This document shows, piece by piece, positions 1 to 61,169 of a stretch of DNA of 61,169 bases. The stretch is from Asaia bogorensis (lineage in GTDB: Bacteria > Pseudomonadota > Alphaproteobacteria > Acetobacterales > Acetobacteraceae), in NCBI GenBank assembly GCA_945873195.1, contig CAMCDA010000006.1, positions 1 to 61,169 on the forward strand, written 5' to 3'. The notes beneath the pieces were generated by a model. The model was given only the letters and a program-made list of their open reading frames with translations, searched no databases and was not told the origin of the DNA. A program made the translations under genes and the position numbers. Position 1 is the first letter of the stretch; every line of letters starts with the position of its first letter.

Positions 1-146
1 CGACCGCATCACTCACCACTGCGACATCCTGGAAACCGGGAACGACTCCTTCCGCTTCAAGCAGCGCAAAAAACAGCCGAAACCGGCCTGAATAACTGGA
101 AACTTTTGGGCGCTGTTACCTGGAAACTATTCAACGCTGATTGACA
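1..146 (+). mobile_element. IS21-family element, right end (partial)
   Basis: The window opens inside an IS21-like insertion sequence. The last codons of an IstB-type helper ATPase are followed by a short terminal region with two copies of a CTGGAAACT(T/A)TT motif (about 96-107 and 120-131). The edge appears to be ...TTGACA at 141-146, i.e. a TGTCAA terminus read inward. Multiple internal terminal repeats are typical of IS21 ends. The rest of the element, including istA, lies outside the window. The exact edge is inferred from where the interrupted host gene loses its sense. Confidence 0.75.
2..91 (+). CDS. istB: IstB-like ATP-binding protein, C-terminal fragment
   Basis: The reading frame from base 2 gives 29 residues ending in a TGA at 89-91. 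The tail contains ITHHCDILETGNDSFRFK, which closely matches the usual C-terminus of IS21 IstB proteins (ITHHCDILETGNxSxRFK). IstB is the AAA+ helper that stimulates the IstA transposase. Only the C-terminus is in the window, so integrity of the full gene cannot be judged. The position directly before IS21-like terminal repeats supports the call. Confidence 0.8.
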   Translation, partial: DRITHHCDILETGNDSFRFKQRKKQPKPA

Positions 147-798
147 TGCGGACGGGCTTGCCGTCGGCCATCGTATCGAACATCCCCAGCACCTTGCCGG
201 AAAGGTCGGTCTTCAGGACATAGGGGCCGAACTCGTCGCCGATCCAGATGGTGTTGCCGATGATCTGGAAACCCTCGGTATCGAAGTCGGAGCCCGTCAG
301 ATAGCGGCGGTCCGTGCCTTCATGGACGATACGGAACGGAACCTTGCGGTCGGGATCGTGCAGGAAGATCGTTTCCATCGGCTCCCAGGCGCCGGTCGCC
401 CAGTCGAGGCGGTAGCGGTTCAGATACAGCATCGAATCCGGGGAATTCGCCTTCGATCCGGACCCGTTGTCCGAAAGGATCCAGAAGCTGCCGTCCGGCA
501 TGGTCTTGATGCCGGAATGGCCCTGGCGCGGTTGGCCATCGAAGGGCAGCTTGATGCCGGTCTCGCGTTCATAAGACTTGCCCATGACGGTACCGACCGC
601 ATCGACGCGCTTGGCGGTGGTGTATTTGCCGGACGTCTTCAGGTCAGCCGGGGCGTCCGCGGGGGCGGGCAGGAAGCTGGCGGCGGGCAGCACGGCATGC
701 CCCACCAGCGTTGCCGGAACCGCCTGCTGCGCGTGTCCCGGCAGGGACAAAGCGAGCAGGCCGGCGGTCACGCCCGCCAGCAAGAAATTTCGGTACAT
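127..798 (-). pseudogene. phytase-like esterase, truncated by IS21 insertion
   Basis: The protein begins with a signal peptide (about residues 1-23, ending GHAQ). It continues as an 'esterase-like activity of phytase' domain: motifs such as MPDGSFWILSDNGSG and DTEGFQIIGNTIWIGDEFGPY are characteristic of this secreted propeller-like family. Full-length members are usually roughly twice this size. The frame runs into the IS21 end near base 146. Its last residues and TAG stop come from the insertion sequence, so the C-terminal half is missing here. The fragment may still be transcribed but is unlikely to be functional. The substrate of the intact protein is unknown. Confidence 0.75.
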
Positions 799-901
799 CA
801 GTCGGTCTCCTTGTCATGACACCGACCGGGCCTTAGTCCCCCCGTGTTACGGTTGCTTGAATCGGCGGCAACAGGTCTGTGACATCGCACCGGCGCGGGC
901 G

Positions 902-1111
902 TCAGACATCGTCCGGGCTCAGCGTGCCGATCATCTGCGCCGAACGCTGATGGACCTCCGCTTCACGTTCCAGGTTCTTGGGGAAGCGACTTCGCCGAGC
1001 CTGGATCAAGGTCTGCTTCGCCTGTGATTCGTGCCATGCGCGCGCGGCGGCCAGTGCGGCATCCCAGCCGCGCTGGAAGTCCGGGGTGATCTCGGGGGTC
1101 GTGTCGGCCAT
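902..1111 (-). CDS. small conserved hypothetical protein (69 aa)
   Basis: The frame starts at an ATG (1109-1111) with an AGGA ribosome-binding site about 8 bases upstream and encodes 69 residues. The protein is soluble and charged, with a predicted helical centre (RGWDAALAAARAWHESQ) and no signal peptide or membrane segment. A longer open frame extends upstream, but it only shadows the ATPase gene. No domain was recognised. It lies just downstream of the P-type ATPase on the same strand with a 62-base gap, so the two may be co-transcribed. Confidence 0.6.
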   Translation of the reverse strand: MADTTPEITPDFQRGWDAALAAARAWHESQAKQTLIQARRSRFPKNLEREAEVHQRSAQMIGTLSPDDV

Positions 1112-1173
1112 CGCGGAATCCTGTCGCCTGTTTACCTGATTGTAGCCGATGTCGGGCGTTGGTGGCGGTTGGA

Positions 1174-3828
1174 TCAGAAGCGGGAAGCCTGACCGCCGAT
1201 CGGGTGGCGGGTGCGCCGGACCCATTTCTCGATTTCCACACCGACGAAGATCAGTCCCGATACGCCGATGCAGGCCAGCAGCTCGATCAGGTTCAGCGGC
1301 GCGGTGTCCAGGATCTGGTTCAGCGCGGGGACGTAGATCACCGCGAGTTGCAGCCCGAAGGTCAGTCCGACGGCGCCGAGCAGCGGCTTGTTCGACAGCA
1401 GGCCTTGTTGGAAAAGGGACGCTCGCTCCGACCGGATCGCCACCACGTGCCACATCTGCGCGAAGGTCAGCACGGTAAAGACCATCGTCTGCCAGTTCTC
1501 GCGTCCGGTCCAAACGCAGAAGGCTTGCGTCCCCAGGGTCAGCCCCGCCATCAGGCAGCCGACCCAGATGATGTGGGACAGCATGCCGCCGGCGAACAGC
1601 CCCTCTGTCGGCGGACGGGGCGGGCGGCGCATGATGTCGCGTTCGGCCGGTTCCGCCGCCAGCGCGAGGCCGGGCAGACCATCGGTGACCAGGTTGATCC
1701 ACAGGATCTGGATCGGCAGCAGCGGCACCGGCAGGCCGAGGAACGGGGCGAGGAAGATTGTCAGGATCTCGGCCGAGTTGCAGGTCACGACGAAGCGGAT
1801 GAACTTGCGGATGTTGTCGTAGATGCGCCGACCCTCGCGCACCGCGGTCACGATCGTCGCGAAATTGTCGTCCAGCAGGACCAGGCTGGCGGCTTCGCGC
1901 GCGACATCGGTACCGCCCTTGCCCATCGCCACGCCGATATCGGCGCTTGCCAAAGCGGGGGCGTCGTTCACGCCGTCGCCGGTCATGGCGACGATTTCCC
2001 CGGACTGCCGCAGCGCCTCCACGATCCGGATTTTCTGGGAGGGATCAACCCGGGCGTAGACGGTTGTATCGGCCACCCGTTCCAGCAAATCGCCGTCGGA
2101 CAGGGTTTGCAGGTCGCGGCCGGTGATGACCGCGCCTTTCTCGTCCGTGATGCCCAGTTGGCGGGCGATGGCGCGCGCGGTGACCGGATGGTCGCCGGTG
2201 ATCATGACCGGCTTGATCCCGGCGGCCTGGCAGGTCTCCACCGCGGTCTTGGCTTCCGCGCGCGGCGGGTCGAGCAGCCCGATAAGCCCCAGTAGGATCA
2301 GGTCACGCTCGACGGCGGCGGCGTCGTGCGCGGGTGGAGTGTCGGTCCAGGGGCGATACGCGAACGCCAGCACCCGCAGCCCATCCGCCGCCATGGCGTC
2401 GGCCGCTTCGTTGATCCCAGCCTGGTCGATCGGCACCGGACCATCGGCGGTCGCCATCGAAACGCACAGCGTCAGGACGGTTTCCGGCGCCCCCTTGGTA
2501 TAGGCAACGAAGCCTGCGCCATCGGGGTGGACGGTGGTCATCCGTTTCCGCTCGGAATCGAACGGCACTTCCATCGTCATCGGCACCGAGTCGACCGATG
2601 GGATGCCGGAGTCCCGGCCCGCCTGCCACAGCGCCGTTTCCGTCGGATCACCGATCGGCGTCCCGTCCGCCCCGGCGGTGACGTCGTTGCACAGCGCCAT
2701 CGCCCGCATCAGGGCCGGCACCGGCGCGTTTGCGATGTCCAGGCCCGGGACGGGCAGGCGCTTCCCGGCCACGAAAGCCTCGACCGCCTGCATTTCATTG
2801 CGGGTCAGCGTGCCGGTCTTGTCGGAGCAGATGACGGTGACCGAGCCAAGCGTTTCCACCGCCGGCAAGCGCCGGATCAAGGCATGGGCGCGCGCCATCC
2901 GGGCGGCCCCGAGCGCCAGGACAACGGTCACGACCGCCGGCATCGCCTCCGGGATCGCCGCCACGGCAAGGCTGATCGCGGTCAGCAGCATCAGGATAGG
3001 CGGTTCGCCGCGCAGCAGGCCGAAGGCGAAGATCAGCACGCAGATCGCGATGGCGGCGATGGCCATCTGGCGCCCAAACCGGGTCAGCCGCTGCTGGAGC
3101 GGGGTGCGCGCGCCGGTCGCGGCATCCAGCATGCCGGCAATCCGGCCCAGCTCGGTGTTCATGCCGGTGCCGACCACCAGGCCGCGCCCGCGGCCATACA
3201 GGACGACCGTGCCGCTGAATGCCATGTCGCGGCGATCGGCGATCGGCAGGCCGGGATCCGGGATCGACGCGGTCTGCTTGTCCACCGGCAGGGATTCACC
3301 GGTCAGCGCCGCTTCCCCCAACCTCAGGTCGATGGCCTCGATCAGGCGCAGGTCGGCGGGGATGGCGTTCCCGGCCTCCAGCACCACGATATCGCCCGGG
3401 ACCAGCTCCTGAGCCGGCACCGGCTGGTGCGTCCCAGCCCGAACCACCATCGCGCTCGGCGCGCCCATGCGTTGCAGCGCTGCCATGGCCTTGTCGGCCC
3501 GATACTCCTGCACGAAGCCGACGATGGCGTTCAGGACGACGATCGCCAGGATCACCACCGTGTCCTCCGCGTCGCCCGCGATGCCCGAGATCACGGCGGC
3601 GGCCAGCAGCAGCAGGATCATGAAATCGGTGAACTGCGACGCAAGCATGGCGAACGCACCGCGCCGCTTGCCCGCCCGGATCGCGTTAGGGCCATACTGG
3701 GCCTGACGCTTCGTGACCTCCTCCAGGCTCAGTCCACGATCAGGGTCGGAGGACAGCCGAACGGTCGCGTCCCCGCCATCAAGCGTATGCCAGACGGCCG
3801 ATGCCGGGCCGGCGGTGTCACTGCTCAT
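1174..3828 (-). CDS. P-type cation-transporting ATPase (Ca2+-pump-like)
   Basis: An 884-residue P-type ATPase of type II layout. In order it has an N-terminal cation_ATPase_N domain, an actuator domain with TGES (about 176-179), an M4 motif PEAMP (about 293-297), the phosphorylation loop DKTGTLT (Asp about 336), the hinge MTGDGVNDAPAL, and a C-terminal membrane domain. M5 carries NSAE and M6 carries NLVTDGLP, the arrangement seen in SERCA/PMR-like calcium pumps. It probably exports Ca2+ (or Mn2+) from the cytoplasm using ATP. Substrate choice is inferred from motifs and not proven. Length is normal and no defect is visible. Confidence 0.88.
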   Translation of the reverse strand: MSSDTAGPASAVWHTLDGGDATVRLSSDPDRGLSLEEVTKRQAQYGPNAIRAGKRRGAFAMLASQFTDFMILLLLAAAVISGIAGDAEDTVVILAIVVLNAIVGFVQEYRADKAMAALQRMGAPSAMVVRAGTHQPVPAQELVPGDIVVLEAGNAIPADLRLIEAIDLRLGEAALTGESLPVDKQTASIPDPGLPIADRRDMAFSGTVVLYGRGRGLVVGTGMNTELGRIAGMLDAATGARTPLQQRLTRFGRQMAIAAIAICVLIFAFGLLRGEPPILMLLTAISLAVAAIPEAMPAVVTVVLALGAARMARAHALIRRLPAVETLGSVTVICSDKTGTLTRNEMQAVEAFVAGKRLPVPGLDIANAPVPALMRAMALCNDVTAGADGTPIGDPTETALWQAGRDSGIPSVDSVPMTMEVPFDSERKRMTTVHPDGAGFVAYTKGAPETVLTLCVSMATADGPVPIDQAGINEAADAMAADGLRVLAFAYRPWTDTPPAHDAAAVERDLILLGLIGLLDPPRAEAKTAVETCQAAGIKPVMITGDHPVTARAIARQLGITDEKGAVITGRDLQTLSDGDLLERVADTTVYARVDPSQKIRIVEALRQSGEIVAMTGDGVNDAPALASADIGVAMGKGGTDVAREAASLVLLDDNFATIVTAVREGRRIYDNIRKFIRFVVTCNSAEILTIFLAPFLGLPVPLLPIQILWINLVTDGLPGLALAAEPAERDIMRRPPRPPTEGLFAGGMLSHIIWVGCLMAGLTLGTQAFCVWTGRENWQTMVFTVLTFAQMWHVVAIRSERASLFQQGLLSNKPLLGAVGLTFGLQLAVIYVPALNQILDTAPLNLIELLACIGVSGLIFVGVEIEKWVRRTRHPIGGQASRF

Positions 3829-3900
3829 GGGTCATCATGCTACCGATCTATCGGGTGTAGGTGGGACCCGATGGCTCGATATGGGGTTTCCCGGCCCACG

Positions 3901-3918
3901 ATGTCATGAAATTGTGAT
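3901..3918 (+). promoter_or_regulatory. candidate PHO box upstream of phnD
   Basis: The sequence ATGTCATGAAATTGTGAT is built like a PHO box: two 7-base half-sites separated by 4 bases (consensus CTGTCAT-N4-CTGTCAT). The first half matches 6 of 7 and the second 5 of 7. It lies 60 bases before the phnD start codon in the divergent spacer between the ATPase and the phn genes. PhoB control is typical of phosphonate/phosphate uptake operons. No other promoter element was assigned with confidence. Confidence 0.55.
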
Positions 3919-3977
3919 GGCCAGACGACAGCGATCCGGCCACACAGGTCCGATCATTCCCAACGGAGTTCCGCCCC

Positions 3978-4928
3978 ATGGCCTTCTTCCCCAGATCCTC
4001 GGTTTGGGCTTTCGCGGTCCTGATGTCGCTGGCCCCGGGCCTCGCGCAGGCACTGGACGCGCGGTTCAAGGACGCGGATGGCGACATGGTCGCCGATACG
4101 CCCGCTGAAACGATCGATCCCCCGGTACTGATCTTTGCCTACACGCCGGTGGAAGACCCCGCCGTCTATGCCAAGGTCTGGGACGGATTCCTCGCGCACC
4201 TCGCCAAGACCACCGGCAAGCGCGTGCAGTTCTTCCCGGTGCAGAGCAACGCCGCCCAGATCGAGGCGATGCGCGCCGGCCGCCTGCATGTCGCGGCGTT
4301 CAACACCGGTTCCACCCCGCTCGCGGTGAATTGCAGCGGCTTCGTCCCCTTCGCCATGATGGCGTCGCTCAAGGACGAGTACGGCTATGAGATGGAGGTG
4401 ATCACCTTCCCCGGCTCCGGCGTCCAGAAGATTGAGGATGTGCGCGGCAAGAAATTCGCCTTCACGTCCGAGACATCGAACTCCGGCTACAAGGCCCCGG
4501 CGGCGCTGTTCCGCGATCAATTCAAGTTGGAAGCCGGCAAGGACTACACGCCGGTGTTTTCCGGCAAGCACGACAACTCGGTGCTGGGTGTGGCCAACAA
4601 GGACTATCCGGCCGCGGCGATCGCCAATTCCGTGATGAAGCGGATGATGGCGCGCGACGTCGTCAAGCCGGAGCAGATCGTCACGATCTACAAGTCCCAG
4701 ACCTTCCCGACCTCGGCCTATGGGCTGGCCCATAACCTGAAGCCGGAGCTCGCGGCGAAGATCAAGGAGGCGTTCTTCACATTCCCGTGGGAAGGTTCGG
4801 CGTTGCTGTCGGAGTTCAAGAACTCCAGCCCCCCGCAGGAGAAGTTCATGCCGATCGCCTACCAGAAGCATTGGGAGGTCGTGCGGCAGATCGATCAGGC
4901 CCTTGGTGTCAGCTACGCCTGCAAGTAA
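3978..4928 (+). CDS. phnD: phosphonate/phosphate ABC transporter, periplasmic binding protein PhnD
   Basis: A 316-residue PhnD-family solute-binding protein with a signal peptide (about 1-25). The mature protein starts with an Asp-rich segment DADGDMVAD (about 32-40) that looks like a short Ca2+-binding loop. PhnD-type motifs follow, including FAYTPVEDP, a NTGSTPLAVN region lining the ligand pocket, and FTSETSNSGYKAP. It captures phosphonate, phosphite or related anions in the periplasm for the PhnC/PhnE transporter. It is first in the operon phnD-phnC-phnE-phnE and is preceded by a candidate PHO box. No C-P lyase genes follow, so the exact ligand is open. Confidence 0.9.
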   Translation: MAFFPRSSVWAFAVLMSLAPGLAQALDARFKDADGDMVADTPAETIDPPVLIFAYTPVEDPAVYAKVWDGFLAHLAKTTGKRVQFFPVQSNAAQIEAMRAGRLHVAAFNTGSTPLAVNCSGFVPFAMMASLKDEYGYEMEVITFPGSGVQKIEDVRGKKFAFTSETSNSGYKAPAALFRDQFKLEAGKDYTPVFSGKHDNSVLGVANKDYPAAAIANSVMKRMMARDVVKPEQIVTIYKSQTFPTSAYGLAHNLKPELAAKIKEAFFTFPWEGSALLSEFKNSSPPQEKFMPIAYQKHWEVVRQIDQALGVSYACK

Positions 4929-4958
4929 GGAACCTCCCGGGAACCCACGGGGCGGTTG

Positions 4959-5750
4959 ATGCTGCGGATCGAGAACCTGACGAAGCGCTACGCGACCGGC
5001 GACCTGGCGCTGGAGGATGTCAGCCTGAGCGTCCCCTCCGGCCAGGTGATGGGGCTGATCGGTCCGTCCGGCGCGGGCAAGTCCACGCTGATCCGTTGTG
5101 TCAACCGCCTGGTTGAGCCTTCGGTCGGGCGGATCATACTGGGTGACACCGACGTGGTCGCCGCCGACCGCGCGGGGCTCAGCCGAGCGCGACGGCGCAT
5201 GGGGATGATCTTCCAGGAATACGCGCTGGTGGACCGGCTGACGGTCATGGAGAACGTGCTGTCCGGCCGGCTGGGCTATGTCGGGTTCTGGCGGTCCTTC
5301 TTCCGGCGGTTTCCGCAGGCGGACATCGACCGCGCCTTCGCCGTGCTGGATCGCGTCGGGCTGATGGATCATGTGGACAAGCGGGCCGACGCGCTCTCGG
5401 GCGGGCAGCGCCAGCGGGTGGGGATCGCCCGCGCCTTGGTGCAGGAGCCGGAGTTGCTGCTGGTCGATGAGCCGACCGCGAGCCTGGATCCCAAGACATC
5501 GCGCCAGATCATGCGGCTGATCGTGGAGGTCTGTGCCGAACGGGGGCTGGCCGCGATCGTGAACATCCATGACGTTGCCTTGGCGCAGCAGTTCGTGCAG
5601 CGGATCGTCGGGTTGCGGAAGGGCCAGATCGTGTTCGACGGCCCGCCGGACGCTCTGACGGCCGATGTGCTGACCGAGATCTACGGGGCGGAGGACTGGT
5701 CCGCCACGATCCGCAAGGTGGATGAGGAAGAGGAGGCCGTGGCGGCATGA
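4959..5750 (+). CDS. phnC: phosphonate ABC transporter ATP-binding protein PhnC
   Basis: A 263-residue ABC ATPase energising import of the PhnD ligand. Walker A is GPSGAGKST (about 37-45), the signature is [15 protein letters not shown], Walker B is [13 protein letters not shown], and the switch histidine sits in NIHDVALA. It starts at the ATG at 4959; a TTG directly upstream is in frame but less likely. The gene begins 30 bases after phnD and ends 25 bases before the chosen phnE start, consistent with one transcript. Length and motifs are normal for PhnC. Confidence 0.92.
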
Positions 5751-5775
5751 GGCGGCCCACATCCAGGGTCAGCCG

Positions 5776-6573
5776 ATGACCGCCGCCGTCCGCCGGTGGT
5801 CTCCGCCGCCCATGATCGCCAACCCCGCCCTGCGCTGGGCGGTCTATGCCGGGATCGTGCTGTATGTCGCCGTGTCGTTCGGCTCGGTGGAGGTCAACTG
5901 GACCCGCATCGCCCAGGGCGCCGAACGCGCGTTGCGGCTGCTCAGCGGGTTCCTGAAGCCGGATTTCGTCAGCCGAGGCGAGGACATCTGGATCGGCATC
6001 CAGGAAAGCCTGACCATGGCGATCACCGCGACCATGGTCGGGATCGTGATCTCGATCCCGTTCGGCATCGGCGCGGCGCGGAACGTCGTGCCCATGCCGG
6101 TCTATATCTTTTGCCGCTCGGTCATTGCCGTGTCCCGCAGCCTGCACGAGGTCGTGGTGGCGATCCTTCTGGTGGCACTGGTCGGGTTCGGCACCTTCGC
6201 CGGGTTCCTGACGCTCGCCTTCGCCACGATCGGCTTCCTGTCCAAGCTGCTGGCCGAGGACATCGAGGACATTGACCACGCTCCGCTGGAGGCGGTGCGC
6301 GCGACCGGGGCCGGCTGGTGGCAGGTGCTGGTCTATGCCGTGCTGCCGCAGGTGGCGCCGCGGCTGATCGGGCTGTCGATGTATCGGCTGGATATCAATT
6401 TCCGGGAGTCCGCGGTGGTCGGCATTGTCGGGGCCGGGGGGATCGGGGCGACGTTGAACACCGCGCTCAGTCGTTACGAGTATGACAGTGCCGCGGCGGT
6501 CCTGGTGATCATCATCGTGATCGTGTTCGGCTGTGAATACGTCTCCGGTATCATTCGACAGAGGGCGCGGTAA
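5776..6573 (+). CDS. phnE: phosphonate ABC transporter permease PhnE (first copy)
   Basis: An inner-membrane permease of about 265 residues with several hydrophobic helices and the cytoplasmic EAA coupling loop (EAVRATGAGWWQVL...LPQVAP) that docks PhnC. The ATG at 5776 is chosen; an in-frame start at 5722 would overlap phnC. Its stop overlaps the ATG of the second permease by one base (TAATG), indicating translational coupling. Duplicate phnE genes forming a heterodimeric channel are common in this transporter family. Confidence 0.9.
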   Translation: MTAAVRRWSPPPMIANPALRWAVYAGIVLYVAVSFGSVEVNWTRIAQGAERALRLLSGFLKPDFVSRGEDIWIGIQESLTMAITATMVGIVISIPFGIGAARNVVPMPVYIFCRSVIAVSRSLHEVVVAILLVALVGFGTFAGFLTLAFATIGFLSKLLAEDIEDIDHAPLEAVRATGAGWWQVLVYAVLPQVAPRLIGLSMYRLDINFRESAVVGIVGAGGIGATLNTALSRYEYDSAAAVLVIIIVIVFGCEYVSGIIRQRAR

Positions 6574-7388
6574 TGCCGGTCCTTACCTCCGACGGGACGA
6601 AGATCTGGCGCCGCCGCACGACGAAGGCCGAATGGGCACGGTCGGGCGCCTGGTTCGCCGCGGTTCTGGTGTTCGTGTTCACCTGGCAGGCGATGACCCA
6701 GGATACGATCTGGGCCTTTGTCTGGGACGCGCCGACTCAGGCCGCGGATATCGGCGGGCGGATGCTGCCGCCGAAGTGGTCCTATATCCACGAGTTGTGG
6801 CGCCCGCTGTGGGACACGCTGAACATGGCGACGCTGGGCACCGCGATGGCGATCGTGCTGGCCCTGCCGCTGGCGTTCCTGGCGGCGCGCAACACGACGC
6901 CCAGCGTGGCCTTCGTGCGGCCCTTGGCGTTGCTGGTGCTTGTGGCGTCCCGGTCGGTCAACGCCATCATCTGGGCGTTGCTGCTGGTCACGCTGGTTGG
7001 GCCTGGGGTCTTCGCGGGGTTGTTGGCGATCGGGCTGCGATCGATCGGGTTCCTGGGCAAGCTGATCTATGAGGCGATCGAGGAGATCAGCGACGAACCG
7101 ATCGAGGCCATCCGCGCCACCGGTGCCTCCCGCATGCAGGTCCTGGTCTGGGGCGTCTGGCCGCAGATCACGCCGGCCTTCGCGGGTGTGTCGGTCTTCC
7201 GCTGGGACATCAATATCCGGGAAGCCACGGTGCTCGGCCTGGTGGGCGCGGGCGGGATCGGGATGAACCTTGAAAGCTCCATGAGCACGCTGTCATGGAA
7301 CCAGGTGACGCTGATCCTGCTGGTGATCCTGGGGACGGTGGTGGTCAGTGAATACGTGTCGGCACGGGTAAGGCAGGCGGTGAGCTGA
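6573..7388 (+). CDS. phnE: phosphonate ABC transporter permease PhnE (second copy)
   Basis: A 271-residue permease paralogous to the gene upstream. Its EAA loop (EAIRATGASRMQVLVWGVWPQITP) and a conserved DINIREATVLGLVGAGGIG segment match the family. It starts one base into the preceding stop codon, so the two are almost certainly co-translated and pair in the membrane. It is the last gene of the phn operon and is followed at once by a GC-rich hairpin. Confidence 0.9.
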   Translation: MPVLTSDGTKIWRRRTTKAEWARSGAWFAAVLVFVFTWQAMTQDTIWAFVWDAPTQAADIGGRMLPPKWSYIHELWRPLWDTLNMATLGTAMAIVLALPLAFLAARNTTPSVAFVRPLALLVLVASRSVNAIIWALLLVTLVGPGVFAGLLAIGLRSIGFLGKLIYEAIEEISDEPIEAIRATGASRMQVLVWGVWPQITPAFAGVSVFRWDINIREATVLGLVGAGGIGMNLESSMSTLSWNQVTLILLVILGTVVVSEYVSARVRQAVS

Positions 7389-7410
7389 GGGGCGCCTTCG
7401 TGGGCGCCCC
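7389..7410. terminator. hairpin between phnE and SDR gene
   Basis: A perfect 8-bp stem (GGGGCGCC / GGCGCCCC) with a 6-base loop follows directly after the phnE stop codon. It separates the convergent phn operon and SDR gene. There is no clear T-tract, so it is a terminator-like structure rather than a textbook intrinsic terminator. Confidence 0.5.
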
Positions 7411-7421
7411 CCGCCCCCCGA

Positions 7422-8165
7422 TCAGATCGCGATCGCGCCACCATCGACATGGATTTCCGAGCCGGTGATGTAGGACGACTCATCCGACGCCAGGAAGACG
7501 ATCGTGTGCCCCACTTCCTCAACCCGGCCGGCGCGTCGCATCGGCACCACGCTCAGGCGCTTTTCCCGGGTCGCCGGATCGGCGGTGCGTCCGGACGTCA
7601 GCATCGCCGGCATCAGGCCGGGATGGACCGAGTTCGCCCGGATATTGTCCAGCGCATGCTGCACCGCCACCGACTTGGTCATCAGCCGGACGGCGGCCTT
7701 TGACGCGTTGTAGGCCATGTGGATGCCCATGCTGCCGATGATGCCGGCTACCGAGGACAGGTTGACGATCGACCCGCCGCCATTCGCCTTCATCGCCGGG
7801 ATCGCGTGCTTGATGCCGTAGAACACGCCGGTCGCGTTGATCGCCATGATCCGGTGCCAGGCGTCGGAGCTGAACAGATCCTGTTCCGCGCTGCCGGACA
7901 CGCCGGCGTTGTTGACCAGGATATCCAGCTTGCCGAAGTGCTTTTGCGTCGCGGCGACTGCGGCGGCCCAGTCTTCCTCGACCGTCACGTCCAGCCGCTC
8001 GAAATGCGCGGCGGGGCCGAGGCTTTCGGCCATCTTCCGGCCCTCGTGCTCCAGCCGGTCGGCGATGACGACCTTGGCGCCTTCCTTGATGAACATGCCG
8101 GCTGTGGCAGCGCCCATGCCGGATGCGGCGCCGCTGATGATGGCGACCTTGCCCGCGAGTCTCAT
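7422..8165 (-). CDS. SDR-family NAD(P)-dependent oxidoreductase
   Basis: A 247-residue classical short-chain dehydrogenase/reductase. It has the cofactor-binding TGxxxGxG variant SGAASGMG near the N-terminus, NNAG in beta-4, a catalytic Ser in NLSSVAG, and the YxxxK pair in YNASK. An Asp after beta-2 (IADR) suggests NAD(H) preference. The C-terminal half has the usual HPG motif, SDESSYITGSEIHVDGG. The substrate cannot be deduced. It is transcribed towards the phn operon and is not part of it. Confidence 0.9.
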   Translation of the reverse strand: MRLAGKVAIISGAASGMGAATAGMFIKEGAKVVIADRLEHEGRKMAESLGPAAHFERLDVTVEEDWAAAVAATQKHFGKLDILVNNAGVSGSAEQDLFSSDAWHRIMAINATGVFYGIKHAIPAMKANGGGSIVNLSSVAGIIGSMGIHMAYNASKAAVRLMTKSVAVQHALDNIRANSVHPGLMPAMLTSGRTADPATREKRLSVVPMRRAGRVEEVGHTIVFLASDESSYITGSEIHVDGGAIAI

Positions 8166-8233
8166 GCGTTTTCTCCCGTGTCGGTTTCTTACCCGCTAAC
8201 GGTGCCATACGGGCCGGGAACGCGGAAGCGTCG

Positions 8234-8452
8234 CTACTTCGCCGGCGGCTTGGCGGTCCAGTTGTCCAGCAGCGCCGTCAGCGGGTTTGTTTCACATTTG
8301 GTCGTTGAATTGGCCGCGCAGGACGCGGTCGAACTCATTGACGCGGACGTCACCAGGTTGGCGAGCGGAACGGCGGCGCATCCGGCCACCGACAGCACGA
8401 GACCAAACGAAACGAGGACGCTTGCCAACACGACGTGGGAATGGGGGACCAT
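8234..8452 (-). CDS. small putative lipoprotein (72 aa)
   Basis: A 72-residue protein with a hydrophobic N-terminal segment ending in a lipobox-like LSVAGC (Cys about residue 25), so the mature product would be a short lipid-anchored peptide. The remainder is rich in Ser, Thr and Ala and holds two further cysteines. No family was recognised. It stands alone between the SDR gene and mmcB on the same strand. Confidence rests on the signal/lipobox pattern only. Confidence 0.5.
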   Translation of the reverse strand: MVPHSHVVLASVLVSFGLVLSVAGCAAVPLANLVTSASMSSTASCAANSTTKCETNPLTALLDNWTAKPPAK

Positions 8453-8716
8453 TGGACGGTTCCTGACAGGACCGACGCGGACCGAGCCTTCTGCCGCCGC
8501 ACGCGGGGGGTGATCTGGGGCCAGGCGCGCCGCCGTTCCTGGGCGGCGTCTCCGGCGCGCCCATTCTGGGCGGCATTGCTGAATAAACCGTTAACGCGGG
8601 GCGTTATACCAGCCGTGCTTCCTCGCCTCTGTTCGGCAAGTGTCCGAACGCCACGAATGCCTTGTCGGTTGCTCAAATTGGCTGAGGTTTATCCGTAACC
8701 AGGAAGCCGGTTGGAA

Positions 8717-9187
8717 TTATTCCACCCGCAGCGCGGCGCGCAGGTCGGCGGTCCCGACCGGGTCCTCCATCACCGCCAGCCGCCCCGCGGCCACCACCGC
8801 GAAGCGCTGCATCAGGGCGCGACGCCTGGCCCCGGCGATCCGATGGGACGGGGCCTCCCGCAGCAGGTCCGCCTCCAGCCCGGCCGTGACGATCAGCCCG
8901 GTGTCGCCGGGCAGCAATTCGTACGGGAAATCGGCATCCACCGCGAAGAACAGCGCATCGGCGAAGTCCCGGTATTCCGGCCATTTCTGATCGGTGAGGA
9001 AATCGCGCGGCCCCGACTTCACCTCGATGCACATGAAATCACCGTCCGGGCGCAAGGCCAGGATATCGGCGCGCCGGCCATTCGGCAGCGGCACCTCGTG
9101 CAGAGGCACCCAACCCAGGCGCAGGCACAGCCGAGCGGTGGCGCGCCGAATGAGCGCGGCGCGTTCCGGAAAGCTGACAGGCACCAT
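8717..9187 (-). CDS. mmcB: MmcB-family DNA repair protein
   Basis: A 156-residue protein with the MmcB/DUF2161-type nuclease-like core: RRADILALRPDG, CIEVKSGPRDFLTDQKWPEYRDFAD and a following FFAVDADFP. The Asp/Glu-x-Lys arrangement (D...EVK) is that of PD-(D/E)XK nucleases. MmcB in Caulobacter is part of the SOS-regulated mutagenesis repair set. The start ATG overlaps the stop of the upstream pterin dehydratase gene (TGATG), so the two are coupled. The preceding 264-bp spacer (8453-8716) shows no recognised element. Confidence 0.8.
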   Translation of the reverse strand: MVPVSFPERAALIRRATARLCLRLGWVPLHEVPLPNGRRADILALRPDGDFMCIEVKSGPRDFLTDQKWPEYRDFADALFFAVDADFPYELLPGDTGLIVTAGLEADLLREAPSHRIAGARRRALMQRFAVVAAGRLAVMEDPVGTADLRAALRVE

Positions 9188-9477
9188 CAGACCAGCAGCG
9201 CGTCGATCGCCTGTGCCAGGCGCACGTCGTTGCGGCTGAGCCCGCCGGCGTCATGCGTGGTCAGGTCGATGCGGACGGTGGCCCAGACATTGAACCATTC
9301 CGGGTGGTGGTCCTGCTTTTCCGCGAGCAGGGCCACGCGCTCCATGAACCCCCAGGCTTCGTTGAAATCGCGAAAGCGGAATTCGCGGCGGATCGCGTCC
9401 CGGCCCTCCACCATCGCCCATAGCGGCAGGGTGGTTGGCAGTTCGGCGCGTTCGGATTCTGTCAGGCGTTTCGGCAT
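9187..9477 (-). CDS. phhB: 4a-hydroxytetrahydrobiopterin dehydratase
   Basis: A 96-residue pterin-4a-carbinolamine dehydratase, the normal length for the family. The active-site region is present as [31 protein letters not shown], with the catalytic His pair and the downstream H. The enzyme recycles the carbinolamine formed by aromatic amino acid hydroxylases or acts in molybdopterin-related metabolism. It overlaps mmcB by the TGATG junction. No phenylalanine hydroxylase gene is nearby. Confidence 0.9.
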
Positions 9478-9540
9478 GATCGGCCCCTTATGTGAACCAG
9501 CCGCTTGACCCAGCGGCCGTCGCGGGCCACCGAATACCGC

Positions 9541-9960
9541 ATGAGCGACCTGCGCAACCCAATTCCCTCGTTCGGCCTGCCGCCGAGCATCGATGACCTG
9601 ATCCAGATGGCCGAAAGGGCCTTGGGGACCATACCGCTGCGCATTGCGCGCTATGTGCAGGGGGTGGGCATCGCGGTGGAGGAGATGCCGGATGACGAGA
9701 CCCTGGATGATCTGGACATCGAGTCGGCGTGGGAACTGACCGGCCTGTATCGCGGCACCCCGATCACCGAGCGCAGCGTGTCAGACCCGATCCGGGAGCC
9801 TGACCTGATCTTCCTGTATCGTCAGCCGATCCTGCTGGAATGGATCGAGACCGGGGAGGACCTGTATCGCCTGGTCCGCAACGTCGTGATCCACGAAATC
9901 GCGCACCATTTCGGCTTCAGCGATGAGGATATCGAGGCGCTGGAACAGGAGATGGACTGA
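9541..9960 (+). CDS. metallopeptidase family protein (minimal zincin)
   Basis: A 139-residue protein with the HExxH zinc motif as [13 protein letters not shown] near the C-terminus, typical of the small bacterial metallopeptidase family with a minimal zincin fold (PF06262). The ATG at 9541 is used; an in-frame upstream start exists at 9505 but lacks support. No signal peptide, so a cytoplasmic location is expected. Physiological substrate is unknown for the family. It is divergent from phhB and convergent with the downstream methyltransferase gene. Confidence 0.85.
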
Positions 9961-9974
9961 CCTCGGCCCGAACG

Positions 9975-10595
9975 TCAGCCGCTGATCGTCGCGCGCGATA
10001 GCGCCGGTGTGTAGCGCCACACGCTGGCGGGCGGGAAATTGAGCGGCGTCCATGCCTCCCGCCGCGCCGTCAGGGCATGGCGACGATAGGGCAGCGGCGA
10101 GGTGATGCAGTAGGTATACAGAACGAAGCCGCGCCCCGGCGCGACGCGGTCGATGGCGTCGATGAACACCCGCTGTTCGGCGACCGGCAACAGCACCAAC
10201 GGGATGCCGCAGATGACGCTGGTGATGCGCCCCTGCAGCCGTTCCGGGATCAAATCGGCGGCGGCGCGCGCATCCCCTTCCAGCACCGTCGCGCCCGGCA
10301 ATGCGGTCCGCAGAGAGGCGGCGAGCGCGCCGTCGACCTCCAGCGCGATCAGCCGGTCGGGCGGCAGTCCGGCCTGCAGGAACGCGCGGGCGATCACGCC
10401 GGTGCCCGATCCCAGATCCAGCACGACGCCATCTGCCTCCGGCCATGCGCTGCGGACGACGTTCCGGCAGAGCGTGCGGGAGGAGGGGATGATCGATCCC
10501 ATCCGCAACGGATGGGCGAGCCAGCGGCGCACGAACAGGGCGGCGCCGCTGCCATCGGGTTCCCGGTTGAGCTGGTCGCTGTAGGTGCCGGTCAT
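9975..10595 (-). CDS. PmtA-like SAM-dependent (phospholipid) methyltransferase
   Basis: A 206-residue class I methyltransferase. SAM-binding motif I is VLDLGSGTGVIA (about 58-69), followed by an acidic residue in LIALEVD and motif IV-like CGIPLVLLP. This layout resembles rhizobial PmtA phospholipid N-methyltransferases and KsgA-like enzymes. The N-terminal FVRRWLAHPLRMGSIIPSS matches the PmtA-type start, which binds membranes. Its ATG overlaps the stop of the glycosyltransferase gene by four bases, tying it to a lipid-modification operon. A role in lipid methylation is inferred. Confidence 0.75.
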   Translation of the reverse strand: MTGTYSDQLNREPDGSGAALFVRRWLAHPLRMGSIIPSSRTLCRNVVRSAWPEADGVVLDLGSGTGVIARAFLQAGLPPDRLIALEVDGALAASLRTALPGATVLEGDARAAADLIPERLQGRITSVICGIPLVLLPVAEQRVFIDAIDRVAPGRGFVLYTYCITSPLPYRRHALTARREAWTPLNFPPASVWRYTPALSRATISG

Positions 10596-11656
10596 GCGTC
10601 CTCGCTGATGCGGTTCCTGGCCTCGACGTCTCCCGACATCGGCACAAGGTGTGAGAGAAACACGTCGGCGCAGGTTCGCCAGGAGAAGGTTTCCGCATGC
10701 CGCCGACAGGCTTCCCGGTCCGCCTTCAGCGCGGTCAGGGCGGCCGCGCGCAGGTCGGTGTCCACGGCGCCGACCAGGCCTTCCGCGCCCGCCAGCACAT
10801 CGGTGGGTCCGGTAACGGGAAAGGCCGCAATGGGCGTTCCGCAGGCGAGGGCTTCCAGCAGCACCAGGCCGAACGTGTCGGTCAGGGACGGGAAAACAAA
10901 CACGTCGGCGGCGGCGTAGCAGCGGGAAAGCTCCTCGCCGTAGCGGGGGCCCATGAAATGCACGTCGGGATACTGCCGGCGCAGGCCAGGCAGGGCGGGG
11001 CCGTCACCGACGACGACTTTCGAACCTGGCACATCGAGGTCCAGGAAGGTCCCGATGTTCTTTTCGACCGCGATCCGACCGACATACAGGAAGATCGGAA
11101 GTGGGAAGGGCCAGTCTTCCCGCGGCTCCGGGCGGAACAGCGACAGGTCCACGCCGCGCGTCCAGGCCTTGATGTTCTTGAACCCGCGGCTTCGGAGTTC
11201 CTGTCGCAGGGACGCGGTCGCGACCAGAACGCCCTGTCCGGCACCATGGAAGTGCCGCATCCAGGCATAGATGGGGCGGACGGGCAGGCCGATCCGGGCC
11301 TGGATGTATTCCGCGAACCGCGTGTGGAACGCCGTGGTAAAGTTCCGACCATTCTTGCGTGCCCAGGACCGGGCCGCCATGCCAAGCGGGCCTTCCGTTG
11401 CGATATGCAGCGCGTCGGGGGCGAAGTCCTCGATCATGCGGATCAGCCGGCGCGCGGGCAGCAGCGACAGGGCGATGTCGGGATAGCTCGGGCAGGGGAT
11501 GGTGCGAAACTCGTTGGGCCCGATGATGCGGACGATATGCCCCATCTCGGTCAGCTCGTGCGACAGCGCCGAAAGCGTGCGGACCACCCCATTGACCTGA
11601 GGTTCCCAGGCATCGGTGATGATCAGGATTCGCCGGGATGTCGCGGTTGAAATCAT
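10592..11656 (-). CDS. GT4-family glycosyltransferase (Agt/MgtA-like glycolipid synthase)
   Basis: A 354-residue GT-B glycosyltransferase. The N-terminal Rossmann domain begins ILIITDAWEPQVNGVVRT, the acceptor-side region has FTTAFHTRFAEYIQ, and the nucleotide-sugar site is SLTDTFGLVLLEALACGTP. These motifs match the alpha-mannosyl/diacylglycerol glycosyltransferase branch of family 4. The gene lies between a PlcP-like phosphoesterase and a PmtA-like methyltransferase, separated from the first by 19 bases. In other alphaproteobacteria a plcP-agt pair makes glycolipids from diacylglycerol during phosphate starvation. That role is a strong inference here. Confidence 0.8.
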   Translation of the reverse strand: MISTATSRRILIITDAWEPQVNGVVRTLSALSHELTEMGHIVRIIGPNEFRTIPCPSYPDIALSLLPARRLIRMIEDFAPDALHIATEGPLGMAARSWARKNGRNFTTAFHTRFAEYIQARIGLPVRPIYAWMRHFHGAGQGVLVATASLRQELRSRGFKNIKAWTRGVDLSLFRPEPREDWPFPLPIFLYVGRIAVEKNIGTFLDLDVPGSKVVVGDGPALPGLRRQYPDVHFMGPRYGEELSRCYAAADVFVFPSLTDTFGLVLLEALACGTPIAAFPVTGPTDVLAGAEGLVGAVDTDLRAAALTALKADREACRRHAETFSWRTCADVFLSHLVPMSGDVEARNRISEDA

Positions 11657-11675
11657 CGGGCTGACGCCGGGTCGG

Positions 11676-12494
11676 TCACGCGGGCTGGGTCACGCCGACG
11701 CGTTGTGGCGTGTGAAAGGACAATTGCTTGAGGGTGGCCCACTCGATCAGCTCCAGACGGCCGTCGTGATGCTCCACCAGCGCGGTGCAGCTTTCGACCC
11801 AGTCTCCGTCGTTGATGTAAAGAACGCCGTTCACCTCACGCATTTCGGCGTGGTGAATATGCCCACACACAACGCCGTCAAATCCGCGGGAGCGTGCTTC
11901 ATGGGCCAGCGCTACCTCAAACCGGTCGATGGCCTTGACGGCTTCCTTGACCTGGCGCTTGAGCCAGGAGGACAGCGACCAGTACGGATAGCCAAGCCGC
12001 CGGCGGACGCCGTTGAACCAACGGTTGCACACCAGCGCCGCGGCATAGGCGCCGTCTCCCAACAGCGCGAGGAAGCGTGCGTAGCGGACGACGCTGTCGA
12101 ACTCATCGCCGTGGATGATCAGCAGCCGCTTGCCATTGGCCGTGGTGTGAACGGCTTCCTGCCGCAGCCGGATACCGGCGATTTCGAGTCCGACATTGAG
12201 CCAGGATCGAAACATCTCGTCATGATTGCCAGGGATGTAGGTCACCTCGACCCCATGGCGGGCATGTTTGAGAATCAGACGAAGTACTTCGTCGTGATTT
12301 TCATCCCAATACCATGATTTCCGGAGACGCCATCCGTCGATGATATCACCGACAAGATAGAGGTGTTGGCAGGTTGTCTGGCGAAGAAAATCAGCCAGAA
12401 AATCGCTGCGGCATCCGCGCGTACCCAGATGAGTGTCCGAGATGAACACGCTGCGATACTGAGTGCGAGCAACCTGGGTCAGGGGAGCGTTCAT
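11676..12494 (-). CDS. plcP: PlcP/LpxH-like metallophosphoesterase
   Basis: A calcineurin-like phosphoesterase of 272 residues starting at the ATG at 12494. All metal-binding blocks are visible: ISDTHLG, GDIIDGW, GNHDE, HGDEFD and CGHIHHAE. Annotation pipelines usually label such proteins UDP-2,3-diacylglucosamine diphosphatase. The position next to a GT4 glycolipid synthase matches the alphaproteobacterial phospholipase C PlcP, which converts phospholipids to diacylglycerol under phosphate limitation. LpxH function in lipid A synthesis is the alternative. It is divergent from a lipid kinase gene, with a 108-base spacer to the longest kinase frame. Confidence 0.75.
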   Translation of the reverse strand: MNAPLTQVARTQYRSVFISDTHLGTRGCRSDFLADFLRQTTCQHLYLVGDIIDGWRLRKSWYWDENHDEVLRLILKHARHGVEVTYIPGNHDEMFRSWLNVGLEIAGIRLRQEAVHTTANGKRLLIIHGDEFDSVVRYARFLALLGDGAYAAALVCNRWFNGVRRRLGYPYWSLSSWLKRQVKEAVKAIDRFEVALAHEARSRGFDGVVCGHIHHAEMREVNGVLYINDGDWVESCTALVEHHDGRLELIEWATLKQLSFHTPQRVGVTQPA

Positions 12495-12602
12495 TGACGA
12501 AGCCCTTACGGTCGGTTCCGGAGTCAATCAAAGTGAACATTCAATGAAGCACCGGAACCATCGTGCCTTACGGAAAGATCATTCAGTCGTCATTCCACCT
12601 TC

Positions 12603-13559
12603 ATGACTCTGAAACAACACCGGGATATCCTGTGCAACCTTCCTGTTCGCGTGTACGATTCGCCAGCGAGGAATTCCGTCTTCTCCATGCTCATTGTCTT
12701 CAACCCAACCGCCGGACGGCGACGGCCTGGCCTGCTATGGAAAGTGATCGACGTCCTTTCCATGCACGGCATGCGGCTGGAGATCGTCGAGACCCGGTTC
12801 CCCGGGCATGCCGAGAGCCTGGCGCGGGACGCGGTCCGCGCGGGGACGCGCACGGTCATCGCGGCGGGGGGTGACGGCACGATCGCCGAGGTCGCGACCG
12901 GCCTGGTCGGGTCCGACGTGATGCTTGGGATCATCCCCCTCGGGACCGCCAACGTCCTGGCGCACGAACTTGGCCTGCCGTTCTCACCGCACGCCGTGGC
13001 GTCGTGCCTGGCGGCGGGCCGAGCGCGGCCGCATTGGCCGGGGATTGCGCATGGAACGTCGGATTCACGGATGTTCGTGCAAATGATAGGCGCCGGCTTC
13101 GACGCCCGCGTCGTCCACCGCCTCCCGCTCGGCCTTAAGCGGGTGCTGGGGCGCGGGGCCTATGTCTGGCAGACCCTGCGCGAACTGACGCGCTATGAGT
13201 TCGAGCCGATCGCCTTTCAGGTGGACGGAGAGCACCGGCAGGCGGCCAGCGTGGTCATCAGCAAGGGGCGGTTCTATGGCGGCCGCTACCTGCTCGCCCC
13301 GCAAGCCCGCCCTGGGGAGCCTGGATTCTCGGTCGTGCTGTTCAAGCACGGCGGGATCGCGCGGACGCTGGGCTACGCCGCGGCCTTGCCGCTGAACATG
13401 TTGTCGCGCGCGTCCGGGGTCGAGGAAATCCGGGCGAGCCGGATCGACTTCCTGGGCAACGCGCCGGTCGCCTTGCAGTCGGATGGCGACCGGGCCGGCT
13501 TCACACCGGTCTCGATCCGGGATGCGCCCAATCCGATCCGGATCGTCGTACCCGGATAA
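12603..13559 (+). CDS. diacylglycerol/lipid kinase family protein
   Basis: A 318-residue DAGK_cat-family enzyme: IVFNPTAGRRRP at the start of the catalytic domain, the nucleotide-binding AAGGDGTIAEVA and GIIPLGTANVLAHELG. A second domain carries a VVISKGRFYGGRYLLAP strand. It phosphorylates diacylglycerol or a sphingoid-type lipid with ATP. The conserved part begins at Met 29 (base 12687), so the true start may be there (290 aa), leaving a longer promoter region. It is divergent from the plcP-like operon. It could recycle diacylglycerol released by PlcP. Confidence 0.85.
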   Translation: MTLKQHRDILCNLPVRVYDSPARNSVFSMLIVFNPTAGRRRPGLLWKVIDVLSMHGMRLEIVETRFPGHAESLARDAVRAGTRTVIAAGGDGTIAEVATGLVGSDVMLGIIPLGTANVLAHELGLPFSPHAVASCLAAGRARPHWPGIAHGTSDSRMFVQMIGAGFDARVVHRLPLGLKRVLGRGAYVWQTLRELTRYEFEPIAFQVDGEHRQAASVVISKGRFYGGRYLLAPQARPGEPGFSVVLFKHGGIARTLGYAAALPLNMLSRASGVEEIRASRIDFLGNAPVALQSDGDRAGFTPVSIRDAPNPIRIVVPG

Positions 13560-13649
13560 GCCGGGAACCCACGCTCGACCTGATGGTGGCGCTGTGCGAG
13601 ATCATGGCGGCGGGCGCCGGCCTGCATGAGCGATGATGGGGAGAGAGAC

Positions 13650-14648
13650 ATGGAACAGCGCGTGTTCGGGCGGACGGGCCTGAAGTTTGGCATCCTCGGC
13701 TTCGGCTGCGGCGCGGTCGGCGGCTTGATGGTGCGCGGTACGGACGCGGATCAGGAGCGTGCGGTGGCGCGGGCGCTGGCGGTCGGGGTCAACTACTTCG
13801 ACACTGCCGTGGCCTATGGCGATGGTGTCTCTGAAACGAATATCGGTCGCGTGCTGAAGGTGCTGAAGCCCAAGGAATCCTTCATCGCCACCAAGGTCCG
13901 CGTGCCGTCGGGCGACTTTGGACGGATCGAGGCGATGGTTACCGAATCCCTGAATGCCAGCCTGCAACGGCTGGGCATGGCGCAGGTCGATATCTTCCAT
14001 CTGCACAACCCGATCACCGTGGCGGGCGGGGGCGAGTCCCTCAGCGTCCGGCAGGTCTTGGATGAAGTTGTGCCGGCGTTCCAGAAGCTCCAGAAGGCCG
14101 GCAAGACGCGGTTCCTTGGCATCACGGCGGTCGGGGATACCGCGGCGCTGCACCAGGTGATCGACGCCGAGGTCTTCGACAGCGCGCAGGTCAGCTACAA
14201 CATGCTGAACCAGTCGGCTGGGGCGGCGTTGCCGGCGGGGTATCCCGCGCAGGATTACGGCCGGATGTTCGATCACACGCAAAAGGCCGGCGTGGGCGTG
14301 GTGGGTATCCGCGTTCTGGCCGCCGGCGCGCTGACCGGAGTCGCGGAACGCCATCCGATCGCCAGCCCGCCTCCGGCGCCGATCGGTTCGGCCAACCAGT
14401 ATGGCACCGATCTGGAACGCGCCCGCCGCTTGATGCCGCTGGTGACCGAGGGGTTCTGCGACTCCCTGGCGGAAGCGGCGACGCGGTTTTCCATCACCCA
14501 TCCGGCGATGGGGACGATCCTGGTCGGGATGGCGACGCCCGGAGAATTCGAGGGCGCGCTGGCCGCGGTGCAAAAGGGACCGCTGCCCCAGGCCGCGCTG
14601 GACCGCCTGGACGCGTTGACGGCCGGGTTTGTCGGGGAGTCCCGGTAG
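13650..14648 (+). CDS. aldo/keto reductase
   Basis: A 332-residue AKR-fold oxidoreductase. The catalytic tetrad is recognisable: Asp in FDTAVAYG, Tyr following in the same motif, Lys in FIATKVRV and His in DIFHLHNP. The ATG at 13650 is chosen because GGGGAGAGA lies just upstream; an in-frame ATG at 13626 lacks a good site. It would use NADPH to reduce an aldehyde or ketone, with unknown substrate. It is convergent with the sugar-transporter operon and shares a GC-rich hairpin with it. Confidence 0.88.
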   Translation: MEQRVFGRTGLKFGILGFGCGAVGGLMVRGTDADQERAVARALAVGVNYFDTAVAYGDGVSETNIGRVLKVLKPKESFIATKVRVPSGDFGRIEAMVTESLNASLQRLGMAQVDIFHLHNPITVAGGGESLSVRQVLDEVVPAFQKLQKAGKTRFLGITAVGDTAALHQVIDAEVFDSAQVSYNMLNQSAGAALPAGYPAQDYGRMFDHTQKAGVGVVGIRVLAAGALTGVAERHPIASPPPAPIGSANQYGTDLERARRLMPLVTEGFCDSLAEAATRFSITHPAMGTILVGMATPGEFEGALAAVQKGPLPQAALDRLDALTAGFVGESR

Positions 14649-14658
14649 CGGGAGTGAA

Positions 14659-14684
14659 GGGGGCCCGCCTGGCGGCAGGCCCCC
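14659..14684. terminator. hairpin between convergent genes
   Basis: A 7-bp GGGGGCC / GGCCCCC stem with a 12-base loop sits in the 41-base gap between the aldo/keto reductase and the solute-binding protein genes, which converge here. It is symmetrical and could end transcription from both sides. No marked T-tract. Confidence 0.5.
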
Positions 14685-14689
14685 GTCCA

Positions 14690-16015
14690 TCAAGCCTCGT
14701 TCGACTTGTCCAGCACGGGCTGGAACGCCGCCGTGGCCTTTTTCATCTCGGTCGCCGGATCGGCCCCACCCACGATGTTGGTCAGGCCCGTTCCGATCGT
14801 GTCACGGAACTCGGTGACCGGCACGATCACCGGCAGGCCCGAGCGCGCGATCTTCAGGCTGACCGACGTCGTGTCGAACCATTCCTGCGGGAACGCGCTG
14901 TTCTTCACGATCTCGTCGCGGCCATAGCAGGACAGCCGAGGCGGCGTGCCGGCACCGGAACGAAGCTGCTCGTTCTGCATCTCCTTGCCGGTGATCCACT
15001 GCACGAACAGCCAGGCCGGCTTCTTGTTCTTGGCGGTGGCGGGAATGCCGATGCCGTCGATGAACGTCGCGCAGTTGTGCGACTTCGGGCCGGCGGGGAC
15101 CGGCGCGAAGCCAACCTTTTCGACGATCTTCGACTTGGTCTTGTCCAGCAACGGTGCCGAGAACCCGATCCCATCCCACCACATCGCTGCCCGACCCTGC
15201 ATGAAGGTGGTCTGGCATTCGTTCCAGTTGAAACCGATATTGCCGGGCGGGCCGCATTCGCGCATCAGCTTCTGGTAGAACTGAGCCGCCTCGATCGCCG
15301 CGGGCGTGTCGGTCAGCAGTTTCTTGCCGTCGGGCGTGACGGTTTCCTGATCCCAGCCCAGCAGGATGTTGTCGTATAGAACGACATTGGCGTTCTTCAG
15401 GCCACGTCCGACGAACCCGTAGATCTGCTTGGCCGGGTCGGTCAGCGCCTTCGCCATGGTGAACAGTTCATCATAGGTCTTGGGCGGCGCCTTGAAGCCT
15501 TTCTCGGCCAGCAGCTCCTTGTTGTAGAACAGGATGAACAGGTCCTGGTTCAACGGCAGCGCGTTGATCTTGCCATCTTCCCCGGTCGCGACCGCCATCG
15601 ACGGCTTGCTGAAATCGGCGGGATCGTAGTCGGGCGACGTCAGGCCTTTGTCGGCGATGTAGGGACGCAGGTCCTCCATCCACTTGGCGCGCTCGACCAG
15701 GCGCTTCTGGACATGCATCCCGATATTGACGACGTCGAAGCTGGGCCGGCCGGTCGCCATCTCCATCGCGACCTTGGGGCGCTGCTGCTGCTCGGGGATC
15801 TGCTCGAACCCGACCTTGATGCCGGTCAGCTCCTCGAACTGCTTGATCGACCGGCGAGCCAGGTCGCCGCGCGGGGAGAGCTGGTAGTTGACCTCGATGG
15901 CCTGGCCCTTGAACTGCTTCCAGTCGAAAGCGGACTGGGCGTTGGCGCGCTCGACGATGGCCGGGGCGGCCAGGGTCGCGGCCGAGGCGGCCAGCAGATG
16001 GCGGCGACGGATCAT
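14690..16015 (-). CDS. sugar-type ABC transporter substrate-binding protein
   Basis: A 441-residue family 1 extracellular solute-binding protein. The N-terminus MIRRRHLLAASAATLAAP has a twin-arginine motif, suggesting Tat export. The mature part has the usual two-lobe pattern (LTGIKVGFEQIPEQ, LFILFYNKELLAEKGF, QGRAAMWWDGIGFSAP). The ATG at 16015 has a strong GGAGGA ribosome-binding site. It probably works with the two permeases upstream on the same strand. Ligand class (sugar, polyol or sugar acid) cannot be told. The transporter ATPase is not in the window. Confidence 0.88.
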   Translation of the reverse strand: MIRRRHLLAASAATLAAPAIVERANAQSAFDWKQFKGQAIEVNYQLSPRGDLARRSIKQFEELTGIKVGFEQIPEQQQRPKVAMEMATGRPSFDVVNIGMHVQKRLVERAKWMEDLRPYIADKGLTSPDYDPADFSKPSMAVATGEDGKINALPLNQDLFILFYNKELLAEKGFKAPPKTYDELFTMAKALTDPAKQIYGFVGRGLKNANVVLYDNILLGWDQETVTPDGKKLLTDTPAAIEAAQFYQKLMRECGPPGNIGFNWNECQTTFMQGRAAMWWDGIGFSAPLLDKTKSKIVEKVGFAPVPAGPKSHNCATFIDGIGIPATAKNKKPAWLFVQWITGKEMQNEQLRSGAGTPPRLSCYGRDEIVKNSAFPQEWFDTTSVSLKIARSGLPVIVPVTEFRDTIGTGLTNIVGGADPATEMKKATAAFQPVLDKSNEA

Positions 16016-16062
16016 GTGTTTCCTCCAGACAGGCGTTTGGTCGCTTATAGGGCGCCTGGGGG

Positions 16063-16953
16063 TCACGCGGAAGTTGCCGCGAAGCGCGCATCCAGCCGAA
16101 CGGCCAGCGCCTCGGTGACGCCCGTCATCGGCAGGCGGAGTTCCGGGCTGTCGATCAGCCCCGAGCGCCAGAGCCAATGCTTGATCGGGGCCGGGTTCGG
16201 TTCGGTGAACAGCAGGCGCGGCAGGTCCACGAACGCGCGCCACGCGGCCAGGGCCTGGGCGTGGTCGCCCCCACGCAGCAGCGCCGCGACCTTCGCGTAG
16301 GTTCCGGTCCCGACATGGGCCGCGGCCAGGATGCCGCCATCGGCCCCCTGGGTCAGCGCGGTGTGGAACAGCGCGTCCTCCCCCGTCAGGACCGAGAACC
16401 CGGCCGGCCTCGCCCGTATCAGGTCGAAGGACTGTTCGGCGTTGGCGCAGCAATCCTTCACGCCCACGATGTTGGGGCGTTCCGCCAGACGCAGCATTGT
16501 TTCGTTGCCGAGGTTGACGCCGGTCCGATAGGGGATGTTGTAGATCAGGATCGGACGGTCCGTGCCCTCGGCCAGTGCACTGAAATGGCGGTAAAGACCC
16601 TCCTGCGAGGGGCGGGAGTAGTACGGGCAGGCAATCAGATAGCCATCGATCGGCCACGGCGCGGTGCGGGCCAGGTCGGCGACGCCATGCCGTGTGTCGC
16701 TGCCGGACAGGCCGAGGAACACCGGCAGGCGGCGTCCCGCCGTGGCAAGGGCCGCCACGGTTTCCTGGACCAGATGCTCGGTTTCCCCTGCGTCCAACGT
16801 CATGCCCTCCCCCGTCGTCGCGGCCAGGATCAGACCATCGATGGGTTGGGCGGCGTAGTGGGTGACCAAGCGACGGACGGAGGGAATGTCCAGCGCGCCA
16901 TCACGGAAAGGCGTGATCAGCGGCAGCCAAATGCCGGAAGGGGTGGGTTGCAT
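16063..16953 (-). CDS. dapA: dihydrodipicolinate synthase/N-acetylneuraminate lyase family aldolase (DapA-like)
   Basis: A 296-residue class I aldolase of the DapA superfamily. Key sites are the GTTGEG-type loop (ATTGEGMTLD), the Tyr in LIYNIPYRTG (about 138) and the Schiff-base Lys in GVKDC (about 166). True DapA (lysine and cell-wall synthesis) is possible. The placement between ABC permease and solute-binding genes instead favours a catabolic aldolase acting on the imported compound. It is followed 47 bases later by the binding-protein gene. An intrinsic-terminator-like hairpin lies 37 bases before its start codon. Confidence 0.82.
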   Translation of the reverse strand: MQPTPSGIWLPLITPFRDGALDIPSVRRLVTHYAAQPIDGLILAATTGEGMTLDAGETEHLVQETVAALATAGRRLPVFLGLSGSDTRHGVADLARTAPWPIDGYLIACPYYSRPSQEGLYRHFSALAEGTDRPILIYNIPYRTGVNLGNETMLRLAERPNIVGVKDCCANAEQSFDLIRARPAGFSVLTGEDALFHTALTQGADGGILAAAHVGTGTYAKVAALLRGGDHAQALAAWRAFVDLPRLLFTEPNPAPIKHWLWRSGLIDSPELRLPMTGVTEALAVRLDARFAATSA

Positions 16954-16990
16954 GGCGGGAGTCTCCTGAAAGGCCGGAGACGGGACGCAT

Positions 16991-17020
16991 AAAAAAACCC
17001 CGTCGAACCGGCGGGGTTTT
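16991..17020 (-). terminator. intrinsic terminator upstream of dapA-like gene
   Basis: Read on the minus strand this is AAAACCCCG, a loop carrying GGTTCGA, and CGGGG followed by seven T residues. It is a textbook rho-independent terminator 37 bases before the dapA-like ATG. It may end the permease transcript or act as a leader attenuator for dapA. Confidence 0.75.
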
Positions 17021-17063
17021 GATCGATACCTGGCGCGGTGGGTTACCGCGCGCGCACACCGTT

Positions 17064-17090
17064 CCGCCCCTGAGGAAGGGGGCGTTTTTT
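17064..17090 (+). terminator. intrinsic-terminator-like hairpin on the plus strand
   Basis: CGCCCC and GGGGCG arms around an 8-base loop are followed by six T residues (17085-17090). No plus-strand gene ends nearby, so it either stops antisense transcription or ends an unrecognised small RNA. The rest of the 16954-17348 spacer holds another GCGCGGT/ACCGCGC hairpin (about 17033-17053) and dispersed palindromes (17205-17320), but no gene. Confidence 0.5.
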
Positions 17091-17204
17091 GGACGACACA
17101 GTCGCGCGGGTCCGGTTGATCATGGGCGGCACAGTGAAGTGGCGCCCGTGTGCTGTCAACCGATCCCCCCGCGGGGCAATCGCACTTGGCCCCTTTTCGT
17201 CCTG

Positions 17205-17320
17205 GGCGGGCTTGACCCGCCCATCGCCGGGGAGATTGGCGGTTGGGATCCCACGCACAGGCCCACCATCGGCGTCCCTGGCGATGGCCGGGTCAGGCCC
17301 GGCCAGGATGGGCGGACACG
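17205..17320. repeat. dispersed palindromic repeat pair
   Basis: Two imperfect palindromes are present: GGGCGGGCTTGACCCGCCC near 17211 and GGCCGGGTCAGGCCCGGCC near 17286. They are the short extragenic palindromes common in alphaproteobacterial spacers. A related copy, GGCCGGGCTTGACCCGGCC, occurs near the right edge of the window (about 61131). Function is unknown; some act as transcript-end hairpins. Confidence 0.6.
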
Positions 17321-17348
17321 CAGGCGGACGAGGAGCGAAGGCCTGCGA

Positions 17349-18182
17349 TCAGCCGCCCTTCACCCCACCCGCGGTCAGGCCGGCCACGATTTCCTTCTGC
17401 ATCAGCAATGTCAGCAGCAGCACGGGCGCGGTCACGATCAAGGCGGCGGCGGCCAGAGGGCCCCAACTGATCTGCTCGAACGTCAGGACGTTGTAGACCG
17501 CGACCGGCAGGGTCCGGGTCGACCGGCCGGCCAGCACGACGCCGAAGATGAAGTTGTTCCAGGAAAAGATGAACGACAGGATCATCGCGACCGTGATGCC
17601 GGGCCGAGCCAGAGGCATCGCGACATACAGGAACGCCTGCCAGATCGTGGCGCCATCGACCAGGGCGGCTTCCTCCAGCTCTCCGGGTAACCCCTCGAAG
17701 AAACCGATCATGACCCAGACGACGATGGGCACGGTGATCACCAGATGCGTGATGATCAGGGGAGTCAGCGTCCCGATCAGACCCAACCACTGGAACAGCA
17801 GGAACAGCGGGATCAGGTAGGACAGACCCGGCGTCACGCGGGCGATCAGGATCAGCGCGGCGGCCTTGGTCGCCTTCGACTTGGCGATCCCATACCCCGC
17901 GGGCACACCCAGCAGCAGCGCCAGCCCCGTCGCGGTGAACGACACGATGATCGAGTTGATCGTATAGGTCAGGAAGTCATTCTTCTCGAACACATCGACG
18001 AAGTTGGCCAATGTCGGTGCTGACGGGATGAAGACCGGCGGGTAGGCCGTATTGTCCAGTTCGTTCTTCAGCGCCAGCGACGCCATCCATAGGAAGAACA
18101 GCAGCGCCGGGGAAATCAGGAACCCGACCGACAGGTACAGGCCAAGCCGGCCCAGCCACCGGCGCAGACGATGGGCGTTCAT
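17349..18182 (-). CDS. carbohydrate ABC transporter permease (MalG-type)
   Basis: A 277-residue inner-membrane permease with about six hydrophobic helices and the EAA loop ELEEAALVDGATIWQAFLYVAMPLARPG that contacts the ATPase. It belongs to the MalG/UgpE family. The start ATG overlaps the stop of the partner permease by four bases (ATGA), so the two are co-translated. It is followed by a 395-base spacer with terminators before the dapA-like gene. Confidence 0.9.
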   Translation of the reverse strand: MNAHRLRRWLGRLGLYLSVGFLISPALLFFLWMASLALKNELDNTAYPPVFIPSAPTLANFVDVFEKNDFLTYTINSIIVSFTATGLALLLGVPAGYGIAKSKATKAAALILIARVTPGLSYLIPLFLLFQWLGLIGTLTPLIITHLVITVPIVVWVMIGFFEGLPGELEEAALVDGATIWQAFLYVAMPLARPGITVAMILSFIFSWNNFIFGVVLAGRSTRTLPVAVYNVLTFEQISWGPLAAAALIVTAPVLLLTLLMQKEIVAGLTAGGVKGG

Positions 18183-19081
18183 CGCAGGTCCTCCCGCTGG
18201 CGGACGCGGAGCAAGAGCATGCTGATCCCCAGGATCAGCAGGAAGAACACCACCACGATCGCCGACCCATAGCCGAGGTCGTAATACGCGAAGGCCGTCT
18301 GGTACAGCATGATGTTCAGGGTCTCGCTGGCCGAACCCGGCCCACCCAGGGTGATCACGTAGATCGTGTCAAAGGTCTTCAGCGCGTCGATGAGGCGAAT
18401 GACCGTGGCCACCATGATGAAGGGCCAGACCAGCGGCAGGGTGATGTGGCGGAACATCTGCCAGTTGCTCGCCCCGTCCAGGATCGCCGCCTCATACGGG
18501 TCCTGCGGCAGGGACGCGATGCCGCCCAGGACGATCAGCATGACCAGCGGCGTCCACTGCCAGGTCTCCACCATCACCAGCGTCGGGATCACGGTGTTGG
18601 CGTCATAGACCCAGGTGGACGGCGGCAGGCCGACCAAGGTCAGGATGTAGTTCAGCACCCCAAGCTGCGGGTGGAACATCATCGTCCAGACCAGGGAAAT
18701 CGCGACCGGCGTCGCCATCATCGGCAGGATGAACACGGTGCGGGCGATGCCGCGCAGCTTGAAGTTCTCGGCGAAGCAGACCGCGGCCCAAACCCCCAGC
18801 AACAGCGGCGCGATGACCGAGGCCGCCGTAAACCACAGCGTCCGGACGATCGACCACAGGAACCGCTCGTCCGCCAGCATGCGGGCGTAATTGTCGAAGC
18901 CGACGAAGGGGGTCGCGCCCGTCACCTTCCAGTCGTGCACGGACATGTAGAGCGTGAACAGCCATGGAAACAGGATCACCAGCAGCACGACCGCGGCGGC
19001 CGGCATCGCGAAGATCCAGTAACGGCGGGCATAGGCCTTGCCGGTGGAAACGGCGGCGCGAGGAATCGTTGTCGTGCTCAT
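18179..19081 (-). CDS. sugar ABC transporter permease (MalF/UgpA-type)
   Basis: A 300-residue MalF-type permease. It has a first membrane helix (about 22-44), the conserved VGFDNYARML segment after it, and the EAA loop DPYEAAILDGASNWQMFRHITLPLVWP. It forms the heterodimeric channel with the downstream permease. No ATP-binding subunit is encoded in the window. These importers often share a common MsmX/UgpC-like ATPase encoded elsewhere. Confidence 0.9.
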   Translation of the reverse strand: MSTTTIPRAAVSTGKAYARRYWIFAMPAAAVVLLVILFPWLFTLYMSVHDWKVTGATPFVGFDNYARMLADERFLWSIVRTLWFTAASVIAPLLLGVWAAVCFAENFKLRGIARTVFILPMMATPVAISLVWTMMFHPQLGVLNYILTLVGLPPSTWVYDANTVIPTLVMVETWQWTPLVMLIVLGGIASLPQDPYEAAILDGASNWQMFRHITLPLVWPFIMVATVIRLIDALKTFDTIYVITLGGPGSASETLNIMLYQTAFAYYDLGYGSAIVVVFFLLILGISMLLLRVRQREDLR

Positions 19082-19187
19082 GTGCGGGCGGGGAACTCAC
19101 GCTCGGCGCCATGGCATCAGCGTCACGGCGGCGATGGACATATACCAATCGGGAAAAAAATCGACCCTCCCCCGATCCGCCGCGGTC

Positions 19188-19541
19188 CTACCGTGAGTCG
19201 GCGATCTCCTGCATGATCATCAGGGCCTTGCGCAGCCGCATCACCCCGCCGCGCACATGGCCTTGCGCGCACATGCGCCGCCCCTCGGCCGAAAGGCCCA
19301 TGACCTCGGACGGCGGCGGCACCTTGGCCTCGAAGATTAGGGCGTCGATGCGGGACGTCAGCTTGTCGCAGTATTCGAGCGTGTTGCTCATGACCCTGGG
19401 CGCGGACGCCTCGGTTCCCGACGTATGCACCGACATAGGAGACAGCGTGCCAGGCTCGGTCGCGGCGGCTGGGGCCAGGATCAGGGGACCCATCAGCATC
19501 CAGCCCGGCAATGTCGCGGCTCGTGTCATCCGCGTCGTCAT
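19188..19541 (-). CDS. hypothetical secreted protein downstream of histidine kinase
   Basis: The frame is open up to 19652, but that would overlap the kinase gene. The ATG at 19541 gives a convincing signal peptide (positive MTTRMTR, then a hydrophobic stretch ending APAAA) and a protein of about 117 residues. The mature part includes EYCDKLTSRIDAL and a Cys-containing RRMCAQGHVRGGVMRLRKAL helix region. No family was recognised. It lies directly after the kinase on the same strand and may belong to that operon. The start is uncertain (19577 is an alternative). Confidence 0.55.
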   Translation of the reverse strand: MTTRMTRAATLPGWMLMGPLILAPAAATEPGTLSPMSVHTSGTEASAPRVMSNTLEYCDKLTSRIDALIFEAKVPPPSEVMGLSAEGRRMCAQGHVRGGVMRLRKALMIMQEIADSR

Positions 19542-19587
19542 AGCGGGCGGCGCCTGTGCGGGGCGTGGGGCGAGCATGACATCATTG

Positions 19588-20964
19588 TTAGCTACTCGGC
19601 CCATCCGTGTTTGGGAACACCAGCGTCGCCCGCAATCCAGGGCCCGCGTCATCCAGCCTTAGCATCCCGCCATGCAGTTGCGCCACCGCCGAGACCAGCG
19701 TCAGGCCCAGCCCCGAGCCGGGCGTGTTCCGCGCTGACTCGCCGCGATAGAACCGCTCCACCGCCCGCGCCCGTTCGGCCTCGGGGATGCCGGGCCCCTG
19801 ATCGCTGACCGAGATTTCAACGCCGGCCGGTCTCGGTTCGGCGACAATCCGCGCCGTGGACCCCGCGGGGGAGAATTTCAGCGCATTGTCCACGAGATTG
19901 GCCACCGCTTGCTGGATCAACGCCCGGTCGCCGAACATCGGCAGGGTGTCGGGCATCGTGACGGCCAGCGTGACGCCCTGCTCCTCCGCCACGACCTCAT
20001 ACAATTCGGCGACATCGCGTAGCAGCGGCGCCGCGTCCAGGGGCGCGAAGGACGCCCGGCGCGACCCGGCCTCGATCTCTGAAATCCGCAGCAGCGCCTG
20101 GAAGATCGCCACCACGCCATCAAGATCGGAGGTGGCTCGCTCGATCGCCGCGCGCAGGTCTTCCGGCGTCTCGGCGTGCAAGGCCGCGTCCTCCAGCCGG
20201 GTGCGGGCGCGGGTGATCGGGGTGCGGAGGTCATGGGCGATCGCGTTCGACACCTGCCGGACCCCGTCCATCAGCCGGCTGATCCGATCGAGCATCTCAT
20301 TGATCACATCGGCCAGTTGGTCGAGTTCATCGCCCCGCCCCGAACGCTTGACCCGCCGTGTCAGATCGCCCGCCGCGATGGCCGTGGCGGTCGCCGAGAC
20401 ATTGGCGATGCTGCCCTGAAACAGGTTGCGGATGATCTGCCCGCCCAGCATCGCGACCGCGACCACGATGACCAGGGTCCATAGCAAGGCATCGGTCAGC
20501 AGGGTCCGCAACTGCGCCCGGACCTCGATTTCCCGCCCGATCAGCAGGCGGAAACCGCCCGGTAGATCGAAGCCCTGCACCCGCGATAGTGATCGGACAC
20601 CCGCCCGCTCCACCTGGATTTCCACGAAGGCACCCGCCTGGGAAACCGGCGGCGGCCAGCGCTCCAGGTTGCCCGCCACCCGGCGGCCCTGCGAATCAAT
20701 GAGCAGATACAGCGAGTCATCCTCGATGTTCTGGGTCAGGCGATCGTCGATCACGCTGATCAGGGCCGGCACCCCGCCGCCCCGCCAATGCGCCGACAGG
20801 CTCTCGGCGTCGGCCTGGATTGCGTCCTCGATCTGCCGGTTGATCAGGCCCGCGGTGGACCACCAAAGGAACCAGGCAATCGACAGCGTGCTCAGCGCCA
20901 ACAGCACGGCAAACACCGCCGCGAACCGCAAGGCGGCGGAACGGAGGAAACGGCCGCGGATCAT
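19588..20964 (-). CDS. sensor histidine kinase
   Basis: A 458-residue membrane sensor kinase. TM1 is at about 13-35, followed by a periplasmic sensor region to about 155, TM2 at about 158-178, and HAMP. The dimerisation box is AIAHDLRTPITRARTRLEDA, with the phospho-accepting His at about 244. The ATPase domain has an N-box (VANLVDNALKF), DQGPGIP and GSGLGLTLV. It lies 43 bases after the response regulator gene and both follow an HtrA-type protease gene on the same strand. The layout is that of an envelope-stress or antimicrobial sensor, but the signal is unknown. Confidence 0.92.
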   Translation of the reverse strand: MIRGRFLRSAALRFAAVFAVLLALSTLSIAWFLWWSTAGLINRQIEDAIQADAESLSAHWRGGGVPALISVIDDRLTQNIEDDSLYLLIDSQGRRVAGNLERWPPPVSQAGAFVEIQVERAGVRSLSRVQGFDLPGGFRLLIGREIEVRAQLRTLLTDALLWTLVIVVAVAMLGGQIIRNLFQGSIANVSATATAIAAGDLTRRVKRSGRGDELDQLADVINEMLDRISRLMDGVRQVSNAIAHDLRTPITRARTRLEDAALHAETPEDLRAAIERATSDLDGVVAIFQALLRISEIEAGSRRASFAPLDAAPLLRDVAELYEVVAEEQGVTLAVTMPDTLPMFGDRALIQQAVANLVDNALKFSPAGSTARIVAEPRPAGVEISVSDQGPGIPEAERARAVERFYRGESARNTPGSGLGLTLVSAVAQLHGGMLRLDDAGPGLRATLVFPNTDGPSS

Positions 20965-21007
20965 GTCCGGCGATGCATCCGCGAGTCTGGGCGGTTGGGT
21001 ACGACGG

Positions 21008-21691
21008 TCAAACCGGCTCCGCGCGCAGCATGTAACCCGCGTTGCGCACGGTATGGATCAGCGGCACGGGGAACGGCTTGTCCACCTTCTGGCGCAGGCG
21101 GGACACATGCACGTCGATCACGTTGGTCTGCGGGTCGAAGTGATAGTCCCACACGCCTTCCAGCAGCATCGTCCGGGTCACCACCTGTCCGGCGTGGCGC
21201 ATCAGATACTCCAGCAGCCGGAACTCCCGCGGTTGCAGGTCGACCTTCTGGCCCGCGCGCTTCACCTGCCGAGACAGCAGATCAAGCTCCAGGTCCTCCA
21301 CCATCAGCTTGGTCACCGGGCCTTCGGTCTTGCCGCGCCGCCCCAGCGCTTCCACCCGCGCCAGAAGTTCGGCGAAGGCAAAGGGCTTGGTGAGGTAGTC
21401 GTCGCCGCCGGCCTTCAGGCCCTTCACCCGCTCATCCACGTCCGCCAGTGCCGAGAGGATCAGCACGGGCGTATCGTTCTTCTGGCCGCGCAGGGTTTCG
21501 AGGATTTTCACCCCATCAATGCCGCCGGGCAGCATGCGATCCAGTATGATCGCGTCGAACCCCTCGCTGACCGCCATGAACAGGCCGTCGCGGCCGTTGT
21601 CGGCATGCTCGACAACGTGGCCGGCTTCCTTCAGGCCTCGCTTGACGAAACCGGCGACCTCCTTGTCGTCCTCGACCACCAGGATGCGCAT
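21008..21691 (-). CDS. OmpR/PhoB-family response regulator
   Basis: A 227-residue two-domain regulator. The receiver has the acidic pair VVEDD, the phospho-acceptor Asp at about 51 (AIILDRMLPG), a Ser switch residue in LILSA and the invariant Lys in DDYLTKPF. The C-terminal winged helix carries LTxxEF-type LQPREFRLLEYLMRHAGQVVTR and ends with IHTVRNAGYMLR, typical of OmpR-type DNA binding. It is the cognate partner of the downstream histidine kinase. Confidence 0.93.
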   Translation of the reverse strand: MRILVVEDDKEVAGFVKRGLKEAGHVVEHADNGRDGLFMAVSEGFDAIILDRMLPGGIDGVKILETLRGQKNDTPVLILSALADVDERVKGLKAGGDDYLTKPFAFAELLARVEALGRRGKTEGPVTKLMVEDLELDLLSRQVKRAGQKVDLQPREFRLLEYLMRHAGQVVTRTMLLEGVWDYHFDPQTNVIDVHVSRLRQKVDKPFPVPLIHTVRNAGYMLRAEPV

Positions 21692-21782
21692 TGTTGTTCT
21701 CCTCGCTGCGGTTCCCGCCTGATCAAGGGCCGGTCCGCACCTGTTTCACTCGATGGGCGAAACCCGCCCTCCGCGATACGTC

Positions 21783-22865
21783 CTATCCCGCGCCCTCGGT
21801 CGGCCGGCGGCCCACGGTGATCGGAATTTCGATCTCTCGTCCCTGGCGCCGGATCGTCAGGTCCGCTCGCTCTCCCGGGGCAACGCCGGCCACGGCGCGG
21901 ATCAGGCCGCGGGCGCTGTCGATCCGTTCACCATTCACTGCAAGCAGCGCATCGCCAGACCGCAACCCCGCGCGCCCGGCCGGTCCGCTGCGATCCAGGC
22001 CGGTTACCAGCACGGTCCCGTCCCGGTCCTCGACCGAGACGCCAAGCCAGCCGCGGGAGATGGAGCCGCGGGCGATAAGCTGGGCGACGATGCGGCTGGC
22101 GGATTCGGACGGAATTGCAAAGCCGAGGCCGACCGACGCGCCGGTGGGTGAGATGATGACCGAACTGACGCCGACCACCTGGCCATCCATATTGAACACG
22201 GGGCCGCCGGAGTTGCCCGGATTGATGGGGGCATCGAGTTGCAGGAAATTGTCGAACGGCCCCGACCCGAGGTCCCGCCCGCGCGCCGATACGATGCCGG
22301 CGGTGACCGACCCGCCCAGGCCGAACGGGTTGCCGGCCGCCAGGATCCAGTCCCCGGTCTCCACCAGCCGGGAGTCACCCCAGGTCACGGAGGGCAAGGC
22401 GCCCGCGCCCGTGACACGCAGCACGGCGATATCGGTCAGCTCATCATGGCCAATGACCTTCGCCGGCAACTGCCGTCCATCCGCCAACTGCACCGCGATC
22501 TCCGACGCTCGGCCCACAACGTGATTGTTCGTCACGATGATGCCGGAGGGATCGACGATGAAGCCGGAGCCCGCGCCGGTCATTTTCTCCTTCTTGGCAC
22601 CGAATCGGCGGCGCAGCTCCCGCCCCACGGGGCTGTCGCGTAGTTCGGCGGACAGTTCCGCCACGGGGTCGCGGGTCGCGTTTTCGATGACCGCGATGTT
22701 CACGACGGCGGGCAGGACCCTTTTGACCAGGGGCGCGAAGCTTTCCGGCGCGCTGCGCGCGGTGGCGCCGGGCGCCGCGCAGGCGGTCGCGAACAGGGCG
22801 ATCACAAGGGCCAGCGCCTTGACGGCCCTGACCGGCGATAGGCGTGTGGCGGAGAGGACGGACAT
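21783..22865 (-). CDS. HtrA/DegQ-type periplasmic serine protease with one PDZ domain
   Basis: A 360-residue S1C protease. The N-terminal export segment ends ATACAAPG, which could be either a signal peptidase or a weak lipobox site. The catalytic triad is present: His in VTNNHVVG, Asp in LTDIAVLRV and Ser in NPGNSGGPVFN. A single C-terminal PDZ domain (GWLGVSVEDRDG...GLRSGDALLAVNGE) follows, so it is DegS/DegQ-short-like rather than two-PDZ DegP. It lies upstream of a two-component system on the same strand. A two-PDZ paralogue with a similar N-terminal start is at 59.6-61.1 kb. Confidence 0.88.
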   Translation of the reverse strand: MSVLSATRLSPVRAVKALALVIALFATACAAPGATARSAPESFAPLVKRVLPAVVNIAVIENATRDPVAELSAELRDSPVGRELRRRFGAKKEKMTGAGSGFIVDPSGIIVTNNHVVGRASEIAVQLADGRQLPAKVIGHDELTDIAVLRVTGAGALPSVTWGDSRLVETGDWILAAGNPFGLGGSVTAGIVSARGRDLGSGPFDNFLQLDAPINPGNSGGPVFNMDGQVVGVSSVIISPTGASVGLGFAIPSESASRIVAQLIARGSISRGWLGVSVEDRDGTVLVTGLDRSGPAGRAGLRSGDALLAVNGERIDSARGLIRAVAGVAPGERADLTIRRQGREIEIPITVGRRPTEGAG

Positions 22866-23366
22866 GCTCGTTCACATGGCACGCGTACCCCCGCGTAACA
22901 AGAATGGGATGTGGGATTCCGTTGCTCGGTTAGGCATTGCCTTTTGGGGATGGGGCGGTGTAAGTCCGAACAAATGATGAACGTTGATCGCGCGCGGGGT
23001 GGCCTCGGGGGGGCCGGGACGGTGGGATAGCGGGGTGACTTCGCCCCCGGTCGGGCCGGACGATTTTTTTCATATGATGGCACCCCATGTCCGGTGAGCC
23101 GACGCCCCCTCTCCCCCTGTGGGCTTGGGCCGCGAAGCGGATCAAGGCCGGGGGTAAGGGGGCATCGCGGCACTGACCTGGGGGGTTGCGACCCCTCACC
23201 CCGACCCTCTCCCGCAAGGGGAGAGGGGGAAGAGAGGATTTTCGCATGGCGGAACCCCATGTCCGGTGAGAAATCACCCGCATTGGGGCCGCCACTAGGG
23301 GTATTCCCCTGGACCCCCGTGCCACCCGTCCGCTACGGTTCCGGCAACAAAGGGAAGAGTTCGTCC
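22866..23366. repeat. repeat-rich spacer before the Trx/UGSC cassette
   Basis: This 501-base spacer holds no convincing gene. It contains two copies of ACCCCATGTCCGGTGAG (23082-23098 and 23254-23270), each preceded by a T-run. Between them lie GC-rich palindromic sequences of the common CCCTCACCCCGACCCTCTCC type (about 23191-23232). A third copy of the 17-mer is at 29284-29300. These look like dispersed extragenic repeats. Confidence 0.65.
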
Positions 23367-24809
23367 ATGCCCAACGACACGGCCCCCATGCCGTCCGACG
23401 GACTGATCGTGGTGGTCAAGCGTGACTGCCCGACCTGCGAACTGACCGTGCCAGTGATCGCGGAACTGCGTCGGCTTGGCGCGGTGACCGTTTATACCCA
23501 GGACGACCCGACCTTCCCCGATGGCGTCCCCGTGATCGATGACACTGGTCTTGATGTCTCCTACCGGCTGGGTATCGAAATCGTCCCCACCCTGATCCGC
23601 CGCCAGGACGGCCAGGACGTCGAACGCACCCATGGCTGGGACCGCGCGGAGTGGGAGCGTATCTCCGGGTTCCAGGGCATTGGCGCCGACCTGCCGGCCT
23701 TCCGTCCGGGTTGCGGGGCGAAGAACCTCGAACCCGGCATCCTGGAAAAGCTCAAGGTCCGGTTCGGCGAGACCGGCCTGACCGCCCGCCGCGTCACCAT
23801 CGGCGACCAGGAAGACGAATTCGAGGCGATGTTCGAACGCGGCTGGTCCGATGGCCTGCCGATGGTCCCCCCGACCGAGGAACGCGTCCTCCGCATGCTG
23901 ACCGGCACCGCGCGTGACCCGCGGGAGGTCATTGGCCTGGCCCCGCCCAACCTGATCCCGCTGACAGTGGAAAAGGTCGCGATCAACGCCGTGATGGCCG
24001 GCTGCCGCCCGGACTATCTGCCGGTCGTGCTGGCAGCGGTGGAGGCCGCGCTCGACCCCGCCTTTGCCTGGCATGGCGTGCTGGCGACCACGATGTTCGT
24101 CGGCCCGGTCGTGATGGTGAACGGCCCCGTCCGCCGCCAGATCGGCATGAACGCCAAGGGCAACGCGCTGGGCCAGGGCAACCGCGCCAATGCGACGATC
24201 GGCCGAGCGGTGCAGTTGATTGTGCGGAATGTGGGGGGTGGACGGCCGCAGGAGGTCGATCGCGCCACCTTGGGCAATCCCGGCAAATACACCTACTGCT
24301 TTGCCGAGGACGAGGAAGGCTCCTCCTGGGAACCTCTGTCCACGGAACGCGGCGTGGCGCGGGGCGTGTCGGCCGTCACGGTCTTCGCAGGCTTCGGCCT
24401 GCAGGGGATCGTCGACCAGAAGTCCCGCGATCCGGAAAGCCTGTCGCGCTCGATGGCCGAGAGCTTGAAAGCCATCCACAACGTCAAGCTCGCGCCGTCC
24501 TGCGATGCCATCGTCGTGGTCTGCCCCGAGCATGAGCGGACCTTCCGCGCCGCCGGATGGAGCAAGCAGCGGCTGTATGACCAGCTCTACAAGCTGTGCG
24601 AAATCCCGGGGGAGCGCCTGGTCTCTGGCGTCCTGGGCATCGCGGAGGGCCGCCCCGAGTCCGATCGGGGCAAGATGTTCAACAAGTTTCGCCCGGGCGG
24701 TCTGCTGATCGTGCGGGCGGGAGGGGGTGCCGGGATGTTCTCCGGCATCATCGGTGGTTGGTCCGGTGGCGGCGCCAGCTATCCCGTAACCAGGGAGGTC
24801 TTGAATTGA
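23367..24809 (+). CDS. thioredoxin-fold protein paired with UGSC selenoprotein
   Basis: A 480-residue protein starting at the ATG at 23367. The first ~80 residues look like a thioredoxin/glutaredoxin fold with a CPTC pair (Cys 21, Cys 24) and a cis-Pro-like VPTLIRR. A larger domain of unknown function follows, with motifs FERGWSDGLPMVPPTEERV, GNALGQGNRANATIGRA and a Gly-rich RAGGGAGMFSGIIGGWSGGG near the end. The stop TGA overlaps the TTG start of the next gene. Tight coupling to a selenoprotein with a UGSC site suggests a shared redox or detoxification reaction. The reaction itself is not known. Confidence 0.72.
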   Translation: MPNDTAPMPSDGLIVVVKRDCPTCELTVPVIAELRRLGAVTVYTQDDPTFPDGVPVIDDTGLDVSYRLGIEIVPTLIRRQDGQDVERTHGWDRAEWERISGFQGIGADLPAFRPGCGAKNLEPGILEKLKVRFGETGLTARRVTIGDQEDEFEAMFERGWSDGLPMVPPTEERVLRMLTGTARDPREVIGLAPPNLIPLTVEKVAINAVMAGCRPDYLPVVLAAVEAALDPAFAWHGVLATTMFVGPVVMVNGPVRRQIGMNAKGNALGQGNRANATIGRAVQLIVRNVGGGRPQEVDRATLGNPGKYTYCFAEDEEGSSWEPLSTERGVARGVSAVTVFAGFGLQGIVDQKSRDPESLSRSMAESLKAIHNVKLAPSCDAIVVVCPEHERTFRAAGWSKQRLYDQLYKLCEIPGERLVSGVLGIAEGRPESDRGKMFNKFRPGGLLIVRAGGGAGMFSGIIGGWSGGGASYPVTREVLN

Positions 24810-25336
24810 CAGTGCTTCTCGATCCGACATCGGAACACAGTCCGATGTCACGAGAGCGGCTGGCCCGTCCCCCCGGCCTGCAAGGGCTGACGGTGGGCTT
24901 GCTCGACATCTCGAAACCGCGCGGTGACGTGTTCCTCAATCGGCTGGACGAACGGCTGACCGAGCGTGGCATCACCGTCAAGCGCTACATGAAACCGACG
25001 GTGGCGAAGCCGGCGCCGATCCCCTTGCGCCAGCAGATCATCTCGGAAGTGGACGTCATCATCGAAGGGCTGGCGGACTGAGGCTCCTGCACATCGTGCT
25101 GTACGCATGATCTTGCGGACCTTGAGTCCAACGGTATCCCTTCGGTTGGTGTCGCCACCACCGAGTTCATTGACGCCGCCGCGGCGCAGTCCAAGGCGCT
25201 GGGCACCGACCCGGCCTATGTGTTCGTGCAGCACCCCGTGCAGGACCGCACGGACCAGGAGCTGCGTGACATGGCCGACCAGCATTTCGACAGTATCCTG
25301 TCGATGCTGGTGAAGGAGGCAAGCCGAGCGGGCTGA
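24806..25336 (+). CDS. UGSC-family selenoprotein (in-frame TGA = selenocysteine 92)
   Basis: A 176-codon gene interrupted only by one TGA at 25079-25081, in frame with 91 codons before and 84 after. The TGA is followed by GGC TCC TGC, giving Sec-Gly-Ser-Cys, the signature of the UGSC selenoprotein family, then TSCCTHD. A hairpin with bacterial SECIS geometry starts 5 bases later. Downstream residues GIPSVGVATTEF and AYVFVQHPVQDRT are well-ordered coding sequence ending in TGA at 25334-25336. The TTG start at 24806 overlaps the previous stop and has GGGAGG 7 bases upstream; GTG 24812 is an alternative. The family is a selenoprotein of unknown function. Confidence 0.88.
25079..25081 (+). other. 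selenocysteine codon TGA
   Basis: This TGA would be read as selenocysteine rather than stop. The reading frame continues for 84 more codons with family-like protein sequence, and the next codons give Gly-Ser-Cys. Decoding needs SelB, tRNA-Sec (selC), SelA and SelD, none of which is in this window. Confidence 0.85.
25087..25118 (+). promoter_or_regulatory. bacterial SECIS-like hairpin
   Basis: Immediately after the in-frame TGA, a 7-bp stem AUCGUGC/GCAUGAU (25093-25099 with 25105-25111, one G-U pair) closes a 5-base loop UGUAC. A lower stem (25087-25091 with 25113-25118) is separated by a C-C mismatch and has a single U bulge. The loop begins 19 bases past the A of TGA and has a G in its first two positions. 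That agrees with known bacterial SECIS elements, in which the apical loop lies roughly 16-37 bases from UGA. SelB would bind it. Confidence 0.75.
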
Positions 25337-25341
25337 GCCTT

Positions 25342-25370
25342 ACCGCCCCCTTCCGGTGGGAGGGGGCGGT
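25342..25370 (+). terminator. hairpin after the selenoprotein gene
   Basis: A perfect 9-bp stem ACCGCCCCC / GGGGGCGGT with an 11-base loop starts six bases after the selenoprotein stop codon. It lacks a T-tract but is well placed to end the two-gene transcript. Confidence 0.6.
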
Positions 25371-25534
25371 CCTTGGCACAGTGTTACACGCACCGCAGCA
25401 AATGTCGCGATATCAAGGCTCTGTCGGGAAACACAGGGCAACAATGATTGACTGGCCACCCCGCCGATCCGGGTCTAATGGCAAACTCGACCCCGGGCGA
25501 AGTCGCCCATGACGGGTCCCGAGGATTGACCAGA

Positions 25535-26488
25535 ATGGACCACCCCCTGCCGATCGATCAGCGGATTGCCCCCCAGGACGGGTTCCGTTCGTGGCGGCAA
25601 CACACGCTGAAATCCTCGATCAGCTGCGTCGGCGTCGCGGTCCATTCCGGCCGCCGGGTCAGCCTGACCCTGCGCCCCGCCGAGGCCAACCACGGCATCG
25701 CCTTTCGCCGCACCGACCTGGGCCGGACCATCCCCGCCCGCTTCGATCACGTGGTCGATACGCGGCTGGCGACGGTGATCGCCGACGCGAACTGGGCCTC
25801 CGCCCGCGTGGGCATGATCGAGCATCTGATGGCCGCCTTCGCCGCCAAGGGCATCGACAACGCCCTGGTTGATGTCGATGGCCCGGAACTGCCGATCCTG
25901 GATGGCTCCGCCGGCCCCTATCTTTTCCTGCTGGACTGCGCCGGCGTGACCGAACTGGACGCCCCGCGCAACATCATCGAAATCCGCCGCACGATCCGCG
26001 TGACGGATGGGGAAGCGTTTGCCGAACTCCGTCCCATGCATGGCCACGTGGTTCCGCCCGTGCTGGACATGGAAGTCTCCATCGACTTCAAGGCCGCGGC
26101 GATCGGCCGCCAGTCCCACGCGATGCGCCTGTCGGAGGACACCTTCCGCGCCGAGGTCGCCCAGGCCCGCACCTTCGCCCAGGCCCATGAGATCGAGCAG
26201 CTTCGCGCCAACGGCTTCGCCCGCGGCGGGTCGCTGGACAACGCAATCGTCGTCGACGGCGCGGACGTGCTGAACCCCGGCGGCCTGCGGATGGACAATG
26301 AATTCGCCCGCCACAAGCTGCTGGACGCGGTCGGTGACCTGTCCTTGGCCGGCGCCGCGCTGCATGGCCGGTTCGTGGCCCATCGCACAGGGCATGGGCT
26401 GAACAACAAGCTTCTGCGGGCCTTGTTCGCCGATCAGGCGACCTGGCGCCAACCCGCGGCCCAGGTCCTGGAGGCGGTTGCGGCCTGA
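25535..26488 (+). CDS. lpxC: UDP-3-O-acyl-N-acetylglucosamine deacetylase
   Basis: A 317-residue LpxC, the zinc deacetylase for the first committed step of lipid A synthesis. Zinc-ligand and catalytic blocks are visible: EHLMAAFAAKGIDNA, the DGSAGPYLFLL segment, and NEFARHKLLDAVGDLSL followed by GRFVAHRTGHGLN. The ATG at 25535 is chosen because the conserved protein begins near KSSISCVGVAVHSG; an open frame to 25448 is present but unsupported. It is followed by bamD and recN, an order common in alphaproteobacteria. Confidence 0.93.
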   Translation: MDHPLPIDQRIAPQDGFRSWRQHTLKSSISCVGVAVHSGRRVSLTLRPAEANHGIAFRRTDLGRTIPARFDHVVDTRLATVIADANWASARVGMIEHLMAAFAAKGIDNALVDVDGPELPILDGSAGPYLFLLDCAGVTELDAPRNIIEIRRTIRVTDGEAFAELRPMHGHVVPPVLDMEVSIDFKAAAIGRQSHAMRLSEDTFRAEVAQARTFAQAHEIEQLRANGFARGGSLDNAIVVDGADVLNPGGLRMDNEFARHKLLDAVGDLSLAGAALHGRFVAHRTGHGLNNKLLRALFADQATWRQPAAQVLEAVAA

Positions 26489-26529
26489 GCAGGCTTCGCG
26501 CCCCGCGTGAGCGTGATATAAGCGTGCCG

Positions 26530-27390
26530 ATGACCCAGATTCGCCCGATGATCCGCCGCTTCTCGCGCGGGGCCACCGCTGCCGTGGTCCTGATGCCCCT
26601 CCTGCTTGCCGCGTGCGGCGCGAAGGACGACGACGTCCAGGACCTTGGTCCGGTGCCGCCGGTTGAAGTCCTGTACAACAACGGGCTCGATGCGCTCAAC
26701 GCGCAGCGGTTCGTGTCCGCGACCAACCAGTTCCAGGCGGTCGAGCAGAACTACCCCTATTCCCCCTGGGCGGTGAACGCGCAGCTCATGCAGGCCTATA
26801 CCTTGTATGTGCAGACCCGGTACACCGATGCGCTGGGCACGCTCGACCGGTTCATCCAGTTGCACCCCGCGCATCGTGACATCTCCTATGCCTATTACCT
26901 CCGGGCGCTTTGCTATTACGAGCAGATCGCCGACATCCAGCGGGACCAGCGCGGCACCGAGCAGGCAATGAACGCCCTGCAGGAAGTCATCAATCGCTAC
27001 CCCGAATCCGCCTATGCCCGCGACGCTCGGCTCAAGATCGACCTTGCCCGAGACCATCTGGCCGGCAAGGAGATGGAGATCGGCCGCTGGTATCAGGGGC
27101 AGCGCCAGTATCAGTCCGCCGTTGGCCGGTTCCAGCGCGTGGTGGACGATTACCAGACGACAAACCATGTGCCGGAAGCGCTGCATCGCCTGACCGAGAT
27201 CTATCTGGTGCTCGGCCTGAAGGAACAAGCCCGCAGGACAGCGGCGGTCCTTGGCTACAACTTCCCAGGTAGCGAGTGGTACCAGGACAGCTATTCGCAG
27301 CTCGTCGATGACGGGCTGGTCGCCTCGCCCGAGGAGCGCGGCCGGACAAGCACCGGGTGGTTCAGCCGCACCTGGCGCTCGATTTTCTGA
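26530..27390 (+). CDS. bamD: outer membrane assembly lipoprotein BamD
   Basis: A 286-residue lipoprotein with a signal sequence ending in the lipobox LLAAC (Cys about 26), followed by five TPR-like repeats. The segment EVLYNNGLDALNAQRFVSATNQFQAVE opens the repeats, and PYSPWAVNAQLMQAYTLY and FIQLHPAHRDISYAYYLRALCYYEQI are typical BamD sequence. It docks to BamA in the beta-barrel assembly machine on the periplasmic face of the outer membrane. The ATG at 26530 is used; GTG at 26524 is also possible. Confidence 0.93.
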   Translation: MTQIRPMIRRFSRGATAAVVLMPLLLAACGAKDDDVQDLGPVPPVEVLYNNGLDALNAQRFVSATNQFQAVEQNYPYSPWAVNAQLMQAYTLYVQTRYTDALGTLDRFIQLHPAHRDISYAYYLRALCYYEQIADIQRDQRGTEQAMNALQEVINRYPESAYARDARLKIDLARDHLAGKEMEIGRWYQGQRQYQSAVGRFQRVVDDYQTTNHVPEALHRLTEIYLVLGLKEQARRTAAVLGYNFPGSEWYQDSYSQLVDDGLVASPEERGRTSTGWFSRTWRSIF

Positions 27391-27408
27391 GCGGACGGGC
27401 CGCGGAGC

Positions 27409-29139
27409 ATGCTCACCGCGCTCTCGATCCGGGACGTGGTGCTGATCGATCGGCTCGACCTCGCGTTTGATCGGGGTCTGACGGTCCTGACCGGAGAAAC
27501 CGGCGCCGGGAAGTCTATCCTGCTCGACAGCCTGGGCCTGGCCCTGGGTGCCAGGGCCGAGGCCGGGTTGGTCCGTTCCGGCACCGAGCAGGCCGTGGTC
27601 ACCGCCTGCTTCTCCCCGCCCGCCGGCCATCCCGCTTTTGCCCTGATCGAGGAGCAGGGGCTGGAGATAGAGGACGACATCGTCCTGCGCCGGGTCCTGA
27701 CCCGCGATGGCCGGTCCCGTGCCTTCATCAACGACCATCCGGTCGGGGTCGCCCTGCTCCGTCGCCTCGGCGCCGCGCTGGTGGAGGTGCAGGGCCAGCA
27801 CGAGCAGATGGGCCTCGCCGATCCCGCCAGCCATGCCGCGTTCCTGGATGCCTACGGTGTGCCGGCCCCGGTCCGGGGGGCGGTCGCGTCCACCTGGCGG
27901 GCCTGGCGCGACACGGCCGCCGCACTGGAAGCTGCCCGGACTGCCATCGCGGCCGCTCGCCGGGATGAGGAATGGCTGCGCCACGCGGTCGAGGAACTGG
28001 CGACGCTCGCCCCGCGGAACGGCGAGGAAGACCAACTGGCCGAGGAACGTCTGCGCTTGCAGCAAGGCGAACGCCGAGCCGAGGCGATCGCGGCCGCGCT
28101 GGCCGAACTCGCGCCGCGCGACCGGCGGAACCCGGGGCCGTCTGCCACGCTGCGCGCCGCGTCCCGGTCCCTGCAACGGCTGATTCCGTCCGGTCAGGCG
28201 GACGATGGCAACCACCCGGCCGCCGGAGCGCTGGCCGCGATGGAACGCGCCGAGGAAGCCTTGGCCGAGGCTGAGAACCTGCTGACTCGGCTCGCCGTCG
28301 AGGCCGAAACCGACCCACGGCTGCTGGAACAGGCGGAGGAGCGGTTGTTCGCCCTGCGCGCCGCCGCCAGGAAGCACGCGGTTCCGGTCGGGGGCCTGCC
28401 CGGGCTTCTCGACACCCTGTCGGACAGGCTCGCTCGGTTGGAAACCGGATCGGCGGAGGTCGATGCCCTTGAGATCGCCGCGCGCCGGACCCGCGCCCTC
28501 TACATGGAGGCAACCGCCGGCCTGACCGAGGCGCGCCTGAACGCCGCCCGCGGTCTGGAACTGGCGGTGGCCGAGGAGTTGCCCCCCCTGCGGCTGGAGA
28601 AGGCCCGCTTCTATGCCGAGGTTACGGCTTTGCCGGAGACGGGATGGGGCGCGTCGGGGGTCGATTCGGTGCGGTTTCTGATCGCCACCAATCCGGGGCA
28701 GGAACCGGGCGCCTTGGCCCGCGTTGCCTCGGGCGGGGAGTTGTCGCGGCTGATGCTGGCCTTGAAGGTCGTGCTGGCCGCGGGGTCCACCGTGCCGACC
28801 CTGGTATTCGATGAGGTCGACTCGGGCATTGGCGGCGCCACGGCGGCGGCGGTCGGGGAACGGCTGGCGCGGGTGGCGGAAACGGTTCAGGTCCTGGTCG
28901 TGACCCACAGTCCGCAGGTGGCCGCGCGCGGGGTGGTGCATCTGCGGGTCGCCAAGGCGGCGGCCGGTGACCGAACGGCGACGACGGTTGAGCCCCTGAC
29001 CCCGACCGATCGGCGGGAGGAGATCGCCCGCATGCTGGCCGGGGAGACGATCACCACCGCGGCCCGCGCCGCCGCTGACGATCTGCTGGGTGGGCACGAG
29101 CGCAAGGCCGAACCCCGGGCGCGCGTCCGCCGGTCATAG
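27409..29139 (+). CDS. recN: DNA repair protein RecN
   Basis: A 576-residue SMC-like ATPase for double-strand-break repair. It has Walker A GETGAGKSILLDSLGLALG at the N-terminus and a long Ala/Glu/Arg-rich coiled coil (about 150-370). The C-terminal signature is ASGGELSRLMLALK and Walker B is TLVFDEVDSGIGG. The gene starts 18 bases after bamD and is presumably in the same operon with lpxC. Length is normal. Confidence 0.94.
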   Translation: MLTALSIRDVVLIDRLDLAFDRGLTVLTGETGAGKSILLDSLGLALGARAEAGLVRSGTEQAVVTACFSPPAGHPAFALIEEQGLEIEDDIVLRRVLTRDGRSRAFINDHPVGVALLRRLGAALVEVQGQHEQMGLADPASHAAFLDAYGVPAPVRGAVASTWRAWRDTAAALEAARTAIAAARRDEEWLRHAVEELATLAPRNGEEDQLAEERLRLQQGERRAEAIAAALAELAPRDRRNPGPSATLRAASRSLQRLIPSGQADDGNHPAAGALAAMERAEEALAEAENLLTRLAVEAETDPRLLEQAEERLFALRAAARKHAVPVGGLPGLLDTLSDRLARLETGSAEVDALEIAARRTRALYMEATAGLTEARLNAARGLELAVAEELPPLRLEKARFYAEVTALPETGWGASGVDSVRFLIATNPGQEPGALARVASGGELSRLMLALKVVLAAGSTVPTLVFDEVDSGIGGATAAAVGERLARVAETVQVLVVTHSPQVAARGVVHLRVAKAAAGDRTATTVEPLTPTDRREEIARMLAGETITTAARAAADDLLGGHERKAEPRARVRRS

Positions 29140-29178
29140 GCCGTCTTGCGTGGTTGCCTTTGGCTGGCGGGATCGGGT

Positions 29179-29247
29179 ATGAAGGAACGTATGAAGAACA
29201 CGTCGCTCAGCAGGGGGTGTGAAGGGGCCGCGCGCCTCTCGAGATAG
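29179..29247 (+). CDS. possible 22-codon ORF ending in a terminator
   Basis: An ATG-started frame of 22 codons (beginning MKERMKNTSL, ending AARLSR) lies 39 bases after recN. Its TAG stop overlaps the first bases of an intrinsic terminator. The layout is like a leader peptide or the tail of a short RNA, but no plus-strand gene follows. It has no clear ribosome-binding site. Coding status is doubtful. Confidence 0.25.
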   Translation: MKERMKNTSLSRGCEGAARLSR

Positions 29248-29272
29248 CCCCGGCGACCGCGCGGGCTTTTTT
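29246..29272 (+). terminator. intrinsic terminator downstream of recN
   Basis: AGCCC pairs with GGGCT around an inner GC-rich stem-loop, followed by six T residues (29267-29272). It is correctly placed to end the lpxC-bamD-recN transcript. A copy of the 17-mer repeat ACCCCATGTCCGGTGAG follows at 29284-29300. Confidence 0.75.
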
Positions 29273-29283
29273 CACACGGTGCT

Positions 29284-29300
29284 ACCCCATGTCCGGTGAG
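29284..29300 (+). repeat. third copy of ACCCCATGTCCGGTGAG repeat
   Basis: Identical in all 17 bases to the copies at 23082-23098 and 23254-23270 and likewise preceded at about 12-18 bases by a run of T residues. It lies in the spacer between the recN terminator and the aap operon end. Confidence 0.7.
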
Positions 29301-29350
29301 GATTTAGCCCTGACCCGGGTCAGCGAAGTCGGCCCGGGGGACGCCCGCGC

Positions 29351-30151
<801 letters not shown>

Positions 30152-30178
30152 GCGTCAGGGTTCCCCGGGGTGCGGTCG

Positions 30179-31492
30179 TCAGCGCCGCTGTGAGCGATTG
30201 AGTTCACGCTCCAGGCCGCGGCTGTATTTCGACATGGCGAAGCAGAACATGATGTAGATCAGGGCAAGGACGACATAGACCTCGGTCGGGAAGGCCTGCC
30301 AGGGCGGATCGCTGAGCGCGACCTTGCCCATGGTCAGCAGGTCGAACAGCCCGATGATCAGCACGAGGCTGGTGTCCTTGAAGAAGCCGATGAAGGTGTT
30401 GACCAAGGGCGGGATCACCAGCCGCAGCGCCTGGGGCAGGATGATCAGGCCGGTCTTTTGCCAATAGGTCATTCCGAGGGCGTCCGCCGCCTCGGCCTGG
30501 CCTTTCGGCAGCGCTTGCAGACCGCCGCGAACGACCTCGGCCAGATAGGCGCCGGCGAACAGGATGACGGCGATCTGCGCCCGCAGCAGCTTATCGACGT
30601 TGACCCCGGGCGGCATGAACAACGGGAACATGACGCTGGCCATGAACAGCACGCTGATCAGGGGCACGCCGCGGATCAGCTCGACATACAGGACACAGAG
30701 CATCTTGACGGCGGGCATCTTGGTGGAGCGGCGGCCGAGGGCAACCAGGACTGAAAGCGGGAAGGCAAAGGCGAGGCCGAACGTGGCCAGGATCAGGGTG
30801 ATCGGCAGCCCGCCCCAGGCGTCCACCGGCACCGGGGACAGGCCATAGATGCCGCCCGACATCAGCACGAAGATCGCCGAGAGGGTGATGACCCAGACTC
30901 CGATCGCCGGCCAAGCCAGGGCCAGCAGCACGGCCGATGCGTAGCGGGCGACCATGTCGATCATGCCCAGGCCGTCCGAGAGGACCGCCGGTCCCCCCAC
31001 AACATCGTTGATCCAGCCCAGGACATTGGTGGCGACGACCACTCCGACCGCCAGCACGGCCCCGGTGCGGACGGGCTGGGAGTCGATGCCTTTCCGCCAG
31101 ACACCCTTGATCGCCGAGAAGACGTAGAGGCCGATGAACAGCAGGACCACGATCGCGGGGCGCCAATGTTCGGCATAGGGGAAGCGGCCGAACAGGATCA
31201 GGCGATACTTGTCCGCGATGATGGCCCAGCAGGCGCCCTGGCCCTTGACGTTATGACAGGCCGTCGTGTCCGGCACGCCCTGCGGGCTGTAAGGCACACC
31301 CCAGACGGCGTTCACGAAGGCCCAGTCGATCAGGCCGATCAGCGACCGTCCGATCAGGTAGACCAGGACCAAGGAGACAGCGGTGGACAGCCAGGTCCGG
31401 AACAGGTTGGCCCGCAGCCAGGCCCAGGGTCCCACGACCGAGGCGGGTGGCCGGGTCCGAGTGGCGGCGGGGGCCGTGGTGGCATCATTCAT
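30179..31492 (-). CDS. aapM: general L-amino-acid ABC transporter permease AapM
   Basis: A 437-residue permease, much longer than the ~220 residues of GlnP-type subunits, as is typical for AapM. Several extra helices and a large loop precede the conserved C-terminal permease domain, whose EAA-like loop reads QAEAADALGMTYWQKTGLIILPQALR. It starts three bases after aapQ and forms the channel with it in the inner membrane. Confidence 0.9.
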   Translation of the reverse strand: MNDATTAPAATRTRPPASVVGPWAWLRANLFRTWLSTAVSLVLVYLIGRSLIGLIDWAFVNAVWGVPYSPQGVPDTTACHNVKGQGACWAIIADKYRLILFGRFPYAEHWRPAIVVLLFIGLYVFSAIKGVWRKGIDSQPVRTGAVLAVGVVVATNVLGWINDVVGGPAVLSDGLGMIDMVARYASAVLLALAWPAIGVWVITLSAIFVLMSGGIYGLSPVPVDAWGGLPITLILATFGLAFAFPLSVLVALGRRSTKMPAVKMLCVLYVELIRGVPLISVLFMASVMFPLFMPPGVNVDKLLRAQIAVILFAGAYLAEVVRGGLQALPKGQAEAADALGMTYWQKTGLIILPQALRLVIPPLVNTFIGFFKDTSLVLIIGLFDLLTMGKVALSDPPWQAFPTEVYVVLALIYIMFCFAMSKYSRGLERELNRSQRR

Positions 31493-31495
31493 CGA

Positions 31496-32707
31496 TCAGC
31501 GCTCCACCAGCGCGATCCGCGCGTTGTACCAATTCATGAACAGGCTGATGGACAGGCTGATCGTGAGATAGACGGCCATGATGATGGCAATGCCCTCGAT
31601 CGCCTGCCCGGTCTGGTTCAGCGTGGTGTTGGCGATCGAGACCACGTCCTGAAAGCCGATGGCCACCGCGAGGGAGCTGTTCTTGGCCAGGTTCAGATAC
31701 TGGCTGGTCATCGGGGGAATGATCACCCGCAAGGCCTGGGGCAACACGATCTGGCGCAGGATCGCGCCATGCCGCAGGCCGAGGGCGCGCGCGGCTTCCC
31801 ACTGGCCGCTCGGTACCGCCTGGATGCCGGACCGCACGATCTCGGCGATGAACCCGGCCGTGTAGGTCACAAGGCCGATCAGGAGGGCGGCGAACTCGGG
31901 GCTGACGGTGGCGCCGCCCTGGAAGTTGAAGCCGCGAAGCACGGGCAGTTCGACCGTGAACGGTGCCCCAAGCGCGGCCCAGATCAGCACCGGCAGGCCA
32001 AGCAGGCCCGCGACAGCGACGGGCCATATCGCCGGACGCGTGCCCGTGCGCTCCTGGGTGCGGGTGGCATGGCGGCTCCAGAAGAAGGTCGCAACCGCGC
32101 CGGCCAGCAGCCCCAGCAGCGCGAAACCGAAGGCAGCGTTCCACTCCAGGACCGGAACCTTGATGCCGCGATTGGACATGAAGGCCGCTTCTCCGATCTT
32201 CCACGCCTGACGGGGTGGCGGCAGTCCCTGCAACAGCGTGTACCAGAACAGCAATTGCAGCAGCAGCGGAATATCGCGAATGACTTCAACGTAGAACGCA
32301 GTCAGCCGCGCCAAAAGCCAGTTGCTGGACAGACGTCCGATGCCGACCAGGGTGCCGATGATCGTGGCGAGGATGATCCCCACCACCGACACCTGCAACG
32401 TATTCAACACGCCGATCAGCAGCGCTCGGCCGTACGTGTTCACCGCGGGGTCGTAGGGGATCAGCGACTCCCCGATCGGGATGCCGGCGACCCGATCCAG
32501 AAAGCCGAAGCCGGTCGCGATCCGCCGAGCCGACAGATTCTGGATGGTGTTGTGAACCAGGTACCAGCCGATGCCGACGACGATGCCGACGATCACGATC
32601 TGCCAGACGATCGACCGAAAAAGCGGGTCCGACCAGGAAAGCCGCATCGGCCGCCTGGGCGCGGAGCGGGCACTGGCCATGCGTGGGTCGGGCGAGGTGA
32701 CGGACAT
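31496..32707 (-). CDS. aapQ: general L-amino-acid ABC transporter permease AapQ
   Basis: A 403-residue permease with the long AapQ-type N-terminal part (WYLVHNTIQNLSARRIATGFGFL, ESLIPYDP). The C-terminal transport domain has QWEAARALGLRHGAILRQIVLPQALR as the coupling loop. It is the first gene of the QMP block. A strong hairpin separates it from aapJ, so it receives less transcript than the binding protein. The 284-base spacer upstream (32708-32991) shows only that hairpin. Confidence 0.92.
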   Translation of the reverse strand: MSVTSPDPRMASARSAPRRPMRLSWSDPLFRSIVWQIVIVGIVVGIGWYLVHNTIQNLSARRIATGFGFLDRVAGIPIGESLIPYDPAVNTYGRALLIGVLNTLQVSVVGIILATIIGTLVGIGRLSSNWLLARLTAFYVEVIRDIPLLLQLLFWYTLLQGLPPPRQAWKIGEAAFMSNRGIKVPVLEWNAAFGFALLGLLAGAVATFFWSRHATRTQERTGTRPAIWPVAVAGLLGLPVLIWAALGAPFTVELPVLRGFNFQGGATVSPEFAALLIGLVTYTAGFIAEIVRSGIQAVPSGQWEAARALGLRHGAILRQIVLPQALRVIIPPMTSQYLNLAKNSSLAVAIGFQDVVSIANTTLNQTGQAIEGIAIIMAVYLTISLSISLFMNWYNARIALVER

Positions 32708-32938
32708 CGTCGGATTGCTCTCCTGCCCGACCTGCTCGGGACCATTGCGTCATGCTTCGTCAGACCAGCGCGAACAGACCTGCCACCAACCCGTCGCCCT
32801 GGCAATTGCCTCGGAAGATTTTCAAAGCAATTCCCGGGCCATCCGAATTGCAGGTGCGGCAATCCTGCCACGTGCCGATGGTGCAAAATTCATCCCGAAA
32901 GATCAACCACCGCCCGGGCGCAATTCACCGGACATGAA

Positions 32939-32966
32939 AACGGCCGCCCCGGGTGGGGCGGCCGTT
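32939..32966 (-). terminator. strong hairpin between aapJ and aapQ
   Basis: A perfect 12-bp stem (AACGGCCGCCCC / GGGGCGGCCGTT) with a 4-base loop lies 25 bases after the aapJ stop codon, followed on the minus strand by TTTT. It probably stabilises the aapJ message and reduces read-through into aapQMP. Confidence 0.75.
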
Positions 32967-32991
32967 CTGCTTCGTCTGGTCGTTGATGCGA

Positions 32992-34032
32992 TCAGCGCAT
33001 CGGCGGGGGGTATTGCAGGCCGCCCTTGGTCCAGAGGTTGTTGATGCTGCGGGGCACGCCCATCGGGGTGATGCTGCGGTCCCACAGTTCGCCGAAATTG
33101 CCGACCTGCTTGATGACGTTATAGGCCCATTTCGGGTCAAGGCCGAGCGCCTTGCCGAGATCGCCTTCAAGCCCGAGGAGGCGGCGGATATCGGGATCGG
33201 TGCTGGTCATGTGGCTGTCGACATTGGCCATGGTCACGCCTTTTTCCTCGGCCGTGAGCATTGCGATGAACGTCCAGCGCAGCACGTCGAACCACTTGTC
33301 GTCGCCCTTGCGGACCATGACGCCCAGCGGCTCCTTGCTGATGATTTCCGGCAGCAGCACGAGGTCGGCGGCCTTGGGGCCCTGGCTGAACCGGAAAGTC
33401 GCGAGTGCCGAGGCATCGGTCGAGTACGCATCGCAACGGCCGGACAGGAACGCGCCCTGCAGTTCGGACAGATCCTGGATCAGGATCGGCGTGAACTTCA
33501 TCTTGTTGACGCGATAGAAGTCAGCGATGGCCAGTTCCGTGCTGGTGCCCGGCTGAACGCAGATCGTCGCGCCGTCCATCTTCTTGGCGGAGTCGACGCC
33601 GGACGACTTCTTCACCAGGAAGCCGGTGCCGTCATAGTAGTTCACCCAGGCGAACATCAGGCCGAGGTTGCCCTCGCGGCCCAGGGTCCAGGTCGTGGTG
33701 CGCGACAGGACGTCGACTTCGCCAGCCTGCAGCGCGGTGAAGCGGTTCTGGGTGGTCGTCGGAACGAACTTCACCCTGGTCGCGTCGCCCAGCGCGGCGG
33801 CGGCGATGGCCCGGCAGGTGTCGGCATCAAGGCCGCGCATCACGCCCTGGCTGTCAGGCAGCGAGAAGCCGGGAACCTGGCCGGAAATGCCGCACAAAAT
33901 TTGTCCCTTGGTCCGCGCCGAATCCAAGGTTGCCGATCCGGATCCTTGTGCGGCCACGGGTTGTGCAACACCCAACGACACCGCCAACCCAGCCATGAGC
34001 GCGATCGCGCCTGCTCCCGTCCACCGCATCAT
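32992..34032 (-). CDS. aapJ: general L-amino-acid ABC transporter binding protein AapJ
   Basis: A 346-residue periplasmic binding protein with a signal peptide (about 1-28, ending VAAQG). The mature part begins with the AapJ-type GQILCGISGQVPGFSLPDSQGVMRGLDADTCRA. It continues with TTTQNRFTALQAGEVDVLSRTTTWTL and ends in GVPRSINNLWTKGGLQYPPPMR. It delivers polar and other L-amino acids to AapQM. It is separated from aapQ by a hairpin, allowing a higher dosage. Confidence 0.93.
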   Translation of the reverse strand: MMRWTGAGAIALMAGLAVSLGVAQPVAAQGSGSATLDSARTKGQILCGISGQVPGFSLPDSQGVMRGLDADTCRAIAAAALGDATRVKFVPTTTQNRFTALQAGEVDVLSRTTTWTLGREGNLGLMFAWVNYYDGTGFLVKKSSGVDSAKKMDGATICVQPGTSTELAIADFYRVNKMKFTPILIQDLSELQGAFLSGRCDAYSTDASALATFRFSQGPKAADLVLLPEIISKEPLGVMVRKGDDKWFDVLRWTFIAMLTAEEKGVTMANVDSHMTSTDPDIRRLLGLEGDLGKALGLDPKWAYNVIKQVGNFGELWDRSITPMGVPRSINNLWTKGGLQYPPPMR

Positions 34033-34106
34033 TCACCATGCCTCCGAGGCTTTTCGCGGGCCTATCCCGCTTTACCGGCGGACTGTGCGGTGCAGCGAAG
34101 ACAAGA

Positions 34107-36173
34107 TCAATGGGTTTCGCATGTTGCATGAAGCAACCTGCTGTTTCGTCGTTCAGGCAATCCCGCTCGGCGCAGCCCTTCGGCATATCGGTCGAGATCG
34201 GCGGCGCGGGTCATGGGGGAGCGGGCGATTGCCTCCTCCACGGAGAAGGCTGGTTCAAGTTCGAGCAGTCTGTTCAAAACCGCATCGGTTTCCCGGCAAT
34301 GGTCGAGGTGGCCGAGGGCCGCGAGATACCCTTTGTAGGCCGAGGAGAACCAGGGATTCAGCTCGATGGCCCGCCGTCCGATCTCGGCCGCGCTCTCATA
34401 TTCCGCAAGCAGAAGGTGCGGCATGATCAAAGCGTGGTCGAAGAAGAACAGATGTGGGTCGGAGGGGGAGAGCCGGACGGCCTGGTACATCCGCCGCAAT
34501 GCCTCATCATGACGGCCCAGATAACAATGGGCGAGGCCGGAAAAACACCAGGCCAGGGCAAGGTTGGGATTGAGCGCGATGGCCCGTTCGTGCAGGGCGC
34601 ACCCCTCGGCCGCGCGCTTGCCCAAGAAGCTGCGGACATGGCCGGCGAGCGTCATGGCCCGGGCATCTCCGGGGTCAAGGGTGACGGCGCGTTCCGCGAG
34701 GTCGCCGGCGCGTATGGCGGCCACGGCGGGTTGGGTGGCCCATCCCTGACCGACGAGAAACAGATGCCAATAGGCGAGCCAGGCGTGGGCAAGGGCATTG
34801 GCCGGGTCGGCCACGACCGCGGCCTCCAGCAGCCGCCCGGCTTCCCCGAATCCCTGCTTTTCCAGGCGGTAGACGGGTGGCAAGGCCTGAAGAACGAGTT
34901 CCTGTGTCGTCGGGTTATTCGGGTGTCGGGCGACCGTCCGTTCACCCTCGTGGATCAGCAAGGCGGGATCGAGCTGCGCCACGATGGCCGATCCGATCTC
35001 ATCCTGGAGCGCCAGCAGATCGGTGGGTTGGCGGTCGAAGCGGTGGGCCCAGACCACGGTCCCCGCGGCACGCATGTCCATCAGGCGGACGGTGATCCGG
35101 ACCCGCTCCGACATCTGCTGGATCGTGCCGTCCAGCACGAAGTCGAGGTCGAGCGCGGCCCACATCGCTTCCTGTCGGCGCTCTCCGGATAGGGCGGCCC
35201 AGGAGGAGCCGGAGATACAGGATATCCATCGGAAGCGCGAAAGGGCGGTCGTGATTTCCTCGGCAAGACCGAGGGAGAGTTCTTCGTTGAGGGTGGAGCC
35301 GATCGCCCGCAGCGGGGCGATCCCCAGGCGGATGTCGCCACGGGCCTGTCGGGTGCCATCTTCATGGGGGCGTTCGGACGGGGCCGCCGTTCCGGTTCGT
35401 ATCCTGGCCGCGAGTTCCTCGGTTTCGAGGGACGGCTTGACGTCTCCCGCGGCCAGGGCGGTTCGGCATCGGTCATAGGCAGCCAGGGCCGCGGGTCGAT
35501 CGCCGCCTTCATGCAGGTCGCGCATCATGGCGCGCCAGGCGGTTTCGTGGACGGGGTCGATCGAGACCAACTGATTGGCGACGCGAAGCCGGCCTTCGAT
35601 GTCGGCCTGGTCGGTCAGCATACGCTCCCCAATGTCTCGGGCGATGCCGAGGATGCGGGCACGCTCCCCGATCAACCATTGGTCGAAGGCGGGGTCGAGG
35701 CCGATCAGGTCTTCCAATAATGGGGCCTGGAACACTTCGAGGGCGTCCAGCCGGGTTGTGTCACCCTTGGTGGCGTCGAGCACGTCGATCCAGACACCCT
35801 CTGACCGCAAGGCCACGTGGTGTCGTTCGGCGATGAACTGCGAGAACAACGGCGGGCAGAGCGTATCCTGCAATTCGTGGATCGCCTGGCGGAGGGAGGC
35901 ACGGCCTTGCTCCTTCTCCCGCTGGCTCCAGAGCAAGGCGGTCAGTTGGAGGCGAAGGACGGGGCGTGGGCTGGCCAGGGCAATAACGGCCAGGACAGCA
36001 CGGGCCTTCCGGGTGCGCGGAAGGATGGTGCGCCCCGTTGGGTCCTCCGCCCGCATGTGGCCAAGCAACCGCAGATTGAGGGTGACCTGTTCGGGGCTGG
36101 GGGCACGGCTTATGGCGCTCGACACTCCATCTCTCACGACTATCGCGGACGCCGGAATCACCCTGCTATGCAT
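34107..36173 (-). CDS. BTAD/SARP-like transcriptional regulator with TPR domain
   Basis: A protein of about 688 residues in three parts. An N-terminal winged-helix (LRLLGHMRAED...KARAVLAVIAL) precedes a BTAD tetratricopeptide module (about 100-260, with YDRCRTALAAGDVKPS). A central domain of the adenylate-cyclase-associated/TolB-like type follows (IRLGIAPLRAIG...LDGTIQQMSERVRITVRL). C-terminal TPR repeats (ANALAHAWLAYWHLF, NPNLALAWCFSGLAHCYLGRHDEALRR) complete it. Such proteins act as transcription activators, often for transporters or secretion. ATG 36173 is used (an in-frame TTG at 36185 and GTG starts are also possible). An IS630 copy abuts the start, so its native promoter is probably displaced. 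Confidence 0.7.
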   Translation of the reverse strand: MHSRVIPASAIVVRDGVSSAISRAPSPEQVTLNLRLLGHMRAEDPTGRTILPRTRKARAVLAVIALASPRPVLRLQLTALLWSQREKEQGRASLRQAIHELQDTLCPPLFSQFIAERHHVALRSEGVWIDVLDATKGDTTRLDALEVFQAPLLEDLIGLDPAFDQWLIGERARILGIARDIGERMLTDQADIEGRLRVANQLVSIDPVHETAWRAMMRDLHEGGDRPAALAAYDRCRTALAAGDVKPSLETEELAARIRTGTAAPSERPHEDGTRQARGDIRLGIAPLRAIGSTLNEELSLGLAEEITTALSRFRWISCISGSSWAALSGERRQEAMWAALDLDFVLDGTIQQMSERVRITVRLMDMRAAGTVVWAHRFDRQPTDLLALQDEIGSAIVAQLDPALLIHEGERTVARHPNNPTTQELVLQALPPVYRLEKQGFGEAGRLLEAAVVADPANALAHAWLAYWHLFLVGQGWATQPAVAAIRAGDLAERAVTLDPGDARAMTLAGHVRSFLGKRAAEGCALHERAIALNPNLALAWCFSGLAHCYLGRHDEALRRMYQAVRLSPSDPHLFFFDHALIMPHLLLAEYESAAEIGRRAIELNPWFSSAYKGYLAALGHLDHCRETDAVLNRLLELEPAFSVEEAIARSPMTRAADLDRYAEGLRRAGLPERRNSRLLHATCETH

Positions 36174-36197
36174 CCAAAAATACAACCCAAAAGGGTA

Positions 36198-37388
36198 TTA
36201 TACCAACAGTCCTAGACATTGACCGTTGCCCACTCGGTTGCGCCGATGGATCGGATTCGGTCTGGATCGGCGATCAGCCAGTTCCAGGCATCGGCGCAGG
36301 CGTTCAGGATTTCGTCGTAGTCGTCCCAGACGCGGGCTGACAGCTTGTTGGCTCGCAGGTATTGCCAGACGTTCTCCATGCGGTTCAGTTCCGGTGCATA
36401 GGGTGGCAGTGGGACCAACACGATGTTGGCTGGCACGATCAGCTTGCCTCCGGGCTGATGCCATCCGGCGCCGTCGCAGATCACCGCGGCGACGGTGCCT
36501 GGCGCGACATGCGCGCTGATCTCTGCAAGATGCAGGTTCATGCACTCGGTGCTGGCCGTTGGTGTGATGACCGCCGCACCAACGCCGCGGGCGGGACAGA
36601 TTGCGCCGAACAGGTAGGCGTTGTCATGACGATTGTCACGCACCATGGGCGGACGAGAACCCACCGGCGCCCAGACATAGCTCAACGACCCCTTCTGCCC
36701 TACTCTGGCTTCATCCTGGAACCAGATCTCGACACGGCTCGCCGCAGTGCAACCCAGCAAGGCTTCCTTTAGATGGACGCTGAAGTTTTTTTAAAAGCCT
36801 CCTGCGCGGCGGCGTCCTTCTTCGGATGATAAGGACGCGGTTGCAGCCGGGCCAACCGTAGCTTGCGCAGCCACTTGCCGATCGTGCGCTCGCAGACCGT
36901 GACCGCGAACCGGCATTGCACCTCGGCGCGCAGGTCGACGCAACGCCAGCGGATCACCTTGTGCACCTTGGGGTCGGGACCCTTGACCACCAAGTCCCGC
37001 AGTTCGTCCATCTGGGCCTTGGTCAGCCTCGCGGCCGTGCCGGGGGGCTTGCGTGATGACAGCGCGTCAATGCCGCCGGCGTTGTAGCGCAGTACCCAGT
37101 CGCGCAGTGTCTGCCGGTCCATGCCCGCCTGGCGAGCCGCGTCAAGCCGTGACGCGCCGTCCAGGATCATCGCAATGGCCAACACCCGTCGGGCTTGCGA
37201 CGGGCTGGATGTCCGTCGCGCCCGACGCCGCAGCTCCGCCGCATCGTGGTCCGTCCGTGTAATGCTCACCGCGCTGCCCATTCGGGTCTCCCGCACCTGG
37301 AATCGTCTGGTCAGGAAGAGCGAATCGTACTTTCAGCCCGAGGGGAACCGGCGGGAGATGAGTCGGAACCTTCGGCGCTTGGTATTAT
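36198..37388 (-). mobile_element. IS630-family insertion sequence
   Basis: The edges are estimated from short inverted ends: (T/A)ATACCAA read inward near 36199-36207 and, on the other strand, near 37387-37380. The length of about 1.19 kb and TA-rich edges suit IS630/Tc1-like elements, which insert at TA. It contains a two-frame transposase. Exact ends are uncertain by a few bases. Confidence 0.7.
36212..37296 (-). CDS. IS630-family transposase, two overlapping frames joined by -1 frameshift
   Basis: The first frame (37296-36769) encodes helix-turn-helix DNA-binding domains (ARRVLAIAMILDGASRLDAA, GMDRQTLRDWVLRYNAGG). It reaches GAG GCT TTT AAA AAA ACT. Slipping back one base on the seven A residues (about 36789-36795) continues as KKNFSVHLKEALLG into the second frame. 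That frame ends at 36212 and carries the catalytic DDE domain: WFQDEARVGQKG, VICDGAGWH and PPYAPELNRMENVW. This arrangement is typical of functional IS630 elements rather than of decay. Confidence 0.8.
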
Positions 37389-37579
37389 CTGACATCCATT
37401 AGCGTGTCATGGGGTGGTATGCAACCATAGGGTTCTCAATAATGCGAAGATACCCCAGGCGGCCCGGTATCGGCATGGATTGATTTTTTCGACACGGCAT
37501 GACACCGCTAATTCGCATTCAGGCTGATACGGCCGCTCGGCGTGGCTGGATTCATGCCGATTAAACAGGGGAATTCGTC

Positions 37580-38635
37580 ATGGCCACTCAGCCGAGCGCG
37601 GCACCCGCCGCGCAGTCCATCCAGGCCCTGCCGCCTTGGGTTCGTTTGGGCGCGGGGTTCGCGTTTTGCATCCTCCTCGCGGCGGTTGCCCTGGTGTTGG
37701 GCGCGCAGGTTCCGCTGATTGGTCCGTCGATCTTCGCGATTGTCATTGGCGTGGTGCTGACCAATACGTTGCGCGGGCCGCTGCAACTGACCGCCCTGCG
37801 TATTGGGGATGTCAGCAAGCTGTCCCTGCGCGGCGGCATCATCGTTCTGGGGGCAAGCCTTGACCTCGGAGAGATCGTGGGAACTGGTCTGGACTCGCTT
37901 CCCCTGTTGATCATCACCATCGTGTTGGGCCTTGCCTGCGCTTTGTTGCTCGGCCGAGCGCAGGGTCTCGATTGGCGGATGCGATGCCTGATCGGGATGG
38001 GAACCACGATTTGCGGCGCCTCCGCGATCGCGGCCCTGGCGCCGGTGATCCGTGCCAAGGCCGAGGAGATCGCCTACGCGGTGACGGTTGTGTTCCTGTT
38101 CAACATGATCGCGGTCTTTGTATTCCCGCCTTTGGGCCATCTGATGGGGCTGACCGATAACGGGTTCGGTATCTGGACGGGCACGGCGGTGAATGACACG
38201 TCGGCCGTTGTCGCGGCGGGCTTCTCCTTCAGCGAGGAGGCAGGCACGACGGCGACCATCGTCAAATTGACCCGCACAACGCTGATCATCCCGTTGGTGA
38301 TCGCGTTCGGCCTTGCCCTGCCGCTTTTCGAGGCACGCAAGGACGATGGTCAGGTTTCCCTGGCGAAGCGCGTCTATGACGCCTTCCCGATGTTCATCCT
38401 TCTGTTTCTGGTGGCATCCCTGCTGAAGACGCTCGGGGTGTTCGGGTCGTTTGGCGACGTGATCCAGTGGGCCGGCCGCGCGGTGCTTGTGGTTGCGATG
38501 GTCGCTGTCGGCCTTCAGGGGCATTGGCGGGCGTTTGTGGGCGCGGGGCCGGGGCCGCTGATCCTGGGCTTCGTCACCTGGTTGGTCGTGGCCGTATCGA
38601 GCCTGGCGGTGCAAAGCTGGACGGGCTCGCTGTGA
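37580..38635 (+). CDS. yeiH: YeiH-family putative sulfate exporter
   Basis: A 351-residue membrane protein with about ten helices. Family motifs are present: GPSIFAIVIGVVLTN, LRGGIIVLGASLDLGEI, GMGTTICGASAIAALAPVIRAK and GTAVNDTSAVVAAGF. The AGGGGAATT ribosome-binding site precedes the ATG at 37580. The family is annotated as putative sulfate exporters; substrate evidence is limited. It is flanked by an IS630 and an IS701 copy with no linked LysR regulator, unlike many homologues. The upstream spacer 37389-37579 holds its presumed promoter. Confidence 0.88.
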   Translation: MATQPSAAPAAQSIQALPPWVRLGAGFAFCILLAAVALVLGAQVPLIGPSIFAIVIGVVLTNTLRGPLQLTALRIGDVSKLSLRGGIIVLGASLDLGEIVGTGLDSLPLLIITIVLGLACALLLGRAQGLDWRMRCLIGMGTTICGASAIAALAPVIRAKAEEIAYAVTVVFLFNMIAVFVFPPLGHLMGLTDNGFGIWTGTAVNDTSAVVAAGFSFSEEAGTTATIVKLTRTTLIIPLVIAFGLALPLFEARKDDGQVSLAKRVYDAFPMFILLFLVASLLKTLGVFGSFGDVIQWAGRAVLVVAMVAVGLQGHWRAFVGAGPGPLILGFVTWLVVAVSSLAVQSWTGSL

Positions 38636-38771
38636 TCGAGGTGCGAGGATAAAAATCCATAAATAGGAAAATATGGTTTGACTTGGTCTGGGGGCGAGTG
38701 TATCAGTTCCCTTGTCAACGGGATTGTTGTCTCCAACGCCCCACGCTGACCTGAAATCGGCGACCATCTAA
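38636..38771. other. intergenic remnant left of IS701
   Basis: This stretch is locally AT-rich at its start and contains no gene. Its right end carries the CTAA target duplication (38768-38771). Before the IS701 insertion it was contiguous with the phyH fragment now at 40309-40467; joined, that frame would read a further 17 or so residues to a stop without resembling PhyH. It is probably debris from earlier rearrangement. Confidence 0.5.
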
Positions 38772-40304
38772 TTTGACAAAATCACATTGACGACCTTGAC
38801 ATTGAATTCCCACGCTGATTCTCTGGAGTGCGACCGATTCGCGGCTTGGAGGACGAAATGAAGCTGGCAGTTCGTCAGGTAACAATATGTCCTGATGACG
38901 GCTAACCGTATCGTTGGTCGAGGGGATCGCCGAAGCATTCGGCCGGTTCCTCGTCCGTCACGGGCGTTTTTTCCGAACCCGGACACGCGACAGCACGGCT
39001 GTGGCATGCCGCTACCTGCACGGGCTGGCACAAGCCGAGGACTGTACCTTCGAAGCGATGGCCGCGGTGGTTGAAGACGGCTGCGCCCAACAGTTGCAGC
39101 ATTTCATCAGCAACTCCCCCTGGGAGCACGAACCGGTGGTGGCCCAAATCGGAGCCGACGCGGACCGTCTGTTGGGCGGCAAGCCAACAAGCTGCCTGCT
39201 GATCGACGAAAGCAGCTTTCCCAAGCAAGGCGACCGCTCGGTTGGCGTGGCGCGGCAATGGACGGGCCGGCTGGGCAAGGTGGACAATTGTCAGGTGGCG
39301 GTGTTTGGCGTGCTGAGCGACGGACAACGCCACACGCCGATCGACATGCGATTGTATTTGCCGAAGCGCTGGATCGACGATCCGGCGCGCTGCGATAAGG
39401 CGGGCATTCCGGAGGCGGCCCGCGTGCTGACCTCGAAAAGCGAGCATGCCCTGGATATCGTGCGTCAGGCGCGTACTCGCGGCATGCGGTTCGCTTGGGT
39501 GGGCATCGATGCCGGTTACGGCAAGGAGCCGGCCTTCCTGCGGGCGCTCAATGCGATGGGGGAAGTCTTCATCGCCGATGTGCATCGCGACCAGCGGGTT
39601 TGGATCGAGGACCCCGGACTGCATGTGCCGGAGGCAAAGCCCGGCCGTGGGCGCCCATCGAAGAAACAACAGGCTGCCGCGACACCCGTCACAGTGGAAA
39701 GCCTGGCCAAGACGCTGCGTCCCGAGGACTGGATCCGCTGTGTGCTGCGCGACTGCACGCGCGGTCAATTACAGGTCGACATCGCACACCGGCGGGTCTG
39801 GCTTTGGGATGGCGAAGAGGCCGAGGCACACGGCTGGCATCTGATCGTCAGGCGCGAAGTGGGATCGGTGAAAACGATCAAATACAGCTTGTCCAACGCA
39901 CCGGTTGATACGCCCCTGCTCCGGTTGGCGCAGATGCAAGGGCAACGTTTCTGGGTCGAGCGCGCCTTTGAAGATGCCAAGGGCGAGTGTGGCCTCGCCG
40001 ATTATCAGGCTTTGGGTTGGCGGTCATGGCACCATCACGTCACCATGGTCATGCTGGCGATGCTATTCATTGCCGAACAGCGGGTGGCCCAGCAACCCGG
40101 GCTTGAATTGCTGACGCCACGCGACATCGTTGAGATGCTGAAGGAGACATTACCGCGCAAGCCGGAAGGAAAAGAGGCCCTCATCGCCCGGATCAATGCG
40201 CGGCACGCACGACGACAAGGCGCGATCGAATCCCGTTTCCGCACTCAACAGAAAATGGGCCGGATACGGGCAAAAATCATGCCATGAAATCTGACTCTGT
40301 CAAA
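38772..40304 (+). mobile_element. IS701-family insertion sequence with CTAA target duplication
   Basis: The element is 1533 bases. Its inverted ends read TTTGACAAAATCA on the left and TTTGACAGAGTCA on the right (reverse complement). The 4-base sequence CTAA flanks both sides (38768-38771 and 40305-40308), matching the YTAR-type duplications of IS701. Intact ends, duplication and transposase suggest a recent, possibly active copy. Confidence 0.88.
38914..40287 (+). CDS. IS701-family transposase
   Basis: A 457-residue DDE transposase. The N-terminal part has a YLHGLAQAEDCTFEAMA segment. The first catalytic Asp lies in CLLIDESSFPKQGDRSVGVARQWTGRLGK, the second in FAWVGIDAGYGKEPAFL, and a Glu-containing region is RFWVERAFEDAKGECGLADYQALGWRSWHHH. 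This pattern is characteristic of IS701/DDE_5 proteins. A TTG at 38914 is the apparent start. The gene fills the element and shows no frameshift. Confidence 0.88.
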   Translation: MVEGIAEAFGRFLVRHGRFFRTRTRDSTAVACRYLHGLAQAEDCTFEAMAAVVEDGCAQQLQHFISNSPWEHEPVVAQIGADADRLLGGKPTSCLLIDESSFPKQGDRSVGVARQWTGRLGKVDNCQVAVFGVLSDGQRHTPIDMRLYLPKRWIDDPARCDKAGIPEAARVLTSKSEHALDIVRQARTRGMRFAWVGIDAGYGKEPAFLRALNAMGEVFIADVHRDQRVWIEDPGLHVPEAKPGRGRPSKKQQAAATPVTVESLAKTLRPEDWIRCVLRDCTRGQLQVDIAHRRVWLWDGEEAEAHGWHLIVRREVGSVKTIKYSLSNAPVDTPLLRLAQMQGQRFWVERAFEDAKGECGLADYQALGWRSWHHHVTMVMLAMLFIAEQRVAQQPGLELLTPRDIVEMLKETLPRKPEGKEALIARINARHARRQGAIESRFRTQQKMGRIRAKIMP

Positions 40305-40467
40305 CTAAATTCGGCAGCCGGCCGAAGGTGTCGCCCTGCTCACGCTCAAACGCTTCGAGGCGGCCCCTGTAGTACCGCACTTCCTCAGCGGTCAGGCAAT
40401 CGACCGGAAAGACGAAGCCATCTTTATTGTATTGGGCAACTTGGTCGGGCGACAGACTGGCGGGCAT
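40300..40467 (-). pseudogene. phytanoyl-CoA dioxygenase (PhyH) N-terminal fragment
   Basis: From ATG 40467 the minus strand encodes LSPDQVAQYNKDGFVFPVD and EEVRYYRGRLEAFEREQG, the usual start of PhyH-family Fe(II)/2-oxoglutarate dioxygenases (normally about 270-300 residues). Only about 54 residues remain. The frame enters the IS701 end and stops at its TGA (40300-40302). The rest of the gene is not on the other side of the element, so it was already shortened before the insertion. Non-functional. Confidence 0.75.
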
Positions 40468-40545
40468 CGTGGGGACCTCCGGGTTCGGTATCCATACATA
40501 ATGGACGACGCACGGATGCTGTCCAGAACCAACGCGGATGCAAGC

Positions 40546-41124
40546 CTACCGCAGCTTGGCGCGCAAAGCGTCAAGCCTGGCGCGGTAGCCGGCGGCATCG
40601 CCGTAGTCGACGAATTCCTTGTAGCGGGAATGGGCGCCGCGGATCTGCGTCGCATGGCGGATCGGGCACCAATATTGCTCCGTCCGCCCGGCGATCTCCC
40701 GCGCATAGGCGAGGACGCCGTTCGCATAGCCGCAATAGACGCAATTGAGCTTCTCGATCGCGTTCAGATAGCCGAGGCGATGCCGGTCGATCACGATGTA
40801 ATCCCGGCGGGCCACGCGGCTGATCCCCCAGGCCGAAAAGCATATCCATTGATAGACCGTCAGGAACAGATCGAGCAGCGCGAACACGATCGCGGTGGCA
40901 TAGATCACCGGCACGGTCACCACGTGCTTCAGCTTCGCCTCTCGGAGGTACCGGAACACGCCCATCCGCTGGCCGCGGTGAACCTGCTTGACCTCGGGTT
41001 CGAACGCGGCCTTGCCCTTGGTCAGGCGGTATTTGAACGGGGCCCGCCTGGCCGTGAGGTGCTGTTCGATTTCATCCTCGATGGCGTGGATCTTGGCGAA
41101 AAGCCGGTCGAGTTCGTCGTTCAT
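40546..41124 (-). CDS. conserved membrane-associated protein with CxxC (192 aa)
   Basis: A 192-residue protein. A charged, helical N-terminus (DELDRLFAKIHAIEDEIEQ) is followed by a hydrophobic segment of about 30 residues (about 70-95) likely to be one or two membrane helices. The C-terminal part has CVYCGYANGVLAYAREIAGRTEQYWCPIRHA, whose CxxC plus a later Cys may bind metal. This C-terminal pattern recurs in proteobacterial hypothetical proteins. No function was assigned. It starts from ATG 41124 and stands alone. Confidence 0.7.
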   Translation of the reverse strand: MNDELDRLFAKIHAIEDEIEQHLTARRAPFKYRLTKGKAAFEPEVKQVHRGQRMGVFRYLREAKLKHVVTVPVIYATAIVFALLDLFLTVYQWICFSAWGISRVARRDYIVIDRHRLGYLNAIEKLNCVYCGYANGVLAYAREIAGRTEQYWCPIRHATQIRGAHSRYKEFVDYGDAAGYRARLDALRAKLR

Positions 41125-41178
41125 GGCATGGCCCTCGCCCGATCACAGGGCCGATGCTACCACGCATGGGGCAAACCG

Positions 41179-41490
41179 CTATTGCGCCTTTACATATTCA
41201 TCCCAGGTGATCGATCCGTCCTTGTTCGCATCGACCACCCCAAACGCCCGATCATACGCATTGTTACTTTTGATCTGAGCCGCTCGGCCGATCTTGCCGG
41301 TGGCGTTGAGGTCGATGAAAGCCTTGAACTGCGCGTGATTGAGCGTCGTGCCACCCGGGTTCGCCGCCTTGAAGTTGGCTTCCGCCCGCGCGAACTCCTC
41401 CGCCGTCAGCGCCCAGGCGGACGACATGAGGCCCCCGGCCAGGATCGCGCCGGCCAGCATGGTGGATCGCCATCTTGTTACATTTGACAT
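41179..41490 (-). CDS. secreted EF-hand domain protein
   Basis: A 103-residue protein with a signal peptide (about 1-27, ending SSAWA). The C-terminal EF-hand loop is DANKDGSITWDEY; a degenerate first hand is visible around DLNATGKIGRAAQ. It is probably a periplasmic Ca2+-binding protein. The ATG at 41490 is chosen because it gives a clean signal sequence; the frame is open to 41526. It is divergent from an outer-membrane protein gene. Confidence 0.75.
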   Translation of the reverse strand: MSNVTRWRSTMLAGAILAGGLMSSAWALTAEEFARAEANFKAANPGGTTLNHAQFKAFIDLNATGKIGRAAQIKSNNAYDRAFGVVDANKDGSITWDEYVKAQ

Positions 41491-41630
41491 GAATTGTGCC
41501 TCTGCACTGCGTGTAGGCGCTGGCACATGGCTTCCGGTGCCGACGCGACGATCTGGCCAACATTCTCCTTTTGCGTGTATGACCGAAATTCCTCACTACC
41601 ATCAAGACAAAACGCCCCGAGGCACGCGAT

Positions 41631-42491
41631 GTGGCACAACCGACGCCCGAGACCGCGCACGTGATACGCCGTCACCCATGGGTATTGGCCGGCGCGGTCG
41701 TTCTGGCGGTTGCCACGGCGCATCCAGCCTTGGCACAGATCGACGCGGCGGATGATGACGATGTGATCGACAACGTCGCGGGCGGCGGTGGCGGTAGCAC
41801 GGATCCCGCCGCGCCGGTGCGCGCGAACCGCGGGGCACCGTCCGCGCGGGGCCGCCCGCCGACATTGTCGATCAATCCCAGCGTCTGGACCGGCCTTCGG
41901 CACCGGTTCACCAAGAGCTTTCTGATCGACCTCTATGTGAAGCAAAAGGCCACCATTCGGGAGAATCCCTACCAGACACCCAGCACCGATGCATCGGGCG
42001 GGATCTCGGCGGCCTGGTCGGTGGGCGGATATTCACTGTCCGGCGCGTTCGAGGTGAAGGAAAATTTCAAGGAATACTATGGCCCCTGGAACGGCACAGG
42101 CTTCGACCTGCGCGCCGCCATTGCGCGCCGGGTAACGCTCGCGCCCGACTGGACCGTTGTGCCGGCCTTTCTGGTCAGCCATCTCTGGAGCAATCCGGAC
42201 TCACGCAACCGCTGGAAGCTCGAAATCAGCGCGCCGCTGGGCTATGCGCTGGACAAGGAATGGACGTGGGAGCCGCTGATTCCGACGCTGTCGATGCAAG
42301 CGTATGAGAACCGCCGAACGGCCCAGCGGGACTGGACGCTGAATGTTTCGACCGGCGTGCGGTATCAGATCACCAGCGTGACGATGATCGGGCTGGCGTT
42401 CGGGTTTGAGCAGCGGCAGTCGAATGTCGCGTCGGCAGAGTATTCACGCTGGGTCCTGCGCCCGAAACTGCAGTTCCGCGCGACGTTCTAG
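41631..42491 (+). CDS. outer-membrane beta-barrel protein of unknown function
   Basis: A 286-residue protein with a GTG start at 41631 (GAGG upstream), a signal peptide ending AHPALA (about 36) and an acidic/Gly-rich linker (DAADDDDVIDNVAGGGGG). Beta-strand-rich sequence follows with alternating residues and ends in LQFRATF. A C-terminal Phe preceded by alternating hydrophobics is the usual barrel insertion signal recognised by BamA. No specific family or substrate was recognised. Confidence 0.7.
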   Translation: MAQPTPETAHVIRRHPWVLAGAVVLAVATAHPALAQIDAADDDDVIDNVAGGGGGSTDPAAPVRANRGAPSARGRPPTLSINPSVWTGLRHRFTKSFLIDLYVKQKATIRENPYQTPSTDASGGISAAWSVGGYSLSGAFEVKENFKEYYGPWNGTGFDLRAAIARRVTLAPDWTVVPAFLVSHLWSNPDSRNRWKLEISAPLGYALDKEWTWEPLIPTLSMQAYENRRTAQRDWTLNVSTGVRYQITSVTMIGLAFGFEQRQSNVASAEYSRWVLRPKLQFRATF

Positions 42492-42530
42492 GGAACGGCC
42501 CCGCCCAACCGGACGGGACCGCGCACGCGA

Positions 42531-43640
42531 TCAGAACGTCACGACGGACCGGATCGACTCACCCTTCCGCATCAGCTCGAACCCGTCATTGATCTGCTCG
42601 AACGGCAGGACATGCGTGATCAGATCGTCGATGTTGATCTTGCCGTCCATGTACCAATCAACGATCCGAGGCACATCGGTTCGCCCGCGCGCGCCGCCGA
42701 ACGCCGTGCCCATCCAGGTCCGCCCCGTCACCAACTGGAACGGACGGGTGGAGATTTCCTGCCCCGCGCCGGCCACCCCGATGATGATCGACTTGCCCCA
42801 GCCGCGATGCGCGCACTCCAAGGCCTGGCGCATCACCTTCACGTTGCCGATGCACTCGAACGAATAATCCGCGCCGCCCTTGGTCAGATCGACCAGATAG
42901 GGGACCAGATCGCCCTCGACCTCGCTCGGGTTCACGAAATGCGTCATGCCGAACTGTTCCGCGATCGCCTTGCGCGCCGGGTTCAGGTCCACGCCGACGA
43001 TCTGTTCCGCGCCCACCATCCGCAGGCCCTGGATCACGTTCAGCCCGATGCCGCCCAGCCCGAACACAACGGCGCGCGCCCCGGCTTCCACCTTCGCGGT
43101 GTTCATCACCGCGCCGAGGCCCGTGGTCACGCCGCAGCCGATATAGCAAACCTTGTCGAAGGGCGCGTCCGGGCGGATCTTGGCCAGCGCGATCTCGGGC
43201 AGCACGGTGTAGTTCGCGAAGGTCGATGTGCCCATGTAATGGTAGATCGGGTCCTTGCCGCTGGAAAACCGGCTGGTTCCATCCGGCATCAGCCCCTTGC
43301 CCTGGGTCGACCGGATCGCCACGCACAGATTGGTCTTGCGCGACAGGCAATACTCACACTGGCGGCATTCCGGCGTGTACAGCGGGATCACGTGGTCGCC
43401 CTTGCGAAGGCTGCTCACGCCCTTGCCCACGTCCACGACGATACCCGCGCCCTCGTGCCCCAGGATCGAGGGGAACAGCCCCTCCGGATCGCTGCCCGAC
43501 AGCGTGTATTCGTCTGTGTGGCAGATGCCGGTGGCCTTCATTTCCACCAGCACCTCACCCTCCCGCGGGCCGTCGAGATCGACGGTCTCCAGGCTGAGCA
43601 GCTTTCCGGCCTCACGGGCCACCGCGGCGCGCACTTTCAT
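42531..43640 (-). CDS. frmA: S-(hydroxymethyl)glutathione dehydrogenase / class III alcohol dehydrogenase
   Basis: A 369-residue zinc-dependent dehydrogenase. Catalytic-zinc residues lie in ATGICHTDEYTLSG and GHEGAGIV, and the four structural-zinc Cys in CRQCEYCLSRKTNLC. The NAD site is VFGLGGIGLNVIQG. Motifs and length match class III enzymes, which oxidise S-hydroxymethylglutathione (from formaldehyde) and reduce S-nitrosoglutathione in the cytoplasm. No S-formylglutathione hydrolase gene is adjacent. Confidence 0.93.
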   Translation of the reverse strand: MKVRAAVAREAGKLLSLETVDLDGPREGEVLVEMKATGICHTDEYTLSGSDPEGLFPSILGHEGAGIVVDVGKGVSSLRKGDHVIPLYTPECRQCEYCLSRKTNLCVAIRSTQGKGLMPDGTSRFSSGKDPIYHYMGTSTFANYTVLPEIALAKIRPDAPFDKVCYIGCGVTTGLGAVMNTAKVEAGARAVVFGLGGIGLNVIQGLRMVGAEQIVGVDLNPARKAIAEQFGMTHFVNPSEVEGDLVPYLVDLTKGGADYSFECIGNVKVMRQALECAHRGWGKSIIIGVAGAGQEISTRPFQLVTGRTWMGTAFGGARGRTDVPRIVDWYMDGKINIDDLITHVLPFEQINDGFELMRKGESIRSVVTF

Positions 43641-43711
43641 CCAAACTCTCCGTTAAAGGTCGGGGCGGAGAGTGCTTGCCATCGCGCCGCCGATCAAGGT
43701 GGGGAGATGTG

Positions 43712-45961
43712 TCATGCCGCCCGCGCCGGAGACTGGGCCGCAATATGGTCCAGGCTGCTATCGATGATCGGCAACGCCGCGTCGTCCTGACGGAACGCGA
43801 GCGCCACGATCCCGTCGGCGCAGCGCACCACCCGCGCCCAGACCGGCGCCGTTCCCCCCGGCAGGCCGACCCGCATCTCGGTGCCGGCGGCGCGGACGAG
43901 ACCACTGGCGAGCGCGACTCCCCCGCGGGAGATATCATGAATTGTGGCCACCTGATCCGATTGCCCGGCCTGCATCAGCGTGGCGCGATGATCCAGGCCC
44001 GGGATGCGTTCGTAGCGGCGGCGGTCCTCCTCCCCGGCCCGGGCGACGGAGGCGAGGAAATACGTCACCTCGTTCCGCAGCGATTCGGAGGTCTGTTTGA
44101 CCGCGTCTGCCCCGTTCATGACGCCCTGGCTCGCCTGATCGGCCACGGCCGACATACCCGACACGTTCTCCATCGCCTCGGTCGCGAGCATCGTCGCCGT
44201 CGTGGCCGTCTGCACGCTGGCAACGATGTCCCGCGTGACCGCGCCCTGTTCCTCGATGGCCGAGGCGATCGCGCTGGCGATCTGCTCCACCTCTCCGATG
44301 GCGGTGCCGACGACGCGCACCGCATCGACCGCGTCCGCCGTCGCGGCGCGAATGGACCCGATCTGACCGACGATTTCCTCGGTCGCCTTCGCGGTCTGGG
44401 CGGCGAGCGCCTTGACCTCTCCGGCGACGACGGCGAAGCCCTTGCCGGCATCTCCCGCCCGCGCGGCCTCGATCGTGGCATTCAGTGCCAGCAGGTTCGT
44501 CTGTCCCGCGATATCGCTGATCAGCCGCACGACATTCCCGACGGCGTCGGCGGCCAGCGCCAGCCCCGCCACCTTGGCATCCGTCTTCGCGGCCTGTTCC
44601 ACCGTCTCCCGCACCACGTCGGCGGCGCGGGTCACCTGCCGGCCGATTTCGTTGATGCTGGCCGACATCTCTTCGGCCGCGGCGGCCACGGAGGCCAGGT
44701 TGCGGGAGGATTCGACCGCGCCGCTCGCGGTTTCCCGCGCCAGTTCCCGCGTGCGCCCGATGATGCCGGACATCTCGGTGGCCTGCATCCGCATGCCGTC
44801 GGCCGCCTGTGTCAACCCTTCCATGGCGCCCGCCGAGGCCGACCCAAAGTCGTGAGTGTAGCGGTCCATGGCCACCTGCCGGCGGTCCTTCGCGATCCGG
44901 ACCCGTTCGGTCTCGCCGCGCAGTTCGGCCGCCTGGATGGCATTTTCACGGAATACGGTCATGGATGCGGCCATTTGCCCGACCTCATCCTTGCGGCCCA
45001 TGGCGGGGATTCCGACATCCAGATCCCCCTCCGCGAGGCGGCCCATGGCGGCGGTCATCTGGCGGATCGGGCGGGCGGTTCCCGCCTGGATCGCCAGCAG
45101 GACATAGGCGATCCCCAGCCCGAACAGGGCCAGGGGCACGGCCAGGGCGGTCACGACACCATACCAAAGCCCGCTGATGCGCCGTTCAAATAGCCGCTCG
45201 AGTTCGGTCACGCCCAGATCCCGCAACCGGGCGATCTGGACCATCGCGCGGGCGACGCCTTGTTCGGCGTCCGCGCCCGAGGACCGCTCCAGCACCGCCA
45301 GGGCTCCGCCCGTGGCCGCCATCATGTCACGCAGCGGTTCGGCCAGCGCTTGGCGCGTCCCGCCGTCGGCGTTGGCGGCAAAGGAGGTCCGCAAGGCGGC
45401 CTCGATACCGGCCAGCAACGGGCGCGTCCGCGCGCTGCGGATGACCAGGTCGGTGGCCGTCGCCGCATCGCCGGCCGGCCGCCGCGTCAGCGCCGCGAGC
45501 CCGGCGAGCTCCTGCACCAGTAACGGCAATTTTCCGGTGATCCCGTCCATCAGATAGTAGGAATCGAGATCAACATCGACCGTCAGCCCCGATGAATCCT
45601 GCGTCCGGACCATGAGTTCGAGCAGCGCCTCGCTCGCGGCCTGGGGGTTGTTGGCCACCTTCAGCGCCGCCACGGCGGCCGAGACAGCGCGCGGATCCGT
45701 GGCGTCACGGAGCGACGGATCAAGCCGGCCGATGGCGTCCGCCGCCGCGGTGGGGGCAATCGAACCGCGCAGGATCGCGTCCTGCTGGCGGGACAGGACC
45801 TGGATCGCGCCGGCGCCGGCGCTTTCCTTGCGCGTGATGGCGACGTGATGTGCGGCATCGTCGATGATGACGTATAGCAGGAACGCTATGGGCAGCAGAA
45901 ACAGGAAATAGGCGATCAGCAGCCGACGCGCGATCGGCCAGTCGTAAAGCTTGCGGTGCAT
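43712..45961 (-). CDS. methyl-accepting chemotaxis protein with C-terminal PilZ domain
   Basis: About 749 residues from ATG 45961 (GGAG upstream). TM1 is at about 11-33, followed by a ~240-residue sensor region, TM2 at about 255-277, then HAMP. The long methyl-accepting coiled coil has the CheA/CheW tip ([29 protein letters not shown]). After residue ~640 a PilZ domain follows, with the c-di-GMP motifs RRRYERIP and [10 protein letters not shown]. The receptor may thus combine ligand sensing with c-di-GMP input to the chemotaxis kinase. No che genes are nearby. Confidence 0.88.
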
Positions 45962-46068
45962 GAACAAGGATCTCCGGCATCAGTGCACCGCGACCGGCAC
46001 GTCGAATCGCGGCGATGGGGCTGACGATGCCAGGAGACCGTAAACATCCGGTTAACGCCGCGGCCGAT

Positions 46069-46096
46069 TTCCCCGGTGCCGGTCCGAACCGGGGAA
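46069..46096 (-). terminator. hairpin downstream of PEP-CTERM gene
   Basis: A 9-bp stem TTCCCCGGT / ACCGGGGAA with a 10-base loop lies 12 bases past the stop codon of the PEP-CTERM gene on the minus strand, before the chemoreceptor gene. It has no long T-tract. Confidence 0.5.
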
Positions 46097-46108
46097 TGGC
46101 GCGTTCGA

Positions 46109-46978
46109 TCAGGGGACGGCGCGTCGCCGGCGAACCAGCCCGATCCCCGCGAGGCCCAGGCTGAACAGCGCGAGGGTGCCTGGCTCCGGCACTTCCAGCG
46201 AGGCGTTGTCGAACGCCAGCACCGAGAACTGGTTGTAGCTGAACCATCCATACCGGTTGCCGCCGATCAGGTTGATCAGGTCGGTCCCGTCGCTGAGTGT
46301 CCAACTATGCACGATCGCGTCCGACGCATCATAGATGGTCATGTCGACCGCCAGGACACCGCCGTTGTTGTAGAACTCATGCTCAAACGTGTACCAGCCC
46401 GAGCTGCCGATCGCGATGGGATCGCGCGCCGGATTCTTGGCGAAGGCGCTGCCGGGCTGGCTGTTGGGACTGGCGCTGATGACGAACCGGTTCGTCCCCG
46501 CGCCTGGCCCGGTCAGATCGAGTGAATCGTAGAACCCACCATTGAAGATGAAGTCGCGACGGTGCCCGCCGGCGGCGGTGTTGATCGCCGAATCAAAATC
46601 GAATCGTGAGTCATTTGTCCAACCGCCGCCCGTATCCAGGTAGATATCGATGGACGTGCGATACGCCTGGAAAGCCGTTGGCGCCGCCCCCGCGCCGAAA
46701 TTGTAGCCGCCCCAGTTCCCCGCCGATCCGGTCGGGCTGCTGACGGCATGGAAGCTGCCAGAGGCCGATGTGATGCCGTTGGTCCCCGAGGCCACCCGAG
46801 TCGGGTGGAAGCCGGGGCTGAAGGCGGTCCATCCGGCGGTATCAACCTCAAACCCATTCGCATAAAGCACCAGCGCCGCCGCTGGACTGGCGGTCCCGGC
46901 GATCGCCAGGCCCAAGGCGCCGGCCGCCAGGAATGACTTCCAACCTGTCCAGTAATTTATCATTTGTCTATTTGCCAC
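46109..46978 (-). CDS. PEP-CTERM sorting-domain protein
   Basis: A 289-residue exported protein. A signal sequence (FLAAGALGLAIAGTASPAAA) is followed by a beta-rich lectin-like region (LYANGFEVDTAGWTAFSPGF...FIFNGGFYDSLDL). The C-terminal tripartite tag is VPEPGTLALFSLGLAGIGLVRRRR: PEP motif, hydrophobic helix and basic tail, recognised by exosortase. GTG 46978 is chosen for its GGAGGG site 5 bases upstream; ATG 46963 is an alternative. No exosortase or EPS genes are in the window. The 219-base upstream spacer (46979-47197) is unusually AT-rich for this genome. Confidence 0.8.
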   Translation of the reverse strand: MANRQMINYWTGWKSFLAAGALGLAIAGTASPAAALVLYANGFEVDTAGWTAFSPGFHPTRVASGTNGITSASGSFHAVSSPTGSAGNWGGYNFGAGAAPTAFQAYRTSIDIYLDTGGGWTNDSRFDFDSAINTAAGGHRRDFIFNGGFYDSLDLTGPGAGTNRFVISASPNSQPGSAFAKNPARDPIAIGSSGWYTFEHEFYNNGGVLAVDMTIYDASDAIVHSWTLSDGTDLINLIGGNRYGWFSYNQFSVLAFDNASLEVPEPGTLALFSLGLAGIGLVRRRRAVP

Positions 46979-47197
46979 GTTACCCTCCGCGGAGTTCATG
47001 TGAAATCGGTGAAAACCCGGCTCGTCTGTTATTATTCTTATTGTAGACTCCATTCGAGTTATGGCGCAACCGCCGGACGGAGGGTTTTTCACCATTATTT
47101 TACGTTACGTTAACGATGTTCGCTTAATGGACGCAACCAAATAATTTCACGAAGAATATTCTACCGAGTATTGCAATGATGCCGCGGCCGAGGACCG

Positions 47198-48256
47198 TCA
47201 GGCGGGCGTGCCGAGCACCATGCGCACGCATTTCCACATGACGGACGGCAGCGCCTCATGCTCCAGCGTCGCGATCGGACGCAGCAGTCCGTCAGCCTTG
47301 ATCGCGTCCGCACGGGCGGCAAACAGATCTAGGATCAGCTCGAAATGGGTGAACCCATGCCGCACCTGGCCGGCCGGACGCCAATCGGCGGGGGAAGGCG
47401 CGTGCGCCATGGCCTCGGCCGCCGTCCATGGCGTGTCACGCCATGGTGTGCCTGGGAGTTCGGTCATGCCGCCCAGCAGGCCCTTGGGGGGGCGGCGGCG
47501 CAGCAGCACCTGGCCTGCGTGATCCGACAGCCAGAAATGGACGCCGTAGCGGATCGGCCGAACCCGCTTGGGCGCCTTGATGGGAAGTTCGGCGGCGATC
47601 CCCGCCCGCCGGCCAACGCAATGGGCGGTCCAGGGACACACTCCACACGCGGGCGATGTCGGCGTGCACAGCGTCGCCCCCAGATCGAACAGCGCCTGCG
47701 CGAAATCGGACGGGCGGGCGGCGGCGTCGGGATCGGCGCCGATCCAGGCGGCGGCCTCGGCGATGGCGGGTTTGGCGGCGGGCAGCGGCGTGTCGATGGC
47801 GAACAGGCGGGCGGCCACGCGCTCGACATTCCCATCGATCGGCACCACGGGGATCCCGAACGCGATGGCCCCGATGGCGGCGGCGGTATAGGGACCGATC
47901 CCGGGCAAGGCCCGCAGTCCGTCCAGGTCACGCGGAAACGCCCCCAGCGCGGCGACCGCCTGGGCGCAGGCATGCAGGTTCCGGGCGCGCGCGTAGTAGC
48001 CAAGGCCGGCCCAGGCCGACAGGACATCGTCCAGCGGCGCGGCCGCCAACGCCTCGACCGAGGGGAACCGGCTTACGAAGCGTTCAAAATACGGTATGAC
48101 CGCCGTCACCGTGGTCTGCTGTAGCATGATCTCGCTCAGCCAGACGCGGTACGGATCGGTGGTCCGCCCGGGTTCGGCGCGCCAGGGCATCCGACGCCGA
48201 TGACGATCGTACCAATGGAGCAGCAGGGCGGCTGGCGGAATGACAGACGACGACAC
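47198..48256 (-). CDS. mutY: A/G-specific adenine glycosylase MutY
   Basis: A 352-residue base-excision repair enzyme removing A opposite 8-oxoG. Helix-hairpin-helix and catalytic region: LPGIGPYTAAAIGAIAFG with the Asp in PIDGNVERV, the opening SEIMLQQTTV, and the [4Fe-4S] cysteines in LCTPTSPACGVCPWTAHC. A C-terminal Nudix-like 8-oxoG recognition domain follows (VHFWLSDHAGQVLLRRRPPKGLLGGMTELPG). The GTG start at 48256 overlaps the divergent dciA start by 17 bases. Confidence 0.93.
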   Translation of the reverse strand: MSSSVIPPAALLLHWYDRHRRRMPWRAEPGRTTDPYRVWLSEIMLQQTTVTAVIPYFERFVSRFPSVEALAAAPLDDVLSAWAGLGYYARARNLHACAQAVAALGAFPRDLDGLRALPGIGPYTAAAIGAIAFGIPVVPIDGNVERVAARLFAIDTPLPAAKPAIAEAAAWIGADPDAAARPSDFAQALFDLGATLCTPTSPACGVCPWTAHCVGRRAGIAAELPIKAPKRVRPIRYGVHFWLSDHAGQVLLRRRPPKGLLGGMTELPGTPWRDTPWTAAEAMAHAPSPADWRPAGQVRHGFTHFELILDLFAARADAIKADGLLRPIATLEHEALPSVMWKCVRMVLGTPA

Positions 48257-48731
48257 GGCCCCAGATATGACGGCGAAGTCCCGGCACGTCTACGGACCGC
48301 GCCCGGTCGCCATGCTGATCCCCGCGCTCGCCCGCCCGGCCTTTCAGCGGTCGGCGCCGGCCGGGGCGCAGGTGATGCTGGATTGGCCCTCCATCGTCGG
48401 CCCCGCTTTGGCGGAGGTCACCGAGCCGCGCCGGATCTCGGCCGGCACGCTGACGATCGCCTGCTCGGGGCCGATCGCCATGGAGTTGCAGCACATGGCG
48501 ATCGAACTGATGCAACGGATCAATGCCCATTCCGGCGTACAGACCGTCCGCGGCCTGCGCTTCATGCAGGTTGCCCCGAACGCCCTGAAGACGACCCGCC
48601 CCGTTCCGCAACCGGCGATTTCCCGCGCGGCGGGGGATGCGGCGGTCGCGCATCTGCCGCCGGGGGAGTTGCGCGACGCGCTGGCCGCCCTCGGCAGCCT
48701 GGTGCTGGCCCCGAAGCAGAAACGCCGCTGA
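48240..48731 (+). CDS. dciA: DUF721 / DciA-family protein
   Basis: A 163-residue DciA-like protein with the DUF721 core (VMLDWPSIVGPALAEVTEPRRI...GTLTIACSGPIAMELQHM). DciA interacts with the replicative helicase DnaB in bacteria without DnaC. It is divergent from mutY with overlapping start regions and lies before the dsbA-like and smc genes, the usual alphaproteobacterial order. Confidence 0.85.
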   Translation: MTDDDTAPDMTAKSRHVYGPRPVAMLIPALARPAFQRSAPAGAQVMLDWPSIVGPALAEVTEPRRISAGTLTIACSGPIAMELQHMAIELMQRINAHSGVQTVRGLRFMQVAPNALKTTRPVPQPAISRAAGDAAVAHLPPGELRDALAALGSLVLAPKQKRR

Positions 48732-48763
48732 CCCCATTCACCTTGAACAAGGCCCTGATACCC

Positions 48764-49384
48764 ATGAATCGACGGAATTTCGTGGCTCTTGCCACCAAGG
48801 GTGCCGCCCTCGCGGCGGCCGGCGCAATGCTGTCCTTGCCGCCATCCCAAGCGGCAGCCCAGGGATCTCCGACCCAATCCGAACGGTCCATCGGCAGTCC
48901 GGACGCCAAGGTCGTGGCGACGGAATTCTTCTCCCTGACCTGCGGCCATTGCGCGGCCTTCGCCCGCACCACCCTGCCGCAGATCAAGGAGAAACTGGTC
49001 GCGACCGGCAAAATGCGGCTGATCTACCAGGACTATCCGTTGGACCAGGTTGCCCTGACCGCCGCCATGGTCGCGCGCCATCTGCCGCCCGAACGGTATG
49101 AGGCGTTCATCCTGGCGCTGCTTTCGACGCAGGATCGCTGGGCCTTCAACCGCGGCGCCAACCCGACCGAGGAATTGTGGAAGATGGCCGCGCTGGCCGG
49201 CACGAGCCGTCCGGCCTTCGACAAGGCCATCGCCGACACCGAACTGCGCGACTGGATCATCCGCCAGGCCCAATTGGCCCAGGAAAAATGGAAGATCGAC
49301 GCGACTCCGAGCTTTGTGGTCAATGGCCAGAAGTATTCTGGTGACCTGAGCTTCGACGCCTTCCGCAAGCTCGTCCCGGACTAG
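48764..49384 (+). CDS. DsbA-family thiol:disulfide oxidoreductase
   Basis: A 206-residue exported thioredoxin-fold protein. The N-terminus MNRRNFVALATKGAALAAAG has a twin-arginine-like motif. The active site is CGHC in FFSLTCGHCAAF, followed by a helical insertion and a cis-Pro loop (ATPSFVVNGQKYSG). The short length and CGHC motif resemble the DsbA/27 kDa outer-membrane type found next to smc in alphaproteobacteria. It acts on periplasmic cysteines. It starts 32 bases after dciA. Confidence 0.88.
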   Translation: MNRRNFVALATKGAALAAAGAMLSLPPSQAAAQGSPTQSERSIGSPDAKVVATEFFSLTCGHCAAFARTTLPQIKEKLVATGKMRLIYQDYPLDQVALTAAMVARHLPPERYEAFILALLSTQDRWAFNRGANPTEELWKMAALAGTSRPAFDKAIADTELRDWIIRQAQLAQEKWKIDATPSFVVNGQKYSGDLSFDAFRKLVPD

Positions 49385-49440
49385 GGCGCTGCGATCGTGC
49401 TTCCGCCCTGGATTCAATGGTCTAGGGCACGGAGCACGGT

Positions 49441-52400
49441 TTGCCGGTCAGTTTTCGCCGCCTGCGCATCGTTGGTTTCAAGAGCTTCGCGGAGCCGACG
49501 AATGTCGAGATCCTGCCGGGCCTGACGGGAATCGTTGGCCCGAATGGCTGCGGCAAATCGAACGTTGTGGAGGCTTTGCGCTGGGCCATGGGCGAGTCCA
49601 GCGCCCGCAACCTGCGCGGCGGGGAGATGGAGGACGTCATCTTCGCCGGCACCACCGGCCGCTCCGCCCGCAATATCGCCGAAGTCACGCTGTTCCTGGA
49701 GGAAACCCAGGGCGTCGCCCCGCCGCCCTTCCATGAGCAGCCCGATCTCCAGGTCGTCCGCAAGATCGAGCGCGGGCATGGGTCGGCCTATCGGGTCAAC
49801 GGCAAGGAAGCCCGCGCCCGCGACGTGCAGACCCTGTTCGCCGATCTCGCGTCCGGCGCCCGCGCCTCCGCCATGGTCAGCCAGGGCCGCGTCGGTGCCC
49901 TCGTTGGCGCTCGGCCGGAGGACCGACGGTCCGTGCTGGAGGAAGCGGCTGGAATCACCGGCCTGCACGCCCGCCGGCACGAAGCCGAACTGAAGCTGCG
50001 CGCGGCCGAGGCCAATCTGTCCCGCGCCGACGACCTCAAATCCCAGCTCGACGGCCAGCTCTCCGGTCTGAAACGTCAGGCTCGGCAGGCCGCCCGCTAC
50101 CGCAACATCTCCGGCATGATCCGGTCGGCCGAGGCCGAGTTGCTGTCGATCCAGCGCGCCTTCGTCGAAACCGCCCGCGTTGCCGCCGCCGCCCGCCTGC
50201 ACGATGCCGGGATCGCGGTGGCCGCGGCGACCGAGACCGCGACCCTGGCCAGCGCCCGCGCCACCGAAACCGCCGCCGCCTTGCCGCCCTTGCGCGAAGT
50301 GGAAGCCGTCGCGCGCACCGCGCTGGAACGCCATCGCCTGGCGCAGGAACGGATCGCCGAGGAGGAGCAGCGCGCCCGCACGGCCCTGGGGGAAGCGACC
50401 CGCCGGCTGGACACCATCCAGCGCGACCTGTTCCACGCCCAGCAATTGCAGCGCGACGCCACCACGGCCGAGGAACGCCTCGGCGCCGAACAGGCGACAC
50501 TGACCGAGGCGGACTCCGACTACTCCCCCCGCGCCGCCGCCCTGGAAACCGCCGCCACCGAGGCGGCCGAGGCGCTGCGGGTCGCGGAAGCCGCCGCCAA
50601 CGCGGCGACGGAGGCCGCGGCCGAGGCCAATGCCCGCGCCAATGCCGTCAACACGCTGCTGACCCAGGCCGACCAGCGGTTCCGCCGCCTGCAGGACCAG
50701 TTCATCCGCCTGAATGAGGAACGCGGGCGCGTGGCCACACAGCAGGTCGATCCGGCGCTGCTGGCCAAGGCAACCGACGACTCCGTGCAGGCCGAGGGCG
50801 ACCTCGCCGCCGCACGCGTGGCCCTGGAAGCCGCCGAACAGGCCCGGTCCGCGACCACCGTCCGCCTGGGCAGCGTGCGGGAGGCACAGACCACGGCCGA
50901 TTCTGCCCGCGCCCGTCTGGCTGCCGAATGCCAGGCTTTGGCGGAAATCCTCGCGGTGAAGGACGGCGAACGCTGGCCGCCGATGGTTGATGCCCTGACC
51001 GTGCCGGCCGGCCTGGAAGCCGCGCTTGGCGCCGTCCTGGGGGAGGAGCTGACCTCCGCCCTCAACCCCGCCGCCGCTCGGCATTGGCGGGAACTACCGG
51101 CCTTCGACCCGACTCCCGTGCTGCCAGACGGCGCCGTCGCGCTGGATACGCTCGTGAAGGGGCCGCCCGTGCTGGCGCGGGCCTTGTCGCAGATCGGTCT
51201 GGTCGATGACGACGATGTTGGCGCCGCCCATCAGTCCGATCTGGCGCCGGGGCAGGTATTGGTCTCCCGCGCCGGGGCGATCTGGCGGTGGGATGGCTAT
51301 ACCATTCGCGCCGGCACCCCGACCGCCGCCGCTGTCCGCCTCCAGCAGCGCAACCGCCTCGCCGGGTTGAAGTCCCGACTGGCCGAAGCCGAACAGGCCG
51401 CCGCCGCCGCCCGCGCCGCCAGGACCGAGGCCGAAACCGCCGCCCAGGCCGCGACCCAGGCTGAACAGCAGGGGCGCAATGCCCGCCGGGACATCGAACA
51501 GAAGCTCGAACGCGCCCGGGCGGCGCTGGCGGCGCTGCGGAACCAGTCCGCGACGGCCGCCGCGCGCCTCGCCGCCGCCGATGACCAGTTGGGCCGGATG
51601 ACCGGGGAACGGGATGAAGCCGAAGCCGCTTTGGCCCAGGCCCGCGCCGCCCATGCCGACCTGCCCGACATCGCCGCTTTACGGCAGGCGGTAGAAGCGG
51701 CGCGCGCGACCCTTTCGGCCGCCCGCGCTCGGGATGCCAGCGCCCGCGCGGCGAAGGAAACCCTGGTCCGGGAACACAATGCCCGCGCCAACCGCCTGAA
51801 GGTCATCACCGCCGAACGGACCGGCTGGACCGAACGCGCCCGCGACGCCGCCGAACGCGTCACGGACCTGACCGCCCGCCTGGCCAACGCCCAAGACGAG
51901 CAGGCGACCCTGGAAGCCGCCCCCGCCGCCATCGCCGCCCGCCGCACCGAAGCGCTGGACGCCTTGCAGACGGCCGAGGCCGAACACAAGCGCACTGCCG
52001 ACATCCTGAACCGTGCCGTTAACGACTCCGACACCGCCGACCGCGCCGGCCGTTCCGCCGAATCCAAGCTGGCCATATCGCGCGAGGACCTGGTGCGCGC
52101 CGAGGCCACGAAGCAGCAGGCCGACCATGCCTGGGGCACCGTCGCCGAACGCATCCTGGAACGCCTCGGCGTGAACCCCGCGCTGCCCGACCCGCCGGCC
52201 GAGGTCACCCAGGACACCGAGGAAAAGGCCCGCCGCAAGCTCGAACGCCTGCAGAAGGAGCGGGAGGAGATGGGTCCGGTCAACCTGCGCGCCGAACTGG
52301 AAGCCCAGGCGGTCGAGGAGCGGATGAACGCCATCGACAAGGACCGCGACGAACTGACCACGGCGATCGCCAAGCTGCGTGGCTCCATCGGGCATCTGAA

Positions 52401-52911
52401 CCGGGAGGGGCGGGAGCGGCTGAACAAGGTGTTCCAGGAGGTCGACCGCAACTTCCAGCAGTTGTTCAGCCGCATGTTCGGCGGCGGACGGGCTCATCTG
52501 GCGCTGGTCGGCTCCGACGATCCCTTGGAAGCGGGCCTGGAAATCTTCGCCCAGCCGCCGGGCAAGAAACTCGCGACGCTGTCCCTGCTGTCGGGTGGGG
52601 AGCAGGCGCTGACCGCCTTGTCGCTGATTTTCGCCGTGTTCCGCTGCAATCCGGCGCCGGTCTGTGTGCTCGATGAGGTCGATGCGCCGCTGGATGATGC
52701 GAATGTGGAGCGGTTCTGCCTGCTGCTGATGGACATGGTGCGGGAAACCGGAACTCGTTTCCTGGTCGTGACGCATCATCCGCTGACCATGGCGCGGATG
52801 GACCGGTTGTATGGCGTGACGATGCAGGAACGCGGCGTGTCGCGCCTGCTGTCGGTGGATTTGGCGCAGGCGGAACTGATGCTGGACCAGCCGCAGGTGG
52901 CGGCGGCATAG
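49441..52911 (+). CDS. smc: chromosome segregation protein SMC
   Basis: A 1156-residue SMC ATPase. Walker A is GPNGCGKSNVVEALRWAMG at the N-terminus, followed by long Ala/Glu/Arg-rich coiled coils and a hinge at about 490-620 (MVDALTVPAGLEAALGAVLGEEL). The C-terminal head has signature LSGGEQALTALSLIFA, Walker B VCVLDEVDAPLDD and the H-loop VVTHHPLTMARMD. The TTG start at 49441 has GGAG 6 bases upstream and no in-frame ATG is available nearby. It organises and segregates the chromosome with ScpA/B. Confidence 0.95.
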   Translation: MPVSFRRLRIVGFKSFAEPTNVEILPGLTGIVGPNGCGKSNVVEALRWAMGESSARNLRGGEMEDVIFAGTTGRSARNIAEVTLFLEETQGVAPPPFHEQPDLQVVRKIERGHGSAYRVNGKEARARDVQTLFADLASGARASAMVSQGRVGALVGARPEDRRSVLEEAAGITGLHARRHEAELKLRAAEANLSRADDLKSQLDGQLSGLKRQARQAARYRNISGMIRSAEAELLSIQRAFVETARVAAAARLHDAGIAVAAATETATLASARATETAAALPPLREVEAVARTALERHRLAQERIAEEEQRARTALGEATRRLDTIQRDLFHAQQLQRDATTAEERLGAEQATLTEADSDYSPRAAALETAATEAAEALRVAEAAANAATEAAAEANARANAVNTLLTQADQRFRRLQDQFIRLNEERGRVATQQVDPALLAKATDDSVQAEGDLAAARVALEAAEQARSATTVRLGSVREAQTTADSARARLAAECQALAEILAVKDGERWPPMVDALTVPAGLEAALGAVLGEELTSALNPAAARHWRELPAFDPTPVLPDGAVALDTLVKGPPVLARALSQIGLVDDDDVGAAHQSDLAPGQVLVSRAGAIWRWDGYTIRAGTPTAAAVRLQQRNRLAGLKSRLAEAEQAAAAARAARTEAETAAQAATQAEQQGRNARRDIEQKLERARAALAALRNQSATAAARLAAADDQLGRMTGERDEAEAALAQARAAHADLPDIAALRQAVEAARATLSAARARDASARAAKETLVREHNARANRLKVITAERTGWTERARDAAERVTDLTARLANAQDEQATLEAAPAAIAARRTEALDALQTAEAEHKRTADILNRAVNDSDTADRAGRSAESKLAISREDLVRAEATKQQADHAWGTVAERILERLGVNPALPDPPAEVTQDTEEKARRKLERLQKEREEMGPVNLRAELEAQAVEERMNAIDKDRDELTTAIAKLRGSIGHLNREGRERLNKVFQEVDRNFQQLFSRMFGGGRAHLALVGSDDPLEAGLEIFAQPPGKKLATLSLLSGGEQALTALSLIFAVFRCNPAPVCVLDEVDAPLDDANVERFCLLLMDMVRETGTRFLVVTHHPLTMARMDRLYGVTMQERGVSRLLSVDLAQAELMLDQPQVAAA

Positions 52912-53019
52912 GGATCGAGCGGCTTATGGCCTGTCGTCCATTATCCCGCCTGGCTACGGGCGGTGCGCCCATCCCGCGGTAGTGCATACCAGCCGGCCTT
53001 GATCGTGACCCCTGACGAG

Positions 53020-53085
53020 TGCCATTTCGTCGTGGACAACAAAAACCGTGGATGGCGACCCTTCGGCCACCACGACGAATTGGCA
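53020..53085. repeat. 16-bp inverted repeat downstream of smc
   Basis: TGCCATTTCGTCGTGG (53020-53035) and CCACGACGAATTGGCA (53070-53085) are inverted with one mismatch, separated by 34 bases. They lie in the 207-base spacer between smc and the DUF488 gene (convergent). It could form a large hairpin at the transcript ends or be an operator. No gene was seen in the spacer. Confidence 0.55.
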
Positions 53086-53118
53086 TCGGCCGAGAGCCAA
53101 TCGTTACGCCGTCCAGTA

Positions 53119-53568
53119 TCAAACCGCCAGGTGCACGATCCCCTGGGCGGTTTCGTCCGAAATCATCTCGGCCACGAACTGGCGGTGACACGTCGTGTGG
53201 TCGCGCTCGAAGCACAGCAGGCAGCAACGTTGCTCGCGCGCCAGCACACGCGCCTGGGCGAGTTCCGCCCGCGCCCGGTCGGACGTCATGTGTTCGCGGA
53301 AAATCGGCTCCATCCGCTCTGGATGACCCGCCCGCACGGCGTCGCGGCCCGGCTTGGGCGTGCCCAGTCCTTGCAGATGCACATACTTGATACCCACCAC
53401 GTCCAGCCCCGCCGCGAGCTGGCGCTTGGAAAATCCCGGCTTGCGGGAGGCGGCCACCGCGCGGACGTCGAGCAGAAGCTCGACCCGCGCGGCGCGTAGC
53501 GTTTCCAGCACGCCGTCGATCGTGCAGCCTTCGTATCCGATCGTCAGGATATCCGGCTGATCCGTCAT
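53119..53568 (-). CDS. DUF488 family protein
   Basis: A 149-residue protein opening ILTIGYEGCTIDGVLETL, then LLLDVRAVAASRKPGFSKRQL and CCLLCFERDHTTCHR. These three blocks, including a conserved Arg after Asp and a Cys-rich CFE(R)D-x3-CHR element, define DUF488. Function is unknown; the CFE-CHR motif suggests metal or nucleotide binding. The ATG overlaps the end of nudC by one base, indicating an operon with it. Confidence 0.85.
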   Translation of the reverse strand: MTDQPDILTIGYEGCTIDGVLETLRAARVELLLDVRAVAASRKPGFSKRQLAAGLDVVGIKYVHLQGLGTPKPGRDAVRAGHPERMEPIFREHMTSDRARAELAQARVLAREQRCCLLCFERDHTTCHRQFVAEMISDETAQGIVHLAV

Positions 53569-54560
53569 CAGCCGGCGGCCAGCCAGTCCTCGATCAGACG
53601 GCGGGCGATGCTGTCCACCCGCGGCAGCGCGAAGCCCAGCTTGTCGCAGTTCCGCATGTCATCGCGGGAGAACCAGCGAGCGTCCTTCAGCTCCTCCGGG
53701 TCGATCGTGATTTCCTCGCTCAGCGCCTCCGCGTAGAAGCCCAGCATGATGTTGCCGGGGAACGGCCAGGGCTGGCTGGAGTGGTAGTGGACGGTGCCGC
53801 AGGTGACGCCGACTTCTTCCAGCACTTCGCGCCGGACCGCTTCTTCCAGCGTTTCACCGGGTTCGACGAAGCCGGCCAGCGTCGAATACATGGCGGCGCG
53901 GGGGAAGCGGGTGGAATGGCCCAGGATCGCGCGGTCACCCTGGTGCACCAGCATGATCACGGCGGGGTCGGTGCGGGGGAAATGCTGCGCCTCACACGCC
54001 GTGCACTGCATCATGTGGCCGGACGACTTGATCTCGCACACGCCGCCGCAGACGCCGCAGAATTTGTGGCGGGCGCGCCAATGCATCAGGCCGCGGGCAT
54101 GCGCGAGGACCGAGGCCTCGGGCCGAGCGACGCCCCAACCGACGGAGCGGAGGTCGACGAACTGGCCGACGGATTCGGGCAGCAGCGGGATCGGGTCCTC
54201 GGCCACGCTGATGTCGATGGTGAAGACGGCCTTGCCATCCAGCAGGCCGAGGAAGGCCCAAGGACCGCCCGCCATGTGCAGGGCCTGCGCGGTGGCGCCC
54301 GAGATGTAGACAGCCTCGGGGCTGTTCGCCTCCATCCCAGCGACGAGGTTGCGATTGCGCCAGACCGGGACATAGAGGCTGTCGGGGTTGTGACGCTCCT
54401 GCTCGATCCAGGCGTGGTCTTCGCGCCGCGTGGCGATGCGGTCGAGGGGGGAGCAGGAATAGACGTTGGGCCGGCTGGCCAGGATCAGGGTCACGAGACT
54501 GTCCGATAAGCTTGGGTTTCCGTTGCGGCGGACGGTGCCATGCGGCGGGGTTGGGGGCAA
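53568..54560 (-). CDS. nudC: NAD(+) diphosphatase NudC
   Basis: A 330-residue Nudix hydrolase. The zinc ribbon is CGVCGG...CTACEAQHFPRTDPAVI. The Nudix box is GFVEPGETLEEAVRREVLEEVGV and the NudC-specific signature is SQPWPFPGNIMLGF. It hydrolyses NAD(H) and removes NAD caps from RNA. Conserved sequence begins near residue 30 (RPNVYSCSPLDR). The TTG at 54560 is therefore uncertain, and a GTG near 54494 would also give a full domain. Confidence 0.88.
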   Translation of the reverse strand: MPPTPPHGTVRRNGNPSLSDSLVTLILASRPNVYSCSPLDRIATRREDHAWIEQERHNPDSLYVPVWRNRNLVAGMEANSPEAVYISGATAQALHMAGGPWAFLGLLDGKAVFTIDISVAEDPIPLLPESVGQFVDLRSVGWGVARPEASVLAHARGLMHWRARHKFCGVCGGVCEIKSSGHMMQCTACEAQHFPRTDPAVIMLVHQGDRAILGHSTRFPRAAMYSTLAGFVEPGETLEEAVRREVLEEVGVTCGTVHYHSSQPWPFPGNIMLGFYAEALSEEITIDPEELKDARWFSRDDMRNCDKLGFALPRVDSIARRLIEDWLAAG

Positions 54561-54706
54561 CGGGGGTGTTGGGGTCGCTCATGGGGCTATGCCATCCACC
54601 TGAGCGTGACGTTGTTTCTTTTTCGTTCTTAGTCCTACCTTCCCACGCTACAGGCGACGCCGTCAGAGCGGAACCCGCGGCTGAACATCAACGGAGGGTA
54701 CGCGCT

Positions 54707-56011
54707 GTGAACCAGTATTCCGAAAAACCCGACATCATGGCCATCGGGGATTCGATGTACCAGGGCATCCATTCACTGAGCATGCCGCCCTGGATGGCGG
54801 AGCATTCCGCACCCGCCCAGGTGGCACGGGCCCTGGGAATGAAAATGGTTGTCCCCGATCTGTCCCAGCCGTTGCTCTGGGATATCGTAAAGGAGCTTCG
54901 CGGTGGTGGTATTGCCGGGATCGTCAAGAACATGCCCGCGATCTGCAGAAGCAACCTCCTGCACTGGCAGCCCGGTCAACCTTGGTCGGCTCACGAGGCC
55001 TTCGACAACGTCGCGATCGGCGGCGCAGTCATCAAGGAACTGTGGACCCTTACCTACGACAGCAAGTGGCAGGAGTTCCTCCGCCTATCCGATGAATTCC
55101 GGAACAATGATGTTTCATTCGTAAGTGACTCGAACAAGTTCATCGATCTCTGGTTCGCGCTCAGTGCATGCTACACGCTCAACCCTCGGCATCGCCCGGA
55201 ACAGGGGGGATTGTCGCAGTTGGATCAGGCGATCCAACGGGCGCCGCGTATTCTGCTGATCAACATTGGCAGCAATGAGGGCCTGTTCAACGCATGTTTC
55301 ATGGGCGACATCCGCTTTACGACCCAAGCCGATATCAAGACCATGGCGGAGACCGAGGCCAAAATCAACGGACTGGTCACTGAACTGGCCGACCGGCTGA
55401 AGGCGCTGCCGAACAGGGTGGAAAAGATCGTCTTCAACGGCATGATCAGGCCGCGCTTCGTGCCCAACCTCATGCCTGACCACACGCAAGACAACATCTT
55501 CCCGGGAGACGAATATTTTCCCGCCTACGGCTCTCGGCTGACCGGCACGCAGACGCCGGTCAGCGGTGACTCACTGCGGCAATATGACGAGATGATTGCT
55601 CGCATTAACGCGCGGTCGGATGAAACGCTGCGAACGGCTTTGGGAAACCGCGCTGTGTTCGCGGACCTCTACCCTGCCTGCCCGCCGTTGGACGGCAAGC
55701 ACTACCATCGCCATGGGATCAAGATCGAGGACCCCGACATCACCATCGACAATCGCCCGATTACGCCAACACCTTTCGGCTTCCATGGCGGCTTCACCAG
55801 CCTGGACAATATGCACCCAACCATACCAGGTTACGCGATGATGGCTGACGTGGTCCTCAAGGCCTTGGGTCGTAATGACCTGACGACCAACAAGAGCGCC
55901 GCATTCCAGGCTGACAACCTTCTGAACGACTTCCCTGGATGGAAGGTCTTCACGGCGCAGGTGCTGATCCCATTCCTGGCGTCTCTCGCGACACAATTCG
56001 TCAGGCGATAA
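54707..56011 (+). CDS. SGNH/GDSL-hydrolase-like protein
   Basis: A 434-residue protein starting from GTG 54707, which has GGAGGG 8 bases upstream. SGNH blocks are visible: GDS in MAIGDSMYQGIHS, a Gly/Asn block in LLINIGSNEGLF, and the C-terminal Asp-His pair in SLDNMHPTIPGYAMMAD. It has no signal peptide. It is probably an esterase or lipase-like hydrolase with unknown substrate. Codon use is somewhat less GC-biased than its neighbours, which may indicate acquisition. A convergent mrp gene follows. Confidence 0.68.
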   Translation: MNQYSEKPDIMAIGDSMYQGIHSLSMPPWMAEHSAPAQVARALGMKMVVPDLSQPLLWDIVKELRGGGIAGIVKNMPAICRSNLLHWQPGQPWSAHEAFDNVAIGGAVIKELWTLTYDSKWQEFLRLSDEFRNNDVSFVSDSNKFIDLWFALSACYTLNPRHRPEQGGLSQLDQAIQRAPRILLINIGSNEGLFNACFMGDIRFTTQADIKTMAETEAKINGLVTELADRLKALPNRVEKIVFNGMIRPRFVPNLMPDHTQDNIFPGDEYFPAYGSRLTGTQTPVSGDSLRQYDEMIARINARSDETLRTALGNRAVFADLYPACPPLDGKHYHRHGIKIEDPDITIDNRPITPTPFGFHGGFTSLDNMHPTIPGYAMMADVVLKALGRNDLTTNKSAAFQADNLLNDFPGWKVFTAQVLIPFLASLATQFVRR

Positions 56012-56071
56012 CGACGCTGGCGCCTGCAAGCAGGTGCTTCCCGAGCCAATGCCCGGGAAGCACCCACGCTT

Positions 56072-57235
56072 TCACCCCATTACAATCCGAGGTCCAGCCC
56101 CGCGCGCCGCCCCCGTCCCGCTCACCTTCTCCCAAACCCGACGCGCCAGCGCATCATACGCCTTCGCCCCCTCACTCTCGGGCGCGGAAGCCGCGATCGG
56201 GGTCCCCCCATCCGCCGCCACGCGGATATCCAGCAACAACGGAATCTCCCCCAGGAACTCCGTCCCGAGCCGCTTCGCCTCCTCCCGGGCCCCGCCATGG
56301 CCGAAGATATCCGACCGATGGCCGCAGTTCGGGCAGCAGAAGAAACTCATGTTCTCCACCACGCCCAGCACCGGCACGTTCGTCTTCTCGAACATCTTCA
56401 CGCCACGGCGCGCATCGATCAGCGCGATATCCTGCGGCGTGGAAACGATCACCGCTCCGGTCAGAGCCACGCGCTGCGCCATCGTCAACTGCGCGTCCCC
56501 GGTGCCCGGCGGCATGTCCACGATCAGAATATCGAGCGCGCCCCACTCCACTTGGCCCATCATCTGCTCCAGCGCGCCCATCACCATCGGGCCGCGCCAG
56601 ATCATCGGGGTTTCCTCATCCACCAGGAACCCGATCGACATGCAGGACAGACCCCAGGCCTGCAGCGGGATCATCTTGTCCTTCCGCACCTCCGGCTTCC
56701 TATTGACCCCCACCATCCGCGGCAGGCTCGGCCCATAGATATCGGCGTCCAAAAGCCCGGTCTTGTGCCCCTGCCGCGCCAGGGAAACGGCGAGGTTCAC
56801 GGCGACGGTGGATTTCCCGACCCCGCCCTTGCCGGAAGCCACGGCGACGATCGCCTTCACATCCGGCAGCAACAGCGGCGGCTTGCCACCCCCCGGGCCG
56901 GCACCAGGACCGGCGCCCGGACCGCCCGGACCCGGACCATGCGCGTGCCCATGCCCACGCGGAGCCTCCCGCGCCGGGGCCGGCCCCTTATGCGCCGTCA
57001 GCACGACGGTGGCGTTCCGCACGCCCGGCTGGCGGGACAGGATTTCCTGCGCCTGCTGGCGCACCGGCTCCATCGCCGAGGCCTGTGCCCGGTCGGTTAT
57101 CAGGGACGCCTGCACCAGGCCGTCCCGGACATGAATGCCCTCAAGCAATCCGGCCGTTACGATGTCCTGCCCGGATCGCGGATCCTTGATGGCACGCAGG
57201 GCCGCGCGGAGGGAGTCGGCCGAAGGGGTCGTCAT
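56072..57235 (-). CDS. mrp: Mrp/NBP35-family iron-sulfur carrier ATPase
   Basis: A 387-residue P-loop protein. The N-terminal MIP18/DUF59 domain (about 5-85) is followed by a Gly/Pro/His-rich linker (about 98-120). The deviant Walker A is GKGGVGKSTVAVNLA, followed by DADIYGPSLPRM, DMPPGTGDAQLT and the C-terminal CxxC in FFCCPNCGH that bridges an Fe-S cluster. It delivers Fe-S clusters in the cytoplasm (ApbC/Mrp role). It is divergent from hflK. Confidence 0.92.
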   Translation of the reverse strand: MTTPSADSLRAALRAIKDPRSGQDIVTAGLLEGIHVRDGLVQASLITDRAQASAMEPVRQQAQEILSRQPGVRNATVVLTAHKGPAPAREAPRGHGHAHGPGPGGPGAGPGAGPGGGKPPLLLPDVKAIVAVASGKGGVGKSTVAVNLAVSLARQGHKTGLLDADIYGPSLPRMVGVNRKPEVRKDKMIPLQAWGLSCMSIGFLVDEETPMIWRGPMVMGALEQMMGQVEWGALDILIVDMPPGTGDAQLTMAQRVALTGAVIVSTPQDIALIDARRGVKMFEKTNVPVLGVVENMSFFCCPNCGHRSDIFGHGGAREEAKRLGTEFLGEIPLLLDIRVAADGGTPIAASAPESEGAKAYDALARRVWEKVSGTGAARGAGPRIVMG

Positions 57236-57363
57236 TGGCTTGCAAACCTTTCACCGCCATCGGATAAGCGCTGGCAGAATTGAACGCGCCCCCTATATGG
57301 CGTGAGCCGTGGTAACGCCAACGGCCAACGATAACCAGACCCTACAGGAGCTTCAAAAGTCCC

Positions 57364-58623
57364 ATGCCTTGGAACAATGGCGGCCCTAGCCCCTGGGGTA
57401 ATCCCGGCGGCTCGCAAGGTGGTTCTCAGGGGGGCGGATCTTCGGATGGCTCCGGTGGAGGCAATCGTCCACCGCCCGGCGGTCCCTGGGGTGGCGGCGG
57501 CGGTGACGAACCGCCCCCCGGCGGGCGACGTCCCGGCGGCCCATTCGGTGGCGGCGGCCAGGGTGGCGGCCAATTCCCTGATCTCGACGGCATCATCGCC
57601 CAGCTTCAGGGCACCGTAAGGCGCATCCTCGGCGGCGGCGGTGGCTTCCTATCCGGCGGGCGAGGCATCGCCATCGTGGCGTTGGGCGTCGCCGCGATCT
57701 GGGGCGGCAGCGGTTTCTATCGCGTGCAGCCAGATGAGCAGGGCGTGGTGCTGCGCTTCGGCGAATTCGTCTACTGGACCCCGCCTGGCCTGCATTGGCA
57801 CCTGCCCTGGCCGATTGAACGGGTCGAAAGGCCGACCGTGACCCGCATCAACCGCACCGAGATTGGCTTCCGCTCCCAGGTCACGCGCGACCAGGGCCTG
57901 CGAGACGTGCCAGGTGAAAGTCTGATGCTGACGGGGGATGAGAACATCATCGACATCGACGTCGCGGTGTTCTGGCGCATCAGCAATGCCGCCCACTTCC
58001 TGTTCAACGCCCGCAATCCCGAACTTCTTGTGCGCGGCGTGGCCGAAAGCTCGATGCGAGAGGTGATCGGCCGCACGCCGATCCAGCCGGCGCTGACACA
58101 GGCCCGCGCGCAGATCGAAACCGACGTGCTGCGCCAGACGCAGCAGATCCTCGATCGCTACAAGGCGGGCGTGGAAATCACGCAGGTGCAGTTGCAGAAG
58201 GTCGATCCGCCGGCGGCGGTCGTGGAAAGCTTCCGCGACGTGCAACGTGCCAACACGGACGCCGAACGCATGCGGAACGAGGCGGAGTCCTTCCGCAACG
58301 ACATCGTCCCGCGTGCCCGAGGCGAGGCGGCGCGGATCGTCACCACGGCCGAGGGCGCGAAGCAGGCGGCGGTGGCACAGGCGACCGGTCAGACCCAGCG
58401 CTTCGACAACGTGCTGAAGGCCTATCAGCAGGCAAAGGATGTCACCGTGCGCCGCATGTATCTGGATGCGATGCAGGACCTGCTTACGCATACGCAGACG
58501 CTGATCGTGGATGACCGGATGAAGGGCCTCGTGCCGTTCCTCCCGCTGAACACGCCGCCTGCCACGACAGGTGCTAACAGGCCCGCCGTCCCAGCCAATC
58601 CCGCCGCGGGAGCGATCCGATGA
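57364..58623 (+). CDS. hflK: FtsH protease modulator HflK
   Basis: A 419-residue SPFH protein. The Gly/Pro-rich N-terminal region (about 1-75, many GGG and PPGG blocks) precedes a single membrane helix (about 98-118). The SPFH domain follows (FYRVQPDEQGVVLRFGEFVYWTPPGLHWHLPWPIERV) and a C-terminal coiled coil. HflK and HflC form the cage around FtsH in the inner membrane and restrain its proteolysis. The stop overlaps the hflC ATG (ATGA). Confidence 0.94.
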   Translation: MPWNNGGPSPWGNPGGSQGGSQGGGSSDGSGGGNRPPPGGPWGGGGGDEPPPGGRRPGGPFGGGGQGGGQFPDLDGIIAQLQGTVRRILGGGGGFLSGGRGIAIVALGVAAIWGGSGFYRVQPDEQGVVLRFGEFVYWTPPGLHWHLPWPIERVERPTVTRINRTEIGFRSQVTRDQGLRDVPGESLMLTGDENIIDIDVAVFWRISNAAHFLFNARNPELLVRGVAESSMREVIGRTPIQPALTQARAQIETDVLRQTQQILDRYKAGVEITQVQLQKVDPPAAVVESFRDVQRANTDAERMRNEAESFRNDIVPRARGEAARIVTTAEGAKQAAVAQATGQTQRFDNVLKAYQQAKDVTVRRMYLDAMQDLLTHTQTLIVDDRMKGLVPFLPLNTPPATTGANRPAVPANPAAGAIR

Positions 58624-59498
58624 ACCGCCTGTCCATCGCCGGGCTCGGCGCCCTGGCCGTCGCCGCCTTCTTCGGCGCGGCCAGCATGTTCACCGTCGAG
58701 CAGACCGAGAAGGTCCTGGTCGCACAGTTCGGCCATGTCGTGCGACTGATCGAGAAACCCGGCCTGAACTTCAAGATCCCGCTCATTCAGAACGTGATCG
58801 TGTTCGACAACCGCCTGTTGAACGTCGAACTGCCGGGGGAAGAAATCATCCTGGGCGACCAGCGCCGGCTGATCGTCGACAGCTTCACCGTCTTCCGCAT
58901 CACCGACCCGCTGCGGTTCTACCAGGCGCTCGGTCCGGTGCCGGACGGCATCCGCGGCCGATTGAACTCGATCGTCACGTCGTCGCTGCGACGCGTGATG
59001 GGCGGCCGCACGCTGCTCGACGTGCTCTCGGCCGACCGCGAGGAGATCATGGCCCTGATCGCCAGGCAGGTGAACACCGAGATGCAGTCCTTCGGCGTCA
59101 GCATCGTCGACCTCCGCATCCGGCGCGCCGATCTGCCGGAAGAAAATACCCAGGCGGTTCTGGCCCGCATGCAGTCCGAGCGCCAGCGCGTCGCCTCCCA
59201 GGCCCGCGCCGAGGGTGCCGAGGCATCCGCCCGCATCCGCGCCGACGCGGAAAAGGAACGGACCGTGCTTTTGGCCGACGCGCAGGCGACGGCAGACCGG
59301 GTCCGGGGTGAGGGCGAGGCGGAAGCGACCAACATCTTTGCCAAATCCTTCGGCAAGGACACGCAGTTCTTCAGCCTGTGGCGCACGCTCGATGGCTACC
59401 GGGAGGCGCTGGGGAACGGCAACACAAGGCTGGTCCTGACACCTGACAACGACTACCTTCGCTACCTTCAGGCTCCACCGCCGCTGACCGAGCCCTGA
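58620..59498 (+). CDS. hflC: FtsH protease modulator HflC
   Basis: A 292-residue partner of HflK. An N-terminal helix (about 4-22) precedes the SPFH domain (FTVEQTEKVLVAQFGHVVRLIEKPGLNFKIP...VIVFDNRLL) and a coiled coil with RMQSERQRVASQARAEGAEAS. It is translationally coupled to hflK through the ATGA overlap. Between it and the protease gene there are 73 bases to the chosen start. Confidence 0.94.
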   Translation: MNRLSIAGLGALAVAAFFGAASMFTVEQTEKVLVAQFGHVVRLIEKPGLNFKIPLIQNVIVFDNRLLNVELPGEEIILGDQRRLIVDSFTVFRITDPLRFYQALGPVPDGIRGRLNSIVTSSLRRVMGGRTLLDVLSADREEIMALIARQVNTEMQSFGVSIVDLRIRRADLPEENTQAVLARMQSERQRVASQARAEGAEASARIRADAEKERTVLLADAQATADRVRGEGEAEATNIFAKSFGKDTQFFSLWRTLDGYREALGNGNTRLVLTPDNDYLRYLQAPPPLTEP

Positions 59499-59571
59499 CA
59501 ATGTGGCGGGTCGCGTTATCGCGGCCCGTCTGTCAGCCAATATGCGGTGCAAATCCCAGGGATCCGAGACC

Positions 59572-61095
59572 ATGCACGTGTTCCGCTCTGTCCCAGCCCG
59601 CGCGGCTCTCATCGGCCTATCGCTGCTCGTGACGGTTCCCGCCGGCGTGCCGTTCTCGGTGCCGGCGGCGACCGCCCGGTCCGCGCCCGAGAGCTTCGCC
59701 GACCTCGCCGCGCGGCTGTTGCCCGCGGTGGTCAACGTGTCGTCCACCCAAGCCGCCCAGCAGCGCCAGCAGCCCGGGCCGGAAATGCCGAACTTCCCGC
59801 CGGGTTCGCCGTTCGAGCAGTTCTTCAAGGACTTCTTCAACAAGAACCGCCCGCCCGGCAACCGCGGAGAGGGCACGCCCCCGCGCGGGCCCGAGCGGCG
59901 GCCGCAAAGCCTGGGGTCCGGCTTCGTCATCGACCCGGAAGGGTTGATCGTCACGAACAACCACGTGATCGACGGCGCGGATGAGATTTCGATCACGCTG
60001 CAGGACAACACGACGCTGAAAGCAACCGTCGTCGGGCGGGACGAAAGCACCGACCTCGCGCTGCTACGGGTGAAGTCGGACAAGCCCCTGCCCTTCGTGG
60101 AGTTCGGCGATTCGGACACCGCCCGCGTGGGTGACTGGGTCGTGGCGATCGGTAATCCGTTCGGACTCGGTGGCACGGTGACCGCCGGCATCGTTTCGGC
60201 GCGCGGCCGCGACATCAATTCCGGACCTTACGATGATTTCATCCAGACCGACGCGGCGATCAACCGGGGCAATTCCGGCGGACCGCTGTTCAACATGGAT
60301 GGCAAGGTCGTGGGCATCAACACGGCGATCTATTCCCCGTCGGGCGGATCGATCGGCATCGGGTTCTCGATCCCGTCCAAGCTCGCCTCCAACGTTGTCA
60401 ACCAGCTCAAGAACTTCGGTCAGGCTCGGCGCGGCTGGCTGGGTGTGCGCATCCAGCAGGTGACGCCCGAGATCGCGGAAAGCCTGGGACTGAAGGAACC
60501 GACCGGCGCGATGATCGCCGGCGTCAACGAGGGCGGGCCGGCCGATAAGGCGAAGCTCCGCAACGGCGATATCGTCCTGAAGTTCAACGGCCAGGACGTG
60601 AAGAACATGAGCGGCCTGCCCCGCGTCGTCGCCGACACGGAAGTGGGCAAGCAGGTCCCGGTCGTCGTTTGGCGCGACGGCAAGGAGGTCACCATCATGG
60701 CGACCCTGGGCGAACGGCCGAACGACGCGCAGCTTGCGTCCGAACGGGACGGCAAGGGCAACGATGCCGCCAAGGCCGTGGAACTCGCGGGCCTGGGGAT
60801 GAAGATCGCGGCGCTGACGCCGGAAGCGCGCGAGAAGTTCCGCCTGAGCGCCGAAGCCAAGGGTGTGCTGGTGACCGAGGTCTCGGCTGGTGGTTCAGCC
60901 GCCGAAAAGGGGCTGAAGGCCGGGGACCTGATCGTTGAGGTTCAGCAGAACGAGGTCTCCACCACCGCCGACGTGCAGCGCCGGGTTGAGGCCGCGCGGA
61001 AGCAGGATCGGAAGTTCGTGCTGATGCTGATCCAGGGCGCCGAGGGCACACGGTACGTGCCCCTGTCGCTGGCGCAGCCGAAGGGCAAGGGCTGA
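59572..61095 (+). CDS. Do-family serine endopeptidase (DegP/MucD type)
   Basis: A 507-residue periplasmic protease. Signal peptide about 1-33, Pro/Gln-rich linker, then the trypsin-like domain: His in VTNNHVIDG, Asp in STDLALLRV and Ser in NRGNSGGPLFNMDG. Two PDZ domains follow (GWLGVRIQQVTPEIAESLG and GVLVTEVSAGGSAAEKGLKAGD). It degrades misfolded envelope proteins. ATG 59572 gives a clean signal peptide; the open frame back to 59503 is probably untranslated. The hflK-hflC-degP order is common in alphaproteobacteria. Confidence 0.93.
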   Translation: MHVFRSVPARAALIGLSLLVTVPAGVPFSVPAATARSAPESFADLAARLLPAVVNVSSTQAAQQRQQPGPEMPNFPPGSPFEQFFKDFFNKNRPPGNRGEGTPPRGPERRPQSLGSGFVIDPEGLIVTNNHVIDGADEISITLQDNTTLKATVVGRDESTDLALLRVKSDKPLPFVEFGDSDTARVGDWVVAIGNPFGLGGTVTAGIVSARGRDINSGPYDDFIQTDAAINRGNSGGPLFNMDGKVVGINTAIYSPSGGSIGIGFSIPSKLASNVVNQLKNFGQARRGWLGVRIQQVTPEIAESLGLKEPTGAMIAGVNEGGPADKAKLRNGDIVLKFNGQDVKNMSGLPRVVADTEVGKQVPVVVWRDGKEVTIMATLGERPNDAQLASERDGKGNDAAKAVELAGLGMKIAALTPEAREKFRLSAEAKGVLVTEVSAGGSAAEKGLKAGDLIVEVQQNEVSTTADVQRRVEAARKQDRKFVLMLIQGAEGTRYVPLSLAQPKGKG

Positions 61096-61124
61096 GGGGC
61101 TGGGGGCTGAACCACTCCCCACCC

Positions 61125-61155
61125 GTCATGGCCGGGCTTGACCCGGCCACCTGCG
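61125..61155. repeat. dispersed palindrome after the Do-type protease
   Basis: GGCCGGGCTTGACCCGGCC lies about 30-55 bases after the protease stop codon. It is of the same type as the palindromes at 17205-17320 and may serve as a transcript-end hairpin. Confidence 0.55.
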
Positions 61156-61169
61156 CTTCAACGGTTGGG

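Follow-up and report, generated by a model that had tools for sequence, protein, structure and literature searches.

The window considered here, a stretch of 61,169 nucleotides from contig CAMCDA010000006.1 of Asaia bogorensis (assembly GCA_945873195.1), contains a reading frame that is interrupted by a TGA at positions 25079–25081 and continues for 84 further codons to the TGA at 25334. This raises the question of whether the internal TGA is a stop or is read as selenocysteine and, if it is read, what the protein might do. A preliminary description had proposed a functional selenocysteine codon in a gene of the UGSC family, and the coordinates of the frame hold (176 codons, 24806–25333). The gene (24806–25336, forward strand) would encode 176 residues with selenocysteine at residue 92; in the translation, U92 is directly followed by Gly-Ser-Cys and then by Thr-Ser-Cys-Cys, as had been described. 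Its start, which was aligned with those of relatives, is a TTG that overlaps the stop codon of an upstream gene, here termed the partner, by four bases (TTGA). Direct reading of the sequence finds a ribosome-binding-site-like AGGGAGG 7 bases 5′ of the TTG (24792–24798, forward strand). Directly 3′ of the gene is a strong inverted repeat (25342–25370, forward strand; 13 pairs, −27.3 kcal/mol), a possible terminator that has no T run and is not among the terminators of the terminator scan.

The family name given in the preliminary description is correct. The read-through product matches the NCBIfam model NF041046, ‘UGSC family (seleno)protein’, with 149.6 bits (cut-off 125) and Pfam PF24696 with 139.6 bits (cut-off 25), and these are its sole Pfam and NCBIfam matches at E 0.001. 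UGSC is a published selenoprotein family, and the window gene is a further member of it: both models agree, the UGSC motif, the Sec/Cys site and a SECIS-like hairpin are there, and no difference appears at the family level (NF041046/PF24696; PMC2398784). In the table of the ocean (GOS) survey, UGSC stands in the fifth row with 255 Sec and 21 Cys sequences (PMC2398784). The expectation that standard annotation would truncate or miss such a gene is somewhat too strong: NCBI has the ‘(seleno)protein’ model, and that name is used in four plasmid records, the first of which is a Cys locus (L062), while two other records say ‘hypothetical protein’.

Among 200 genomes drawn from the order, 10 have a UGSC match, 9 of them above the cut-off. 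The matches above the cut-off number 14, of which 11 have TGA at the site (window included) and 3 have TGC; TGA is retained in ten related loci besides the window, whose own locus is L027. One sub-cut-off locus without the motif (L030 in genome G034) was left out of the counts. A scan of named genomes yielded 74 Cys loci; the pattern used Cys codons, and therefore only Cys forms could be found. The three Cys loci of the 200-genome set recur among these as identical DNA, and the Cys loci come to 77 in total, of which 74 are distinct. The preliminary description had pointed to homologues with Sec or Cys aligned at position 92 as a check, and one or the other is present in 14 rows of one alignment (A1) and 46 rows of another (A3). 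The (U/C)-G-S-C motif is invariant in these 14 and 46 sequences, and C95, downstream of the TGA, is conserved in both alignments. A1 is a fairer test than A3, because the search pattern behind the A3 relatives demanded Cys at the site.

Codons on the two sides of the TGA were compared with those of two relatives. Against L032 (83% identical), omega is 0.205 before the TGA and 0.149 after it; against L026 it is 0.117 before and 0.292 after. Because omega is low on both sides, constraint continues past the TGA, more weakly in the comparison with L026. It should be noted that the independence of the loci is overstated, since three of the 93 duplicate others, leaving 90 distinct, and many come from related species; L028 and L050 have identical cores, as do L021 and L106.

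The SECIS-like hairpin (25093–25111, forward strand), recognized by base pairing and covariation, has the sequence ATCGTGC-TGTAC-GCATGAT, which forms a 7-bp stem with one G-U pair and the loop TGTAC. The stem starts at the 12th base after the TGA and the loop at the 19th, which confirms the positions noted earlier. The open frame and the hairpin each fail to convince when taken singly, because both are common in the window and the folding z-scores are weak. Of 1634 TGA triplets on both strands of the window, 259 precede at least 84 open codons. Of 1643 TGAs, 94 are followed by a stem of 7 or more pairs whose loop is 16–24 bases on, and 34 also have GT in the loop; the z-scores are −1.71 (42 nt) and −0.34 (38 nt). 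Across 11 Sec loci (10 distinct rows), 91.4% of the cells of the stem are paired, against 50% or less in slid controls, and two of the seven pairs have changed on both sides (A-U/G-C at the base and C-G/G-C at the loop). Three of five measures were reached by only 2 of 500 shuffles, whereas the other two, pairs changed on both sides (401/500) and pair types (481/500), do no better than the shuffles. Of the 10 distinct rows, 4 lack the outermost pair and 2 the next one, and the three Cys loci still have 71.4% of hairpin cells paired. An Rfam search of 24500–25800 gave four sub-threshold matches, with no SECIS family among them.

The genome of the window (400 contigs, 97.76% complete) contains all four components of the Sec machinery whose presence the preliminary description had proposed to check, with one match each, well above the cut-off. 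These are tRNA-Sec (searched with RF01852; 76.3 bits, anticodon tca), which lies just after selA (546.2 bits) on contig 131, together with selB (390.5 bits, contig 106) and selD (289.5 bits, contig 72). Moreover, selB is above the cut-off in all seven genomes with a TGA-type UGSC gene (G000, G057, G062, G113, G011, G176 and G181) and in none of eight others (Fisher p 1.6e-4). These eight, chosen from the start of the listing and not at random, comprise two Cys-only genomes, one whose match is below the cut-off and five that have no match. One of the seven genomes with TGA-type UGSC, G181, has both TGA-type and Cys-type UGSC, and in G011, G176 and G181 the selB match is within about 1.3 kb of the UGSC match. 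As a separate observation, the selD of the Asaia genome (L018) is within a 777-codon open frame that also has a Pyr_redox_2 match and is apparently an Ndh-SelD fusion of the kind noted in PMC2398784.

The case for Sec thus rests on the family matches, the conservation of TGA in relatives, the covariation and the Sec machinery. Together these support the proposal that the TGA at 25079–25081 (forward strand) is a functional Sec codon; selenocysteine is very probably inserted here, in a protein whose family is known but has yet to be characterised.

The partner gene (23367–24809, forward strand) would encode a protein of 480 residues, with a thioredoxin-like N-terminal domain (23367–23702, forward strand; CPTC at 23427–23438) followed by a domain of no known family. 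The start ATG at 23367 was chosen from the alignment of relatives, versus the GTG at 23094 given by the ORF finder; the intervening 23094–23366 includes PSPARGEG-type sequence that by eye looks like a repeat and not like a coding start. Most of the best 50 Foldseek matches listed for the N-terminal domain are thioredoxins, with a probability of about 1.00, although none has E ≤ 0.001. Unlike thioredoxin, this domain is fused to a large unmatched domain, and a homologous fused region occurs, apart from that of the window, in 27 of 87 loci, 26 of them distinct.

The second domain has no match in Pfam, NCBIfam or the PDB sequences, and structure comparison gives no confident fold match for it. 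Fumarase matches of the partner were discounted, having a Foldseek probability of 0.6 or less and a TM of about 0.2. The whole partner protein of the window has no Pfam match at E 0.001 (TraF appears only at E 0.088) and no NCBIfam match, and the partner profile finds nothing in the PDB sequences. Seven relatives searched against Pfam show no family besides UGSC itself, in two fused ones, and the partner of L118 has no NCBIfam match. In 41 aligned partner sequences, Asp, Cys, Arg, Lys, Glu and His residues are invariant, and the invariant residues of the second domain include D162, C213, R280 and H389 (partner numbering).

An ORF search of 87 loci finds the partner in 85, all but L086 and L100; a six-frame search of 93 loci, 90 of them distinct, recovers it in L100 and finds it in 92. 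The sole locus without the partner is L086, where UGSC is at the contig edge. Wherever it is found, the partner shares the strand of UGSC, and the gap between the two never exceeds 470 bases (400 or fewer in 91 of 92). In the 200 genomes, searched at E ≤ 1e-10 with at most 8 candidates scored per genome, the partner profile matches exactly the 9 that have UGSC above the cut-off (p 8.5e-16, relatedness ignored), and all 18 matches are near UGSC on UGSC-carrying contigs. UGSC itself shows no similarity to the partner profile. This coupling, as read from the sequences, is what is new here, and the Sec gene, the partner and their association are all supported by sequence.

Fusions of the two units are also found. 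In a Myxococcales locus (L075, about 8400–10108), a single frame consists of a UGAC-type domain with an in-frame TGA followed by the partner, and a hairpin-like stretch after the fused frame resembles those of other Sec loci. In L061 (10695–12344), a second UGSC-like domain, which lacks the UxxC motif, is fused to a partner domain, and an ordinary Cys-type pair is nearby. The 2008 survey describes UGSC fused to a domain called ‘Unknown_1’ (PMC2398784), which, going by that description, is possibly this partner.

The presence of the partner next to UGSC in nearly all relatives suggests a two-component reductase powered by thioredoxin. The reading preferred here is that 24806–25336 encodes a UGSC selenoprotein, with TGA 25079 as Sec, and stands second in a tightly coupled gene pair, and that the two proteins probably form a reductase complex, a view held with some confidence. 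Such a complex would be thioredoxin-dependent: electrons would pass from NADPH to thioredoxin reductase and from there to the CPTC thioredoxin domain of the partner, which would reduce a selenenylsulphide between U92 and C95 of UGSC. The reduced selenolate might then attack a small organic substrate held by the second domain of the partner with its invariant residues. By conjecture, the reaction may be the reductive cleavage of a small organic acid, with chemistry like that of the D-proline and glycine reductases.

Elements of this electron route are found near some of the pairs. Of 93 loci, 3 have a trxA-like gene apart from the partner, and 15, as a raw count, have TrxB homologues (phmmer E ≤ 1e-6); in the 78 others, some of them short, no TrxB homologue was found. 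When seven TrxB homologues were compared with TIGR01292, those of L036, L054, L060 and L079 were above the cut-off, that of L082 fell just short, that of L029 was well below and that of L034 had no match at the limit used; the homologue of L118 is also above the cut-off. On a plasmid of Arthrobacter sp. ERGS1:01, trxB, trxA, the partner and UGSC are consecutive, and trxB is near the pair on a plasmid of Variovorax SRS16. In the window, no thioredoxin reductase is seen beside the pair, which has as neighbours lpxC and, on the opposite strand, a trypsin/PDZ protease gene, neither of them informative. The Asaia genome has 55 Pyr_redox_2 matches, counted at the domain level only.

Other neighbours differ between clades, and no common substrate emerges from them across the 93 loci. 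Five Methylobacterium/Bradyrhizobium loci have an SDF symporter near the pair; among Bacteroidota, BKACE is near it in five loci and AcnX in four. Haloarchaea have clusters of CoA transferases there, and some loci have TTT binding proteins. Hydroxyproline, carnitine/betaine and organosulphur acids, considered as substrates from the AcnX, BKACE and ComA-like neighbours, were not adopted because no more than 3 to 5 of the 93 loci have such neighbours. The ComA-like gene (phosphosulfolactate synthase family) is found near trxA and the partner–UGSC pair in the actinobacterial loci L118 (3660–4448), L077 and L082; the protein of L118 reaches 127.5 bits, short of the model cut-off of 280. A phosphosulfolactate synthase annotated near the Natrinema pair has no match to the Arthrobacter ComA-like query.

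A more far-reaching form of the proposal is put forward tentatively, with the odds somewhat against it. UGSC and its partner might represent a new class of NADPH/thioredoxin-driven two-component selenoenzyme outside the amino-acid-fermenting clostridia, a counterpart of the proline and glycine reductases that cleaves a small acid, and the second domain of the partner might be a new enzyme fold. The 74 Cys UGSC loci are in Pseudomonadota, Bacteroidota, Actinomycetota, haloarchaea and others, with no clostridium named in the record titles, which differs from the clostridial PrdB/GrdB. In Grd operons thioredoxin genes are nearby, and in this some UGSC loci are alike. The partner is not a recognised PrdA/GrdE pyruvoyl subunit, because it has no Pfam or NCBIfam family match, and it shows no similarity to a PrdB-like profile.

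A related question is whether UGSC is a true remote homologue of GrdB/PrdB (PF07355, TIGR04483), reduced to the Sec domain, and more than a mere analogue. UGSC shares the UxxC motif with these proteins. Alignment by hhalign with six PrdB-like proteins places the UxxC and CxxC motifs together, with E 1.3e-4 as a single comparison and a probability of 54%. In a scripted rerun the real score is 34.1, versus 18.9 for the best of 150 column shuffles and 17.7 for the reversed profile; but the probability there is 44%, the best of 100 block shuffles scores 28.3, and hiding the motif lowers the real score to 26.6, inside the block-shuffle range. In addition, PF07355 does not match UGSC at E 0.001, nor does an NCBIfam selenoprotein B model. 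The likeness, as far as these sequence profiles go, would rest largely on the motif and is only suggestive; true homology is possible but rather doubtful. Against the PDB sequences, UGSC alone has no match and its profile has four weak, implausible ones.

The AlphaFold2 model of UGSC (pLDDT 92.0) is a five-stranded alpha/beta structure with Sec just after the third strand and before a helix. Among the best 50 of 1855 Foldseek matches, flavodoxin comes first and the rest are mixed alpha/beta proteins (flavodoxins, TIR, receiver and DJ-1 domains) with TM of about 0.3–0.5; thioredoxin is not among these 50. The model would thus make UGSC flavodoxin-like, and the thioredoxin-like fold suggested in print is not supported by it.

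The Asaia genome also has a PrdB-like frame of its own on contig 127 (L115, 245–1192), with an in-frame TGA in a UPVC motif where the relatives L110–L114 have CPVC or CPIC. It scores 93.6 bits against TIGR04483, below the cut-off of 300, and from its sequence is likely a second selenoprotein of this genome.

A less probable alternative is that UGSC is a selenoprotein for thiol or peroxide detoxification and not the catalytic half of a catabolic reductase, with the partner as a scaffold or regulator. The UxxC motif fits this, TrxB neighbours would suit any thiol enzyme, and two papers, one of them PMC2398784, list UGSC in the parts concerned among redox selenoproteins of unknown role. However, the transport and catabolic neighbours of some loci (SDF symporter, BKACE, AcnX, CoA transferases and TTT binding proteins, as raw counts) point elsewhere, and the invariant residues of the partner are such as an enzyme might have; this reading is considered unlikely. 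Finally, that the TGA is an ordinary stop, giving a 91-residue truncated protein with the downstream frame as a remnant or sequencing error, is very improbable, for although open frames after TGA are common in the window and the hairpin z-scores are weak, ten relatives keep TGA at the same place, the codons past it are under purifying selection, C95 is conserved and the Sec machinery is complete, with selB present where the TGA-type genes are (7/7 vs 0/8).

The published passages on UGSC selenoproteins considered here, among them those of PMC2398784, give no function for the family, and the passages of PMC1088965 do not mention UGSC. The selB-linked ORF of PMC8124441 was considered as a possible link and set aside, as neither UGSC nor thioredoxin is named in the corresponding part of that paper. 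The reductase complex preferred here offers a concrete and testable proposal for UGSC function, since 92 of 93 loci have the partner and part of them also have a thioredoxin supply, fused or nearby.
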